Positions 1 through 40,164 of a stretch of DNA of 40,164 bases are shown here, piece by piece (the stretch's first letter is position 1; the number at the start of each line of letters is the position of its first letter). Source of the stretch: Deltaproteobacteria bacterium (GTDB lineage: Bacteria > Desulfobacterota > DSM-4660 > Desulfatiglandales > HGW-15); the NCBI GenBank assembly GCA_016932115.1, contig JAFGDM010000171.1, forward strand, positions 1 to 40,164, read 5' to 3'. A model generated the notes under the pieces. It had not been told where the DNA came from. It worked only from the letters and a program-made list of their open reading frames with translations, and made no database searches. The position numbers were made by a program, and so were the translations under genes.

Positions 1-75
1 AGTATGTCAAGCAGTGAGCGTTTTTTCTCTATTAAACATTGCCGCGTTTGGAGACGGAACCTTTGAGAGACGGCG

Positions 76-1245
76 CTAAAGCGCGGCGGGGAGCACTTGT
101 GGGATGAGGTGTTTCCGGCATTGAGAAAGGAAATACTCATCCGTCATGCCGGCAATAAAGTCTCGCGCAATTTCTGCAGGGGAGGTGCGATCCGCGTATT
201 CCGGGATCATGCCTTCCAGAAACTCTGTGTAAATGTCCGAGGACTGATTGCCTGTTTCAAGATCGTTAAGATATTTTTCAAACAAGAGTCGCAGCATGAT
301 CTTGATTTTAGAAGTTTGTTTCTTGACCCTCTCGCTCATATAAATAGAATGATAGTTAAAATCTTTGAGCTTCCTGAGTGCTTCAGAGACGTCCTTACTG
401 AAGCAAACATGGTTCCTTTCAAGACTGTTGAATACGAGATCCTCGACCAAGATGTACACGATGGTGCCGTTCGTTTCTCCAAGGACGCGACGGCATTCCT
501 CCGGGACCTCCTTCCTGGTAACGATACCAAGGCGGATGGCGTCCTCGATGTCCCGGCCCACATAGCTGATGGTATCCGCCATCCTGACCACGCAACCCTC
601 CATGGTGGCCGGCCATATTTCCTTCATGGGCTCCCTTTGCTTTTCTTTGATCTCCTCCTCCATCCGGGCGAAGGTCTTGCCTTGGTGAGGTCGCAAGGCC
701 CGGTTGTGGACCTCTCCGTCGTGGCACAAAATTCCGTCGAGCACCTGAAGAGATAGGTTCCATCCTTTCCCTTTTCTTTCGATTTCCTGAAGAAAGCGCA
801 CCCCCTGGATATTGTGAAGAAAATGGCCCAGGCCGTGTTCCAATGAAAGCTCTGAGAGAAGCCTTTCTCCATCGTGCCCAAAGGGACAATGTCCTATATC
901 GTGGCCCAAGGCTATGGCCTCTATAAGGTCTTCGTTCAAGGAAAGAAGACGGCCGCAGGTCCGGGCGATTTTGGAAACAAGTTGAACATGGAGGACGCGA
1001 TGGGTGATGTGATCGTTTTTGATCAGGTAAAAAACCTGAGTCTTGTCAATATATCGGGAATAGGCGTGGGAGTGAAGAATTCGGTCTGCATCAAGGGAAA
1101 AACTCTGCCTGTGGCCCTGTGCAATTGCGCTTTCTTTTTTCTTTCGAAGAGCGTCCCGGCTCCTGCAAGCCCAAGGTGCCAGCCTGCTCTCTTCTGCGTC
1201 GTCAAGTTGCACCCTGATTTCTCTGAGTCGATCTGCTTTACTCAC
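76..1245 (-). CDS. dgt: HD-domain dGTPase-like dNTP triphosphohydrolase
   Basis: A 389-residue protein of the deoxyguanosinetriphosphate triphosphohydrolase-like HD family, which releases tripolyphosphate from dNTPs and so affects the nucleotide pool. The metal-binding signature is visible: an early histidine in THRVLHV (about 81-87) and the HD pair in GHDIGH (about 114-119), followed by a later acidic residue region around RMADTISYVGRD. The start is GTG at 1243-1245 with AGGAGGG about 8 nt upstream. It is transcribed away from rpsB, so the 241-bp gap carries divergent signals. The family is clear from the motifs; the preferred nucleotide and any allosteric control cannot be read from sequence. 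Confidence 0.85.
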   Translation of the reverse strand: MSKADRLREIRVQLDDAEESRLAPWACRSRDALRKKKESAIAQGHRQSFSLDADRILHSHAYSRYIDKTQVFYLIKNDHITHRVLHVQLVSKIARTCGRLLSLNEDLIEAIALGHDIGHCPFGHDGERLLSELSLEHGLGHFLHNIQGVRFLQEIERKGKGWNLSLQVLDGILCHDGEVHNRALRPHQGKTFARMEEEIKEKQREPMKEIWPATMEGCVVRMADTISYVGRDIEDAIRLGIVTRKEVPEECRRVLGETNGTIVYILVEDLVFNSLERNHVCFSKDVSEALRKLKDFNYHSIYMSERVKKQTSKIKIMLRLLFEKYLNDLETGNQSSDIYTEFLEGMIPEYADRTSPAEIARDFIAGMTDEYFLSQCRKHLIPQVLPAAL

Positions 1246-1486
1246 CCTAACAAACCCTCCTGAAAAATATGATTCCTTTTTTTCTTGAAAAAAGCAATAG
1301 AAGAGAGTAAAAATTATCGTTTATTGCTTTTTAGAAAAAACCATTTCACCGGATTTTTGGAAGACTTTAGGCAGGAAAATCAGCACGTCCGGGGCCCCCG
1401 GTGACGGAAAAAGGCGGCTTTACCCCGGGCGGAGGAACAAACCGAGGGAGGGACCTTTCGGGTCCCGATAAAACGAGGAGGAAGGA
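1246..1486 (+). promoter_or_regulatory. divergent dgt/rpsB intergenic region with structured rpsB leader
   Basis: This 241-bp gap separates divergent dgt and rpsB. TTGAAA at 1285-1290 followed by A/T-rich sequence near 1308-1317 is a weak plus-strand promoter candidate. A G/C-rich stretch (1389-1438) and a clean hairpin, GGGACC (1450-1455), loop TTTCG, GGTCCC (1461-1466), lie just before the rpsB ribosome binding site AGGAGGAAGG. rpsB leaders are autoregulated by S2 in some bacteria; whether this hairpin does that is inference only. Confidence 0.35.
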
Positions 1487-2326
1487 ATGGCAGCATCTAT
1501 CAGCATGAAGGAACTTTTAGAGGCAGGGGTTCATTTCGGACATCAAACGAGACGTTGGAATCCTAAGATGAAGCCTTACATCTTCGGGTCACGAAACGGC
1601 ATTCATATCATCGACCTGCAGAAGACGGTCTCCCTTTTCGCCGCCGCCTACGATTTTATTGTCCGCACGGTGACGGAAGGCTATCCGGTGCTTTTTGTGG
1701 GAACGAAGAAGCAGGCCCATGAAGCCGTTGTGGAAGAGAGTGAGAGGTGCGGTATGTTTTTTGTCGTCAACCGCTGGCTTGGAGGGACTCTCACCAACTT
1801 CCAAACGATTCGCAAGAGCGTGAGTCGTTTGAAAGAGCTTGATACCATGAAAAAGGACGGATCCATCAATCGCTACACCAAGAAAGAAGCTATGAGACTT
1901 GAAAAGGAGCTTTTGAAACTGGAGAAAAATCTTGGCGGTATCAAGAATATGGATGAATTGCCCGGCGCCGTCTTCATCGTAGACCCAAAGAAGGAGCATA
2001 TCGCTGTAAAGGAGACGAAAAAGCTGGGTATTCCCCTAGTGGCCATCGCCGATACTAACTGTGATCCTGATGACATTGACTATATCATTCCAGGTAATGA
2101 CGACGCGATTCGCGCTATCCGGCTAATATGCTCAAAAATTGCCAACGCCTGTATCGAGGGACACAACCTTGCCGAGGAAAGGCTGAGAGCGCAAGGCGAG
2201 CTGGAAAAGCAAGAAGAGATAAAGCCTCAAGCCGTAACGGCGGAGGAGGGGAAAGAAGGACCTGAGATTATCGTTCTTCCCAAGAAAGAAGATTCCGTCA
2301 AAACGGACTTGATCACGGAGGATTAA
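1487..2326 (+). CDS. rpsB: 30S ribosomal protein S2
   Basis: A 279-residue S2, a component of the small ribosomal subunit that is assembled late and contacts S1 in Gram-negatives. The N-terminus ([20 protein letters not shown]) and internal blocks such as [14 protein letters not shown] and [20 protein letters not shown] are diagnostic. After the core ends near residue 230 there is an acidic, Lys/Glu-rich tail of about 45 residues, longer than in E. coli S2 (241 aa). ATG start with a strong AGGAGG upstream. It heads the conserved rpsB-tsf-pyrH-frr-uppS-cdsA-dxr-rseP order, and its last codons contain the ribosome binding site of tsf. Confidence 0.98.
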
Positions 2327-2330
2327 TCCA

Positions 2331-2936
2331 TTGGACATTAATGCAGCACTCGTAAAGGAGTTGAGAGAGAAGACAGGCGTTGGGATCATGGATTGCAAGA
2401 AAGCTTTGGCAGAAGCGGAAGGGGACATTCAGCGCGCCATCGATTACCTTAGGAAGAAAGGCATCGCTACAGCAAAGAAGCGTGGAGGTCGAGCAACCTC
2501 AGAAGGGCAGATTGCCTCCTATATCCATGGAGGGGGGAAGATCGGCGTTCTCGTGGAAGTGAACTGTGAGACTGATTTTTCCGCCAAGACTCCAGATTTT
2601 TCGGATTTTGTCAGGAACATAGCCATGCAGATTGCGGCTTCCGCCCCCCTTTCCATTGATCGTGAAGGGCTCCCTCGCGATATTGTGAAAAAAGAGAGGG
2701 AAATCTACGCTACCCAGGCTAGAGAGTCGGGGAAACCTGAGAAGGTGATCGAAAAGATGACGGAAGGAAAGCTTAAGAAGTTTTATAGCGAAGCATGTTT
2801 ATTGGAGCAGCCTTATGTTAAGAACCCCGACATCACGGTCCAGGATCTCCTCAATGAATTGATCGCCAAGACGGGTGAGAATATTGTGATCAGGCGTTTT
2901 GTGCGCTACCAACTCGGGGAATCGGATGAGCGTTAG
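2331..2936 (+). CDS. tsf: Elongation factor Ts (short form)
   Basis: Nucleotide exchange factor for EF-Tu. The 201-residue protein has the UBA-like N-terminal domain (LVKELREKTGVGIMDCKKAL) and the TDF motif (VEVNCETDFSAKTPDF), then a single core region. It is about 80 residues shorter than E. coli EF-Ts (283 aa), matching the compact form known from several lineages. The start is TTG at 2331 with GGAGG at 2317-2321 inside the end of rpsB, giving a 4-nt gap between the genes and suggesting translational coupling. The TTG choice rests on the perfect N-terminal match to the family and the well-spaced GGAGG. Confidence 0.96.
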   Translation: MDINAALVKELREKTGVGIMDCKKALAEAEGDIQRAIDYLRKKGIATAKKRGGRATSEGQIASYIHGGGKIGVLVEVNCETDFSAKTPDFSDFVRNIAMQIAASAPLSIDREGLPRDIVKKEREIYATQARESGKPEKVIEKMTEGKLKKFYSEACLLEQPYVKNPDITVQDLLNELIAKTGENIVIRRFVRYQLGESDER

Positions 2937-3651
2937 CCGGCCTCAGTACCGCCGTATCCTTCTTAAACTCAGCGGCGAGGCCTTGATGGGGGGAACGTCT
3001 TACGGCATTGATCCTGAGATGCTCAATGCTGTGGCAAATGAGATCCATGAGGTTCACTCGCTCGGTGTTGATGTTGCTCTTGTTGTAGGGGGGGGCAATA
3101 TTTTCAGGGGTCTTCGAGCTTCGGAATATGGGATGAGACGTGTGCTCGCAGATCATATGGGCATGGCGGCCACAGTGATCAATGCGATTGCGATGGCAGA
3201 GGCCATCCGTAGGACCGGTTCGGAACCCCGTGTTATGTCCGCCTTGGAAATGAATAAAGTGGTGGAACCTTATATTTGTGCCAGAGCGTTGAGGCACCTT
3301 GAGAAGGGAAGAGTTCTTCTCCTGGCAGGTGGAACGGGATGCCCTTACTTCAGCACCGATACGGCTGCGGCGGTGCGCGCTTTGGAGATCGGTGCAGAGG
3401 TCCTTCTCAAGGCGACCAAGGTTGATGGAGTCTACAGTGCCGATCCGGTCAAAAATGCTTCTGCATCATTTTATACGAACCTGACCTACCGGGAAATTCT
3501 CGAACGAAACTTGCGTGCGTTGGACCTTACGGCGGTTGTGCTTGCCATGGAACAAGGATTGCCCGTTATTGTATTCAATTTCCTGACAAGGGGAAACATC
3601 CGGAAAGTCATTACGGGGGAAAAAGTGGGAACGCTTATCTCAGGGGGATAG
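2926..3651 (+). CDS. pyrH: UMP kinase
   Basis: Hexameric bacterial uridylate kinase of the amino acid kinase fold, converting UMP to UDP. Visible motifs are YRRILLKLSGEAL at the N-terminus, VVGGGNIFRG in the phosphate-binding region, and the C-terminal ATP-binding segment ATKVDGVYSADP. I place the start at ATG 2926 (241 aa) because it has GGGGA at 2916-2920 and gives the normal family N-terminus; an upstream TTG at 2899 would overlap tsf by 38 nt and add nine unconserved residues. The chosen start overlaps tsf by 11 nt, consistent with a coupled operon. Confidence 0.96.
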   Translation: MSVSRPQYRRILLKLSGEALMGGTSYGIDPEMLNAVANEIHEVHSLGVDVALVVGGGNIFRGLRASEYGMRRVLADHMGMAATVINAIAMAEAIRRTGSEPRVMSALEMNKVVEPYICARALRHLEKGRVLLLAGGTGCPYFSTDTAAAVRALEIGAEVLLKATKVDGVYSADPVKNASASFYTNLTYREILERNLRALDLTAVVLAMEQGLPVIVFNFLTRGNIRKVITGEKVGTLISGG

Positions 3652-3653
3652 AG

Positions 3654-4211
3654 ATGAAAGAAGAAATCCTTTCCGAATGCCGGGAAAAAATGAGCAAGAC
3701 CATCGAGTCGCTCAAGAAAGACTTCATGCGAATCAGGACCGGCAGGGCCTCGACGGCCTTTCTTGACGGTATCAAAGTCCATTGCTATGAAACGCAGATG
3801 CCGCTGGATCAGGTGGCTTCCCTTTCTGTTCCGGAGAGCCGTCTGATTACGATAAAACCTTGGGATACCACCATCATTGGTGAAATCGAGAAGGCTATTT
3901 TGAAGTCGGAGCTGGGGCTGACGCCTCTCAGTGACGGCAAGATAATAAGAATACCAATCCCGCCCCTTTCCGAGGGAAGAAGGAAGGAACTGGCTAAATT
4001 GGCGAAAAAAATGGCCGAGGAAGGAAAAATCGTGGTGCGCAATCATCGCCGTGATGCGAACGAACTACTGAAGGAGCTCAAAAATGAAAAAGAGATCTCG
4101 GAAGACGATCTGTTCCGGGCTCAAGACGAGGTCCAGAAAATTACCGATGAGTTTATAAAAAAGGTAGAAGAACTGACGGCGGAAAAAGAAAAAGAGATCA
4201 TGGAATTCTGA
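3654..4211 (+). CDS. frr: Ribosome recycling factor
   Basis: RRF splits post-termination ribosomes together with EF-G. The 185-residue length is exactly typical. Diagnostic segments are DFMRIRTGRAS near residue 25, the PWD box (ITIKPWDTTIIGEIEKAI), IPIPPLSEGRRKEL, and the long C-terminal helix rich in Lys/Glu. ATG lies 2 nt after the pyrH stop with GGGGG at 3643-3647 as ribosome binding site. Confidence 0.98.
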   Translation: MKEEILSECREKMSKTIESLKKDFMRIRTGRASTAFLDGIKVHCYETQMPLDQVASLSVPESRLITIKPWDTTIIGEIEKAILKSELGLTPLSDGKIIRIPIPPLSEGRRKELAKLAKKMAEEGKIVVRNHRRDANELLKELKNEKEISEDDLFRAQDEVQKITDEFIKKVEELTAEKEKEIMEF

Positions 4212-4230
4212 TACAAAAATTGGTCCATGG

Positions 4231-4317
4231 ACATTGAGCAGTGAAAAGTGAGCAGCGACCAGGGACCAATGACAAATGATCTACGACAAATGAACAACGA
4301 CCAATGACAAGTGATCT
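4231..4317 (+). repeat. degenerate heptad-like repeat block running into uppS
   Basis: The frr-uppS gap is filled with imperfect reiterations of a 6-8 nt theme (AGTGAAA, AGTGAGC, AATGACA, AGTGATC). The best pair is GACCAATGACAAATGATCT at 4264-4282 and GACCAATGACAAGTGATCT at 4299-4317, 18 of 19 identical and 35 bp apart. The second unit contains the uppS start codon and first codons. Read on the minus strand it gives the low-complexity HWSLF/IGPWSL peptides often seen as spurious ORFs in genomes carrying such repeats. Confidence 0.7.
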
Positions 4318-5032
4318 CGATCCTGCGAAACTTCCGAGGCATGTTGCCATCATCATGGACGGCAATGGTCGATGGGCTGAAAAGAGAGCCCTCAACCGAA
4401 TCCGAGGTCATGAAGAGGGCGCGGAATCAGTCCGGGCAATTGTAAGAGCCGGCCGTGAGATCGGCATTCGTTGGCTCACGCTCTATGCTTTTTCGGAAGA
4501 GAATTGGAAAAGGCCGAAGTATGAGATTGAAGCGCTTATGAATCTTCTCAAAAGATTTCTGACAGCCGAACTGAGAGAGATGCTCGACAACGGTATCCGA
4601 CTCCGGTTTATCGGAAGGATCGGGAAATTACCCCAGGATGTACAAGAAGCCCTGAAAGAGACGGCGGAGAGGACCTCGAACAATAAGGATATGGTGCTTA
4701 CCCTCGCCCTCAGCTACGGGGGCAGGCAAGAGATATCGGACGCTCTCAAAGAAATTGCAAGGCAGATCGAGTCCGGTGCACTCAGCTCGGGGGAGATCTC
4801 TCAAGAACTGATCGCTCAGCGACTTTATACCGCTCAAATGCCGGACCCGGACTTGCTGATTAGAACCGGCGGGGAGTACCGAGTGAGCAATTTCCTCCTA
4901 TGGCAGATTGCTTACACCGAGATCTATACAACGCCTGTTCCATGGCCCGAGTTTAAAAAACAAGAGTTTTTGGAGGCCATAGGGGACTATCAGAAGAGGG
5001 AGCGGAGATTCGGCGCCTTGGGCGAGGACTAA
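4304..5032 (+). CDS. uppS: Undecaprenyl diphosphate synthase (cis-prenyltransferase)
   Basis: Makes undecaprenyl diphosphate from farnesyl diphosphate and isopentenyl diphosphate, the lipid carrier for peptidoglycan and O-antigen. The 242-residue protein has the catalytic MDGNGRWA motif (Asp19), RGHEEGAE near 43, and the C-terminal substrate block RTGGEYRVSNFLLWQIAYTE. The ATG at 4304 lies inside the second repeat unit of the preceding repeat block and has no convincing Shine-Dalgarno, so the first six codons (MTSDLD) are repeat-derived; the conserved fold begins at about residue 8. Followed by cdsA after 37 nt. Confidence 0.95.
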   Translation: MTSDLDPAKLPRHVAIIMDGNGRWAEKRALNRIRGHEEGAESVRAIVRAGREIGIRWLTLYAFSEENWKRPKYEIEALMNLLKRFLTAELREMLDNGIRLRFIGRIGKLPQDVQEALKETAERTSNNKDMVLTLALSYGGRQEISDALKEIARQIESGALSSGEISQELIAQRLYTAQMPDPDLLIRTGGEYRVSNFLLWQIAYTEIYTTPVPWPEFKKQEFLEAIGDYQKRERRFGALGED

Positions 5033-5069
5033 GACCAATAGAGAGGGCTGTATCCGGCCCGCTTGAATC

Positions 5070-5873
5070 ATGCATCTTTATCGATGGTTGACCAGTATTG
5101 TCGCGGCTCCGCTCCTTGTCTACATCGTTTTTTCCGGCTCAAGACGGATCTTCTATGCCTTACTCTTCGCAGCGTCCGTCAAGGGTCTTCTCGAAGTCTT
5201 CCACTTGATCGCGCCGCAGTTGCCATCCGTTTTCAAGATCATCGGCATCATTCTCAATTTCTTTTTCTTTTATTTCCTTTGGCAAGGATTATTTTATCAG
5301 GCCTTCGCAATGGTTTGCCTCTGGGTGATCATCCCCCTGTCTTTTTGTCTTTTTTCTTCGCCTACCGTTAGGGGACAAGCCGCAGGTGTCACCGGCAGCT
5401 TGGTTATGGCTTTCCTTTACATCTGCCTTCCTTTAGGCCTGCTTGTGGTCATTGACAGGCACCCAAAGGGAAATCTCTGGATTTTGTTTCTACTCACGGT
5501 TATATTCATAAGCGACACGGGCGCTTTCTATTTCGGCCGGTTTTTTGGTAAACGCAAACTTTATCCCTCCGTGAGCCCGAATAAAACATGGGCGGGTGCG
5601 GTTGGAGGGCTTTTAGTCGGCGTCCTCTCCGGTCTCTTTTTCTCGTATCTTTTTAGACTGGGAGGATTCCCGTTGCAGGTAGGCCTTCTGGCAGGATCTC
5701 TTTCAATATGCGGACAGGTCGGCGATCTGGTTGAATCAATGATCAAGAGAAACGCCGGAGTCAAGGATACAGGGCGCATTTTGCCGGGGCATGGGGGCAT
5801 CCTGGACAGGGTGGACGGTGTGCTCTTTGCTTCTCCTTTGCTGTACCTATATATCTCATGGTTCACGCCTTGA
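5070..5873 (+). CDS. cdsA: Phosphatidate cytidylyltransferase
   Basis: Integral membrane enzyme forming CDP-diacylglycerol from phosphatidate and CTP, the branch point for phospholipids. The 267-residue protein is strongly hydrophobic with about eight membrane segments. The CDS signature is intact near the C-terminus: SPNKTWAGAVGG, then GDLVESMIKRNAGVKD and ILPGHGGILDRVDG. It supplies the substrate for PssA encoded at 9809-10618. ATG start; the Shine-Dalgarno is weak. Confidence 0.96.
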   Translation: MHLYRWLTSIVAAPLLVYIVFSGSRRIFYALLFAASVKGLLEVFHLIAPQLPSVFKIIGIILNFFFFYFLWQGLFYQAFAMVCLWVIIPLSFCLFSSPTVRGQAAGVTGSLVMAFLYICLPLGLLVVIDRHPKGNLWILFLLTVIFISDTGAFYFGRFFGKRKLYPSVSPNKTWAGAVGGLLVGVLSGLFFSYLFRLGGFPLQVGLLAGSLSICGQVGDLVESMIKRNAGVKDTGRILPGHGGILDRVDGVLFASPLLYLYISWFTP

Positions 5874-6007
5874 GATGAGGGTGTCTCGTCAAAGGTTCGG
5901 TAAACTATTTTCCTTTAAAGGGAGAAACCGGCCTGTAAGCGTAATGTCTGTCTGAAAGAACAGCATGAAAAGACCTCCGACTATTTCAGGGAGCTTGTCT
6001 TCGCGCG

Positions 6008-7180
6008 ATGAAAACAATAACCATCCTGGGCTCAACGGGGTCTATCGGCACCAATGCCCTAAAGGTGATTCAAGCCCATCCGGAATCATACCGTGTATCC
6101 GGTCTGGCGGCGGGGAGAAATATAGAGCTTTTAATGAGCCAGATTCGTCTCTTCGAGCCTACGGCTGTAGCCCTCCGGGATGGAGAACAGGCGGAAGCCC
6201 TGGAAAGGCGGCTTGGGAACTCTTGGAAAACCCATGTTTATTCCGGTGTGGAAGGCTTTATCCGGGTGGCAACTCTGGAAGAGACGGACACGGTTATTTC
6301 CGCAATGAGCGGATCGGCCGGATTGAGGCCTACCTATGCGGCCATCCTGGCCGGTAAAGAAATTGCCCTGGCGAATAAGGAAACCCTGGTGATGGCGGGC
6401 CACTTAATAATGGAGGAAGCCCGAAAGAGAGGCGTTCCCATTATTCCCGTAGACAGTGAGCATAGTGCCATCCTCCAGTGTCTGCGGGGCCATCCTAGGG
6501 AAGATTTAGAAAGGGTGATCCTGACGGCATCGGGGGGCCCTTTCAGGGATCTTCCGTTTGAGGAGTTGAAATTCGTGACGCCGGCACAGGCGCTCATACA
6601 CCCGAACTGGCATATGGGACGCAAAATCACTATCGACTCGGCAACCCTTATGAACAAAGGCCTTGAGGCCATTGAGGCAAAATGGCTGTTCAATCTTTCC
6701 ATGGACCAGATCCACATCCTGATCCACCCTCAAAGTATTGTGCACTCTCTTGTGGAATACAAAGACGGCTCCCTGATCGCCCAGTTAGGTGTGCCGGATA
6801 TGCTGACGCCCATATCCTACGCTCTTTCCTATCCCCATCATAGAGAAACATTCGTTCCGTCGCTAAAGCTCAATGAAGTGGGCCCGCTAACGTTCATGTT
6901 GCCGGAAAAAAAGAAATTTAGGTGTCTGGACCTTGCCCTTGAGGCAGCGCGAGTCGGCGAAAGCATGCCTACCGTCCTAAATGCAGCCAATGAAGAGTCG
7001 GTTGATCTTTTTCTTCGAGGACTGATCGGTTTTTTGGATATCCCCGTCCTCATTGAAAAAACAATGGAAGCCCATCGAACCTTTGGTGTTGAGAAGATCG
7101 AAAAGGTGTTGGAGGCGGATTCATGGGCGCGAGAGGCGGTGCGGCAATACCGGCAAGCCAATAAGAAAAGAGGCGAATGA
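6008..7180 (+). CDS. dxr: 1-deoxy-D-xylulose 5-phosphate reductoisomerase
   Basis: Second enzyme of the MEP isoprenoid pathway (IspC), using NADPH and a divalent metal. The 390-residue protein shows the NADPH-binding GSTGSIGTNAL at residues 8-18, LANKETLVMAG at about 125, the metal/substrate loop DSEHSAI at about 150, and HPNWHMGRKITIDSATLMNKG near 200. The 134-bp gap after cdsA is the largest break in this part of the run and contains no gene I can support. The gene ends in an ATGA overlap with rseP. It provides IPP used by UppS. Confidence 0.97.
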   Translation: MKTITILGSTGSIGTNALKVIQAHPESYRVSGLAAGRNIELLMSQIRLFEPTAVALRDGEQAEALERRLGNSWKTHVYSGVEGFIRVATLEETDTVISAMSGSAGLRPTYAAILAGKEIALANKETLVMAGHLIMEEARKRGVPIIPVDSEHSAILQCLRGHPREDLERVILTASGGPFRDLPFEELKFVTPAQALIHPNWHMGRKITIDSATLMNKGLEAIEAKWLFNLSMDQIHILIHPQSIVHSLVEYKDGSLIAQLGVPDMLTPISYALSYPHHRETFVPSLKLNEVGPLTFMLPEKKKFRCLDLALEAARVGESMPTVLNAANEESVDLFLRGLIGFLDIPVLIEKTMEAHRTFGVEKIEKVLEADSWAREAVRQYRQANKKRGE

Positions 7181-8289
7181 TGCATTATTTTCTGTATTAC
7201 GTTCTTCCCTTCGTCGTTGTTCTGGGTATTCTGATCTTTTTCCATGAACTGGGCCACTTTCTGATCGCCAAATACTTTGGCGTCAAAGTGCTCAAATTCT
7301 CTTTAGGTTTCGGGTATAAGGTGGTGGGGAGAAAAATCGGAGAAACGGAGTACGTTATATCCTCCATTCCTCTCGGGGGTTTTGTTAAACTTCTTGGAGA
7401 AAACGAAGATGATGCCGGTGAAATACCGCCTTCGGAGGCGGCCAGGTCCTTCAGCAATCAACATGTTTTAAAGAGAATGGCGATTGTGTTGGCGGGGCCT
7501 TTCTTCAACCTCTTTCTTGCCTTGGCTATTTACTGCTGCCTGTACGTTTTTTCCGGAGTCGATATCATGAGCGCAGAGGTAGGCCAAGTGAGGGAGGGTT
7601 CTCCGGCTTATCAGGCCGGGATGATGAAAGGAGATGTGATCGTTTCTGTTGATGAAAAACCCATCGCGAGCTGGACGGACATCAAAAAGACCGTCCAGGA
7701 CTCGGCCGGCACCCCGCTATTGATCACTGTGGATAGGGCGGGTGACCTTGTCAGGATGAGCTTGGTGCCTGAAGAGACGGTGGAGAAGAATATCTTCGGC
7801 GAGGATGTGAAGTCGGCTCTGATCGGGATTGTCGCTTCCGGGAAGATTGAAAAGGTGAATCTCGGTTTTTTCGGCGCCGTACGAGAGGCTTTTTTGCAGA
7901 CATGGATGATCGTAAAGCTGACTGTCCTGACCATCGTCAAGCTTTTTCAGGGTGTCGTGTCCATCAAAACGATAGGCGGGCCCATTATGATCGGCCAGTT
8001 GACCGGGCAAGTGGCCCAGGAAAGCGTGAGCTATCTCGTGCCGCTTCTGGCAGTGATCAGCATCAACCTGGGGATACTGAATCTTCTTCCTGTGCCCATC
8101 CTTGACGGCGGGCTGATTCTTTTTCTTATGATCGAACTGGTTTTGCGCAGGCCCATCAGCATCAAGAAGCGCGATGTGGCCCAGAAGATAGGTCTATTTT
8201 TTCTGGCGGTTCTTATCGTGGTTGTAACCATCAATGATCTGTCAAGGATTGAATCTGTTATGCGACTGTTTGAGAAAATATTTGGGTGA
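7177..8289 (+). CDS. rseP: Site-2 intramembrane zinc metalloprotease RseP
   Basis: Inner-membrane protease that cleaves anti-sigma factors and remnant signal peptides. Residues 23-27 are the zinc motif HELGH in the first membrane helix; the second conserved motif [11 protein letters not shown] lies near 305. One PDZ-like domain is visible at about 120-195 ([28 protein letters not shown]), fewer than the two PDZ domains of E. coli RseP (450 aa), which fits the shorter 370-residue length. The ATG overlaps the dxr stop by 4 nt; a second ATG follows immediately and either could be used. Confidence 0.95.
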
Positions 8290-8996
8290 TGGACAGGTTC
8301 ATCCTTGCCATAAGTACGGCCACAACATCTTTCAGCACGGCACTTGTGAGAGAAGATGGAGAGCTCATCGCAGAAACCCTCCTGAGTTCATCCTCTAAAG
8401 GGTTCGCACTCCTTATGCCGGAGGTATACCGGCAGTTTTCATCGACCGGCGTCAAAGCGAAAGACCTGAAAGCCCTGGCTGTGGTCAAAGGCCCGGGCAG
8501 CTTTACGGGTTTGCGGGTGGGTCTGGCCGCCGCCAAGGGAATTTGCCGGGGCCTTGGAATCCCTGCTGTTGCCGTTTCCAGCCTCGAAGCCCTTGCGGTG
8601 CAGTGCCGGGCTACTACTTATCCCATTTGCTCGATCATAGACTCGCGGCGGGGAGAATTTGTCATGGCCTTTTTCCGTGTGTCGCCGGGTGGGGAACTGG
8701 ATATTGTGATAGAGGAAACTTGTTTGCAGATCAAAGAGATCGCAACCCTCATCGAGGAAAAGGCTGTTTTTGTCGGCAACGACTATCCCGGGCAAGCGCC
8801 TTTGCTTAGGAATGCACTGGGCGAAAAGGCGGTAATTGCTCCTTCACCTCTTTGGAATCTTAGAGCGTCTGCTGTGGCCGTGCTTGGTCTTGGTAAGGCG
8901 GAAAAATACGGATTTGACGAACTTAAGAGCCTTGTGCCTTTCTATATCAGACCTCCGGATATACGCATGGAAAAGACTTTAAGCTACGGAAAGTAA
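8289..8996 (+). CDS. tsaB: tRNA threonylcarbamoyladenosine biosynthesis protein TsaB
   Basis: Non-catalytic Gcp/YeaZ paralogue that partners TsaD and TsaE for t6A37 modification of ANN-decoding tRNAs. The ASKHA-type N-terminus [16 protein letters not shown] and the block [17 protein letters not shown] (about 67-83) identify it. Length (about 235 aa) is normal. GTG at 8286 and ATG at 8289 are adjacent in-frame starts; I use ATG. The gene overlaps the rseP stop. The C-terminal third is poorly conserved, as usual. Confidence 0.92.
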
Positions 8997-9066
8997 GCGG
9001 GGGCAGGCAAAAGGCCCGATTCGATCCACAGTGATTCGGTTCCCCAGACACCGGATTTGACAAGGA

Positions 9067-9119
9067 GCCCCGTGAAGGGGCATAATTAAAAGAGACATTA
9101 GGTCTCAAGATACCTTGAG
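9067..9119 (+). promoter_or_regulatory. three hairpins, two mutually exclusive, upstream of psd
   Basis: In the tsaB-psd gap there are three perfect inverted repeats in 53 nt: GCCCC 9067-9071 with GGGGC 9077-9081 (loop GTGAA); GAGAC 9092-9096 with GTCTC 9102-9106; and CTCAAG 9104-9109 with CTTGAG 9114-9119. The last two share bases 9104-9106, so they cannot both form. The last stem ends 18 nt before the psd ATG, with AGGAG at 9121-9125 just beyond it. The geometry resembles a switchable leader; no ligand or protein partner can be named. Confidence 0.5.
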
Positions 9120-9137
9120 TAGGAGATCGAAGGGTTA

Positions 9138-9812
9138 ATGCTGTCGCCATCGGCAATCAACAAGCGAATTCACAATAGGCTTCCGGTAGCTAGGGAGGGA
9201 TTTGTTTTCATAGCTTTAGGGGTTTTCCTTACCGGGCTTTCCTTGGTCCTATCTTTCTATTTCCCGGCGTTGCTGCTCGGATGCTTGACCCTTTTTACGA
9301 TCTATTTTTTTCGAGACCCCGCCCGCACCCCGGAGGTCCACGAGATGGGCTTACTCACGCCTGCGGACGGAAAGATCGTGGAGGTGACACCTTCTGAATA
9401 CCCTTCCGAATCCAAAGGGGAAAGGGCTTTCAAGGTGAGCGTTTTTATGTCTATCTTGGATGTGCATGTGAACCGAATGCCGGCGGGAGGCAGGGTATCG
9501 GAAGTTAAATATCACCCTGGTAAATTCCTGGTCGCCAGCCTTAACAAGGCTTCGGAACAAAACGAGAGAAATGCCGTCACCCTTGACACCCATGATGGTC
9601 GCAGGGTGGTGATCGTTCAGGTGGCAGGGATGATTGCACGGAGAATTGCCTGTTGGGTCAACCAGGGTGATGAAGTGGAGGCCGGGCAAAGGTTCGGGCT
9701 TATTCGCTTCGGGTCCAGGTTGGATGTATATTTGCCGGCGGACAGCCGCATCACAGCGGAACCCGGCCAAAAAGTAAGGGCCGGGGAAACCGTGATCGGG
9801 TATCTATCATGA
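9138..9812 (+). CDS. psd: Phosphatidylserine decarboxylase proenzyme (short type)
   Basis: Converts phosphatidylserine to phosphatidylethanolamine through a pyruvoyl group made by self-cleavage. The 224-residue size fits the short PSD-A type. A hydrophobic pair of segments at about 22-55 anchors it to the membrane. The self-cleavage Gly-Ser lies in RFGLIRFGSRLDVYLP near residue 193, and the catalytic blocks LTPADGKIVEV (about 74-84) and MSILDVHVNRMPAGG (about 109-123) are present. It overlaps pssA by 4 nt, pairing synthesis and decarboxylation of phosphatidylserine. AGGAG is at 9121-9125; a second GAAGGG lies closer to the ATG. Confidence 0.95.
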   Translation: MLSPSAINKRIHNRLPVAREGFVFIALGVFLTGLSLVLSFYFPALLLGCLTLFTIYFFRDPARTPEVHEMGLLTPADGKIVEVTPSEYPSESKGERAFKVSVFMSILDVHVNRMPAGGRVSEVKYHPGKFLVASLNKASEQNERNAVTLDTHDGRRVVIVQVAGMIARRIACWVNQGDEVEAGQRFGLIRFGSRLDVYLPADSRITAEPGQKVRAGETVIGYLS

Positions 9813-10618
9813 AGAAAAAAAAGAAGAAAAGCGGCAGGCGGAGGCGGGGTATCTACATTCTGCCAAACCTGTTCACCTCGGCAAGCCTTTTCAGCGGTTT
9901 TTTCGCCATTGTGGCGGCGATGGACGGAAGATTTGAAGCTGCTGCGGTAGCCATCATTATCTCTGCAGTCCTTGACGGGCTGGACGGTCGAATTGCGCGA
10001 CTAACAAATACGACTACCCAATTCGGTGTTGAATACGACTCGCTTGCCGATCTTATCGCCTTTGGTGTCGCACCGGGCATTTTGGCTTTTCAATGGGCTT
10101 TGAAACCTTTCGGCCGATTGGGATGGCTTGCCTCTTTTATGTTCGTTATTTGCGGCGCCCTTCGCCTTGCAAGGTTCAATGTTCAAAAGACTCATGAGGA
10201 TGCGAGTTACTTTAAAGGCTTGCCCATCCCTGCCGCCGCCTCCTTTGTCGCCGCCATGATTCTTTTTATTGAGTCGTGGGACGGTGATTTGCAGATACGC
10301 TCGGCCCTGATCATTGCCATGTTCTACACCCTGTCCTTTCTCATGGTGAGCACGCTTCACTACTACAGTTTCAAGAAAATTGATATACACAACAAGAAGC
10401 CTTTCAATGTCCTTCTCTCCGTTATCTTAGTTTCTTTGATTATTGCATACGCGCCCAAAACCGTCATCTTTCTGATCCTCTCCGCCTATGTGATCTCCGG
10501 TCCTGTGATCACGTTCTACCGGCTTTTCCGGCGGCTTCCTTTGAGAAAGGCAAAGAGCTCCGCGGTGAGAGAGGCTGAGGCCGGGGAGGAGACAACGGCT
10601 AAAAGAGCTGATGTCTGA
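9809..10618 (+). CDS. pssA: CDP-diacylglycerol-serine O-phosphatidyltransferase
   Basis: Membrane CDP-alcohol phosphatidyltransferase that makes phosphatidylserine from CDP-diacylglycerol and serine. The family motif is visible as DGLDGRIARLTNTTTQFG continuing to EYDSLAD (about residues 53-77), containing the acidic metal ligands. A Lys/Arg-rich N-terminus precedes several hydrophobic helices; the last 25 residues are charged and cytoplasmic in appearance. It starts in an ATGA overlap with psd and uses the product of CdsA. Confidence 0.95.
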   Translation: MKKKKKKSGRRRRGIYILPNLFTSASLFSGFFAIVAAMDGRFEAAAVAIIISAVLDGLDGRIARLTNTTTQFGVEYDSLADLIAFGVAPGILAFQWALKPFGRLGWLASFMFVICGALRLARFNVQKTHEDASYFKGLPIPAAASFVAAMILFIESWDGDLQIRSALIIAMFYTLSFLMVSTLHYYSFKKIDIHNKKPFNVLLSVILVSLIIAYAPKTVIFLILSAYVISGPVITFYRLFRRLPLRKAKSSAVREAEAGEETTAKRADV

Positions 10619-10620
10619 TA

Positions 10621-11187
10621 ATGAGGATTACAGGGGGAAGGGTTCGAGGGCGACGACTGGCAACATTCAGAGGGCTGGAAATCAGGCCGACATCCGACCT
10701 GGTCAGAGAAGCCATCTTCAATCTCCTCGGCCGGCAGAGCCTCTTAGGAATGAGAGTGCTCGATCTTTTTGCAGGCACGGGCAGCCTGGGAATTGAGGCT
10801 CTAAGCCGCGGTGCCGATCATGCGGTTTTTGTCGATTGTTCCCGGAAGGCGATCGAAATCATCAAGAAAAACTTAAGACTCTGCGACCTGCAAGATTTGG
10901 GTGTTACTCTAAGGAAAGATCTGACGGAAGGCTTGCCAGGGCACCATCCTTTGTTTGCAGGGCGTTATGACCTGGTCTTCTTGGATCCCCCTTATGGGAG
11001 AGGGCTGATCCTGCCTCTTCTCAATGAGATGGAGAGGGAAAACCGATTTGGCGCAGCCTCGCTGGTGGTTGCTCAGACCGAGAAGAGCACGGAGGTGCCT
11101 CAGGCCACGGGAAATCTCAGGATAGCCAAAGTGAAAACTTACGGAGCAACGCGAATAACTCTTTTGGAAAAAGAGGAGGATATATGA
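10621..11187 (+). CDS. rsmD: 16S rRNA (guanine966-N2)-methyltransferase
   Basis: SAM-dependent methyltransferase of the RsmD family, 188 residues. MRITGGRVRGRRLA and RPTSDLVREAIFN are the typical N-terminal blocks; the SAM-binding motif is VLDLFAGTGSLGIEALSRGA (about 43-62), and the catalytic tetrapeptide is DPPY (about 123-126). It begins 2 nt after the pssA stop and overlaps coaD by 4 nt; rsmD-coaD adjacency is widespread in bacteria. Confidence 0.95.
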   Translation: MRITGGRVRGRRLATFRGLEIRPTSDLVREAIFNLLGRQSLLGMRVLDLFAGTGSLGIEALSRGADHAVFVDCSRKAIEIIKKNLRLCDLQDLGVTLRKDLTEGLPGHHPLFAGRYDLVFLDPPYGRGLILPLLNEMERENRFGAASLVVAQTEKSTEVPQATGNLRIAKVKTYGATRITLLEKEEDI

Positions 11188-11672
11188 AGGAAAAAGTGGT
11201 TATCTATCCCGGCACGTTTGATCCAATCACCAACGGTCACCTGAGCATCATCGCAAGGACTCTCAAAATCTTTGATAAACTGGTTATCGCTATCTTGAAC
11301 AATCCTCAGAAAATCCCCCTTTTCCCCCTCAAGGAAAGAATGGCTATGATCAGGGAAGTGCTTAGGGACCAAACGAGAGTCGAGGTTGACTCTTTTACCG
11401 GGCTCCTTGTGGATTATGTGGTGAAGAAGAAAACCAACGTTGTGATTCGAGGGCTACGGGCTTTATCCGATTTTGAATACGAGTTTCAGATGGCGCTGAT
11501 GAACCGGAAGCTGAGCAGGGAGGTTCAATCCATCTTTCTTATGACCGACTACAAATGGTTTTATACGAGTTCCACAATCATTAAAGAGGCTGCCAGTCTG
11601 GGAGGGGATGTGAGCGGACTGGTACCCGCCATCGTTTGTAAGAAACTTAAGGAGAAATTCGGGTATGGGTAA
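11184..11672 (+). CDS. coaD: Phosphopantetheine adenylyltransferase
   Basis: Penultimate step of CoA synthesis, transferring AMP from ATP to 4'-phosphopantetheine. The 162-residue protein has YPGTFDPITNGHLSII with the nucleotidyltransferase TNGH motif at about 15-18, KTNVVIRGLRALSDFEYEFQMALMNRKL with its N-terminal part recognising the substrate, and YTSSTIIKEAASLGGD near the C-terminus. It closes the housekeeping run, and the 94-bp gap to the convergent rlpA has no clear terminator. Confidence 0.97.
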   Translation: MKEKVVIYPGTFDPITNGHLSIIARTLKIFDKLVIAILNNPQKIPLFPLKERMAMIREVLRDQTRVEVDSFTGLLVDYVVKKKTNVVIRGLRALSDFEYEFQMALMNRKLSREVQSIFLMTDYKWFYTSSTIIKEAASLGGDVSGLVPAIVCKKLKEKFGYG

Positions 11673-11766
11673 CGTAGATGCAGTGCATAAGGGCATGACC
11701 TCTTCAAATGGGTACCAATGTTTTTCGGTCTCCGTCCCTTGCGCCGTGTGCCGTGCGCCTTCTTTC

Positions 11767-12537
11767 TTACAATCTCACCACGAAGGCGTTCGGGAAGCCC
11801 ATTTCTCCAAGCCTTTTCCCTATGCTTCCGGCTTCGTCAAGGCTCTCCGACTTTGAAACATGGACTCTGTAAAACAACATCCCTGTTTCATCCCGGTAGG
11901 CTGCGATATTGATGAAATCAAAAACCTCCCTGAATCGATCCGCTAGTTTTAGCGCATTGGTTTTGTCTTTGAAAGCGCCGATCTGGACGGTAAATTCGCC
12001 TTTCCTGAAGTCCTGCCATTCCAAGCCCGGGATGCTCCTGCCTTCGGAATCCTGCCGGCTCACTTCTCTAGCAAGGGCCTCGACCTTTACCTCAACAACC
12101 CCGGGGCCGATCATATCCAGCTCTTTTGCGGCAGCATAGGAAAGGTCAATGACTCTCCCGCTTACGAAAGGCCCCCGGTCGTTGATCGGGACGAAGATTG
12201 ACTTCCGGTTTGAAAGATTAATCACTCTCACCATTGTATCCAAAGGCAAAGTTTTGTGGGCCGCACTCATGGCGTGCATGTCATAAACCCGGCCGCTCGC
12301 TGTAGGGAGGCCGTGGAACTGTTTGCCGTACCATGAGGCTTTGCCGTATTCCACAAAGCCCACTGCGTCGGGCAAGGGAAAATAACGAATTCCGTTTACT
12401 TCATACGGTCTTGCTCCGGGCACCCATTTTCCCGGCAGGGGGCCGACATCGGGAGAAGGCTTTTCAGGGTGAGGGTAGAAGCCGCAACCCCCCAAAGAGA
12501 TAAAGAACAACATAAAAAACCAAAGGAAACGCTTCAT
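11767..12537 (-). CDS. rlpA: RlpA-like septal ring lytic transglycosylase lipoprotein
   Basis: A 256-residue envelope protein. The N-terminus is a lipoprotein signal (hydrophobic stretch, then ISLGGC with the lipid-attachment Cys at about 18). A double-psi beta-barrel domain covers about 60-155 (EYGKASWYGKQFHGLPTASG, then NDRGPFVSGRVIDLSYAAAKEL with the conserved NDRGP). A SPOR domain, which binds denuded glycan strands at the septum, covers about 180-256 (FTVQIGAFKDKTNALKLADR). This is the full RlpA architecture. Enzymatic activity is documented for some RlpA proteins only. Confidence 0.9.
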   Translation of the reverse strand: MKRFLWFFMLFFISLGGCGFYPHPEKPSPDVGPLPGKWVPGARPYEVNGIRYFPLPDAVGFVEYGKASWYGKQFHGLPTASGRVYDMHAMSAAHKTLPLDTMVRVINLSNRKSIFVPINDRGPFVSGRVIDLSYAAAKELDMIGPGVVEVKVEALAREVSRQDSEGRSIPGLEWQDFRKGEFTVQIGAFKDKTNALKLADRFREVFDFINIAAYRDETGMLFYRVHVSKSESLDEAGSIGKRLGEMGFPNAFVVRL

Positions 12538-12576
12538 GGAGGTTGTCCTTGTTGCTCAAAAAATTTATAAAACAGC

Positions 12577-12604
12577 ATCTTAGCACGATACTTAGGTTAT
12601 TCAA
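12577..12604 (-). promoter_or_regulatory. candidate sigma70 promoter for rlpA
   Basis: On the minus strand TTGAAT (12604-12599) and TAAGAT (12582-12577) are separated by 16 nt and lie about 40 nt upstream of the rlpA start. Matches are 5/6 and 4/6 to consensus. Sequence-only prediction. Confidence 0.4.
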
Positions 12605-12741
12605 CCCAAATCCGTCTTTTATAACAATTAAGCAAATGACCACGGCGCTTCGCTTCGGGGTTATCCATGCCGGAAACTGCCGTCTTTCGTTTAAAAAAGC
12701 TGAGTTGTTGCATTCCTTTTAAGGTCGATGTTCTTTTGTTC

Positions 12742-12769
12742 TTGACATGGCCTCTCAGTTTTTTTAAAT
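12742..12769 (+). promoter_or_regulatory. candidate promoter of the SDR-had-oah-dch genes
   Basis: A perfect -35 TTGACA at 12742-12747 is followed after 16 nt by TTAAAT at 12764-12769. It predicts transcription start near 12777, about 140 nt upstream of the SDR start, leaving a long leader that contains the tandem repeats described next. Confidence 0.45.
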
Positions 12770-12787
12770 TGCGCACAGTGACTATAT

Positions 12788-12807
12788 TGTGATTATAATG
12801 TGATTAT
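12788..12807 (+). promoter_or_regulatory. tandem TGTGATTAT repeats, operator-like
   Basis: TGTGATTAT occurs at 12788-12796 and again at 12799-12807, 11 bp apart, i.e. on the same face of the helix. The sequence between and within contains TATAAT at 12794-12799, so a regulator bound here would cover either a second -10 element or the start region of the upstream promoter. No regulator gene is in the window. Confidence 0.4.
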
Positions 12808-12918
12808 GTATAGGATGCTTTTCTAAACCGACAGGTCGAGATTCCAGCAGAACCCTAAAGGGGCATGGTAAGAGATTTGCGGAGGAAGATTTCATCCTTT
12901 TATGAAAAGGGGTTTCTT

Positions 12919-13671
12919 ATGAAACTTAAGGGCAAAACCGCTTTGGTCACCGGAAGTAGTCGCGGAGTCGGAAAAGCTGTGGCTGTTGCCTACGGCCGTG
13001 AAGGGGCTAAAGTCATGGTGAACTACACGTCCAACGAAAAAGCGGCTCATGGAGTGGTAGAAGAGATTCGAAATGTTGGCGGGCAGGCCGAGGCTTTCAA
13101 AGCGGATGTGGCCAGAAAAGAGGACGCGGAAGCGATCGTTCAGGCTACCGTCGACGCTTTCGGGGGGATTGACATTTTAGTCAACAATGCCGGGTTTACC
13201 CGCCCTGCGATGATGCTCAAGATGACAGAAGAGCAATGGGACGCCGTGGTGGATATACACATGAAAGGCCCCTTTCTCTGCGCCCAGGCAGCGGCCCTGC
13301 GCATGTCCAAGAAGGGGAGCGGCAAAATTATCAATGTTACCTCCGTTGCCGGTCTTGTGGGTACTGTCGGCCAGATCAATTACAGCGCGGCCAAGGGGGG
13401 AATCATCAGCATGACCAAATCCATGGCCAGAGAGCTTGCACGATACAACATCTGTGCGAACGTGATTTCTCTGGGCATCGTGACGACGGATATGACGGAA
13501 AAAATCACCACCGACGAGAAACTTAAGGAGATCTATATGAACAGGATTTTGCTCAAGCGTTTTGGTGAACCCGAAGACATCTCTCCTGCCTTTGTGTTTC
13601 TCGCTTCTGACGAAAGCAACTATATTACAGGCCAGCTTTTGTGCGTGGACGGTGGATACGGAATGATTTAG
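12919..13671 (+). CDS. Short-chain dehydrogenase/reductase, FabG-like; possible 3-hydroxypimelyl-CoA dehydrogenase
   Basis: Classical SDR of about 250 residues. The nucleotide motif is TGSSRGVGKAVA at the N-terminus, NNAG lies near 90, the catalytic Ser is in INVTSVAG, and Tyr/Lys are in YSAAKGG. The C-terminus SNYITGQLLCVDGGYGM is FabG-like. I start at ATG 12919 because AAGGGG precedes it; an in-frame ATG at 12865 would add 18 unconserved residues. It leads the Had-Oah-Dch genes. Oah yields 3-hydroxypimelyl-CoA, whose oxidation needs exactly this kind of enzyme, so that role is a reasonable inference; a fatty-acid or other 3-oxoacyl reductase is the alternative. Confidence 0.85.
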   Translation: MKLKGKTALVTGSSRGVGKAVAVAYGREGAKVMVNYTSNEKAAHGVVEEIRNVGGQAEAFKADVARKEDAEAIVQATVDAFGGIDILVNNAGFTRPAMMLKMTEEQWDAVVDIHMKGPFLCAQAAALRMSKKGSGKIINVTSVAGLVGTVGQINYSAAKGGIISMTKSMARELARYNICANVISLGIVTTDMTEKITTDEKLKEIYMNRILLKRFGEPEDISPAFVFLASDESNYITGQLLCVDGGYGMI

Positions 13672-13769
13672 TCGGGCTCATGAGGAAAGGAGCATTCTCC
13701 TTCATTCCAGAGGATGTTCCGGGATTTAACCACCGAGAAATTGATAATCTTACATGCAAGGAGGGTAAC

Positions 13770-14876
13770 ATGGGAACAGTACCGGACAAGATTTGGACAT
13801 GGCAAATGGTCCAGCCTACCACATTTAACAAGGAAACCAAGGAAAGCACCCCGGGCAAGCTCGAGAAGAAGCAGATCCCTGTTCCGGAACTGCAGCCGGG
13901 GGATGTTCTGGTCGAGGTTGCGGGTTGCGGTGTCTGCCACACGGATCTCGGATACTTTTATGATGGTGTTCCTACGGTTTCAAAACCCCCCCTAACCCTG
14001 GGACATGAGATATCCGGAATCGTGGTGGCCGGGGATCCGGCTTGGTTGGGGAAGGAAGTGATTATTCCGGCAGTTATGCCGTGCCGTAAATGCATTCTCT
14101 GCAAAACGGGGAGAGGAAACCGTTGCCTGAATCAAAAAATGCCGGGCAACAGCCTGGGTCTATATGGCGGCTTTTCGAGCCATATTCCTGTTCCGAGCAT
14201 CGATCTTTGTGAAGTGAAGAATAGAGGGGACATGCCGCTGTCTCATCTGGCCGTGGTGGCCGACGCCGCAACAACCCCCTTTCAGGCGGCCAAAAGAGCG
14301 GATATCCAGCCCGGAGACAACGTGATTGTTGTGGGGATCACCGGAGGGGTAGGGCAGTACATGGGGCAGATGGCCAAAGCATTGGGCGCGGGTACCGTCA
14401 TTGGAATCGCGCGAAATGAGGAGAAGCTTAAAAGAGCCCTCCGATTCGGGGCGGATTTTGTCATCAATTCCACCGGCAAAGATGCCGGGGCGGTTTCCAA
14501 GGAATTCCGGGGCCTTTGCAAAGAAAAGGGGCTTCCCGGCCCGGGGTGGAAGATCTTTGAGGTGACGGGCTCTAAGCCGGGACAGGAAATTGCTTTGAAC
14601 CTCTTGAGCTTTACCGGAAAATTGATCGTGGTCGGGTTCAGTTTGGCGAAGACGGAGTACGCAATCGGCCGGCTGATGGCCTTTGATGCGGAGATCATCG
14701 GAACTTGGGGCTGCCTGCCGGAGTACTACCCTGCCGTGTTGGACATGGTGCTGAAAGGCAGAATCAACATGGAGGAGTTTGTGGAAACGCGTCCCATGAG
14801 TACTATTGCAGAGACCTTTGCCGAGGCGCACAAGACACCTCCTATGAAGAGAATCGTGTTGACGCCGGACTTCTAA
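13770..14876 (+). CDS. had: 6-hydroxycyclohex-1-ene-1-carbonyl-CoA dehydrogenase
   Basis: Zinc-dependent medium-chain alcohol dehydrogenase family, assigned to Had (BamQ in Geobacter) of anaerobic benzoyl-CoA degradation, which oxidises the 6-hydroxy group to 6-oxocyclohex-1-ene-1-carbonyl-CoA with NAD. Catalytic zinc ligands are visible in GCGVCHTD (Cys56) and LGHE (His79-Glu80); the structural zinc cysteines are at about 105, 108, 111 and 119; the Rossmann motif is GITGGVGQYMG. I start at ATG 13770 (368 aa) because AAGGAGGG lies just upstream; the reading frame is open further back to 13641 but without conserved sequence. Directly followed by Oah, which fixes the substrate assignment. Confidence 0.9.
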   Translation: MGTVPDKIWTWQMVQPTTFNKETKESTPGKLEKKQIPVPELQPGDVLVEVAGCGVCHTDLGYFYDGVPTVSKPPLTLGHEISGIVVAGDPAWLGKEVIIPAVMPCRKCILCKTGRGNRCLNQKMPGNSLGLYGGFSSHIPVPSIDLCEVKNRGDMPLSHLAVVADAATTPFQAAKRADIQPGDNVIVVGITGGVGQYMGQMAKALGAGTVIGIARNEEKLKRALRFGADFVINSTGKDAGAVSKEFRGLCKEKGLPGPGWKIFEVTGSKPGQEIALNLLSFTGKLIVVGFSLAKTEYAIGRLMAFDAEIIGTWGCLPEYYPAVLDMVLKGRINMEEFVETRPMSTIAETFAEAHKTPPMKRIVLTPDF

Positions 14877-14942
14877 CATGAGAAGAGACGGGGCGGAATT
14901 TCATTCCGACAAACATAACAATAAGAAAAGGAGGATAATCGT

Positions 14943-16088
14943 ATGGCTTTAAAAGGTTTGGAATGGGTGCCGAGGGAAGACGGCACAAAGGATCATTCTT
15001 TGCACACGAACGTCCACTGGGGAACTGAGGCGCCCTGCGTGGTGTATGAGAAGAAACCCCTTAAAGATCCCAATGGGAAGGTGGTGGACGACCTCTTTGT
15101 GTCCTGGATTCGCCTCAACAACCCGAATCAATACAACTCCTATACCACGGAGATGGTGAAGGGCGTGATCGCCGGTTTTGAAAACGCCTCTCTGGACCGC
15201 AGCGTGGTGGCGACCGTTTTCACGGGGACCGGCCCTTATGCGTTCTGCACGGGGGGCAACACCAAGGAGTACAGCGAATACTACAGCATGAGACCGGATG
15301 AATACGGCCAGTACATGGAACTCTTCAACCACATGGTGGATTCCATCCTATTCTGCAAGAAGCCGGTGATTTGCAGGGTGAACGGTATGAGGGTCGCCGG
15401 GGGTCAGGAGATCGGGATGGCCTGCGACCTTGCCGTGGCCTCGGATCTGGCCATTTTCGGTCAGGCGGGACCGAGACACGGATCGGCTCCGGTGGGCGGG
15501 GCCTCGGACTTTTTGCCCTGGTACCTGAGTGCCGAAGATGCCATGTGGAACTGCGTTTCCTGTGAGATGTGGTCCGCTTACAAGATGAAGGCCAAAAATT
15601 TGATCAGCAAGGTAGTTCCGGTTTTGAAGGTGGACGGGAAATGGGTTCGCAACCCCACGATCATCACCGATGAGTATGTGAAGGACGGAGAGATTGTCTA
15701 TGGCGAGTTTAAAACCGGTGAAGCCCTGAAAGAAGGACGAGCGATCCTCAAGGAACACCAGGCAAAAGCCGACTTTGAACTCCTGGATAAGGAAGTGGAC
15801 AAGATCGTCTGGACCTTCGCGAATCTGTTCCCCGCGTGTTTGATAGAATCCATTGACAGCGTGCGCCAGAAGAAGAAATTCTTCTGGGATACCATGAAGA
15901 ATGCCCACCGGCACTGGCTGGCCGCCAATATGGGCGGCGAGGCCTTCCTGGGCTTCGGGGCTTTCAACACCAAGAAAATAACAGGCCAAGATACCATTGA
16001 TTTCATCAAATTTCGTCAAAATATCACAAAGTGCAGGACCTGGGATAATGATATGTTTGCAGAGGTCCTGGGGAAACCCCAGAAGTGA
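14943..16088 (+). CDS. oah: 6-oxocyclohex-1-ene-1-carbonyl-CoA hydrolase (BamA)
   Basis: Ring-opening hydrolase of the crotonase superfamily that adds water twice to the cyclic dienone-like thioester and cleaves C-C to give 3-hydroxypimelyl-CoA. The 381-residue length, the N-terminal half with WIRLNNPNQYNSYTTEMV and CTGGNTKEYSEYYS, the central GQAGPRHGSAPVGGASDF and the long C-terminal extension are characteristic of BamA, the standard functional marker gene for anaerobic aromatic degradation. ATG with AGGAGG upstream. Lies between had and dch. A 12-bp perfect hairpin follows the stop codon. Confidence 0.95.
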   Translation: MALKGLEWVPREDGTKDHSLHTNVHWGTEAPCVVYEKKPLKDPNGKVVDDLFVSWIRLNNPNQYNSYTTEMVKGVIAGFENASLDRSVVATVFTGTGPYAFCTGGNTKEYSEYYSMRPDEYGQYMELFNHMVDSILFCKKPVICRVNGMRVAGGQEIGMACDLAVASDLAIFGQAGPRHGSAPVGGASDFLPWYLSAEDAMWNCVSCEMWSAYKMKAKNLISKVVPVLKVDGKWVRNPTIITDEYVKDGEIVYGEFKTGEALKEGRAILKEHQAKADFELLDKEVDKIVWTFANLFPACLIESIDSVRQKKKFFWDTMKNAHRHWLAANMGGEAFLGFGAFNTKKITGQDTIDFIKFRQNITKCRTWDNDMFAEVLGKPQK

Positions 16089-16107
16089 TGATGCCGGTTT
16101 GTGCACA

Positions 16108-16145
16108 ATGGCAGGCAGGGCCCTAAGAGCAGGCCTGCCTGCCAT
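16108..16145 (+). promoter_or_regulatory. perfect 12-bp hairpin between oah and dch
   Basis: ATGGCAGGCAGG (16108-16119) pairs with CCTGCCTGCCAT (16134-16145) without mismatch across a 14-nt loop. No T-tract follows, so it is not a standard intrinsic terminator; an mRNA stabiliser, processing site or partial attenuator within the operon is more likely. Confidence 0.65.
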
Positions 16146-16203
16146 ATTCGTCTTGAGCTAAAATACGATTCCATCGGATTCGAGAGAAGGAGGATTAAGA
16201 AAC

Positions 16204-16971
16204 ATGGCTTACCAGCATATTATCACGGAGTTAAAGGATGGACTCGGCATTATTACCCTCAACAGGCCTCCGGTCAACGTTTTGAACATTGCTATGATGG
16301 ATGAGATGACCCAGGTCCTGGCGGAATGGCAGGGCAAGAAAGAACTGAAGGTGGTGCTTTTTAATGCCAAAGGCAAATGCTTTTCCGCCGGAGTTGACGT
16401 GGGGGAGCACATGGGGGATTTGGCGCCCAAAATGATTGATGTTTTCCACCGTATTTTTCGTCTTATGGACAAAGTCGAGGCGGTAACGGTGGCATCTGTT
16501 TACAGTTCATGCCTTGGTGGAGGGTGCGAGTTGGCCATTTTTTGCGATCTTGTCATATCCGGTGAAAGCGCCAAATTCGGCCAGCCTGAAATCCAGGTGG
16601 GCGTGTTTCCTCCCATTGCCGCCCAGATCATGCCACGCATCATGGGACGAAAAGCCGCGATGGATCTCATTTTGTCCGGTCGGATCATAACAGCGGCAGA
16701 GGCTCTTCAGATGGGACTCATCAACAAGGTGGTGAAGAACGAGGCTTTGGAAGAAGAAACCCGGGCCTTTGTCATACCTTTCCTGGGGTTGAGTGCAGAG
16801 GTTTTGAGGAAGACCAAGAAGGCGGTTATGGCCGGACTTAGAGATGATTTTGAACCGTCTCTGAAGGCAATCGAAGACATCTATCTCAAGGAGCTCATGA
16901 AGACCCATGATGCCCAGGAAGGGCTGAAGGCCTTTCTGGAAAAAAGGAAGCCTGCGTGGAGAAACGAGTAA
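16204..16971 (+). CDS. dch: Cyclohexa-1,5-diene-1-carbonyl-CoA hydratase
   Basis: Crotonase-family hydratase of 255 residues, assigned to Dch (BamR), which hydrates the dienoyl-CoA made by benzoyl-CoA reductase to 6-hydroxycyclohex-1-ene-1-carbonyl-CoA. The oxyanion-hole segments are FSAGVDVGEHM (about 61-71) and SCLGGGCELAIFCDLV (about 102-117). ITLNRPPVNVLNIAMMDEM is typical. A generic enoyl-CoA hydratase would be the alternative, but the position next to Oah and Had supports Dch. AGGAGG precedes the ATG. Gene order is reversed relative to pathway order (dehydrogenase, hydrolase, hydratase). Confidence 0.88.
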   Translation: MAYQHIITELKDGLGIITLNRPPVNVLNIAMMDEMTQVLAEWQGKKELKVVLFNAKGKCFSAGVDVGEHMGDLAPKMIDVFHRIFRLMDKVEAVTVASVYSSCLGGGCELAIFCDLVISGESAKFGQPEIQVGVFPPIAAQIMPRIMGRKAAMDLILSGRIITAAEALQMGLINKVVKNEALEEETRAFVIPFLGLSAEVLRKTKKAVMAGLRDDFEPSLKAIEDIYLKELMKTHDAQEGLKAFLEKRKPAWRNE

Positions 16972-16976
16972 AGACA

Positions 16977-17007
16977 GTGCTCTTGCTCTTTTGTTAGGCA
17001 AGGGCAC
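16977..17007. terminator. hairpin between convergent dch and mutase small subunit
   Basis: GTGCTCTTGC (16977-16986) pairs over 10 bp with GCAAGGGCAC (16998-17007) with a single G-U pair and an 11-nt loop. It starts 5 nt after the dch stop and lies in a convergent gap, the usual place for a bidirectional terminator, but there is no clear T-run on either side. Confidence 0.5.
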
Positions 17008-17038
17008 GACCATCGAAATACCGGAGAATCTGATCGGT

Positions 17039-17443
17039 TCAACGTCTTTTCACATGGTCTCGGATATAGAGAGTAATTTCCCCGGTGGAGGTTCCGGGCC
17101 CGAACACTTCCGAGATGCCGCACTCCTTTAGGAAAGGAATATCTTCATCCGGGATGATGCCGCCGCCGATAACAAGGATGTCTTCCACCTGCTTTTCTTT
17201 GAGAAGGGCCATCACCTCTGGAAACAAATAATCATGAGCCCCGGAGAGAATGCTCATGGCGATCACATCCACATCTTCCTGTAAGGCGGTTTCAACAATC
17301 TGGCGGGGGGTTTGTCTGAGCCCGGTATAAATCACCTCCATCCCCGCATCCATGAGAGCGCTTGCAACAACCTTGATTCCCCGATCATGGCCGTCCAGGC
17401 CTGGTTTGGCCGCAAGCACCCGTATCTTTCTTTCAGTGTTCAT
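17039..17443 (-). CDS. Methylmalonyl-CoA mutase, cobalamin-binding small subunit
   Basis: A 134-residue B12-binding domain protein. The base-off cobalamin signature D-x-H-x-x-G is seen at residues 17-22 (DGHDRG), with the other family motifs SILSGAH and [17 protein letters not shown]. It is the separate C-terminal half of a split mutase; the large subunit is encoded upstream on the same strand 91 nt away. The split arrangement is familiar from archaea and several anaerobic bacteria, whereas E. coli-type mutase has both parts in one chain. GGAG lies upstream of the ATG. Confidence 0.93.
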
Positions 17444-17534
17444 TTTTCACACTCCGCGAGTGGTAGGGGGTAATTAAGTAAAACGAAGCAGAAAAGGCCC
17501 CCATGCCTGATGGTTACGATTTTTCTTGATTGTG

Positions 17535-19208
17535 TCATCGGACGGTGTTGACCTGTCTATACTCTCCGAATACCTCGCGCAATGTATCGCAAATTTCTCC
17601 AAGGGTTGCGTAGGCTTTAACTGCATCCAGAATTGGGACCATAAGGTTTTCTCGGCCCTCGGCAGTTTGCTTTAGCCGCGAAAGGCATCGGTTGACCTTT
17701 TCCTTGTCCCGCTCGGCTTTGAGTTTCTTCAATTTCTCGATTTGGGAAACACGCACACCGGGGTCCACCCGCAGAAGATTTGTGGGTTTTTCCTCTTCCA
17801 CTTGGAACCGATTCAAGCCCACCACAATTCTTTCGTTTTTCTCGATTTCCTTTTGATACCGATAGGCGCTGTCCTGGATTTCCTTTTGAACGAATCCCTG
17901 TTCGATTGCCGCTGCGGCTCCTCCCATTTGATCGATTCTCCGGATATAATCCTCCGCCTTTTTGCAGATTTCCCGCGTCAGGGTTTCCACAAAATAGGAG
18001 CCCCCCAGGGGATCGACTGTGTCGACTACCCCTGTTTCATAGGCGATGAGTTGCTGGGTGCGCAAAGCGATCTGCACGGCCTGCTCGGAGGGTAGACAAA
18101 GAGCCTCATCCATGGAATTGGTATGCAGAGATTGAGTTCCTCCAATTACAGCGGCCAGAGCCTGAAATGCCACCCTTACGATGTTGTTCATCGGCTGCCT
18201 TGCAGTGAGAGTGCATCCCGCAGTCTGGGTATGAAAGCGTACCATCAGGGATCTGGGATCTTTGGCTTTGAATCGCTCTTTCATAATCTTTGCCCAGAGA
18301 ATCCTGGCTGCTCGGAACTTGGCGACTTCCTCAAAAAAATCCAAATGCGCATTGAAAAAGAAGGAAAGCCTGGGACCGAAGGCATCGATATCCAGCCCCG
18401 CCTGAAGGGCTGCGTCCACATACGCAATGCCATTTGCCAAGGTGAAGGCAACCTCTTGGACCGCTGTGGAACCCGCTTCCCGTATGTGATATCCACTGAT
18501 GCTTATGCTGTTCCACTGGGGCGTCCGATCCGCGCAGAAGGCAAAAATATCCGTCACGATTCTCATGGAGGGCTTTGGAGGAAAAATAAAGGTCCCCCTT
18601 GAGCAGTATTCCTTGAGGATGTCATTCTGGATCGTCCCGCGGAGCTTTTGAGATGGAATTCCCTGCTTTTCCGCAACGGCGAGATACATGGCCAGGAGCA
18701 CGGCGGCAGGGGAGTTGATGGTCATAGAAGTACTTACCTTGTCCAGAGGGATGCCGCTGAAAAGAATTTCCATGTCTTCGAGTGAATCGATGGCCACTCC
18801 GACTTTGCCGACTTCACCCATGGCCATTTCATGATCCGAGTCGTATCCGATTTGTGTGGGCAGATCGAAGGCTACGGAAAGCCCGGTCTGGCCTTGCTCC
18901 AGAAGGAATTTGTACCGTCTGTTTGATTCCTCGGCGGATGCAAAACCGGCATATTGCCTCATAGTCCAGTAGCGGCCTCGATACATTGTCGGCTGCACGC
19001 CTCGCGTAAAGGGGTAAGAGCCTGGAAACCCAAGATCCGAGAGGTAATCCGCATCTTGGGAATCAAGGGGAGTGTAAAGCCTTTGCACAGGAATGCCGGA
19101 AGTATTGACAAAATCCTTTTTGCGCTCCGGGTTCCTCTTGAGACCGGCTTCCACCTTTCTGCACCACTCCCTGTAATCCTCCTCTAGCATTTGCCTCTGA
19201 TGATGCAT
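17535..19208 (-). CDS. Methylmalonyl-CoA mutase large (catalytic) subunit
   Basis: A 557-residue TIM-barrel subunit that interconverts succinyl-CoA and (R)-methylmalonyl-CoA by radical rearrangement. Residues that define substrate choice can be mapped by spacing against the Propionibacterium enzyme: Tyr86 (Tyr89) in RQYAGF, Arg204 (Arg207) in SRGTFIFPP, and His241 (His244) in SGYHIREAG. The Tyr/Arg pair favours methylmalonyl-CoA; isobutyryl-CoA mutases carry Phe/Gln. The usual RN after this arginine is RG here. Upstream is a biotin carrier and downstream the B12 subunit. No epimerase, MeaB-type chaperone or carboxylase core gene is in the window. Confidence 0.93.
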
Positions 19209-19258
19209 CAGCCACCTCGCTCCTGTGTCAGCCTATATACCCTTCATGAAAGGCGAAA

Positions 19259-19287
19259 GCCCCTTGTCGAAGTTCCGGCAAAGGGGC
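19259..19287 (-). promoter_or_regulatory. hairpin between biotin carrier and mutase genes
   Basis: GCCCCTT (19259-19265) and AAGGGGC (19281-19287) form a 7-bp stem across a 15-nt loop in the 97-bp gap between the minus-strand biotin carrier and the mutase large subunit. On the minus strand it is followed by TTTCG, too short for a strong terminator. It may tune the ratio of the two products. Confidence 0.4.
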
Positions 19288-19305
19288 CTGTGAGGAATTC
19301 GTGGT

Positions 19306-19518
19306 TTATTCCAACACGATCAGAACGGCATCCGCCTCGACGGCATCACCCTGCTTGCATTTTATCTCTTTAACGGTTCCGGAAACACCTGCGACGACCG
19401 GCAGCTCCATTTTCATGGCCTCGAGGATCAAGACCTCGTCATTTTCACCGACTACGTCACCCGCCTTGACTTTCACGTCAATGATTTTTCCTCCCATAGG
19501 GGCAGTAACATTGCTCAC
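19306..19518 (-). CDS. Biotin carboxyl carrier protein (stand-alone biotinyl domain)
   Basis: A 70-residue protein that is only a biotinyl/lipoyl domain. The biotinylation site is Lys36 within EAMKME, with the expected flanking half-repeats (APMGGKIIDVKVKAGDVV and SGTVKEIKCKQGDAV). There is no N-terminal Pro/Ala linker as in AccB. It most likely carries carboxyl groups for a propionyl-CoA/methylmalonyl-CoA carboxylase, decarboxylase or transcarboxylase, since methylmalonyl-CoA mutase genes follow on the same strand. GTG start with AGGAGG 8 nt upstream; an ATG nearby is out of frame. The catalytic partners must lie elsewhere. Confidence 0.92.
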   Translation of the reverse strand: MSNVTAPMGGKIIDVKVKAGDVVGENDEVLILEAMKMELPVVAGVSGTVKEIKCKQGDAVEADAVLIVLE

Positions 19519-19567
19519 AATACATTCCTCCTTATGCTATAGTAATTCCCATCGATTGAAGTTTTCC

Positions 19568-19596
19568 TATATCCTATTATCCGCTTTGTTTGTCAA
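19568..19596 (-). promoter_or_regulatory. candidate promoter of biotin carrier-mutase genes
   Basis: On the minus strand a perfect TTGACA (19596-19591) lies about 75 nt upstream of the GTG start. The -10 is poorer: GATATA at a 17-nt spacing (19573-19568) or TATAGG at 19 nt. It lies back to back with a plus-strand promoter for pilC. Confidence 0.35.
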
Positions 19597-19642
19597 GCCT
19601 AAACTGTGGAGCCCTATTGCAAAGGGCCATGGCGAAGAATGC

Positions 19643-19671
19643 TTGACATAACCTGCATATTTTATTAAGAT
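19643..19671 (+). promoter_or_regulatory. candidate sigma70 promoter of pilC-pilS
   Basis: TTGACA at 19643-19648 and TAAGAT at 19666-19671 with a 17-nt spacer, about 90 nt upstream of the pilC ATG. A perfect -35, a 4/6 -10 and ideal spacing make it one of the better promoter candidates in the window. Confidence 0.5.
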
Positions 19672-19757
19672 TATAGACATTTGTCCAGCCAGATATTCCT
19701 TTCCGTCAGAAGGCTTTATTTTGCGAGAAAGGGGAAAGGCTTCAGGAGGAAACCATT

Positions 19758-20969
19758 ATGCCGGTTTATGTTTGGGTAGCAGAAACCAAAAGAGGGCGAA
19801 AACTTAAAGGCGAGATTGATGCGGCAAATGAAGTTATTGCTTTGAATCAACTAAAGAAACGTAATTTTTCCATCAGGAAATTAAAGCCCAAGCCAAAAGA
19901 TCTCTTTGAAAACATTTCCTTTCTCAAACCGAAAGTCACGAAAAAAGATCTGGTGGTTTTCACAAGGCAGTTCTCTACTATGATCGATGCGGGCCTTCCT
20001 CTGGTTCAGGGTCTCACCATTCTAGCGGAACAGTCGGAAAACCCGACCTTTAAATCTATTCTCAAGGAAATCACGAAGGACGTGGAAGGAGGGTCCACCC
20101 TGGCGGAAGCCATGAAAAAACACGGGAAGATTTTTGACGATCTGTTCGTCAACCTCGTGGCTGCCGGGGAGGTAGGCGGCATTCTGGATACGATTTTACG
20201 CAGACTTGCCACGTTTATCGAAAAGGCCGAAAAGCTCAAGTCCAGGATTAAAGGGGCGATGACTTATCCCGCTGTAGTGGTGGCCATAGCCGTTCTTGTT
20301 GTCGCCGTTATCTTGATTTTTGTCATCCCCGTCTTTGAAGACATGTTCAGGAGCTTCGGCTCCGCCCTTCCGGGCCCAACGCAATTGGTGGTGAACCTGA
20401 GCCGCTTTATGAAGGGGAATTTTCACTGGGTCATCCTGATCCTGGGGGCCTTAACGTACGCCTTCAAGAGATACCGGGGCACGCAGAAAGGGAGAAGGCA
20501 GACGGATGCCCTTTTCCTCAAATTACCCATCTTCGGGGATCTCCTCAAGAAAACCGCCGTGGCTAGATTTACACGAACCCTTGGAACCATGATCAGCAGC
20601 GGCGTGCCGATTCTGGATGCTCTGGATATAGTAGCAAAAACCTCCGGTAATGTGATTATCGAGGAAATCCTCTACGAAGTGAGAGGAAGCATCGCAGAGG
20701 GTCAAACGATCGCAGAGCCGCTCTCTGAGAACGATATCTTTCCCGGGATGGTGATCCAAATGATCGCGGTTGGGGAAGCGACGGGCGCCCTTGACTCCAT
20801 GCTGGAAAAAATCGCCGACTTCTATGACGATGAAGTGGATGCAGCGGTTGCAGCTTTGACCTCTATGCTGGAGCCTTTGCTGATGCTTTTTCTCGGCGGC
20901 TCGATCGGCGGACTTGTGATCGCTATGTATTTGCCCATTTTCGGGATGGCTGCTGCCATGGGCGGCTGA
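19758..20969 (+). CDS. pilC: Type IV pilus assembly inner-membrane protein PilC/GspF
   Basis: A 403-residue platform protein for pilus or type II secretion. It has a cytoplasmic N-terminal region (YVWVAETKRGRKLKGEIDA) and two T2SSF repeats at about 65-190 and 268-392, each opening with a FTRQFSTMI/FTRTLGTMI-like helix containing G(V/L)P. Hydrophobic segments lie near 170-195, 220-240 and 370-395. AGGAGG precedes the ATG. pilB, pilT and pilin genes are not in the window; only pilS follows. A GspF of a secretion system is the alternative. Confidence 0.93.
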   Translation: MPVYVWVAETKRGRKLKGEIDAANEVIALNQLKKRNFSIRKLKPKPKDLFENISFLKPKVTKKDLVVFTRQFSTMIDAGLPLVQGLTILAEQSENPTFKSILKEITKDVEGGSTLAEAMKKHGKIFDDLFVNLVAAGEVGGILDTILRRLATFIEKAEKLKSRIKGAMTYPAVVVAIAVLVVAVILIFVIPVFEDMFRSFGSALPGPTQLVVNLSRFMKGNFHWVILILGALTYAFKRYRGTQKGRRQTDALFLKLPIFGDLLKKTAVARFTRTLGTMISSGVPILDALDIVAKTSGNVIIEEILYEVRGSIAEGQTIAEPLSENDIFPGMVIQMIAVGEATGALDSMLEKIADFYDDEVDAAVAALTSMLEPLLMLFLGGSIGGLVIAMYLPIFGMAAAMGG

Positions 20970-20979
20970 TCCGATTAAT

Positions 20980-22689
20980 ATGGTCCATCCTGACCCTAAA
21001 TCTCTGCGGGTCGAACTTTCAGGTCGCCTTCAAAAACTCATGTTTTTGAGGGTGATCTTTGTTTCCGTATTGCTGGGTGCGACGATCGTAATCCAGATCA
21101 AGGAAACGAAGACCGAATTCGGCGACATTCAGAGTTATCACTACCTCCTTATTACGTCGATCTATCTCTTGACCTTGATTTATGCCGTTCTCCTGAAACG
21201 GCTCAAAAGCTTGACCGCTTTTGCTTACGGGCAGATCGTCACTGACACGGTGGTGGTAACAGCCATAATTTACACCACCGGCGGCATCGAAAGCATTTTT
21301 TCCTTTCTCTATCTCCTGACCATCATTAATGGAAGCATCATCCTTTACCGTAAGGGGGGAATGGTCACAGCCTCTTGCTGCAGCATTCTTTATGGATTGT
21401 TGCTGGACCTGCACTACTACGATTTGATCACTCCCTTGGGGGGGCGTGTCGACGCGGCGGCAGGATATCAAAGTTCCTCCATTTTTTACTTAATTGCGGT
21501 CAATATCGCCGCCTTTTACCTGGTCGCTTTCTTGAGCAGTTATCCCTCCGAATTGGCTAGAAAAAGCCGCGTGGAGCTCAAGGCTAAGCAGGCCGATATA
21601 GCAAAGCTCGAAGCCCTTAACGAACGGATCATCCAAAGCATCACCTCCGGATTAATTACTCTGAACCAGAAAGGTTCGGTCATTCTCTTCAATCCCGGTG
21701 CAGAGGAAATTTTCGGCCTTAAGTCCGCGGAGGCGATAGGCAGAAACCTCGGAGAGGTGGTACCCTTTTTGTACGGTCGTTTGGAGGGAAATGGAGTAAA
21801 CACCTCATCCGGTAAGGGAAGGACGGGCGGCTTTATCGATTTCCCCTTTGTGAGGCGGGACGGAATCAGGTTGTTTCTCAGATGCTCTGTCTCGCCTCTG
21901 GCTTTTCCGGAGGGGGGGGAGAGCGGCAGGATTCTCTTTTTTCAGGATATGACGGAGCTCAGGCGCATTGAAGAGGAAATGAAGCGAGTGGAAGGTCTGG
22001 CCTTAACCGGTCAACTGGCTGCGGCAATAGCCCATGAAATCAGGAATCCGATGGCATCCATCAGCGGCTCGATTCAGATGCTCAAAGAAAGCCTTGACAT
22101 GGATGATGTTAGAAACAGGCTCATGGATATTGTATTGAGGGAAATCAATCGGCTTAACAGCTTGATCGGTGATTTTCTTGTTTTTGCACGGCCGAGACAA
22201 GCGGTCATCGAGGAATTCGACCTCAACCGTTTAATCAAGGATTCCCTCGAGCTTTTTAAGAACAGCAAGAAGTGGACGGGCGGAATTATGCTTGAGACAA
22301 ACTTTGCTGAACCTCTAAAAATACGATCTGATCCAGGGCAATTAAGACAGATTTTGTGGAATCTTTTTCATAATGCGGTTGATGCTATGGCTCAGGGTGG
22401 AACCCTGCATGTCAGCGCCGGCATCATTCAGTCCAGGGATAATCGTGGGGCGCTCAAGGATATGGCACAAATTACGATACGAGATACCGGCGCAGGTTTC
22501 TCAAAGAAGGCCCTGCAGAACCTCTTCACGCCTTTTTTCACAACAAAAGAGGGAGGTTCAGGTCTGGGCCTGGCTACGGTCAGGCGCATCGTGGAAGGGC
22601 TGAGAGGCAGCATAACAGGCTGCAATCATCCTGAAGGGGGGGCGGAGGTCACCATATGTCTCGATCCCTTTCCCCAGGCCCCTGCATGA
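20980..22689 (+). CDS. pilS: Sensor histidine kinase, PilS/NtrB type
   Basis: A 569-residue membrane kinase. About six hydrophobic segments occupy residues 20-190 as in PilS, then a PAS domain (about 205-325, ITSGLITLNQKGSVILFNPGAEEIFG), HisKA with phospho-acceptor His352 in AHEIRNPM, and HATPase_c with N-box NLFHNAVDAM, DTGAGFS and GSGLGLATV. It starts 10 nt after pilC. A PilR-type sigma54-dependent regulator normally follows pilS; here the next gene is a radical SAM protein, so the partner must be elsewhere. The 178-bp gap downstream has only a 12-codon ORF behind GGGAGGG (ATG at 22767). Confidence 0.9.
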   Translation: MVHPDPKSLRVELSGRLQKLMFLRVIFVSVLLGATIVIQIKETKTEFGDIQSYHYLLITSIYLLTLIYAVLLKRLKSLTAFAYGQIVTDTVVVTAIIYTTGGIESIFSFLYLLTIINGSIILYRKGGMVTASCCSILYGLLLDLHYYDLITPLGGRVDAAAGYQSSSIFYLIAVNIAAFYLVAFLSSYPSELARKSRVELKAKQADIAKLEALNERIIQSITSGLITLNQKGSVILFNPGAEEIFGLKSAEAIGRNLGEVVPFLYGRLEGNGVNTSSGKGRTGGFIDFPFVRRDGIRLFLRCSVSPLAFPEGGESGRILFFQDMTELRRIEEEMKRVEGLALTGQLAAAIAHEIRNPMASISGSIQMLKESLDMDDVRNRLMDIVLREINRLNSLIGDFLVFARPRQAVIEEFDLNRLIKDSLELFKNSKKWTGGIMLETNFAEPLKIRSDPGQLRQILWNLFHNAVDAMAQGGTLHVSAGIIQSRDNRGALKDMAQITIRDTGAGFSKKALQNLFTPFFTTKEGGSGLGLATVRRIVEGLRGSITGCNHPEGGAEVTICLDPFPQAPA

Positions 22690-22867
22690 AAATCGCCCCT
22701 AATCATGCTTCCTCGCATGCAAAATGAAGCTAATGAAAAGTTTTGAGCGTAGGGAGGGATGAGCCGATGAAAGCCAAGGAGAGTAATTCGACTTGCCTGC
22801 TTTGAGGCCCTAGCTTATACATTTCCGGTGTAATATCTTTTCATTTGATCATTCAGGAATCACGCCC

Positions 22868-25348
22868 GTGTTCGACAGTCAATGGTTTTCCAAAATAGAA
22901 CGGCCTAGCCGGTATGTGGGGGAAGAGATTCATGCAGTCAAGAAGGATCTTCGCACCATAGACGTTTCTTTCGCTCTGGCTTTTCCGGATGTCTACGAAG
23001 TAGGCATGTCCCATGTGGGATTAAGGATTCTCTACCACATCTTAAACCGGCAGAATTGGGTGGCCGCGGAAAGGGTTTTCTGCCCTTGGATTGATTTAGA
23101 GACAGAATTAAGAAACCACGGGCTGGCACTTCGCTCCCTCGAGTCGAGGAGATCCTTGGCTGAATTTGATATCGTGGGTTTCAGCATCCAGCATGAACTC
23201 TCGCTTACCAATGTGCTGACTATGCTGAATCTCGGAGGTATCCCTTTCCTTGCCCGGGAGAGAGAAGGCGTATCACCGCTTATTGTCGCAGGAGGACCGG
23301 CATGCTTCAACCCTGAGCCTTTTGCCCTGATTTTTGACGCCATTCTTGTGGGGGATGGAGAGGATGCGGTCCTCGAGCTCTGTGAAGTCATGCGAGACGC
23401 AAAACGAACAAATGTGTCGAAAGAAGAGCTTCTGGTTCGTATGTCTCAAATGAGGGGGATGTATATACCGAAATTTTTTAATGTCTCCTATGGGGCGCGT
23501 GGGACAATTTCAGCTATCGAACCCGGGTTAACCGGGTATAGAAAAATACAAAAAGCCATTGTTCCCGATATCAATCTATATCCACTTCCTGACAGTCAGA
23601 TTGTTCCCTATGCGGAATTGGTGCATGATCGTCTCACGCTGGAAATCTCAAGAGGATGCACCAGGGGATGCCGATTCTGCCAGGCGGGGATGATTTATAG
23701 GCCTGTTCGAGAGAGAGAACCCGGTATAGTGCTGGAGAGCGCGGCTAAAGGCCTTGCAAAGACCGGTTTTGAGGAGCTCTCCTTGCTTTCATTGAGCTCA
23801 GGGGATTATGGATGTTTGGGGCCTTTGCTAAAAGCACTCATGGACAGGCAGGCGGAAGGCAAAACTGCAATCAGTTTGCCCTCACTTCGGATCGACAGCC
23901 TGGATAAGGCGTGGTTCGAGCAGATAAAAAGGGTGCGGAAAACGGGGTTCACCCTGGCACCGGAGGCCGGAAATGACCGGATCAGAAGAATCATCAACAA
24001 AAAGCTCACGGACGATGAGATCTTTAGCACGGCAGACAAGATTTTTTTTGCAGGCTGGGAAATGATTAAACTTTACTTCATGATCGGACTGCCGGGTGAA
24101 GAGGATGAAGACGTTCTGGACATAGTGCGTTTGGTTAAGGAGGTTTCAAGAAGAGGGGGCAGAAGAGGAAAGGTGAATGCAAGCATTGCAGCCTTTGTCC
24201 CAAAGGCTCATACCCCCTTCATGTGGATGCCGCAAATTCCCCTGATGGAAAGCCGAAGGAAAATAGCGCTCGTCCGGGGAGCCCTAAAGGAAGAAAGCCG
24301 CGTTCGATTGAAATGGAACCAACCTGAGATGAGCTGGCTGGAGGGAATATTTTCCAGGGGTGACCGGCGCTTGACGGAAGTCTTGTTCCGGGCTTGGAAA
24401 AAGGGCGCCAGATTTGACGCTTGGAGCGAGCAGTTCGCCTTAACCTCGTGGATGGAAGCATTTTCCGAAGAAGGTGTGGAACCTGACTTTTACCTCCACC
24501 GGGCGCGAGATCCCGAAGAGATACTTCCTTGGGACCATATCCGGTCCGGTATCACCAAAACGTTTCTTCTGGCGGAACACCGGAAGGCGCTGGAGGGAAT
24601 AGAGACTCCGGATTGCAGGGGGCGCTGCCTCTCATGCGGAGTTTGCGACCATGAATCGGTAGGGCCGGTTCTTTATTCGCTCTGGGAACCTACGGGAGTA
24701 AAAAAAAATGTCTCTGCCTCCAGATCGATAGAAAAATACCGGGTTGTTTTTTGTAAAACAGGTTTACTTCGACACCTAAGCCATCTCGAACTGGTTCGCC
24801 TTTTTATCAGGGCTTTAAGAAGAGCCCGAATTCCCATAGTCTTTTCGGCGGGATATCATCCGATGCCGAAGATCTCTTTTGCAGCGGCCCTACCGGTAGG
24901 GACTGAGAGTCTGCACGAAACCATGGATATTCAAGTTTATGGCCCGGCATCTGTTTCGATCATTTTGGATCGTTTGGCACATCAGCTTCCGGCCGGCATT
25001 CGTGTTTTGTCCACAACCGGTTTGGCGCCGGGATCTAAAGCCCCGAGACTAAAGGAAAGCCGTTATGAGATAAGCCTCAAGGGGTCCCCCATCAGCACTG
25101 ATCATATGAGGGCGTTTCTCGGATCGGAGGCCTTTTTCGTTTCAAAAAAAGGGAAAAGGGAAGAAAAAAGGATTGATGTGAGGCCACTTGTGAAATCCAT
25201 GGAAGCCTTGGAATCCGGAAGGGTTCGCCTCGTTTTAAATCACACTCAAGGGCCGGAGGTCAAGCCCGCGGAAATCGTGAAGCGCGTGTTCGATTTGGAC
25301 GAGAAGGATATTTTGAAGGTTGTTAAAACAGATGAAGTAGTGGAATAA
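22868..25348 (+). CDS. Radical SAM protein with fused DUF2344 domain
   Basis: An 826-residue protein. The N-terminal region (1-220) looks like a B12-binding-like Rossmann segment; the radical SAM cluster cysteines are Cys264, Cys268 and Cys271 in SRGCTRGCRFC; a cysteine-rich CRGRCLSCGVC segment lies near 577-587; from about 620 a DUF2344 domain follows (YRVVFCKTGLLRHLSHLELVRLFIRA). The family (TIGR03960 plus TIGR03936) often sits beside ribonuclease G as here, 30 nt away, which hints at an RNA- or ribosome-related role, but the reaction is not known to me. GTG start with a weak Shine-Dalgarno. Confidence 0.88.
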   Translation: MFDSQWFSKIERPSRYVGEEIHAVKKDLRTIDVSFALAFPDVYEVGMSHVGLRILYHILNRQNWVAAERVFCPWIDLETELRNHGLALRSLESRRSLAEFDIVGFSIQHELSLTNVLTMLNLGGIPFLAREREGVSPLIVAGGPACFNPEPFALIFDAILVGDGEDAVLELCEVMRDAKRTNVSKEELLVRMSQMRGMYIPKFFNVSYGARGTISAIEPGLTGYRKIQKAIVPDINLYPLPDSQIVPYAELVHDRLTLEISRGCTRGCRFCQAGMIYRPVREREPGIVLESAAKGLAKTGFEELSLLSLSSGDYGCLGPLLKALMDRQAEGKTAISLPSLRIDSLDKAWFEQIKRVRKTGFTLAPEAGNDRIRRIINKKLTDDEIFSTADKIFFAGWEMIKLYFMIGLPGEEDEDVLDIVRLVKEVSRRGGRRGKVNASIAAFVPKAHTPFMWMPQIPLMESRRKIALVRGALKEESRVRLKWNQPEMSWLEGIFSRGDRRLTEVLFRAWKKGARFDAWSEQFALTSWMEAFSEEGVEPDFYLHRARDPEEILPWDHIRSGITKTFLLAEHRKALEGIETPDCRGRCLSCGVCDHESVGPVLYSLWEPTGVKKNVSASRSIEKYRVVFCKTGLLRHLSHLELVRLFIRALRRARIPIVFSAGYHPMPKISFAAALPVGTESLHETMDIQVYGPASVSIILDRLAHQLPAGIRVLSTTGLAPGSKAPRLKESRYEISLKGSPISTDHMRAFLGSEAFFVSKKGKREEKRIDVRPLVKSMEALESGRVRLVLNHTQGPEVKPAEIVKRVFDLDEKDILKVVKTDEVVE

Positions 25349-25378
25349 TCTCACAGGTGCAAAAAGTGAGGAAGGGTT

Positions 25379-26914
25379 ATGGCGAATGAACTGATTATCA
25401 ATGCAAGACCCCATGAAACCAGAGTGGCTCTGGTGGAAAACGGTGTGGTTGTTGAGCTTCATATTGAGCGCAAAACCGGGCAGGAACTTATGGGAAACAT
25501 CTATCGGGGTAGAATTGTGAGGGTTCTGCCCGGCATGCAGGCTGCTTTTGTTGACATCGGGCTTGATCGCAGTGCCTTTCTCTACGTTACAGACGTTCAT
25601 CATGATATTACGGAACTGGAACGAATGATGATGCGCAATAACCTGGACGAAAAAAGGGAGAAAGGAATGGAAGATCAGGTTGAACCGGTAGAGACCTCGC
25701 TGCCGTCCATTCCCTTCAATATTGAAGACCTTCTGTACGAAGGACAGGATATTATGGTGCAGGTCGCGAAGGAGCCAATGGGGACCAAGGGGGCGCGATT
25801 GACGTGTCATATTTCTTTGCCCGGCAGGCACTTAGTGCTTATGCCTAATGTGGATCATATAGGTGTTTCCCGTCGCATTGAGGATTCCGAGGAAAGGGAG
25901 CGTTTGCGAAGTCTGGCCCAAGAAATCAGGCAGAACAACCTTGGACTGATTGTCAGGACCGCAAGTGAAGGAGCAGAAAAGTCCAAACTAAAATCAGAAA
26001 TGGACTTTCTGGTGAAACTCTGGGGCAATATTCAGGAAAGGATGAACAAGGTCCCGGGGACCGGCCTATTGTACAAGGATCTCGGGATCTGTCTTCGCTC
26101 AGTGCGCGATCTTTTCACAAGAGAGGTGGACAGGTTGGTTATTGATTCCAGGGAGGAGTATAACAAGGTCATGGAATTCATCGAGACCTTTGCGCCCAGC
26201 CTGAAATATTCAATCGAGCTCTACGATGGGGATGACCCGATTTTTGATTTCCACGGAATTGAGATGGAAATCTCTCGTGCTCTTGAGAAAAAGATCTGGC
26301 TTAAATCCGGCGGATCTATCGTGATTGAATTGACCGAAGCCCTGACTGCGATCGACGTCAATACCGGCAGCTACGTGGGCGTGAGAAATCTCGAAGAAAC
26401 GATTTTAAAAACCAATCTTGAAGCGGTTAAGGAGATTGCCTATCAGCTTCGGATGAGAAATCTGGGCGGGATCATTGTGATTGATTTTATTGACATGGAA
26501 AGGAAAACCAATAGGGAACGCGTCTTCAATGCACTTAAAGAAGCCTTGAGCAAAGACAAAGCCAAAACCCATATTCTCAAAATGTCCGAGCTTGGCCTGA
26601 TAGAGATGACGAGGAAGAGGACTCGGGAAAATCTTAGCCGATTGTTGAGTGAACCCTGCTTCTATTGTATGGGAAAAGGGTCCCTCAAGTCCGGGAAAAC
26701 CATTTGTTATGAACTTCTCAGGGATATTGAAAGGGAGACAAGGGCCACGGCGAATTCAGAGGATATCCGGGTAAACGTGCATCCGGAGATTGCCCGTGTT
26801 TTAAAGGAAGAAGAGCAGGAATCAGTTGTGGATCTGGAAAGGCGCATCAGCAGGCGCATTACGATTTATGAAAAGGAAGGGCTTCATCTTGAACAGTATA
26901 CGATTCAAATTTGA
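25379..26914 (+). CDS. rng: Ribonuclease G
   Basis: Endoribonuclease of the RNase E/G family, matures the 5' end of 16S rRNA and cuts mRNAs. The 511-residue protein has an S1 RNA-binding region at about 35-125 (IYRGRIVRVLPGMQAAFVDIGLDRSAFLYV), catalytic Asp326 in AIDVNTGS and Asp369 in VIDFIDM, and the zinc-link CFYC (Cys427, Cys430). No long C-terminal scaffold is present, which favours RNase G over RNase E. ATG preceded by GAAGGG. Confidence 0.94.
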   Translation: MANELIINARPHETRVALVENGVVVELHIERKTGQELMGNIYRGRIVRVLPGMQAAFVDIGLDRSAFLYVTDVHHDITELERMMMRNNLDEKREKGMEDQVEPVETSLPSIPFNIEDLLYEGQDIMVQVAKEPMGTKGARLTCHISLPGRHLVLMPNVDHIGVSRRIEDSEERERLRSLAQEIRQNNLGLIVRTASEGAEKSKLKSEMDFLVKLWGNIQERMNKVPGTGLLYKDLGICLRSVRDLFTREVDRLVIDSREEYNKVMEFIETFAPSLKYSIELYDGDDPIFDFHGIEMEISRALEKKIWLKSGGSIVIELTEALTAIDVNTGSYVGVRNLEETILKTNLEAVKEIAYQLRMRNLGGIIVIDFIDMERKTNRERVFNALKEALSKDKAKTHILKMSELGLIEMTRKRTRENLSRLLSEPCFYCMGKGSLKSGKTICYELLRDIERETRATANSEDIRVNVHPEIARVLKEEEQESVVDLERRISRRITIYEKEGLHLEQYTIQI

Positions 26915-26965
26915 AGGGTTTCATGAGAACTCCTTCCGGGGTGTTGGTATAGACCTTCAGGAAAT

Positions 26966-27055
26966 GATTTTGGCAAGGCTGGAGGGAAGAATTCTCCGGT
27001 GGTGAAATGACGGCAGCGCAAAAGGAATTTCGACCGATAAGCGTGGTTCGAAATC
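26966..27055 (+). repeat. 90-nt dispersed element, copy A
   Basis: Starts with GATTTTGG (26966-26973) and ends with TCGAAATC (27048-27055), separated by exactly 74 nt. The two ends pair over 8 positions using two G-U pairs. The inner part shares CAAG, AAGAA, GGAATT and CGACCGATAAG blocks with copies B and C. It lies 52 nt after rng and 103 nt before the CHASE2 kinase gene, in sense orientation, and is followed by TTTT. The most diverged of the three copies. Confidence 0.75.
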
Positions 27056-27158
27056 TTTTGATGGAAGTCTATGGCAGGTATGCGCAGGACTTAGAGGCCA
27101 AGGTCTATATTGTTTTTTTTATGAACGTTGTATTTGTTTATACCTATTTTAAGCATTT

Positions 27159-29693
27159 ATGTTTAAAAAACGGTTCAATTTAAATTTCCTAATAGGTTTT
27201 TTTCTTGCCTTAGTGTTTTCCTGGCTTAGGTTTCAATCCAACCCATGGATCGAAAAATTAGAATGTTTTTCCTATAAGTGGATGGTACGGCTGACAGCCA
27301 CCGAGCGGCAGGCTGATCAAAGGATCGTTCTCGTCGATATCGATGACACGAGCATTGAACGGATAGGTTCATGGCCCTGGCCGAGATCGAGGCTCGCAGA
27401 GATGATAGATTTTCTTACAGAAAGGGGTGTGAGAGTCATTGGTCTCAACCTTCCCCTGTTTGAAAAAGAGAACACCGAGTCTTTAGACGCAATGCGGTCG
27501 TTTCTGGCAAAATTCGAAGCCTATGCTCTGAGCAAGAAGAATTTAGGTGTTGCAGATTGGGTTAAAGAAAATTTTAAGGAGATGGAGCAACAAATTGATA
27601 AAAGAGGAGTTTTAATTGAAAAAGTACGAAAAGCAAGCAATGTGATATTGCCTGCCTACACCGGGGTGCCGCCCGGGCACAAAGAGTCTTCAGTGGTGTC
27701 GGATACCATCGCGGCTGAAAACGCGGTGACCGAAAATGGTTTTTCTTCGAATTTGATAAGAGAAATTGAAGTGAAAGAATTGCACATTCCCTTCCCGGAA
27801 CTGGCACACATCGCCCTGGGGTTCGGCCATGGAATCGATTCCCCGCCCGGGTTTGGAACGGGGACAACAAGCGCTGCGATTGTCTCCTACCGCGGTTTTT
27901 ACCTCCCTTCTTTCGCCTTGAGGATTGCTGCGGTCTATAACGATTTAGCCGCGGTCAACATCATTGCGGAAGAAAATCGGATTCGAATGAAAGACATTGA
28001 AATTCCCCTGTGGAAAGGGCACCAGATCGTCAAATTTTACCGAGGAGGAGAACGATTTCCCACATACCCCTTTGCGGATCTTCTCCAGGGGAACAATTCA
28101 CCGTCCTTTCAGGGTAAGATCGTTCTTATCGGATTGAATTTGAAAGGAATGCCAAGAATCACAACGCCTCTCTGGGAGTCCGTCTGCCGGAACCGGTTCT
28201 ATGCGTGTGTCCTGGATAATCTCTTAAACCGTTCCTTTGTTTCTCGGCCTCACTTTATGAACGGCGCTGAGAGCTTAGCCATCCTGGTCTTTGGTTCTCT
28301 TTTCGCCTTGTTTTTTTCCGGAATGGGAGAGAAGAGTCGATTGGGCAGCGCGGCAGGCTTCGCGGTTCTCATACTGGGAGCGCAGGCCCTTGTGCTTTTC
28401 CGATTTGATATATGGGTAAAGGGGATATCTCTAGCCGCCGCAATCCTTGCAATATACAGCCTCACGACGCTGCGGAAGTGGTTTGTTTTTCTTCTAGCGG
28501 GCGGGGAATCTGCGGGGACCAACCGGTTGCTGGGTCTTAGCTTCCAGGACCGCGGACTTCCGGATCTTGCCTTTGAAACGTTTCGCAAACTCCCCTTTGA
28601 CGGTGACACAAAGGACCTTATATACAATCTCGGTTTAGAGTATGAACAAAAAAGACTTTTTGGCGAAGCAATTGCCGCTTACGAATATGTAATGAGAGAA
28701 AAGCCTTTCAGAGATGCATCCCTTCGCGTTTCCAAGCTCCGGAAGGCGATTGAATCATCGGGTCTCGGAAACCATGTCAACCCGGTCGTCGGGGGCATCA
28801 CAAATGTCACTTCCTTGGAAGAAGTGAAGAAAATAGGGCGTTATGATATTCTTGAGGTCATCGGGAAGGGGTCGATGGGGCTTGTTTACAAGGCACTGGA
28901 TCCCAAGATAAATCGTCTTCTTGCAATAAAGACAATTCGTTTTTCCGATGAGTTTGATGACGACGTGATCCGGGATATCAAGGAAAGATTTTTTAGAGAA
29001 GCAGAGATCGCAGGCCGACTTTCTCATCCCTCCATTGTGACTATCCATGATCTGGGTGAAGATCAAGATTTGACGTATATGGCCATGGAATATCTTGAAG
29101 GGGAGGATTTGGAAAAGTTTATTTCCAGGAAGAACCTTCTTCCCTTGGAAAAGGTCATCCATATCGCAGCCGGCGTGGCGGAGGCTCTTGATTTTGCTCA
29201 TCGTGCAGATGTCATTCACCGAGACATCAAGCCTGCTAATATAAGGCTTTTGAAGAACGGAGGAGTCAAAGTCACGGATTTCGGCATTGCGCGAGCAATA
29301 TCGTCTTCCAGAACCAAAACCGGCGTCATTTTGGGAACACCGAACTACATGTCACCCGAGCAGATTATGGGGCAGAAAATAGATCCGCGTTCGGATATTT
29401 TTTCCCTTGGAGTTCTCTTTTACCAGTTGTTGGCGGGCGAATTACCTTTTCAGGGTGACAATCTTAGCGGGTTGCTTTATCAGATCACTCAAATCAAGCA
29501 GCCGGCGCTGAAAACGTTTAATCCTAAGCTTCCCCAGGCTTGCGAACAGATCGTCGATAGGGCTCTTGCAAAGAACCCTGATGAGCGGTTCAAGACGGCG
29601 GGTCAGATGGCCAGAATTCTCAAGCTGCTTGCTTCTAAAATTGAGCAGGTGCACAGAAAAAAAGTCGATAAAGGAACCTATATCGGGGCATGA
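27159..29693 (+). CDS. CHASE2-sensor Ser/Thr protein kinase with TPR-like segment
   Basis: An 844-residue transmembrane kinase. Residues 10-25 form a first membrane helix; a CHASE2 domain (VLVDIDDTSIERIGSWPWPRSRLAEMI at its start) is extracytoplasmic to about 365; three hydrophobic segments follow to about 440; a TPR-like helical stretch lies at about 445-530 (LPDLAFETFRKLP, FGEAIAAYEYVMREKP); and a Hanks-type kinase covers about 559-830, with GKGSMGLVYKA, AIKTI, HRDIKPANI at about 686 and DFGIARA at about 706. All catalytic motifs are intact. No clear Shine-Dalgarno at the ATG. Paired with a PP2C phosphatase 30 nt downstream. Confidence 0.92.
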   Translation: MFKKRFNLNFLIGFFLALVFSWLRFQSNPWIEKLECFSYKWMVRLTATERQADQRIVLVDIDDTSIERIGSWPWPRSRLAEMIDFLTERGVRVIGLNLPLFEKENTESLDAMRSFLAKFEAYALSKKNLGVADWVKENFKEMEQQIDKRGVLIEKVRKASNVILPAYTGVPPGHKESSVVSDTIAAENAVTENGFSSNLIREIEVKELHIPFPELAHIALGFGHGIDSPPGFGTGTTSAAIVSYRGFYLPSFALRIAAVYNDLAAVNIIAEENRIRMKDIEIPLWKGHQIVKFYRGGERFPTYPFADLLQGNNSPSFQGKIVLIGLNLKGMPRITTPLWESVCRNRFYACVLDNLLNRSFVSRPHFMNGAESLAILVFGSLFALFFSGMGEKSRLGSAAGFAVLILGAQALVLFRFDIWVKGISLAAAILAIYSLTTLRKWFVFLLAGGESAGTNRLLGLSFQDRGLPDLAFETFRKLPFDGDTKDLIYNLGLEYEQKRLFGEAIAAYEYVMREKPFRDASLRVSKLRKAIESSGLGNHVNPVVGGITNVTSLEEVKKIGRYDILEVIGKGSMGLVYKALDPKINRLLAIKTIRFSDEFDDDVIRDIKERFFREAEIAGRLSHPSIVTIHDLGEDQDLTYMAMEYLEGEDLEKFISRKNLLPLEKVIHIAAGVAEALDFAHRADVIHRDIKPANIRLLKNGGVKVTDFGIARAISSSRTKTGVILGTPNYMSPEQIMGQKIDPRSDIFSLGVLFYQLLAGELPFQGDNLSGLLYQITQIKQPALKTFNPKLPQACEQIVDRALAKNPDERFKTAGQMARILKLLASKIEQVHRKKVDKGTYIGA

Positions 29694-29723
29694 GCTCTCG
29701 GAGAAAAACACAGAGGAGGCATT

Positions 29724-30665
29724 TTGGAGGTAAAAGCTGCAGGATTATCTGATGTCGGTTTGCAGAGAGAAGGCAATGAAGATGCTTTCTCGATACAATC
29801 TTCCCTGGGGCTTTATCTTGTAGCCGACGGCATGGGAGGGCACCTGGCGGGTGAAATAGCCAGCCGGGTAGCAGTGGAAATTATTGTGAAGAGTTTCCGA
29901 AGATGGGCGGTAGCGGATACTCCGGAAGATGAGCTTTTCGGGTATCCGGAGTCTTCCCTTTCCAGGGTCGGCAACTATGTCCTGAGCGGCATCAGGCTCG
30001 CCAACAGGGTCATTTATGAAATGGCCGCGCAATGCGAGCAATACAGCGGCATGGGAACAACCCTTGGAGCTCTGCTGGTTAAACCCGGTCTTGTCGTTGC
30101 AGCCAATGTCGGCGACAGCCGCGTCTATATGGTCCGGGACGGTCTTATCGAAAGGATCTCCAGAGATCACACGGTTGTTTCAGAACACATCGAGATGGGT
30201 GTCATGACTAAGGAAGAAGCGGCTCAATCACCTCTTCGACACATTCTGACAAGAAATCTAGGCTCTTCAGAGAATGTGGATGCGGAGATTTTTGAAATGG
30301 TGCCTTCCGGGAACGATCGATTCATACTCTGTACGGACGGTTTGACGGACTTGACCGATGACGAGGAAATTCTTGGACTTGCAAAGAGCGAGAAGAACCC
30401 GGAGACCCTTTGCAAAAACCTGGTCGATTTAGCTCTCAGCAGAGGCGGCCATGACAATGCCACCGTGGTGAGCGTCTTTCTTGAAGATAACGATCACTCG
30501 GTCCGGCAAGGCCTATTCACAAAAGCAGGGACATCAGTGCGGAGATCCTTGCGATTTTTGGCTCAATCAGGAAAGAAATTGAGCTCCAGGATGCTTGACC
30601 TTGACACCTGCAGACCGATCTCATATACTCCTTCACAGGGAAAGCAGACGAACCATCCGGTTTAA
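29724..30665 (+). CDS. PP2C-family Ser/Thr protein phosphatase (Stp-like)
   Basis: A 313-residue PPM phosphatase. Metal-ligand motifs are present in order: DVGLQREGNEDAF, VADGMGGHLAGEIAS, GMGTTLGALLV, ANVGDSRVYMV, FILCTDGLTD and GGHDNATVVSV. After the catalytic domain (about 1-245) there is a basic 65-residue tail of unknown role. The TTG start at 29724 is chosen from the family N-terminus and AGGAGG at 29714-29719, spacing only 4 nt. It presumably reverses phosphorylation by the upstream CHASE2 kinase. Confidence 0.92.
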   Translation: MEVKAAGLSDVGLQREGNEDAFSIQSSLGLYLVADGMGGHLAGEIASRVAVEIIVKSFRRWAVADTPEDELFGYPESSLSRVGNYVLSGIRLANRVIYEMAAQCEQYSGMGTTLGALLVKPGLVVAANVGDSRVYMVRDGLIERISRDHTVVSEHIEMGVMTKEEAAQSPLRHILTRNLGSSENVDAEIFEMVPSGNDRFILCTDGLTDLTDDEEILGLAKSEKNPETLCKNLVDLALSRGGHDNATVVSVFLEDNDHSVRQGLFTKAGTSVRRSLRFLAQSGKKLSSRMLDLDTCRPISYTPSQGKQTNHPV

Positions 30666-30777
30666 GCCTCCAATGGGGTTTTTATCGTTACCGAAAGGAG
30701 ATCCTTGTAAGCCTAAAGAAGAGTAGGATTTCTAGCCTTGTGCCACAGTCCGAGTTTATTGTCGGGGAGCGGGATAG

Positions 30778-31377
30778 ATGAGTCTGATGACAAAAGTTTT
30801 GCGGGTTTCAACCTTAATCGCGACGACGCTGCTTGTCGTGTTCTCACCGAGTGGAGCCATGGAAAAGAAAGCGGTAAATCCGTTGGTCGTTATGGAGACC
30901 AGCATGGGTGATATCACGATTGAACTGTTCCAGGACAGGGCGCCTAAAACCGTTGCAAATTTTCTTGAGTATGTGAAAACGGGGTTTTACAGGGACACCG
31001 TTTTTCATCGTGTCATTAAAGGATTCATGATTCAGGGGGGAGGTCTGACCGAGGAAATGAAACAAAAGCCGACTCGAGCTCCTGTTGAAAATGAGGCCGC
31101 AAACGGGTATAAAAACGTTCGTGGCTCTGTTGCCATGGCGCGCACTTCAGAGATTCACAGCGCAACCGCCCAATTTTTCATTAACACGGTCGACAATTCC
31201 TTCCTGGATCATCGCTCAAAAAGCCCTGACGGCTTCGGCTATTGCGTTTTCGGCAAGGTGACGGACGGCATGGATGTGGTCGGCAGAATCGAAGGATCGC
31301 CCACAGGCAACAAGGGAATGTACCGTGATGTACCGGTCCTGGCCGTAATCATTAAGGATGTGCGGCTGAAAGACTAA
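30778..31377 (+). CDS. Exported cyclophilin-type peptidyl-prolyl isomerase
   Basis: A 199-residue protein with an N-terminal signal peptide (MSLMTKVLRVSTLIATTLLVVFSPSGAM; written in two parts: MSLMTKVLRVSTLI then ATTLLVVFSPSGAM), followed by a cyclophilin domain: VVMETSMGDITIELF, FHRVIKGFMIQGG, SVAMART, TAQFFINTVDN and GYCVFGKVTDGMDVV. The catalytic Arg in FHRVI and the QFFI segment are intact. It is a periplasmic foldase of the PpiA kind. The 112-bp gap upstream contains no gene. Confidence 0.92.
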   Translation: MSLMTKVLRVSTLIATTLLVVFSPSGAMEKKAVNPLVVMETSMGDITIELFQDRAPKTVANFLEYVKTGFYRDTVFHRVIKGFMIQGGGLTEEMKQKPTRAPVENEAANGYKNVRGSVAMARTSEIHSATAQFFINTVDNSFLDHRSKSPDGFGYCVFGKVTDGMDVVGRIEGSPTGNKGMYRDVPVLAVIIKDVRLKD

Positions 31378-31397
31378 AACCCCCATTGAGCTTTTTC

Positions 31398-31424
31398 AGG
31401 ATGCAGTCTTATAAGATCTGTCCT
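31398..31424 (+). terminator. candidate terminator after the cyclophilin gene
   Basis: An imperfect inverted repeat, AGGA-TG-CAG at 31398-31406 with CTG-TCCT at 31418-31424, encloses TCTTATAAGA and is followed by GATTTTTA. It begins 20 nt after the stop and ends 19 nt before the amidohydrolase start. Confidence 0.4.
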
Positions 31425-31443
31425 TGATTTTTACCATTCACAG

Positions 31444-32286
31444 TTGAAAACCATCGATTTCCATACCCATGTTTTTCCGCCTTTCTTCACAAAGAACCGG
31501 AGCCGGTTTTTTCCTGATGAGCCGTCCTTTGAGGCTCTCTATCAATCCCCTCGCTCACGACTCGTTACGACCGAGGAACTCTTGAAAAAAATGGATGAGT
31601 CGGGAATTGATAGATCTGTAATCTTTGGTTTTCCGTGGAACAGGCAGGATTATTATCAAGCGCACAACGACTACATCATCGAATCTGTCAAACGATATCC
31701 TGAACGAATCACAGGCTTTTGCTGTTTTTCGCCCTTCTCCGAGAAAGGATTGGAGGAAACAAAGAGATGCCTTGACTCAGGCCTTTCCGGCGTGGGAGAG
31801 CTTGCACTCTATGATTCAGGATATTCCTTGGAAGTTCAAGAGCGCCTTGGGGAGATCATGGAGCTCTGCGCCCGACTGGATATGCCCGTCCTCCTGCACA
31901 CTAATGAATCGGTGGGGCATGCTTATCCTGGCAAGACACCCATGCAACTCTCCGAGATCTATCAATTCATTAAGCGCTATCCTTTTAACCGGATTGTCCT
32001 GGCCCATTGGGGGGGAGGACTTTTCTTTTATGGGCTTATGAAGAAAGAGGTTGATAAGGCCTTCCGAAACGTTTGGTTCGACACGGCCGCGTCACCTTAT
32101 CTATATAAGCCCGAAGTGTACCAAGTGGCTGTGGATATTGTAGGGCCTGATAAGATCCTCTTCGGGTCGGATTACCCTCTTTTGAGCCAGGAGCGATATT
32201 TTCAGGAAATGCGATCGACAGCTCTTTCCGAAGAGACAATTAGAAAAATCACGGGCGAGAACGCGGCCGTCCTCCTGAGGCTTTAA
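31444..32286 (+). CDS. Amidohydrolase family 2 (TIM-barrel metal-dependent hydrolase)
   Basis: A 280-residue amidohydrolase_2 protein. Metal-binding His-x-His is at residues 6-8 (DFHTHVFP), then LLHTNES at about 150, VLAHWGGG at about 185, and the Asp-containing FGSDYPLLS at about 240. These motifs suit hydrolases or decarboxylases of the ACMSD/gamma-resorcylate group, but the substrate cannot be assigned; the neighbours give no pathway. The start is TTG at 31444 with no recognisable Shine-Dalgarno, chosen because the metal motif starts at once. Confidence 0.82.
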   Translation: MKTIDFHTHVFPPFFTKNRSRFFPDEPSFEALYQSPRSRLVTTEELLKKMDESGIDRSVIFGFPWNRQDYYQAHNDYIIESVKRYPERITGFCCFSPFSEKGLEETKRCLDSGLSGVGELALYDSGYSLEVQERLGEIMELCARLDMPVLLHTNESVGHAYPGKTPMQLSEIYQFIKRYPFNRIVLAHWGGGLFFYGLMKKEVDKAFRNVWFDTAASPYLYKPEVYQVAVDIVGPDKILFGSDYPLLSQERYFQEMRSTALSEETIRKITGENAAVLLRL

Positions 32287-32370
32287 TCAACCACTTGAAT
32301 ATTGAAGTTTCCAGGACACAAGAAGAAGTAAAGCACATATTGTGTTCAACGCCCTTCGGGATTCCGACGA

Positions 32371-32739
32371 TCATAGGGCTTCAAGGATTACCTCTTTCTC
32401 ATTCATGACCTTCTTAAACCGGGTTGCATCTCCTAGTACCTTTCCGAGCATGTTGACGGCACTTGCAGGCATGATTTTTCCGGGCCGGCTTGCAGGGGTC
32501 AGGCCGAAGAAGATGCAAAATGCTTTTCCCGGCGGCCAATAACCCAGATCTCCTATCTCCACCACATCCTGCGCCGATTTATCGAGAGCGGATGTAATGG
32601 GCACGGGGAAGTAGATCTCGTCGCCCCAGGTGCTGAAGGATGTCTTTATTGGGAGAGCATCCGCAACCTTTTTGGCCGTTGGTGAGTTATTGAGTTCCGC
32701 TTCCATATCCAGTTTGCCGATTCTAATCTTAATTTTCAT
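32371..32739 (-). CDS. Cyclophilin-like fold protein (TM1367/DUF369 type)
   Basis: A 122-residue protein matching the small Cyclophil_like family by DEIYFPVPI, DVVEIGDLGYWPPGKAFCIFFG and the TPAS segment that follows. The family has a cyclophilin-like barrel but lacks established isomerase activity; its role is unknown. It lies 79 nt downstream of der on the same strand and converges with the amidohydrolase gene. Confidence 0.8.
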   Translation of the reverse strand: MKIKIRIGKLDMEAELNNSPTAKKVADALPIKTSFSTWGDEIYFPVPITSALDKSAQDVVEIGDLGYWPPGKAFCIFFGLTPASRPGKIMPASAVNMLGKVLGDATRFKKVMNEKEVILEAL

Positions 32740-32818
32740 CTTCTGTTCCCTAGTTCAAGGTGAATGGTTATAATCAATAAGCAGCAAGCCAAATGCACTC
32801 TGCAATTTAAAACCGCCA

Positions 32819-34144
32819 TCAATCAAGCCTTTGCCGCTTTTTAAACACTACCCTTATGGGAGTCTTCTGTAAACCGAGATTTTCCTTTAACCTGTTTATC
32901 AAAAACCGCTGGTAAGAAAAATGCACAAGGTCCGGCCTGTTCGCAAAAACCACAAATGTGGGCGGTTTTGTTTCGGCCTGAGTTGCGTAAAAAACTTTGA
33001 AACTCGAATTCTTAACCCTTGGCGGAGGGTGGCTTTCCACAATGTCTCGAACAGCCTTGTTAAGGGAACCGGTGGCAACCCGGAAAGAGAACTGCTTGTA
33101 TAGGTCGACGATGATCAAGGGCAACTTGGGGACCCCGGCGCCCGTAATAGCGGAGAGCCGGAGCTTGGGCGCAAAAGATACGAAATGGAGTTGGCGATCT
33201 ATTTCCTCTTCCAGATGTTTTATTTTTTGTGCATCCTTCTTTACGAGATCCCATTTGTTTAAGGCTAGAATGATGCCTTTCCCTCGCTCGAAGGCGTAAC
33301 CGCAAATGCGTGCGTCTTGTTCGGCAACCCCTGCCGTTGCATCCAGTGTTACTACGGCGATGTGGCATCGGTCCAGACTTTTGAGGGCTTTGATCATAGA
33401 GAATTTTTCAATCTTCTCCTTAACTCGTGCCTTTCTCCTGAGCCCGGCGGTGTCTATAAAGAGGAAAGACTGATCGTTTAGGATACACAAGGTGTCAATA
33501 GCGTCCCGCGTCGTGCCGGGCAGATCGCTTACCACCATCCGCTCAAAACCCAGGATCTTGTTGATGAGAGAAGACTTGCCCACATTGGGTCTTCCTAGGA
33601 TGGCAACCCTGATCGAGTCGTCTTTTTGGTCGGCTGTCTCGATTGGGGGGATGGTGGCGACGATTTCGTCCATCAAGGCTCGTAGACCGTATCCGTGCGC
33701 TGCAGAAACGGCGTGCACTTTCTCCAGCCCGAGGCGATAGAAATCCGTTGCCAGGTTTTCGTGCTCTGGCCCGTCGATTTTGTTGACGGCGAGAAAGACC
33801 GTCTTGCCGGATCGACGGAGATAATCCGCCAGTTCCTCGTCTCCGGGCAGAAGTCCGTCCCGTCCTGAAACCACGAAGACAATTCTGTCAGCTTCATCAA
33901 CGGCTTTGAAAACTTGTGCACGAACCTGTTTGAGGAGTTGTTCCTCATCAGCTTCATCAAAGCCGCCGGTGTCTATCATGATAAATGCCTTATCTCCCCA
34001 GCTTACGGAAGCATGTAAGCGATCACGGGTCACGCCCGGCTGATCATCCACAAGGGCGTACCTCGACCTTGTTATTCGGTTGAAGAGGGTCGATTTGCCG
34101 ACGTTGGGTCGGCCTACGATGGCGATTACCGCTGTTGCTTTCAT
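32819..34144 (-). CDS. der: Ribosome assembly GTPase Der (EngA)
   Basis: A tandem-GTPase required for 50S subunit maturation. The 441-residue protein has a first G domain with GRPNVGKSTLFN at 11-22 and NKID near 118, a second with GRPNVGKSSLIN near 185 and NKWD near 300, and a C-terminal KH-like domain ending in basic KKRQRLD. Length matches the family. It is divergent from pyrG across a 171-bp gap. Confidence 0.97.
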   Translation of the reverse strand: MKATAVIAIVGRPNVGKSTLFNRITRSRYALVDDQPGVTRDRLHASVSWGDKAFIMIDTGGFDEADEEQLLKQVRAQVFKAVDEADRIVFVVSGRDGLLPGDEELADYLRRSGKTVFLAVNKIDGPEHENLATDFYRLGLEKVHAVSAAHGYGLRALMDEIVATIPPIETADQKDDSIRVAILGRPNVGKSSLINKILGFERMVVSDLPGTTRDAIDTLCILNDQSFLFIDTAGLRRKARVKEKIEKFSMIKALKSLDRCHIAVVTLDATAGVAEQDARICGYAFERGKGIILALNKWDLVKKDAQKIKHLEEEIDRQLHFVSFAPKLRLSAITGAGVPKLPLIIVDLYKQFSFRVATGSLNKAVRDIVESHPPPRVKNSSFKVFYATQAETKPPTFVVFANRPDLVHFSYQRFLINRLKENLGLQKTPIRVVFKKRQRLD

Positions 34145-34236
34145 GGGAGTTTTCCCTCGCTATGAAAACACAGAATATCAAGGAATAGAAACCGATTACA
34201 AGCCTTCTTGCCGATGATTTTGATAAATTTCCCTGC

Positions 34237-34265
34237 TTGACTGTCTTGGTTAGACCCTATAGATT
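34237..34265 (+). promoter_or_regulatory. candidate promoter of pyrG
   Basis: TTGACT at 34237-34242 with TAGATT at 34260-34265 (17-nt spacer), or TATAGA at 34258-34263 (15-nt spacer), about 50 nt upstream of the pyrG ATG in the der-pyrG divergent gap. Confidence 0.4.
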
Positions 34266-34315
34266 GCTTATGCTGTCGGTTCAAATTTTTTATAGACTGC
34301 CGGAAGTTTAAAATT

Positions 34316-35896
34316 ATGCCCACCAAATATATTATTGTTACAGGCGGTGTTCTGTCAGGCCTTGGTAAGGGTATCGCCGCTGCCTCCATTGGGCATCTTC
34401 TGTCCTCACGCCTTAGAATCGTACCGATCAAATGCGATGGATATCTCAATGTTGACCCCGGGACCATGAATCCTTACGAACATGGAGAAGTTTTCGTGCT
34501 CGACGATGGCGGAGAAGTGGACATGGACTTCGGTCACTACGAGCGTTTCCTTGGGGTGACCTGCAAGTCTAAATGGAACCTGACCATGGGCAAGGTGTTT
34601 GACATGATCAGGCAAAAAGAAAGACGGGGTGACTATCTCGGGAAGACGGTGCAGTATATTCCCCATGTGACAGATCTAATCAAAAACCATATCTTCGAGA
34701 TTTCCAGAGAGGAGTCGGCGGAGCTTATCATCGTGGAAATCGGGGGAACCGTTGGGGACATTGAGAATGAGTTATTTCTCGAGTCTGTTCGACAGATGAA
34801 GGAGGATGTGGGCCGGGGTAACATTGCTTATGTTCATCTCACCTATGTACCCATTCCTTATGGCGTCAACGAACAGAAATCCAAACCGACCCAACAGAGC
34901 GTCAACCTTTTGAAACAACGAGGGATCTTCCCTGACGTCATCGTGGGAAGGTGTTCCCGGTTTCTGTCCCAAAAGGTGAGAACTAAGATTTCGAATTTTT
35001 GCGATGTCGATCCTGAGGCTGTGGTAACAGGCCTGGATGTGGAAGACATCTACGAGATTCCTCTTATCTTCGAGCAGGAAGGTCTTCCCGCCATTCTCCA
35101 CAAGAAGCTCAACATCTATAGCCCCCCTGATATGACGAAATGGAGAAAATGGATTGATAATCTTCGAAATCCCACAAGAGAGATCACTATCGCCATGTGC
35201 GGCAAGTACACACGACTGGAGGATTCTTACGCCTCGATTATCGAGTCATTTAATCATTGTTCAGCCCATCTGAGTTGCAAGATCAACTTAAAACTGGTGG
35301 AGACCTCAGATTTGAAAGACACATCTTTCCTTGACGGGGTGGACGGGGTGGTTGTGCCGGGAGGTTTCGGTCAGAGGGGTACGGAAGGCAAAATCAGTGT
35401 CATCCGCGCGGTAAGAGAAAAGAATATCCCATTTTTGGGCTTATGCCTGGGGCTTCAACTGGCCGTTATAGAATTTGGGCGAAATGCATGCGGCCTTGAT
35501 AGGGCTAATTCCACGGAAATCGACCCGAACACGCCCCACCCGGTGATCGATATTTTGCCTGAACAGATCGGGGTCTCTGAAAAAGGCGGTACGATGCGGC
35601 TAGGGGCTTATCGGGCTGTGTTGAAACAAGGGTCTCTCGTACATTCCCTCTATCAGGCCGGAGAAGTGACTGAGAGACACAGACATCGATATGAAGTGAA
35701 TCCTCGGTATCACCGGGTCATAGAGGAAAAAGGAATGGTTTTTTCCGGATTATCAAAGGATGGAAGGCTGGTGGAATTTATTGAATTGCCCGGTCACAGG
35801 TTTTTTGTCGCAACCCAGGCTCATCCCGAGTTGAAGTCGAGAATGGAAGCCCCAGCTCCCTTATTTTACGGCTTTGTCAAGGCTTGCATGCGTTGA
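34316..35896 (+). CDS. pyrG: CTP synthase
   Basis: Forms CTP from UTP, ATP and glutamine. The 526-residue protein has the synthetase domain at 1-265 (KYIIVTGGVLSGLGKGI at the start, GGTVGDIE near 146) and a class I glutamine amidotransferase domain at about 290-526 with nucleophile Cys377 in GLCLGLQ and His503-x-Glu505 in AHPELKSR. It is slightly shorter than the E. coli enzyme (545). No Shine-Dalgarno of note. Copy B of the dispersed 90-nt element starts 28 nt after its stop codon. Confidence 0.97.
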   Translation: MPTKYIIVTGGVLSGLGKGIAAASIGHLLSSRLRIVPIKCDGYLNVDPGTMNPYEHGEVFVLDDGGEVDMDFGHYERFLGVTCKSKWNLTMGKVFDMIRQKERRGDYLGKTVQYIPHVTDLIKNHIFEISREESAELIIVEIGGTVGDIENELFLESVRQMKEDVGRGNIAYVHLTYVPIPYGVNEQKSKPTQQSVNLLKQRGIFPDVIVGRCSRFLSQKVRTKISNFCDVDPEAVVTGLDVEDIYEIPLIFEQEGLPAILHKKLNIYSPPDMTKWRKWIDNLRNPTREITIAMCGKYTRLEDSYASIIESFNHCSAHLSCKINLKLVETSDLKDTSFLDGVDGVVVPGGFGQRGTEGKISVIRAVREKNIPFLGLCLGLQLAVIEFGRNACGLDRANSTEIDPNTPHPVIDILPEQIGVSEKGGTMRLGAYRAVLKQGSLVHSLYQAGEVTERHRHRYEVNPRYHRVIEEKGMVFSGLSKDGRLVEFIELPGHRFFVATQAHPELKSRMEAPAPLFYGFVKACMR

Positions 35897-35924
35897 AGAC
35901 TTCTTCTGCAGACTTTCAGAAAGT

Positions 35925-36014
35925 GATTTTGGCAAGACCGATGTTAAGAACCCGCGGAGGCTTCCTACCGGTAAGCCGCACAAGGAATTCCGACCGATAA
36001 GGCATTTTAAAATC
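35925..36014 (+). repeat. 90-nt dispersed element, copy B
   Basis: Opens with GATTTTGG (35925-35932) and closes with TTAAAATC (36007-36014), 74 nt apart; the ends pair over 8 positions with two G-U pairs. The inner part contains GCGGAGGCTT and AAGCCGC, which can form an internal hairpin, and CCGACCGATAAGG. ACTTT-CAG-AAAGT precedes the element and TTTTTA follows it. It lies between pyrG and a small zinc-ribbon gene that starts 44 nt downstream. Confidence 0.8.
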
Positions 36015-36058
36015 TTTTTATGGAAATCTTTATCTCCCTTAACCAGAGGGGTTTGTAT

Positions 36059-36442
36059 ATGGCTACAAAATATCGTGTTTTATTTATCGGCCTGGTTGGG
36101 ACAGAGGAGCAATTCAAGCGCAGCATGTGCTCCAGATTTGGGGTTCCTTCAAGAACGGTAGAGCAGATCATCGAAGGCGCCCCGATCGTGCTGAAAAAGG
36201 ACCTACATCTTGGAGAGGCACGAAAATATGCGGAGGCGCTTCAGATGGCCGGCGGCAAGGTCCATATCCAGGAATGTGGAGAATCGAAGGAACCGCAGCG
36301 GGGACTGACCTCTGTGGAGATAAAATCCTTCGGTGATTTCACGGTGTGCCCGGAATGCGGGTTCACCCAGCTCAAGGCTGAAACTTGCGTGAAGTGCGGG
36401 TTTCTTTTTTTGCCTAAAAACAGGGTAGAGAGTGGGACGTGA
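36059..36442 (+). CDS. Small protein with L7/L12-like segment and C-terminal zinc ribbon
   Basis: About 127 residues, not assigned to a named family. The N-terminal part (RVLFIGLVG, then PIVLKKDLHLGEARKYAEALQMAGGKVHI) resembles the ribosomal L7/L12 C-terminal pattern of alternating helices ending in a GGKV strand. The C-terminus has two CxxC knuckles, CPEC and CVKC, a rubredoxin-like zinc ribbon. I start at ATG 36059 because AGAGGGG precedes it; an ATG at 36020 lies just past the 90-nt element and has no site. It overlaps the next gene by 4 nt. Confidence 0.75.
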   Translation: MATKYRVLFIGLVGTEEQFKRSMCSRFGVPSRTVEQIIEGAPIVLKKDLHLGEARKYAEALQMAGGKVHIQECGESKEPQRGLTSVEIKSFGDFTVCPECGFTQLKAETCVKCGFLFLPKNRVESGT

Positions 36443-36978
36443 CCGAAGTAGTTGAAATTGGAAAAGCCCGTGTCGAGATGGCTGTACGCAGAGCCTATAG
36501 GAATTGGAGAAGCCATTTTAAAGAGGATTTCGGACCGGGAACTCATCTATACGACATTTCCACCAAGACGATTGTCTCCCTCGGCTTGGGAAAGGAAAAA
36601 AGCACATTCTACCTCTTTGACTTAATTATGAATCTCGAAAATTTGGGTTCTGGTTTTGAATTCAGCGAAATCGATCCAAAGGACAAAATGCTTGTTCTGG
36701 ACCAGTATCTTTTTCTTCTCGATCGAACCCGTTTCGAGTATATGAAAAGGCTGGGATGGTTGGAGAATTATCCTGGAGAAGACATTCCCTTGGTTGACCT
36801 CATTCTGGACTTTAATCATCTGGCGCCGCGACTGCAGGCAAACACCCCCATCCTCAGTCGCGGTCACGACGCCTACGACCGTTTTCAAAGCATGAATGTT
36901 TTTGAACGGGAGGAATTGGTCAGGAAGCTGATCCCAAAGGCATTAAAACACATGGAGGATCAATCGACCACCTCATAG
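36439..36978 (+). CDS. Hypothetical protein, 179 aa
   Basis: I do not recognise this protein. It is soluble, mixed helical and rich in charged and aromatic residues, without signal peptide, membrane segment or cysteine motif. The GTG start overlaps the stop of the preceding zinc-ribbon gene (GTGA), supporting coexpression. Its last 19 nt overlap the 3' end of the convergent EF-Tu-like gene, so both reading frames share sequence there. The codon usage and the overlap with the previous gene suggest it is real. Confidence 0.65.
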   Translation: MTEVVEIGKARVEMAVRRAYRNWRSHFKEDFGPGTHLYDISTKTIVSLGLGKEKSTFYLFDLIMNLENLGSGFEFSEIDPKDKMLVLDQYLFLLDRTRFEYMKRLGWLENYPGEDIPLVDLILDFNHLAPRLQANTPILSRGHDAYDRFQSMNVFEREELVRKLIPKALKHMEDQSTTS

Positions 36979-37220
36979 ACCTTGTCGCCCTCTCTAACCC
37001 TTTCTTTGACCTTAACCCCGATCAAATCACCGGCTTTGGCTTTCTCTACGGGCTGGTTGTCAAGTTCCATGCTTGCCGCAACATCCGTAAAATCCGTCGT
37101 ATGGCCCTTGAAGCGAAGGGTGTCTCCCCGCTTGATGCCTCCCCCTGTTACTTCAATTGCAGCTACACCGGGCTTAGAAAAAAACTTAATGACCGTTCCC
37201 ACCTGCTGTTCTTCCCCCAT
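36960..37220 (-). CDS. EF-Tu domain 2-like mini-protein
   Basis: An 86-residue single beta-barrel protein resembling domain 2 of translational GTPases: VGTVIKFFSKPGVAAIEVTG, GGIKRGDTLRFKGHTTDF and AKAGDLIGVKVKERVREGD follow the barrel pattern of EF-Tu/IF2 domain 2. No GTPase domain is present. Such stand-alone proteins exist in archaea and some bacteria, often near U32 peptidases, with unknown role. AGGAGG precedes the ATG. Upstream in sense orientation lies copy C of the 90-nt element (164 nt away). Confidence 0.8.
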   Translation of the reverse strand: MGEEQQVGTVIKFFSKPGVAAIEVTGGGIKRGDTLRFKGHTTDFTDVAASMELDNQPVEKAKAGDLIGVKVKERVREGDKVYEVVD

Positions 37221-37384
37221 GGTTCTATCCTCCTTTTGGGTTCCGAGTGCCGTTCAGCAAGATCGATTTCTGTGTATCGAATTTCAGGCCTGGTGTCAAT
37301 AGTCATTCCTGAATCTTTACCGGTTGAATACAGTTGCCAAGGACCGTATGATATATTTTAATATGTGCTATACTTTTATAAAAA

Positions 37385-37474
37385 GATTTTGGATTGCTTT
37401 ATCGATCGGGATTTTTTGTGCGGGTCATTGGTGGTAAGCCTCCGCAGGTTCCTCCCGCCGGTCTTGCCAAAATC
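37385..37474 (-). repeat. 90-nt dispersed element, copy C
   Basis: Minus strand: GATTTTGG (37474-37467) and CCAAAATC (37392-37385) are perfect complements 74 nt apart. The inner 74 nt align with copy B without gaps; shared blocks include CAAGACCG, GCGGAGGCTT, CCGCACA and CGATAA. As in copy B, ACTTT-CAA-AAAGT precedes it and TTTTTATA follows. It reads toward the EF-Tu-like gene and away from the DisA_N gene. Confidence 0.8.
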
Positions 37475-37522
37475 ACTTTTTGAAAGTCTGTAGCGCACTG
37501 TGAAAGGAAGGTGGAGCTGCCG

Positions 37523-38515
37523 ATGAAAAGCAACGGCAAGAAAGATGACAACAAGCCCTCTGAGAAAACGCTGAAAAAGGCGAGGGCTCCGGAGAAAACA
37601 CAGGATAAGATGGCACCTTCGCGATGGACGAACATCGTGGTCAAGGAAGCGATCCTCATTGCAAAGAAGATTGGGGCAGATATTCTTCTTTTTTATATGG
37701 ACAGCACAAAAGACCTTACGCCTTTTGAAAAGGTCCGGAGCGAAATGAAACTCATCCTTCTCACAAAGCGAAAGGAGTGCTTTGAAAAATCCTCGGATCT
37801 TGACATCCAAGCGGTCTTGCTGCCCGATGTGCAGCTTAGCAGGGTCGGTTACCTTAAGATCGGTATTCTCTCGGCTATTTCAAAAGGGCTTCTCAAAAGC
37901 GGAGATGTCATCGTTTGTGTGGGCGGAGTGCCGGAACAGGGGTTCATGGATACCATCATGCTTATCGAGGTTAGCCTGGAATCCGAGCTTTTCAGCAGTG
38001 GGGTCAAGGATTCCTTCCCTCCGGAGATGAGACCTGAAGTATTTTTGACACTTCTAGGGATTGTTTTGGAACTGGCCTATGAGGGCAGGGAGGGAAAACC
38101 GGTCGGATCGATATTAGTGCTGGGCGATCACGAAAAGGTCCTTTCCATGTCGACCCAGCTCGTGTTTAATCCTTTCAAAGGTCACCCGGAAGAGGCCTTG
38201 AACATAAATCAACCCCAGCTCAAGGAAAGCCTGAAAGAGTTTTCCTCGATTGACGGCGCCTTTGTGATCAGAGAGGATGGAGTAGTTCTCGCGGCAGGGA
38301 GATACTTGAATGCGGCCTACCACGGGGAGGCGCTTCCTCAGGGACTGGGGACGAGACACACGGCTGCTGCCGCTATTACCCAAGTAACCGATTCTGTGGC
38401 CTTTGTCATTTCCGAATCTACCGGTAGAGTGACGATTTTTAGAGGGGGTAAGATATTGACCGTGATAGAAAAAGCGCCTCCGTCACTTTCTGCGAAAGCT
38501 GCGCCTATCGCATGA
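37523..38515 (+). CDS. DisA_N (diadenylate cyclase-like) protein with N-terminal alpha/beta domain
   Basis: About 330 residues. The C-terminal part (about 190-315) is a DisA_N/DAC domain with the DGA motif (Asp244 in IDGAFVIREDGVVLAAGRYL) and GTRHTAAAAIT at about 276-286; active cyclases usually carry RHR, so the third position is Thr here. If active it would make c-di-AMP from two ATP. The N-terminal domain (about 30-175, KEAILIAKKIGADILLFY, VIVCVGGVPEQG) resembles the pyruvate kinase C-terminal fold seen in some archaeal-type cyclases. A Lys-rich disordered start precedes it. I start at ATG 37523 behind GGTGGAG; GTG 37511 is an alternative. Confidence 0.82.
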   Translation: MKSNGKKDDNKPSEKTLKKARAPEKTQDKMAPSRWTNIVVKEAILIAKKIGADILLFYMDSTKDLTPFEKVRSEMKLILLTKRKECFEKSSDLDIQAVLLPDVQLSRVGYLKIGILSAISKGLLKSGDVIVCVGGVPEQGFMDTIMLIEVSLESELFSSGVKDSFPPEMRPEVFLTLLGIVLELAYEGREGKPVGSILVLGDHEKVLSMSTQLVFNPFKGHPEEALNINQPQLKESLKEFSSIDGAFVIREDGVVLAAGRYLNAAYHGEALPQGLGTRHTAAAAITQVTDSVAFVISESTGRVTIFRGGKILTVIEKAPPSLSAKAAPIA

Positions 38516-39108
38516 GGGACGAAATACTGGATCATGAGGACCTGCCTTCGCACATCCTGGAGCTTCTGCGACGAAGAAAGCCCACGTTGATTGAGGACAG
38601 GGAAGCTCTGTACAGGCATGGAGCGGTGCTCATTCCTCTTTTCATGGAAGGAGAAGAGTACAAAATTCTCTTTACAAAGAGATCAGACACCCTTGAGGAC
38701 CACAGGGGACAAATGTCTTTTCCCGGGGGCCGCATTGATGAGAAAGACTGCTCCTTTCTGGATGCGGCGTTGCGCGAGAGCGAGGAAGAGATAGGTCTGG
38801 CGAGACGAAACGTGACCGTCCTGGGGCGGCTTGATGATGTACGCACCCTTTCATCGAATTATGTGATCCATTCCTTTGTTGGACGGATACCTCATCCTTA
38901 CGAGTTTCGTGCCAATTCGGCGGAGGTGGAAAGGATCATTCCGGTCCCTCTAAGGCTTTTCTTCGGAAAGGAAGAAATTCTTCCGGTAGAATATGAAGGG
39001 ATGATCTACCGGAATCTATCCTACACCTTTAGCGGAGAAATAATCTGGGGGGCGACGGCGAGAATCATGCGGAATTTCGTGGGAATACTGCGTGCCTTGG
39101 CGGAATAA
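38512..39108 (+). CDS. Nudix hydrolase, CoA pyrophosphatase-like
   Basis: A 198-residue Nudix protein. The Nudix box reads GGRIDEKDCSFLDAALRE then SEEEIGL (about 73-97), with the catalytic REsEEEIG intact, and the preceding HRGQMSFPGG is typical of NudL/YeaB CoA diphosphatases that clip CoA to phosphopantetheine and 3',5'-ADP. The ATGA overlap with the DisA_N gene suggests translational coupling. Substrate is inferred from the family; another dinucleotide could be the real one. Confidence 0.88.
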   Translation: MRDEILDHEDLPSHILELLRRRKPTLIEDREALYRHGAVLIPLFMEGEEYKILFTKRSDTLEDHRGQMSFPGGRIDEKDCSFLDAALRESEEEIGLARRNVTVLGRLDDVRTLSSNYVIHSFVGRIPHPYEFRANSAEVERIIPVPLRLFFGKEEILPVEYEGMIYRNLSYTFSGEIIWGATARIMRNFVGILRALAE

Positions 39109-39181
39109 AATCGCCGGCAAGGGGTTACGTGAAATCTGTTTCGGTAGATTTCATCATCAGGCAGGAAACGCAAAATTGCGC

Positions 39182-39210
39182 TTGCGTGAGCATTTCTCTT
39201 AGGGTATATT
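39182..39210 (+). promoter_or_regulatory. candidate promoter of tRNA-Pro
   Basis: TTGCGT (39182-39187), 17-nt spacer, TATATT (39205-39210), ending 10 nt before the mature 5' end of the tRNA. The -10 matches 5/6. Confidence 0.5.
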
Positions 39211-39220
39211 ACTTCCCAGT

Positions 39221-39297
39221 CGGGACGTGGCTCAGTCTGGTAGAGCACCGCGTTCGGGACGCGGGAGTCGCTGGTTCAAATCCAGTCGTCCCGACCA
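39221..39297 (+). tRNA. tRNA-Pro, anticodon CGG
   Basis: A 77-nt cloverleaf with encoded CCA. Acceptor stem CGGGACG pairs with CGTCCCG; D arm GCTC/GAGC; anticodon stem CCGCG/CGCGG with loop TTCGGGA giving anticodon CGG; T arm GCTGG-TTCAAAT-CCAGT (one G-U). It reads CCG proline codons. A promoter precedes and a strong terminator follows, so it is a single transcription unit. Confidence 0.97.
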
Positions 39298-39315
39298 GAA
39301 CTGATAAGGGTTTCA

Positions 39316-39361
39316 AAATAAAGGCTTTTGACATTGAATGGTGTCGAAAGCTTTATTTTTT
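39316..39361 (+). terminator. intrinsic terminator of tRNA-Pro
   Basis: AAATAAAGGCTTTTGACA (39316-39333) pairs with TGTCGAAAGCTTTATTT (39342-39358) over 17 pairs with one bulged G and one G-U; 8-nt loop; T-tract through 39361. It lies 19 nt after the tRNA. Confidence 0.85.
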
Positions 39362-39378
39362 CTGTATCTCACGATCTG

Positions 39379-39711
39379 TCAAATTTCAGGTTTTCGTATT
39401 TGATCAACGTTTTGGTCAACACCTTCCCGGGCGGTGTCAAGCTGCTTATCGAGCCATTGAGTATATCTATTGATAGCTTCTCTCAGGCTGTCTTCCATGG
39501 GGACCAGATAATAAAGATCCATCCCTTTTAGGCTATGCCCTACTGATCTCTGCGATTCAGACGGTAGTGAACCCCGGGAGAGGCAAACTTCCGGCCCATC
39601 ATAACCCTGCCAGGGAATGCCGTTCCGGCGACTGAGAGAGTTTTCTATCCCAGCGTAGAAAATTTTTCTGATGGGGTCCTTTTTTTTGAGTTTTGCGTCA
39701 ATATCTGTATG
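39379..39711 (-). pseudogene. remnant of a tyrosine recombinase (integrase) C-terminus
   Basis: The minus strand is open for 110 codons plus a stop, with no ATG at its upstream end (preceded by TAG at 39714-39712). The translation has DPIRKIFYAGIENS, GIPWQGYD, then QRSVGHSLKGMDLYYLVPME and SLREAINRYTQWLDKQLD. The GHSLKGMDLYY segment matches the GHx..Y active-site end of phage-type integrases, and the Leu/Asp-rich C-terminal helix is typical. The HxxR box expected between IPWQG and GHS is absent. With the tRNA-Pro gene next to it, this looks like the scar of an integrative element. Family call is from motif recall. Confidence 0.6.
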
Positions 39712-39722
39712 CTAGTAAAATA

Positions 39723-40085
39723 ATGGGCATACAGAGCAAGACCGCAAGAGAAAAATTCAGTCGCCTTCGGCAGGCCCTTGTTCAGTTCGTAGAGGAGCTG
39801 AGGGGGTTTGTTGAACCCTTCCTTTCTGATCGGCCTGTCGTAAAAGGGACGGTCTATGAACTGAAGCGAAAATGTGGAAAGCCAAGATGTAAATGTGCTC
39901 AAGGGTAGCTTCACGCCCGCATGGTGCTCAGTGCCAGTGAAAGAGGCAAGACGCGATTGCGAGCGATCCCACGAGGATTTCTCATGGATACTCAAGAGCG
40001 GGTCCGACGCTATCAGGAGTTGCGCCGGGTTCGCGCCCGTGTGGTGGAGATTCATCGGCAGATGCTTAAGCTCATGGATGAATGA
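39723..40085 (+). pseudogene. DUF6788-like protein gene interrupted by in-frame TAG
   Basis: One reading frame of 121 codons including the stop. The first 61 residues include VVKGTVYELKRKCGKPRCKCAQG, the cysteine-rich block of DUF6788-like proteins commonly linked to transposable elements. A TAG at 39906-39908 then interrupts, and the same frame continues as LHARMVLSASERGKTRLRAI and RRVRARVVEIHRQMLKLMDE to TGA at 40083. Family members usually have a Glu between the Gly and the Leu-His, so GAG to TAG is the simplest explanation. No Shine-Dalgarno is evident. Confidence 0.65.
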
Positions 40086-40164
40086 CCTCTTTGCTCGCAG
40101 CATAGTGCGGAAGATTTGTCTTGATCACATAGCAACCATCCAGAAGAGATGCTTCTTGCAGCGC
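40078..40164 (+). CDS. possible start of a downstream mobile-element ORF (partial)
   Basis: ATG at 40078 overlaps the end of the DUF6788-like frame by 8 nt and stays open for 29 codons to the edge of the window (MNDLFARSIVRKICLDHIA...). Arrangement suits a transposase-type partner gene, but the fragment is too short to assign. Confidence 0.3.
   Translation, partial: MNDLFARSIVRKICLDHIATIQKRCFLQR

Follow-up and report, generated by a model that had tools for sequence, protein, structure and literature searches.

Repeats of the kind analysed here have been described elsewhere in work on MITEs, REP/TIRtron elements, and mobile structured motifs (PMC10969869, PMC3733652, PMC11109978). For Geobacter metallireducens, Aklujkar et al. 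(2009; PMC2700814, Fig. S1) depicted "predicted short RNA elements" with the central palindrome GRCGTAGCGCTGCTACGCC, interpreting them as short RNA rather than as mobile DNA; in two species a Geobacter relative is flanked by dapAB and dapL. The window studied here is the whole analysed stretch of 40,164 nucleotides from a Deltaproteobacteria bacterium (contig JAFGDM010000171.1), in which a reading of the sequence, hereafter the original prediction, had proposed a three-copy structured RNA family. The Geobacter elements are dispersed and intergenic like the window element, and their palindrome, when reverse-complemented, gives the hairpin of a family that we call C (GGCGTAGCAGCGCTACGCC in locus L188), whose core motifs are common to the window element. 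The family C core, GCAAGG...GGAGGCGTA..TACGCCGCACAAGG...GAYTGACGCAG, aligns with a related core in the window element (alignment A5). The Geobacter elements differ in their ends (TAGTTTCC...) and in the greater length of their 5' internal segment; the terminal repeats of family C, TAGTTTCC...GGAAACTA, are absent from the window element, which therefore belongs to the same superfamily and a different family.

The three 90-nt copies were found where they had been reported, and within the window the 5' arm (GATTTTGG), the differing 3' arms (TCGAAATC, TTAAAATC, and CCAAAATC), the pairing over all eight arm positions with G-U allowed, and the enclosed length of 74 nt were all confirmed. The unit itself is not 90 nt long. 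When the alignment of genome copies was extended outward, similarity ran from TATAGACTTTCAGAAAATGATTTTGG to CCAAAATCTTTTTATGGAAGTCTATA, delimiting a 126-bp element that is bounded by 26-bp terminal inverted repeats (ends TATAGACTTT..AAGTCTATA) and has no ORF of its own. The full elements occupy positions 26948–27073 (+ strand; copy 1, matched over its whole length by nhmmer and model R1), 35907–36032 (+; copy 2, found by BLAST, nhmmer, and model R1), and 37367–37492 (−; copy 3, found by nhmmer and model R1, with Pfam applied to its neighbours). In copy 2, the left and right terminal inverted repeats at 35907–35932 and 36007–36032 (both +; pattern search and alignment A2) enclose the central hairpin P3 at 35959–35977 (+; A2 stem columns 56–62 with 70–76). 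The 90-nt stretches are the cores of these elements, and each 8-nt arm corresponds to the inner third of a terminal repeat, as in copy 2 at 35925–36014 (+). The T-rich tract that had been seen as a separate feature after the copies is part of the right terminal repeat (CTTTTTATGG) and does not represent a separate terminator.

Many more copies reside in the genome from which the window was taken (the source genome). BLAST with copy 2 identified 22 places, the second copy having E = 1.9e-25, far from chance, and a sequence-only model recovered 22 full or nearly full copies together with three left-half copies. The end pattern, allowing up to three mismatches, matched 19 times in this genome, and its reversed-pattern control matched 0 times. 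The 5' arm, held to be invariant, proved variable once 20 copies were aligned. The original prediction had regarded unpaired arms, a variable inner length, and frequent antisense copies as signs of a plain DNA repeat. Among the 20 copies the inner length ranges from 71 to 76, and closing pairs are broken in 13, all eight being kept in the other seven; each of the three window copies keeps all eight. Copy 3, moreover, is antisense to the genes on both sides. As a separate observation, the half copies break near the middle of the element (positions 43–81), as though severed at the folded core; they lie at C97:5636–5686, C233:5382–5429, and C186:10936–10989 in the source genome, and further ones breaking near the middle were seen at L240, L241, L242, L248, and L251.

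Pairing-preserving changes had been taken to argue for selection on RNA structure, an argument that fails for the source-genome copies; a fold is conserved across element families. In the 24-pair terminal, or closing, stem of the source-genome copies, 82.4% of cells pair compared with 81.7% in shuffled alignments; covariation there scores 0.165 against 0.170 and is thus no higher than in the shuffles. No covariation was found in the inner stem of these copies, and RNAalifold on 21 of them returned no pairs; their central hairpin has a weak covariation excess (17/500 shuffles). Selection on an RNA read from one strand should favour G-U, and since G-U cells (56) and A-C cells (53) are equally frequent among the source-genome copies, these give no sign of such selection. 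For the window copies, MFE z-scores of 0.20, −1.61, and −2.09 are unremarkable. Comparison with Rfam, likewise proposed at the outset, matched no known family for the window element or for loci of families A, B, C, D, and E at either gathering or permissive thresholds. The resident copies drift without selection on RNA structure.

All three copies are intergenic, as originally described. Copy 1 follows an RNase E/G gene that ends at 26914 and precedes a CHASE2 Ser/Thr kinase gene with its start at 27159 (Pfam), and copy 2 begins 11 nt past the stop of pyrG (TIGR00337), the following ORF probably starting at about 36059. Both are in sense orientation between co-directional genes. The claim that every copy is sense to the following gene does not extend to copy 3, which lies antisense to both neighbours (36982–37302, +, and a diadenylate cyclase gene at 37511–38515, +), 19 nt ahead of the latter; the EF-Tu-like gene thought to follow it is probably an EngA/Der-type GTPase gene at 32819–34144 (−), over 3 kb away. 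The product of the gene at 37511–38515 carries DacZ_P and DAC domains, and the gene adjoins a NUDIX gene; DacZ is named for archaea, and its presence in this bacterium may merit attention. With heuristic gene calls, 16 of the 21 source-genome copies run in the direction of the downstream gene and five against it, an excess not repeated in other genomes; in four genomes together, a copy and its downstream gene share a strand in 30 cases and lie on opposite strands in 30. The neighbouring genes are mutually unrelated. Many insertions, intergenic and in both orientations, lie only a few bases from a stop codon, and the TATAG end of the element provides the stop of the gene in some cases. Such a stop was read directly for L128 (1472–1597), and at L120, L121, L123, L127, and L017 the element overlaps the 3' end of a gene by 4 nt. 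One copy (L011:233–357) ends a few bases ahead of the apparent start of a tRNA gene (GGCGGTGTAGCTCAGTCGG). By analogy with ERIC or Correia elements, rng, pyrG, and the diadenylate cyclase gene would be affected only incidentally, if at all.

Of 85 genomes in the order, 26 had matches to model R1, the genus-level search covering the source genome only. In G035, a genome of the order, the element ends match at 82 forward and 83 reverse places, or about 60 per end with longer patterns, from which we estimate 60–80 near-identical copies; about four end pairs were counted in each of the congeners G036 and G037. Mean pairwise identity among copies is 95% in G035, 85% in G064 and G065, and 67% in the source genome, pointing to recent spread in G035 and old insertions in the source genome; the window copies are old, decaying insertions. 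Five sites that carry the element in G064 lack it in the sister species G065 (L122/L138, L124/L142, L131/L150, L128/L162, and L123/L228), as exemplified by L122/L138, where GTCATCTTGTCTCTCC[element]TAATGTTAAGG corresponds to GTCATTTTCGCTCTCCTATGAATATCAAGG, and the net gain at filled sites is about 124 bp. At L133, the G065 orthologue is internally deleted. The element ends are TA/TATA palindromes, for which reason a 2-bp TA duplication and no duplication look alike, and flank statistics over 70 copies, examined for target-site duplication, revealed only this palindromic signal and no longer direct repeat. Amplification in one genome, empty sites in a sister species, and both orientations mark a dispersed mobile repeat, the alternative that the original prediction had named as a plain DNA repeat.

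The conserved core comprises an inner stem, P2, an internal loop, and the hairpin P3. Fifteen family B sequences from 13 genomes gave a consensus fold of −41.8 kcal/mol, and P2 shifts within this family from GGAATCC/GGATTCC to GATTTTC-type/GAAAATC-type arms with pairing retained. The inner stems of family B contain 18 doubly changed cells compared with 5.7 after shuffling (0/500 shuffles) and the superfamily core alignment 36 compared with 14 (0/500), shuffle counts that are not probabilities because related sequences are counted many times. Covariation between lineages is also seen in the terminal stem, where it could result from template-switch correction of a palindrome as well. When the right half of the core served as a search pattern, relatives emerged in Desulfobacteraceae, Syntrophobacterales, and Geobacter; across the families, P2 and P3 vary in a paired fashion, and the aligned cores retain CAAG, the P2–P3 arrangement, and an ACGCAG-type 3' motif. 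The ends are less uniform, with TATAGACTTT-type and TATAGAGTTTC-type terminal ends named for these elements. Family E, with dozens of copies in G036–G038, combines one core with two unlike terminal inverted repeats within one genus: AGAGGCTGTCCGAGAATG at L151:297–428 and L160:1509–1643, and TAGTGTCCATCCAGAAATG at L153 and L156, which were contrasted with the former together with L161 (L153, L156, and L161, about 1491–1631). In these alignments a conserved secondary structure does exist at the level of element families, not of the window copies. Two further variants were observed. In family A elements of 137–138 bp (L129:1484–1621, L132:1485–1622, L134:1589–1725, and L137:1556–1693), a small hairpin of the CCCGCCTGTGGCGGG type replaces the descending arm of the central hairpin. 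A further repeat in the source genome (L068:1601–1752, contig C190), with a hairpin GAGGCGTAC..GTACGCCGCA and ends CGTAAAAAGTC..GACTTTTTACG, is perhaps another branch of the superfamily.

The dispersed copies, their amplification in G035, the empty orthologous sites, the insertion at gene ends in both orientations, and covariation confined to comparisons between lineages lead us to conclude that the repeat is very probably a MITE-like mobile DNA element, non-autonomous and 126 bp long, whose 26-bp terminal inverted repeats flank a conserved foldable core. The original prediction had instead suggested a riboswitch-like or leader RNA of the host, acting in cis and selected at each locus. The eight intact closing pairs of the window copies, the sense position of two of them between co-directional genes and of most source-genome copies, and the dapAB–dapL location of the Geobacter relative (PMC2700814) are what such an RNA might show. 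Counting against the mobile element are the weak signal in the central hairpin, the sense excess in the source genome, the lack of a clear target-site duplication beyond TA/TATA, and the failure to find a transposase with these ends at the loci searched. As to the host RNA, most source-genome copies have lost closing pairs, and they display neither covariation nor a G-U preference, orientation is balanced over four genomes beside unrelated genes, and Rfam matches and notable folding energies are absent, so that a host RNA seems very improbable. Scarcely credible is a multicopy RNA decoy for CsrA (RsmA), to which the GGA motifs had been thought suited: the GGA-containing blocks AGGGA, GGAAC, and GCGGAGG do recur, but they sit in P2 or the internal loop and not in a conserved hairpin loop, vary between families, and belong to decaying copies in both orientations. 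We rejected this candidate on the position of the GGA motifs outside hairpin loops.

Within the mobile interpretation, the element might be REPIN- or TIRtron-like, with a Y1 (HUH) tyrosine transposase recognising the hairpin and moving the DNA in single-stranded form, which we consider rather unlikely. Both the net insertion of near 124 bp with no clear duplication and the conserved foldable core would agree with a Y1 enzyme that acts on folded single strands, RAYT-like genes flanked by long terminal inverted repeats have been published (PMC3733652), and Y1_Tnp genes are present in all four genomes tested. However, the retrieved Y1_Tnp loci of G000, G035, G064, and G065 have no copy or similar core nearby, and only two Y1_Tnp matches occur in G035, the genome richest in copies. 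It also counts against such an enzyme that IS200/IS605 relatives do not usually have long inverted terminal repeats. The parent search, covering two transposase families in draft genomes, found no element copy within about 1.5 kb of Y1_Tnp (PF01797) and DDE_3 (PF13358) loci in four genomes. End patterns revealed no transposase carrying these ends in the draft genomes G000 or G035, and inspection of solitary ends in G035 showed half copies, degenerate partners, or contig ends and no larger element. We use the label "MITE-like" since no parent element was found and a parent can be lost.

For the MITE-like element, a transposase acting in trans would recognise the ends, and the folded core would probably be recognised too, as a cruciform, as single-stranded DNA, or via an RNA copy. 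Selection might keep the fold in active master copies, each inserted copy then drifting, and if masters retain the fold while inserted copies drift, the fold should matter for spreading. The structure thus appears to serve the spread of the element, not host regulation. A bolder proposal, which we hold to be unlikely, is a Desulfobacterota superfamily in which one folded core (GCAAG...P2–P3...ACGCAG) is combined with differing terminal repeats, its fold being selected via transposition and the core recognised independently of the ends as single-stranded DNA or RNA.

The original observation is sound; its interpretation as an RNA regulator is unsupported for the window copies, and the claim of structure holds for the element family. 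The element is ordinary in kind, and the shared folded core of the superfamily is the interesting part. The case shows that a mobile repeat can mimic a riboswitch-like RNA, with real covariation between active lineages while host copies decay, and adding these repeats to repeat and RNA libraries could prevent false calls. It also connects the "predicted short RNA elements" of Geobacter to a wider Desulfobacterota set of mobile folded repeats, in which a shared core with exchangeable ends and the mobilising enzyme pose testable questions.

Among known systems, the MRSC-65-2 motif is a mobile structured repeat with dozens of copies per genome and a single long covarying stem, and its UYCCGG repeat is missing from the window element (PMC11109978); a link to the TTTCCGG ends of family C would be only a guess. 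The bcr1 repeat of the Bacillus cereus group is short, intergenic, and conserved in its predicted fold like the window element (PMC2267715). It differs in length, sequence, and host. It also has a known target duplication, with no clear counterpart in the window element. Chunjie of Geobacter uraniireducens is likewise a multicopy MITE in a Desulfobacterota genome, unlike the window element in its 178–235 bp and direct repeats, as described in the review PMC10969869. ERIC (RU-1) of enterobacteria and the Correia/NEMIS elements of Neisseria are long imperfect palindromes, intergenic, multicopy, and foldable like the window element, and ERIC, at 127 bp, is close to its 126 bp (PMC10969869, PMC2267715); belonging to other phyla and with no sequence relation seen, they resemble it in kind.
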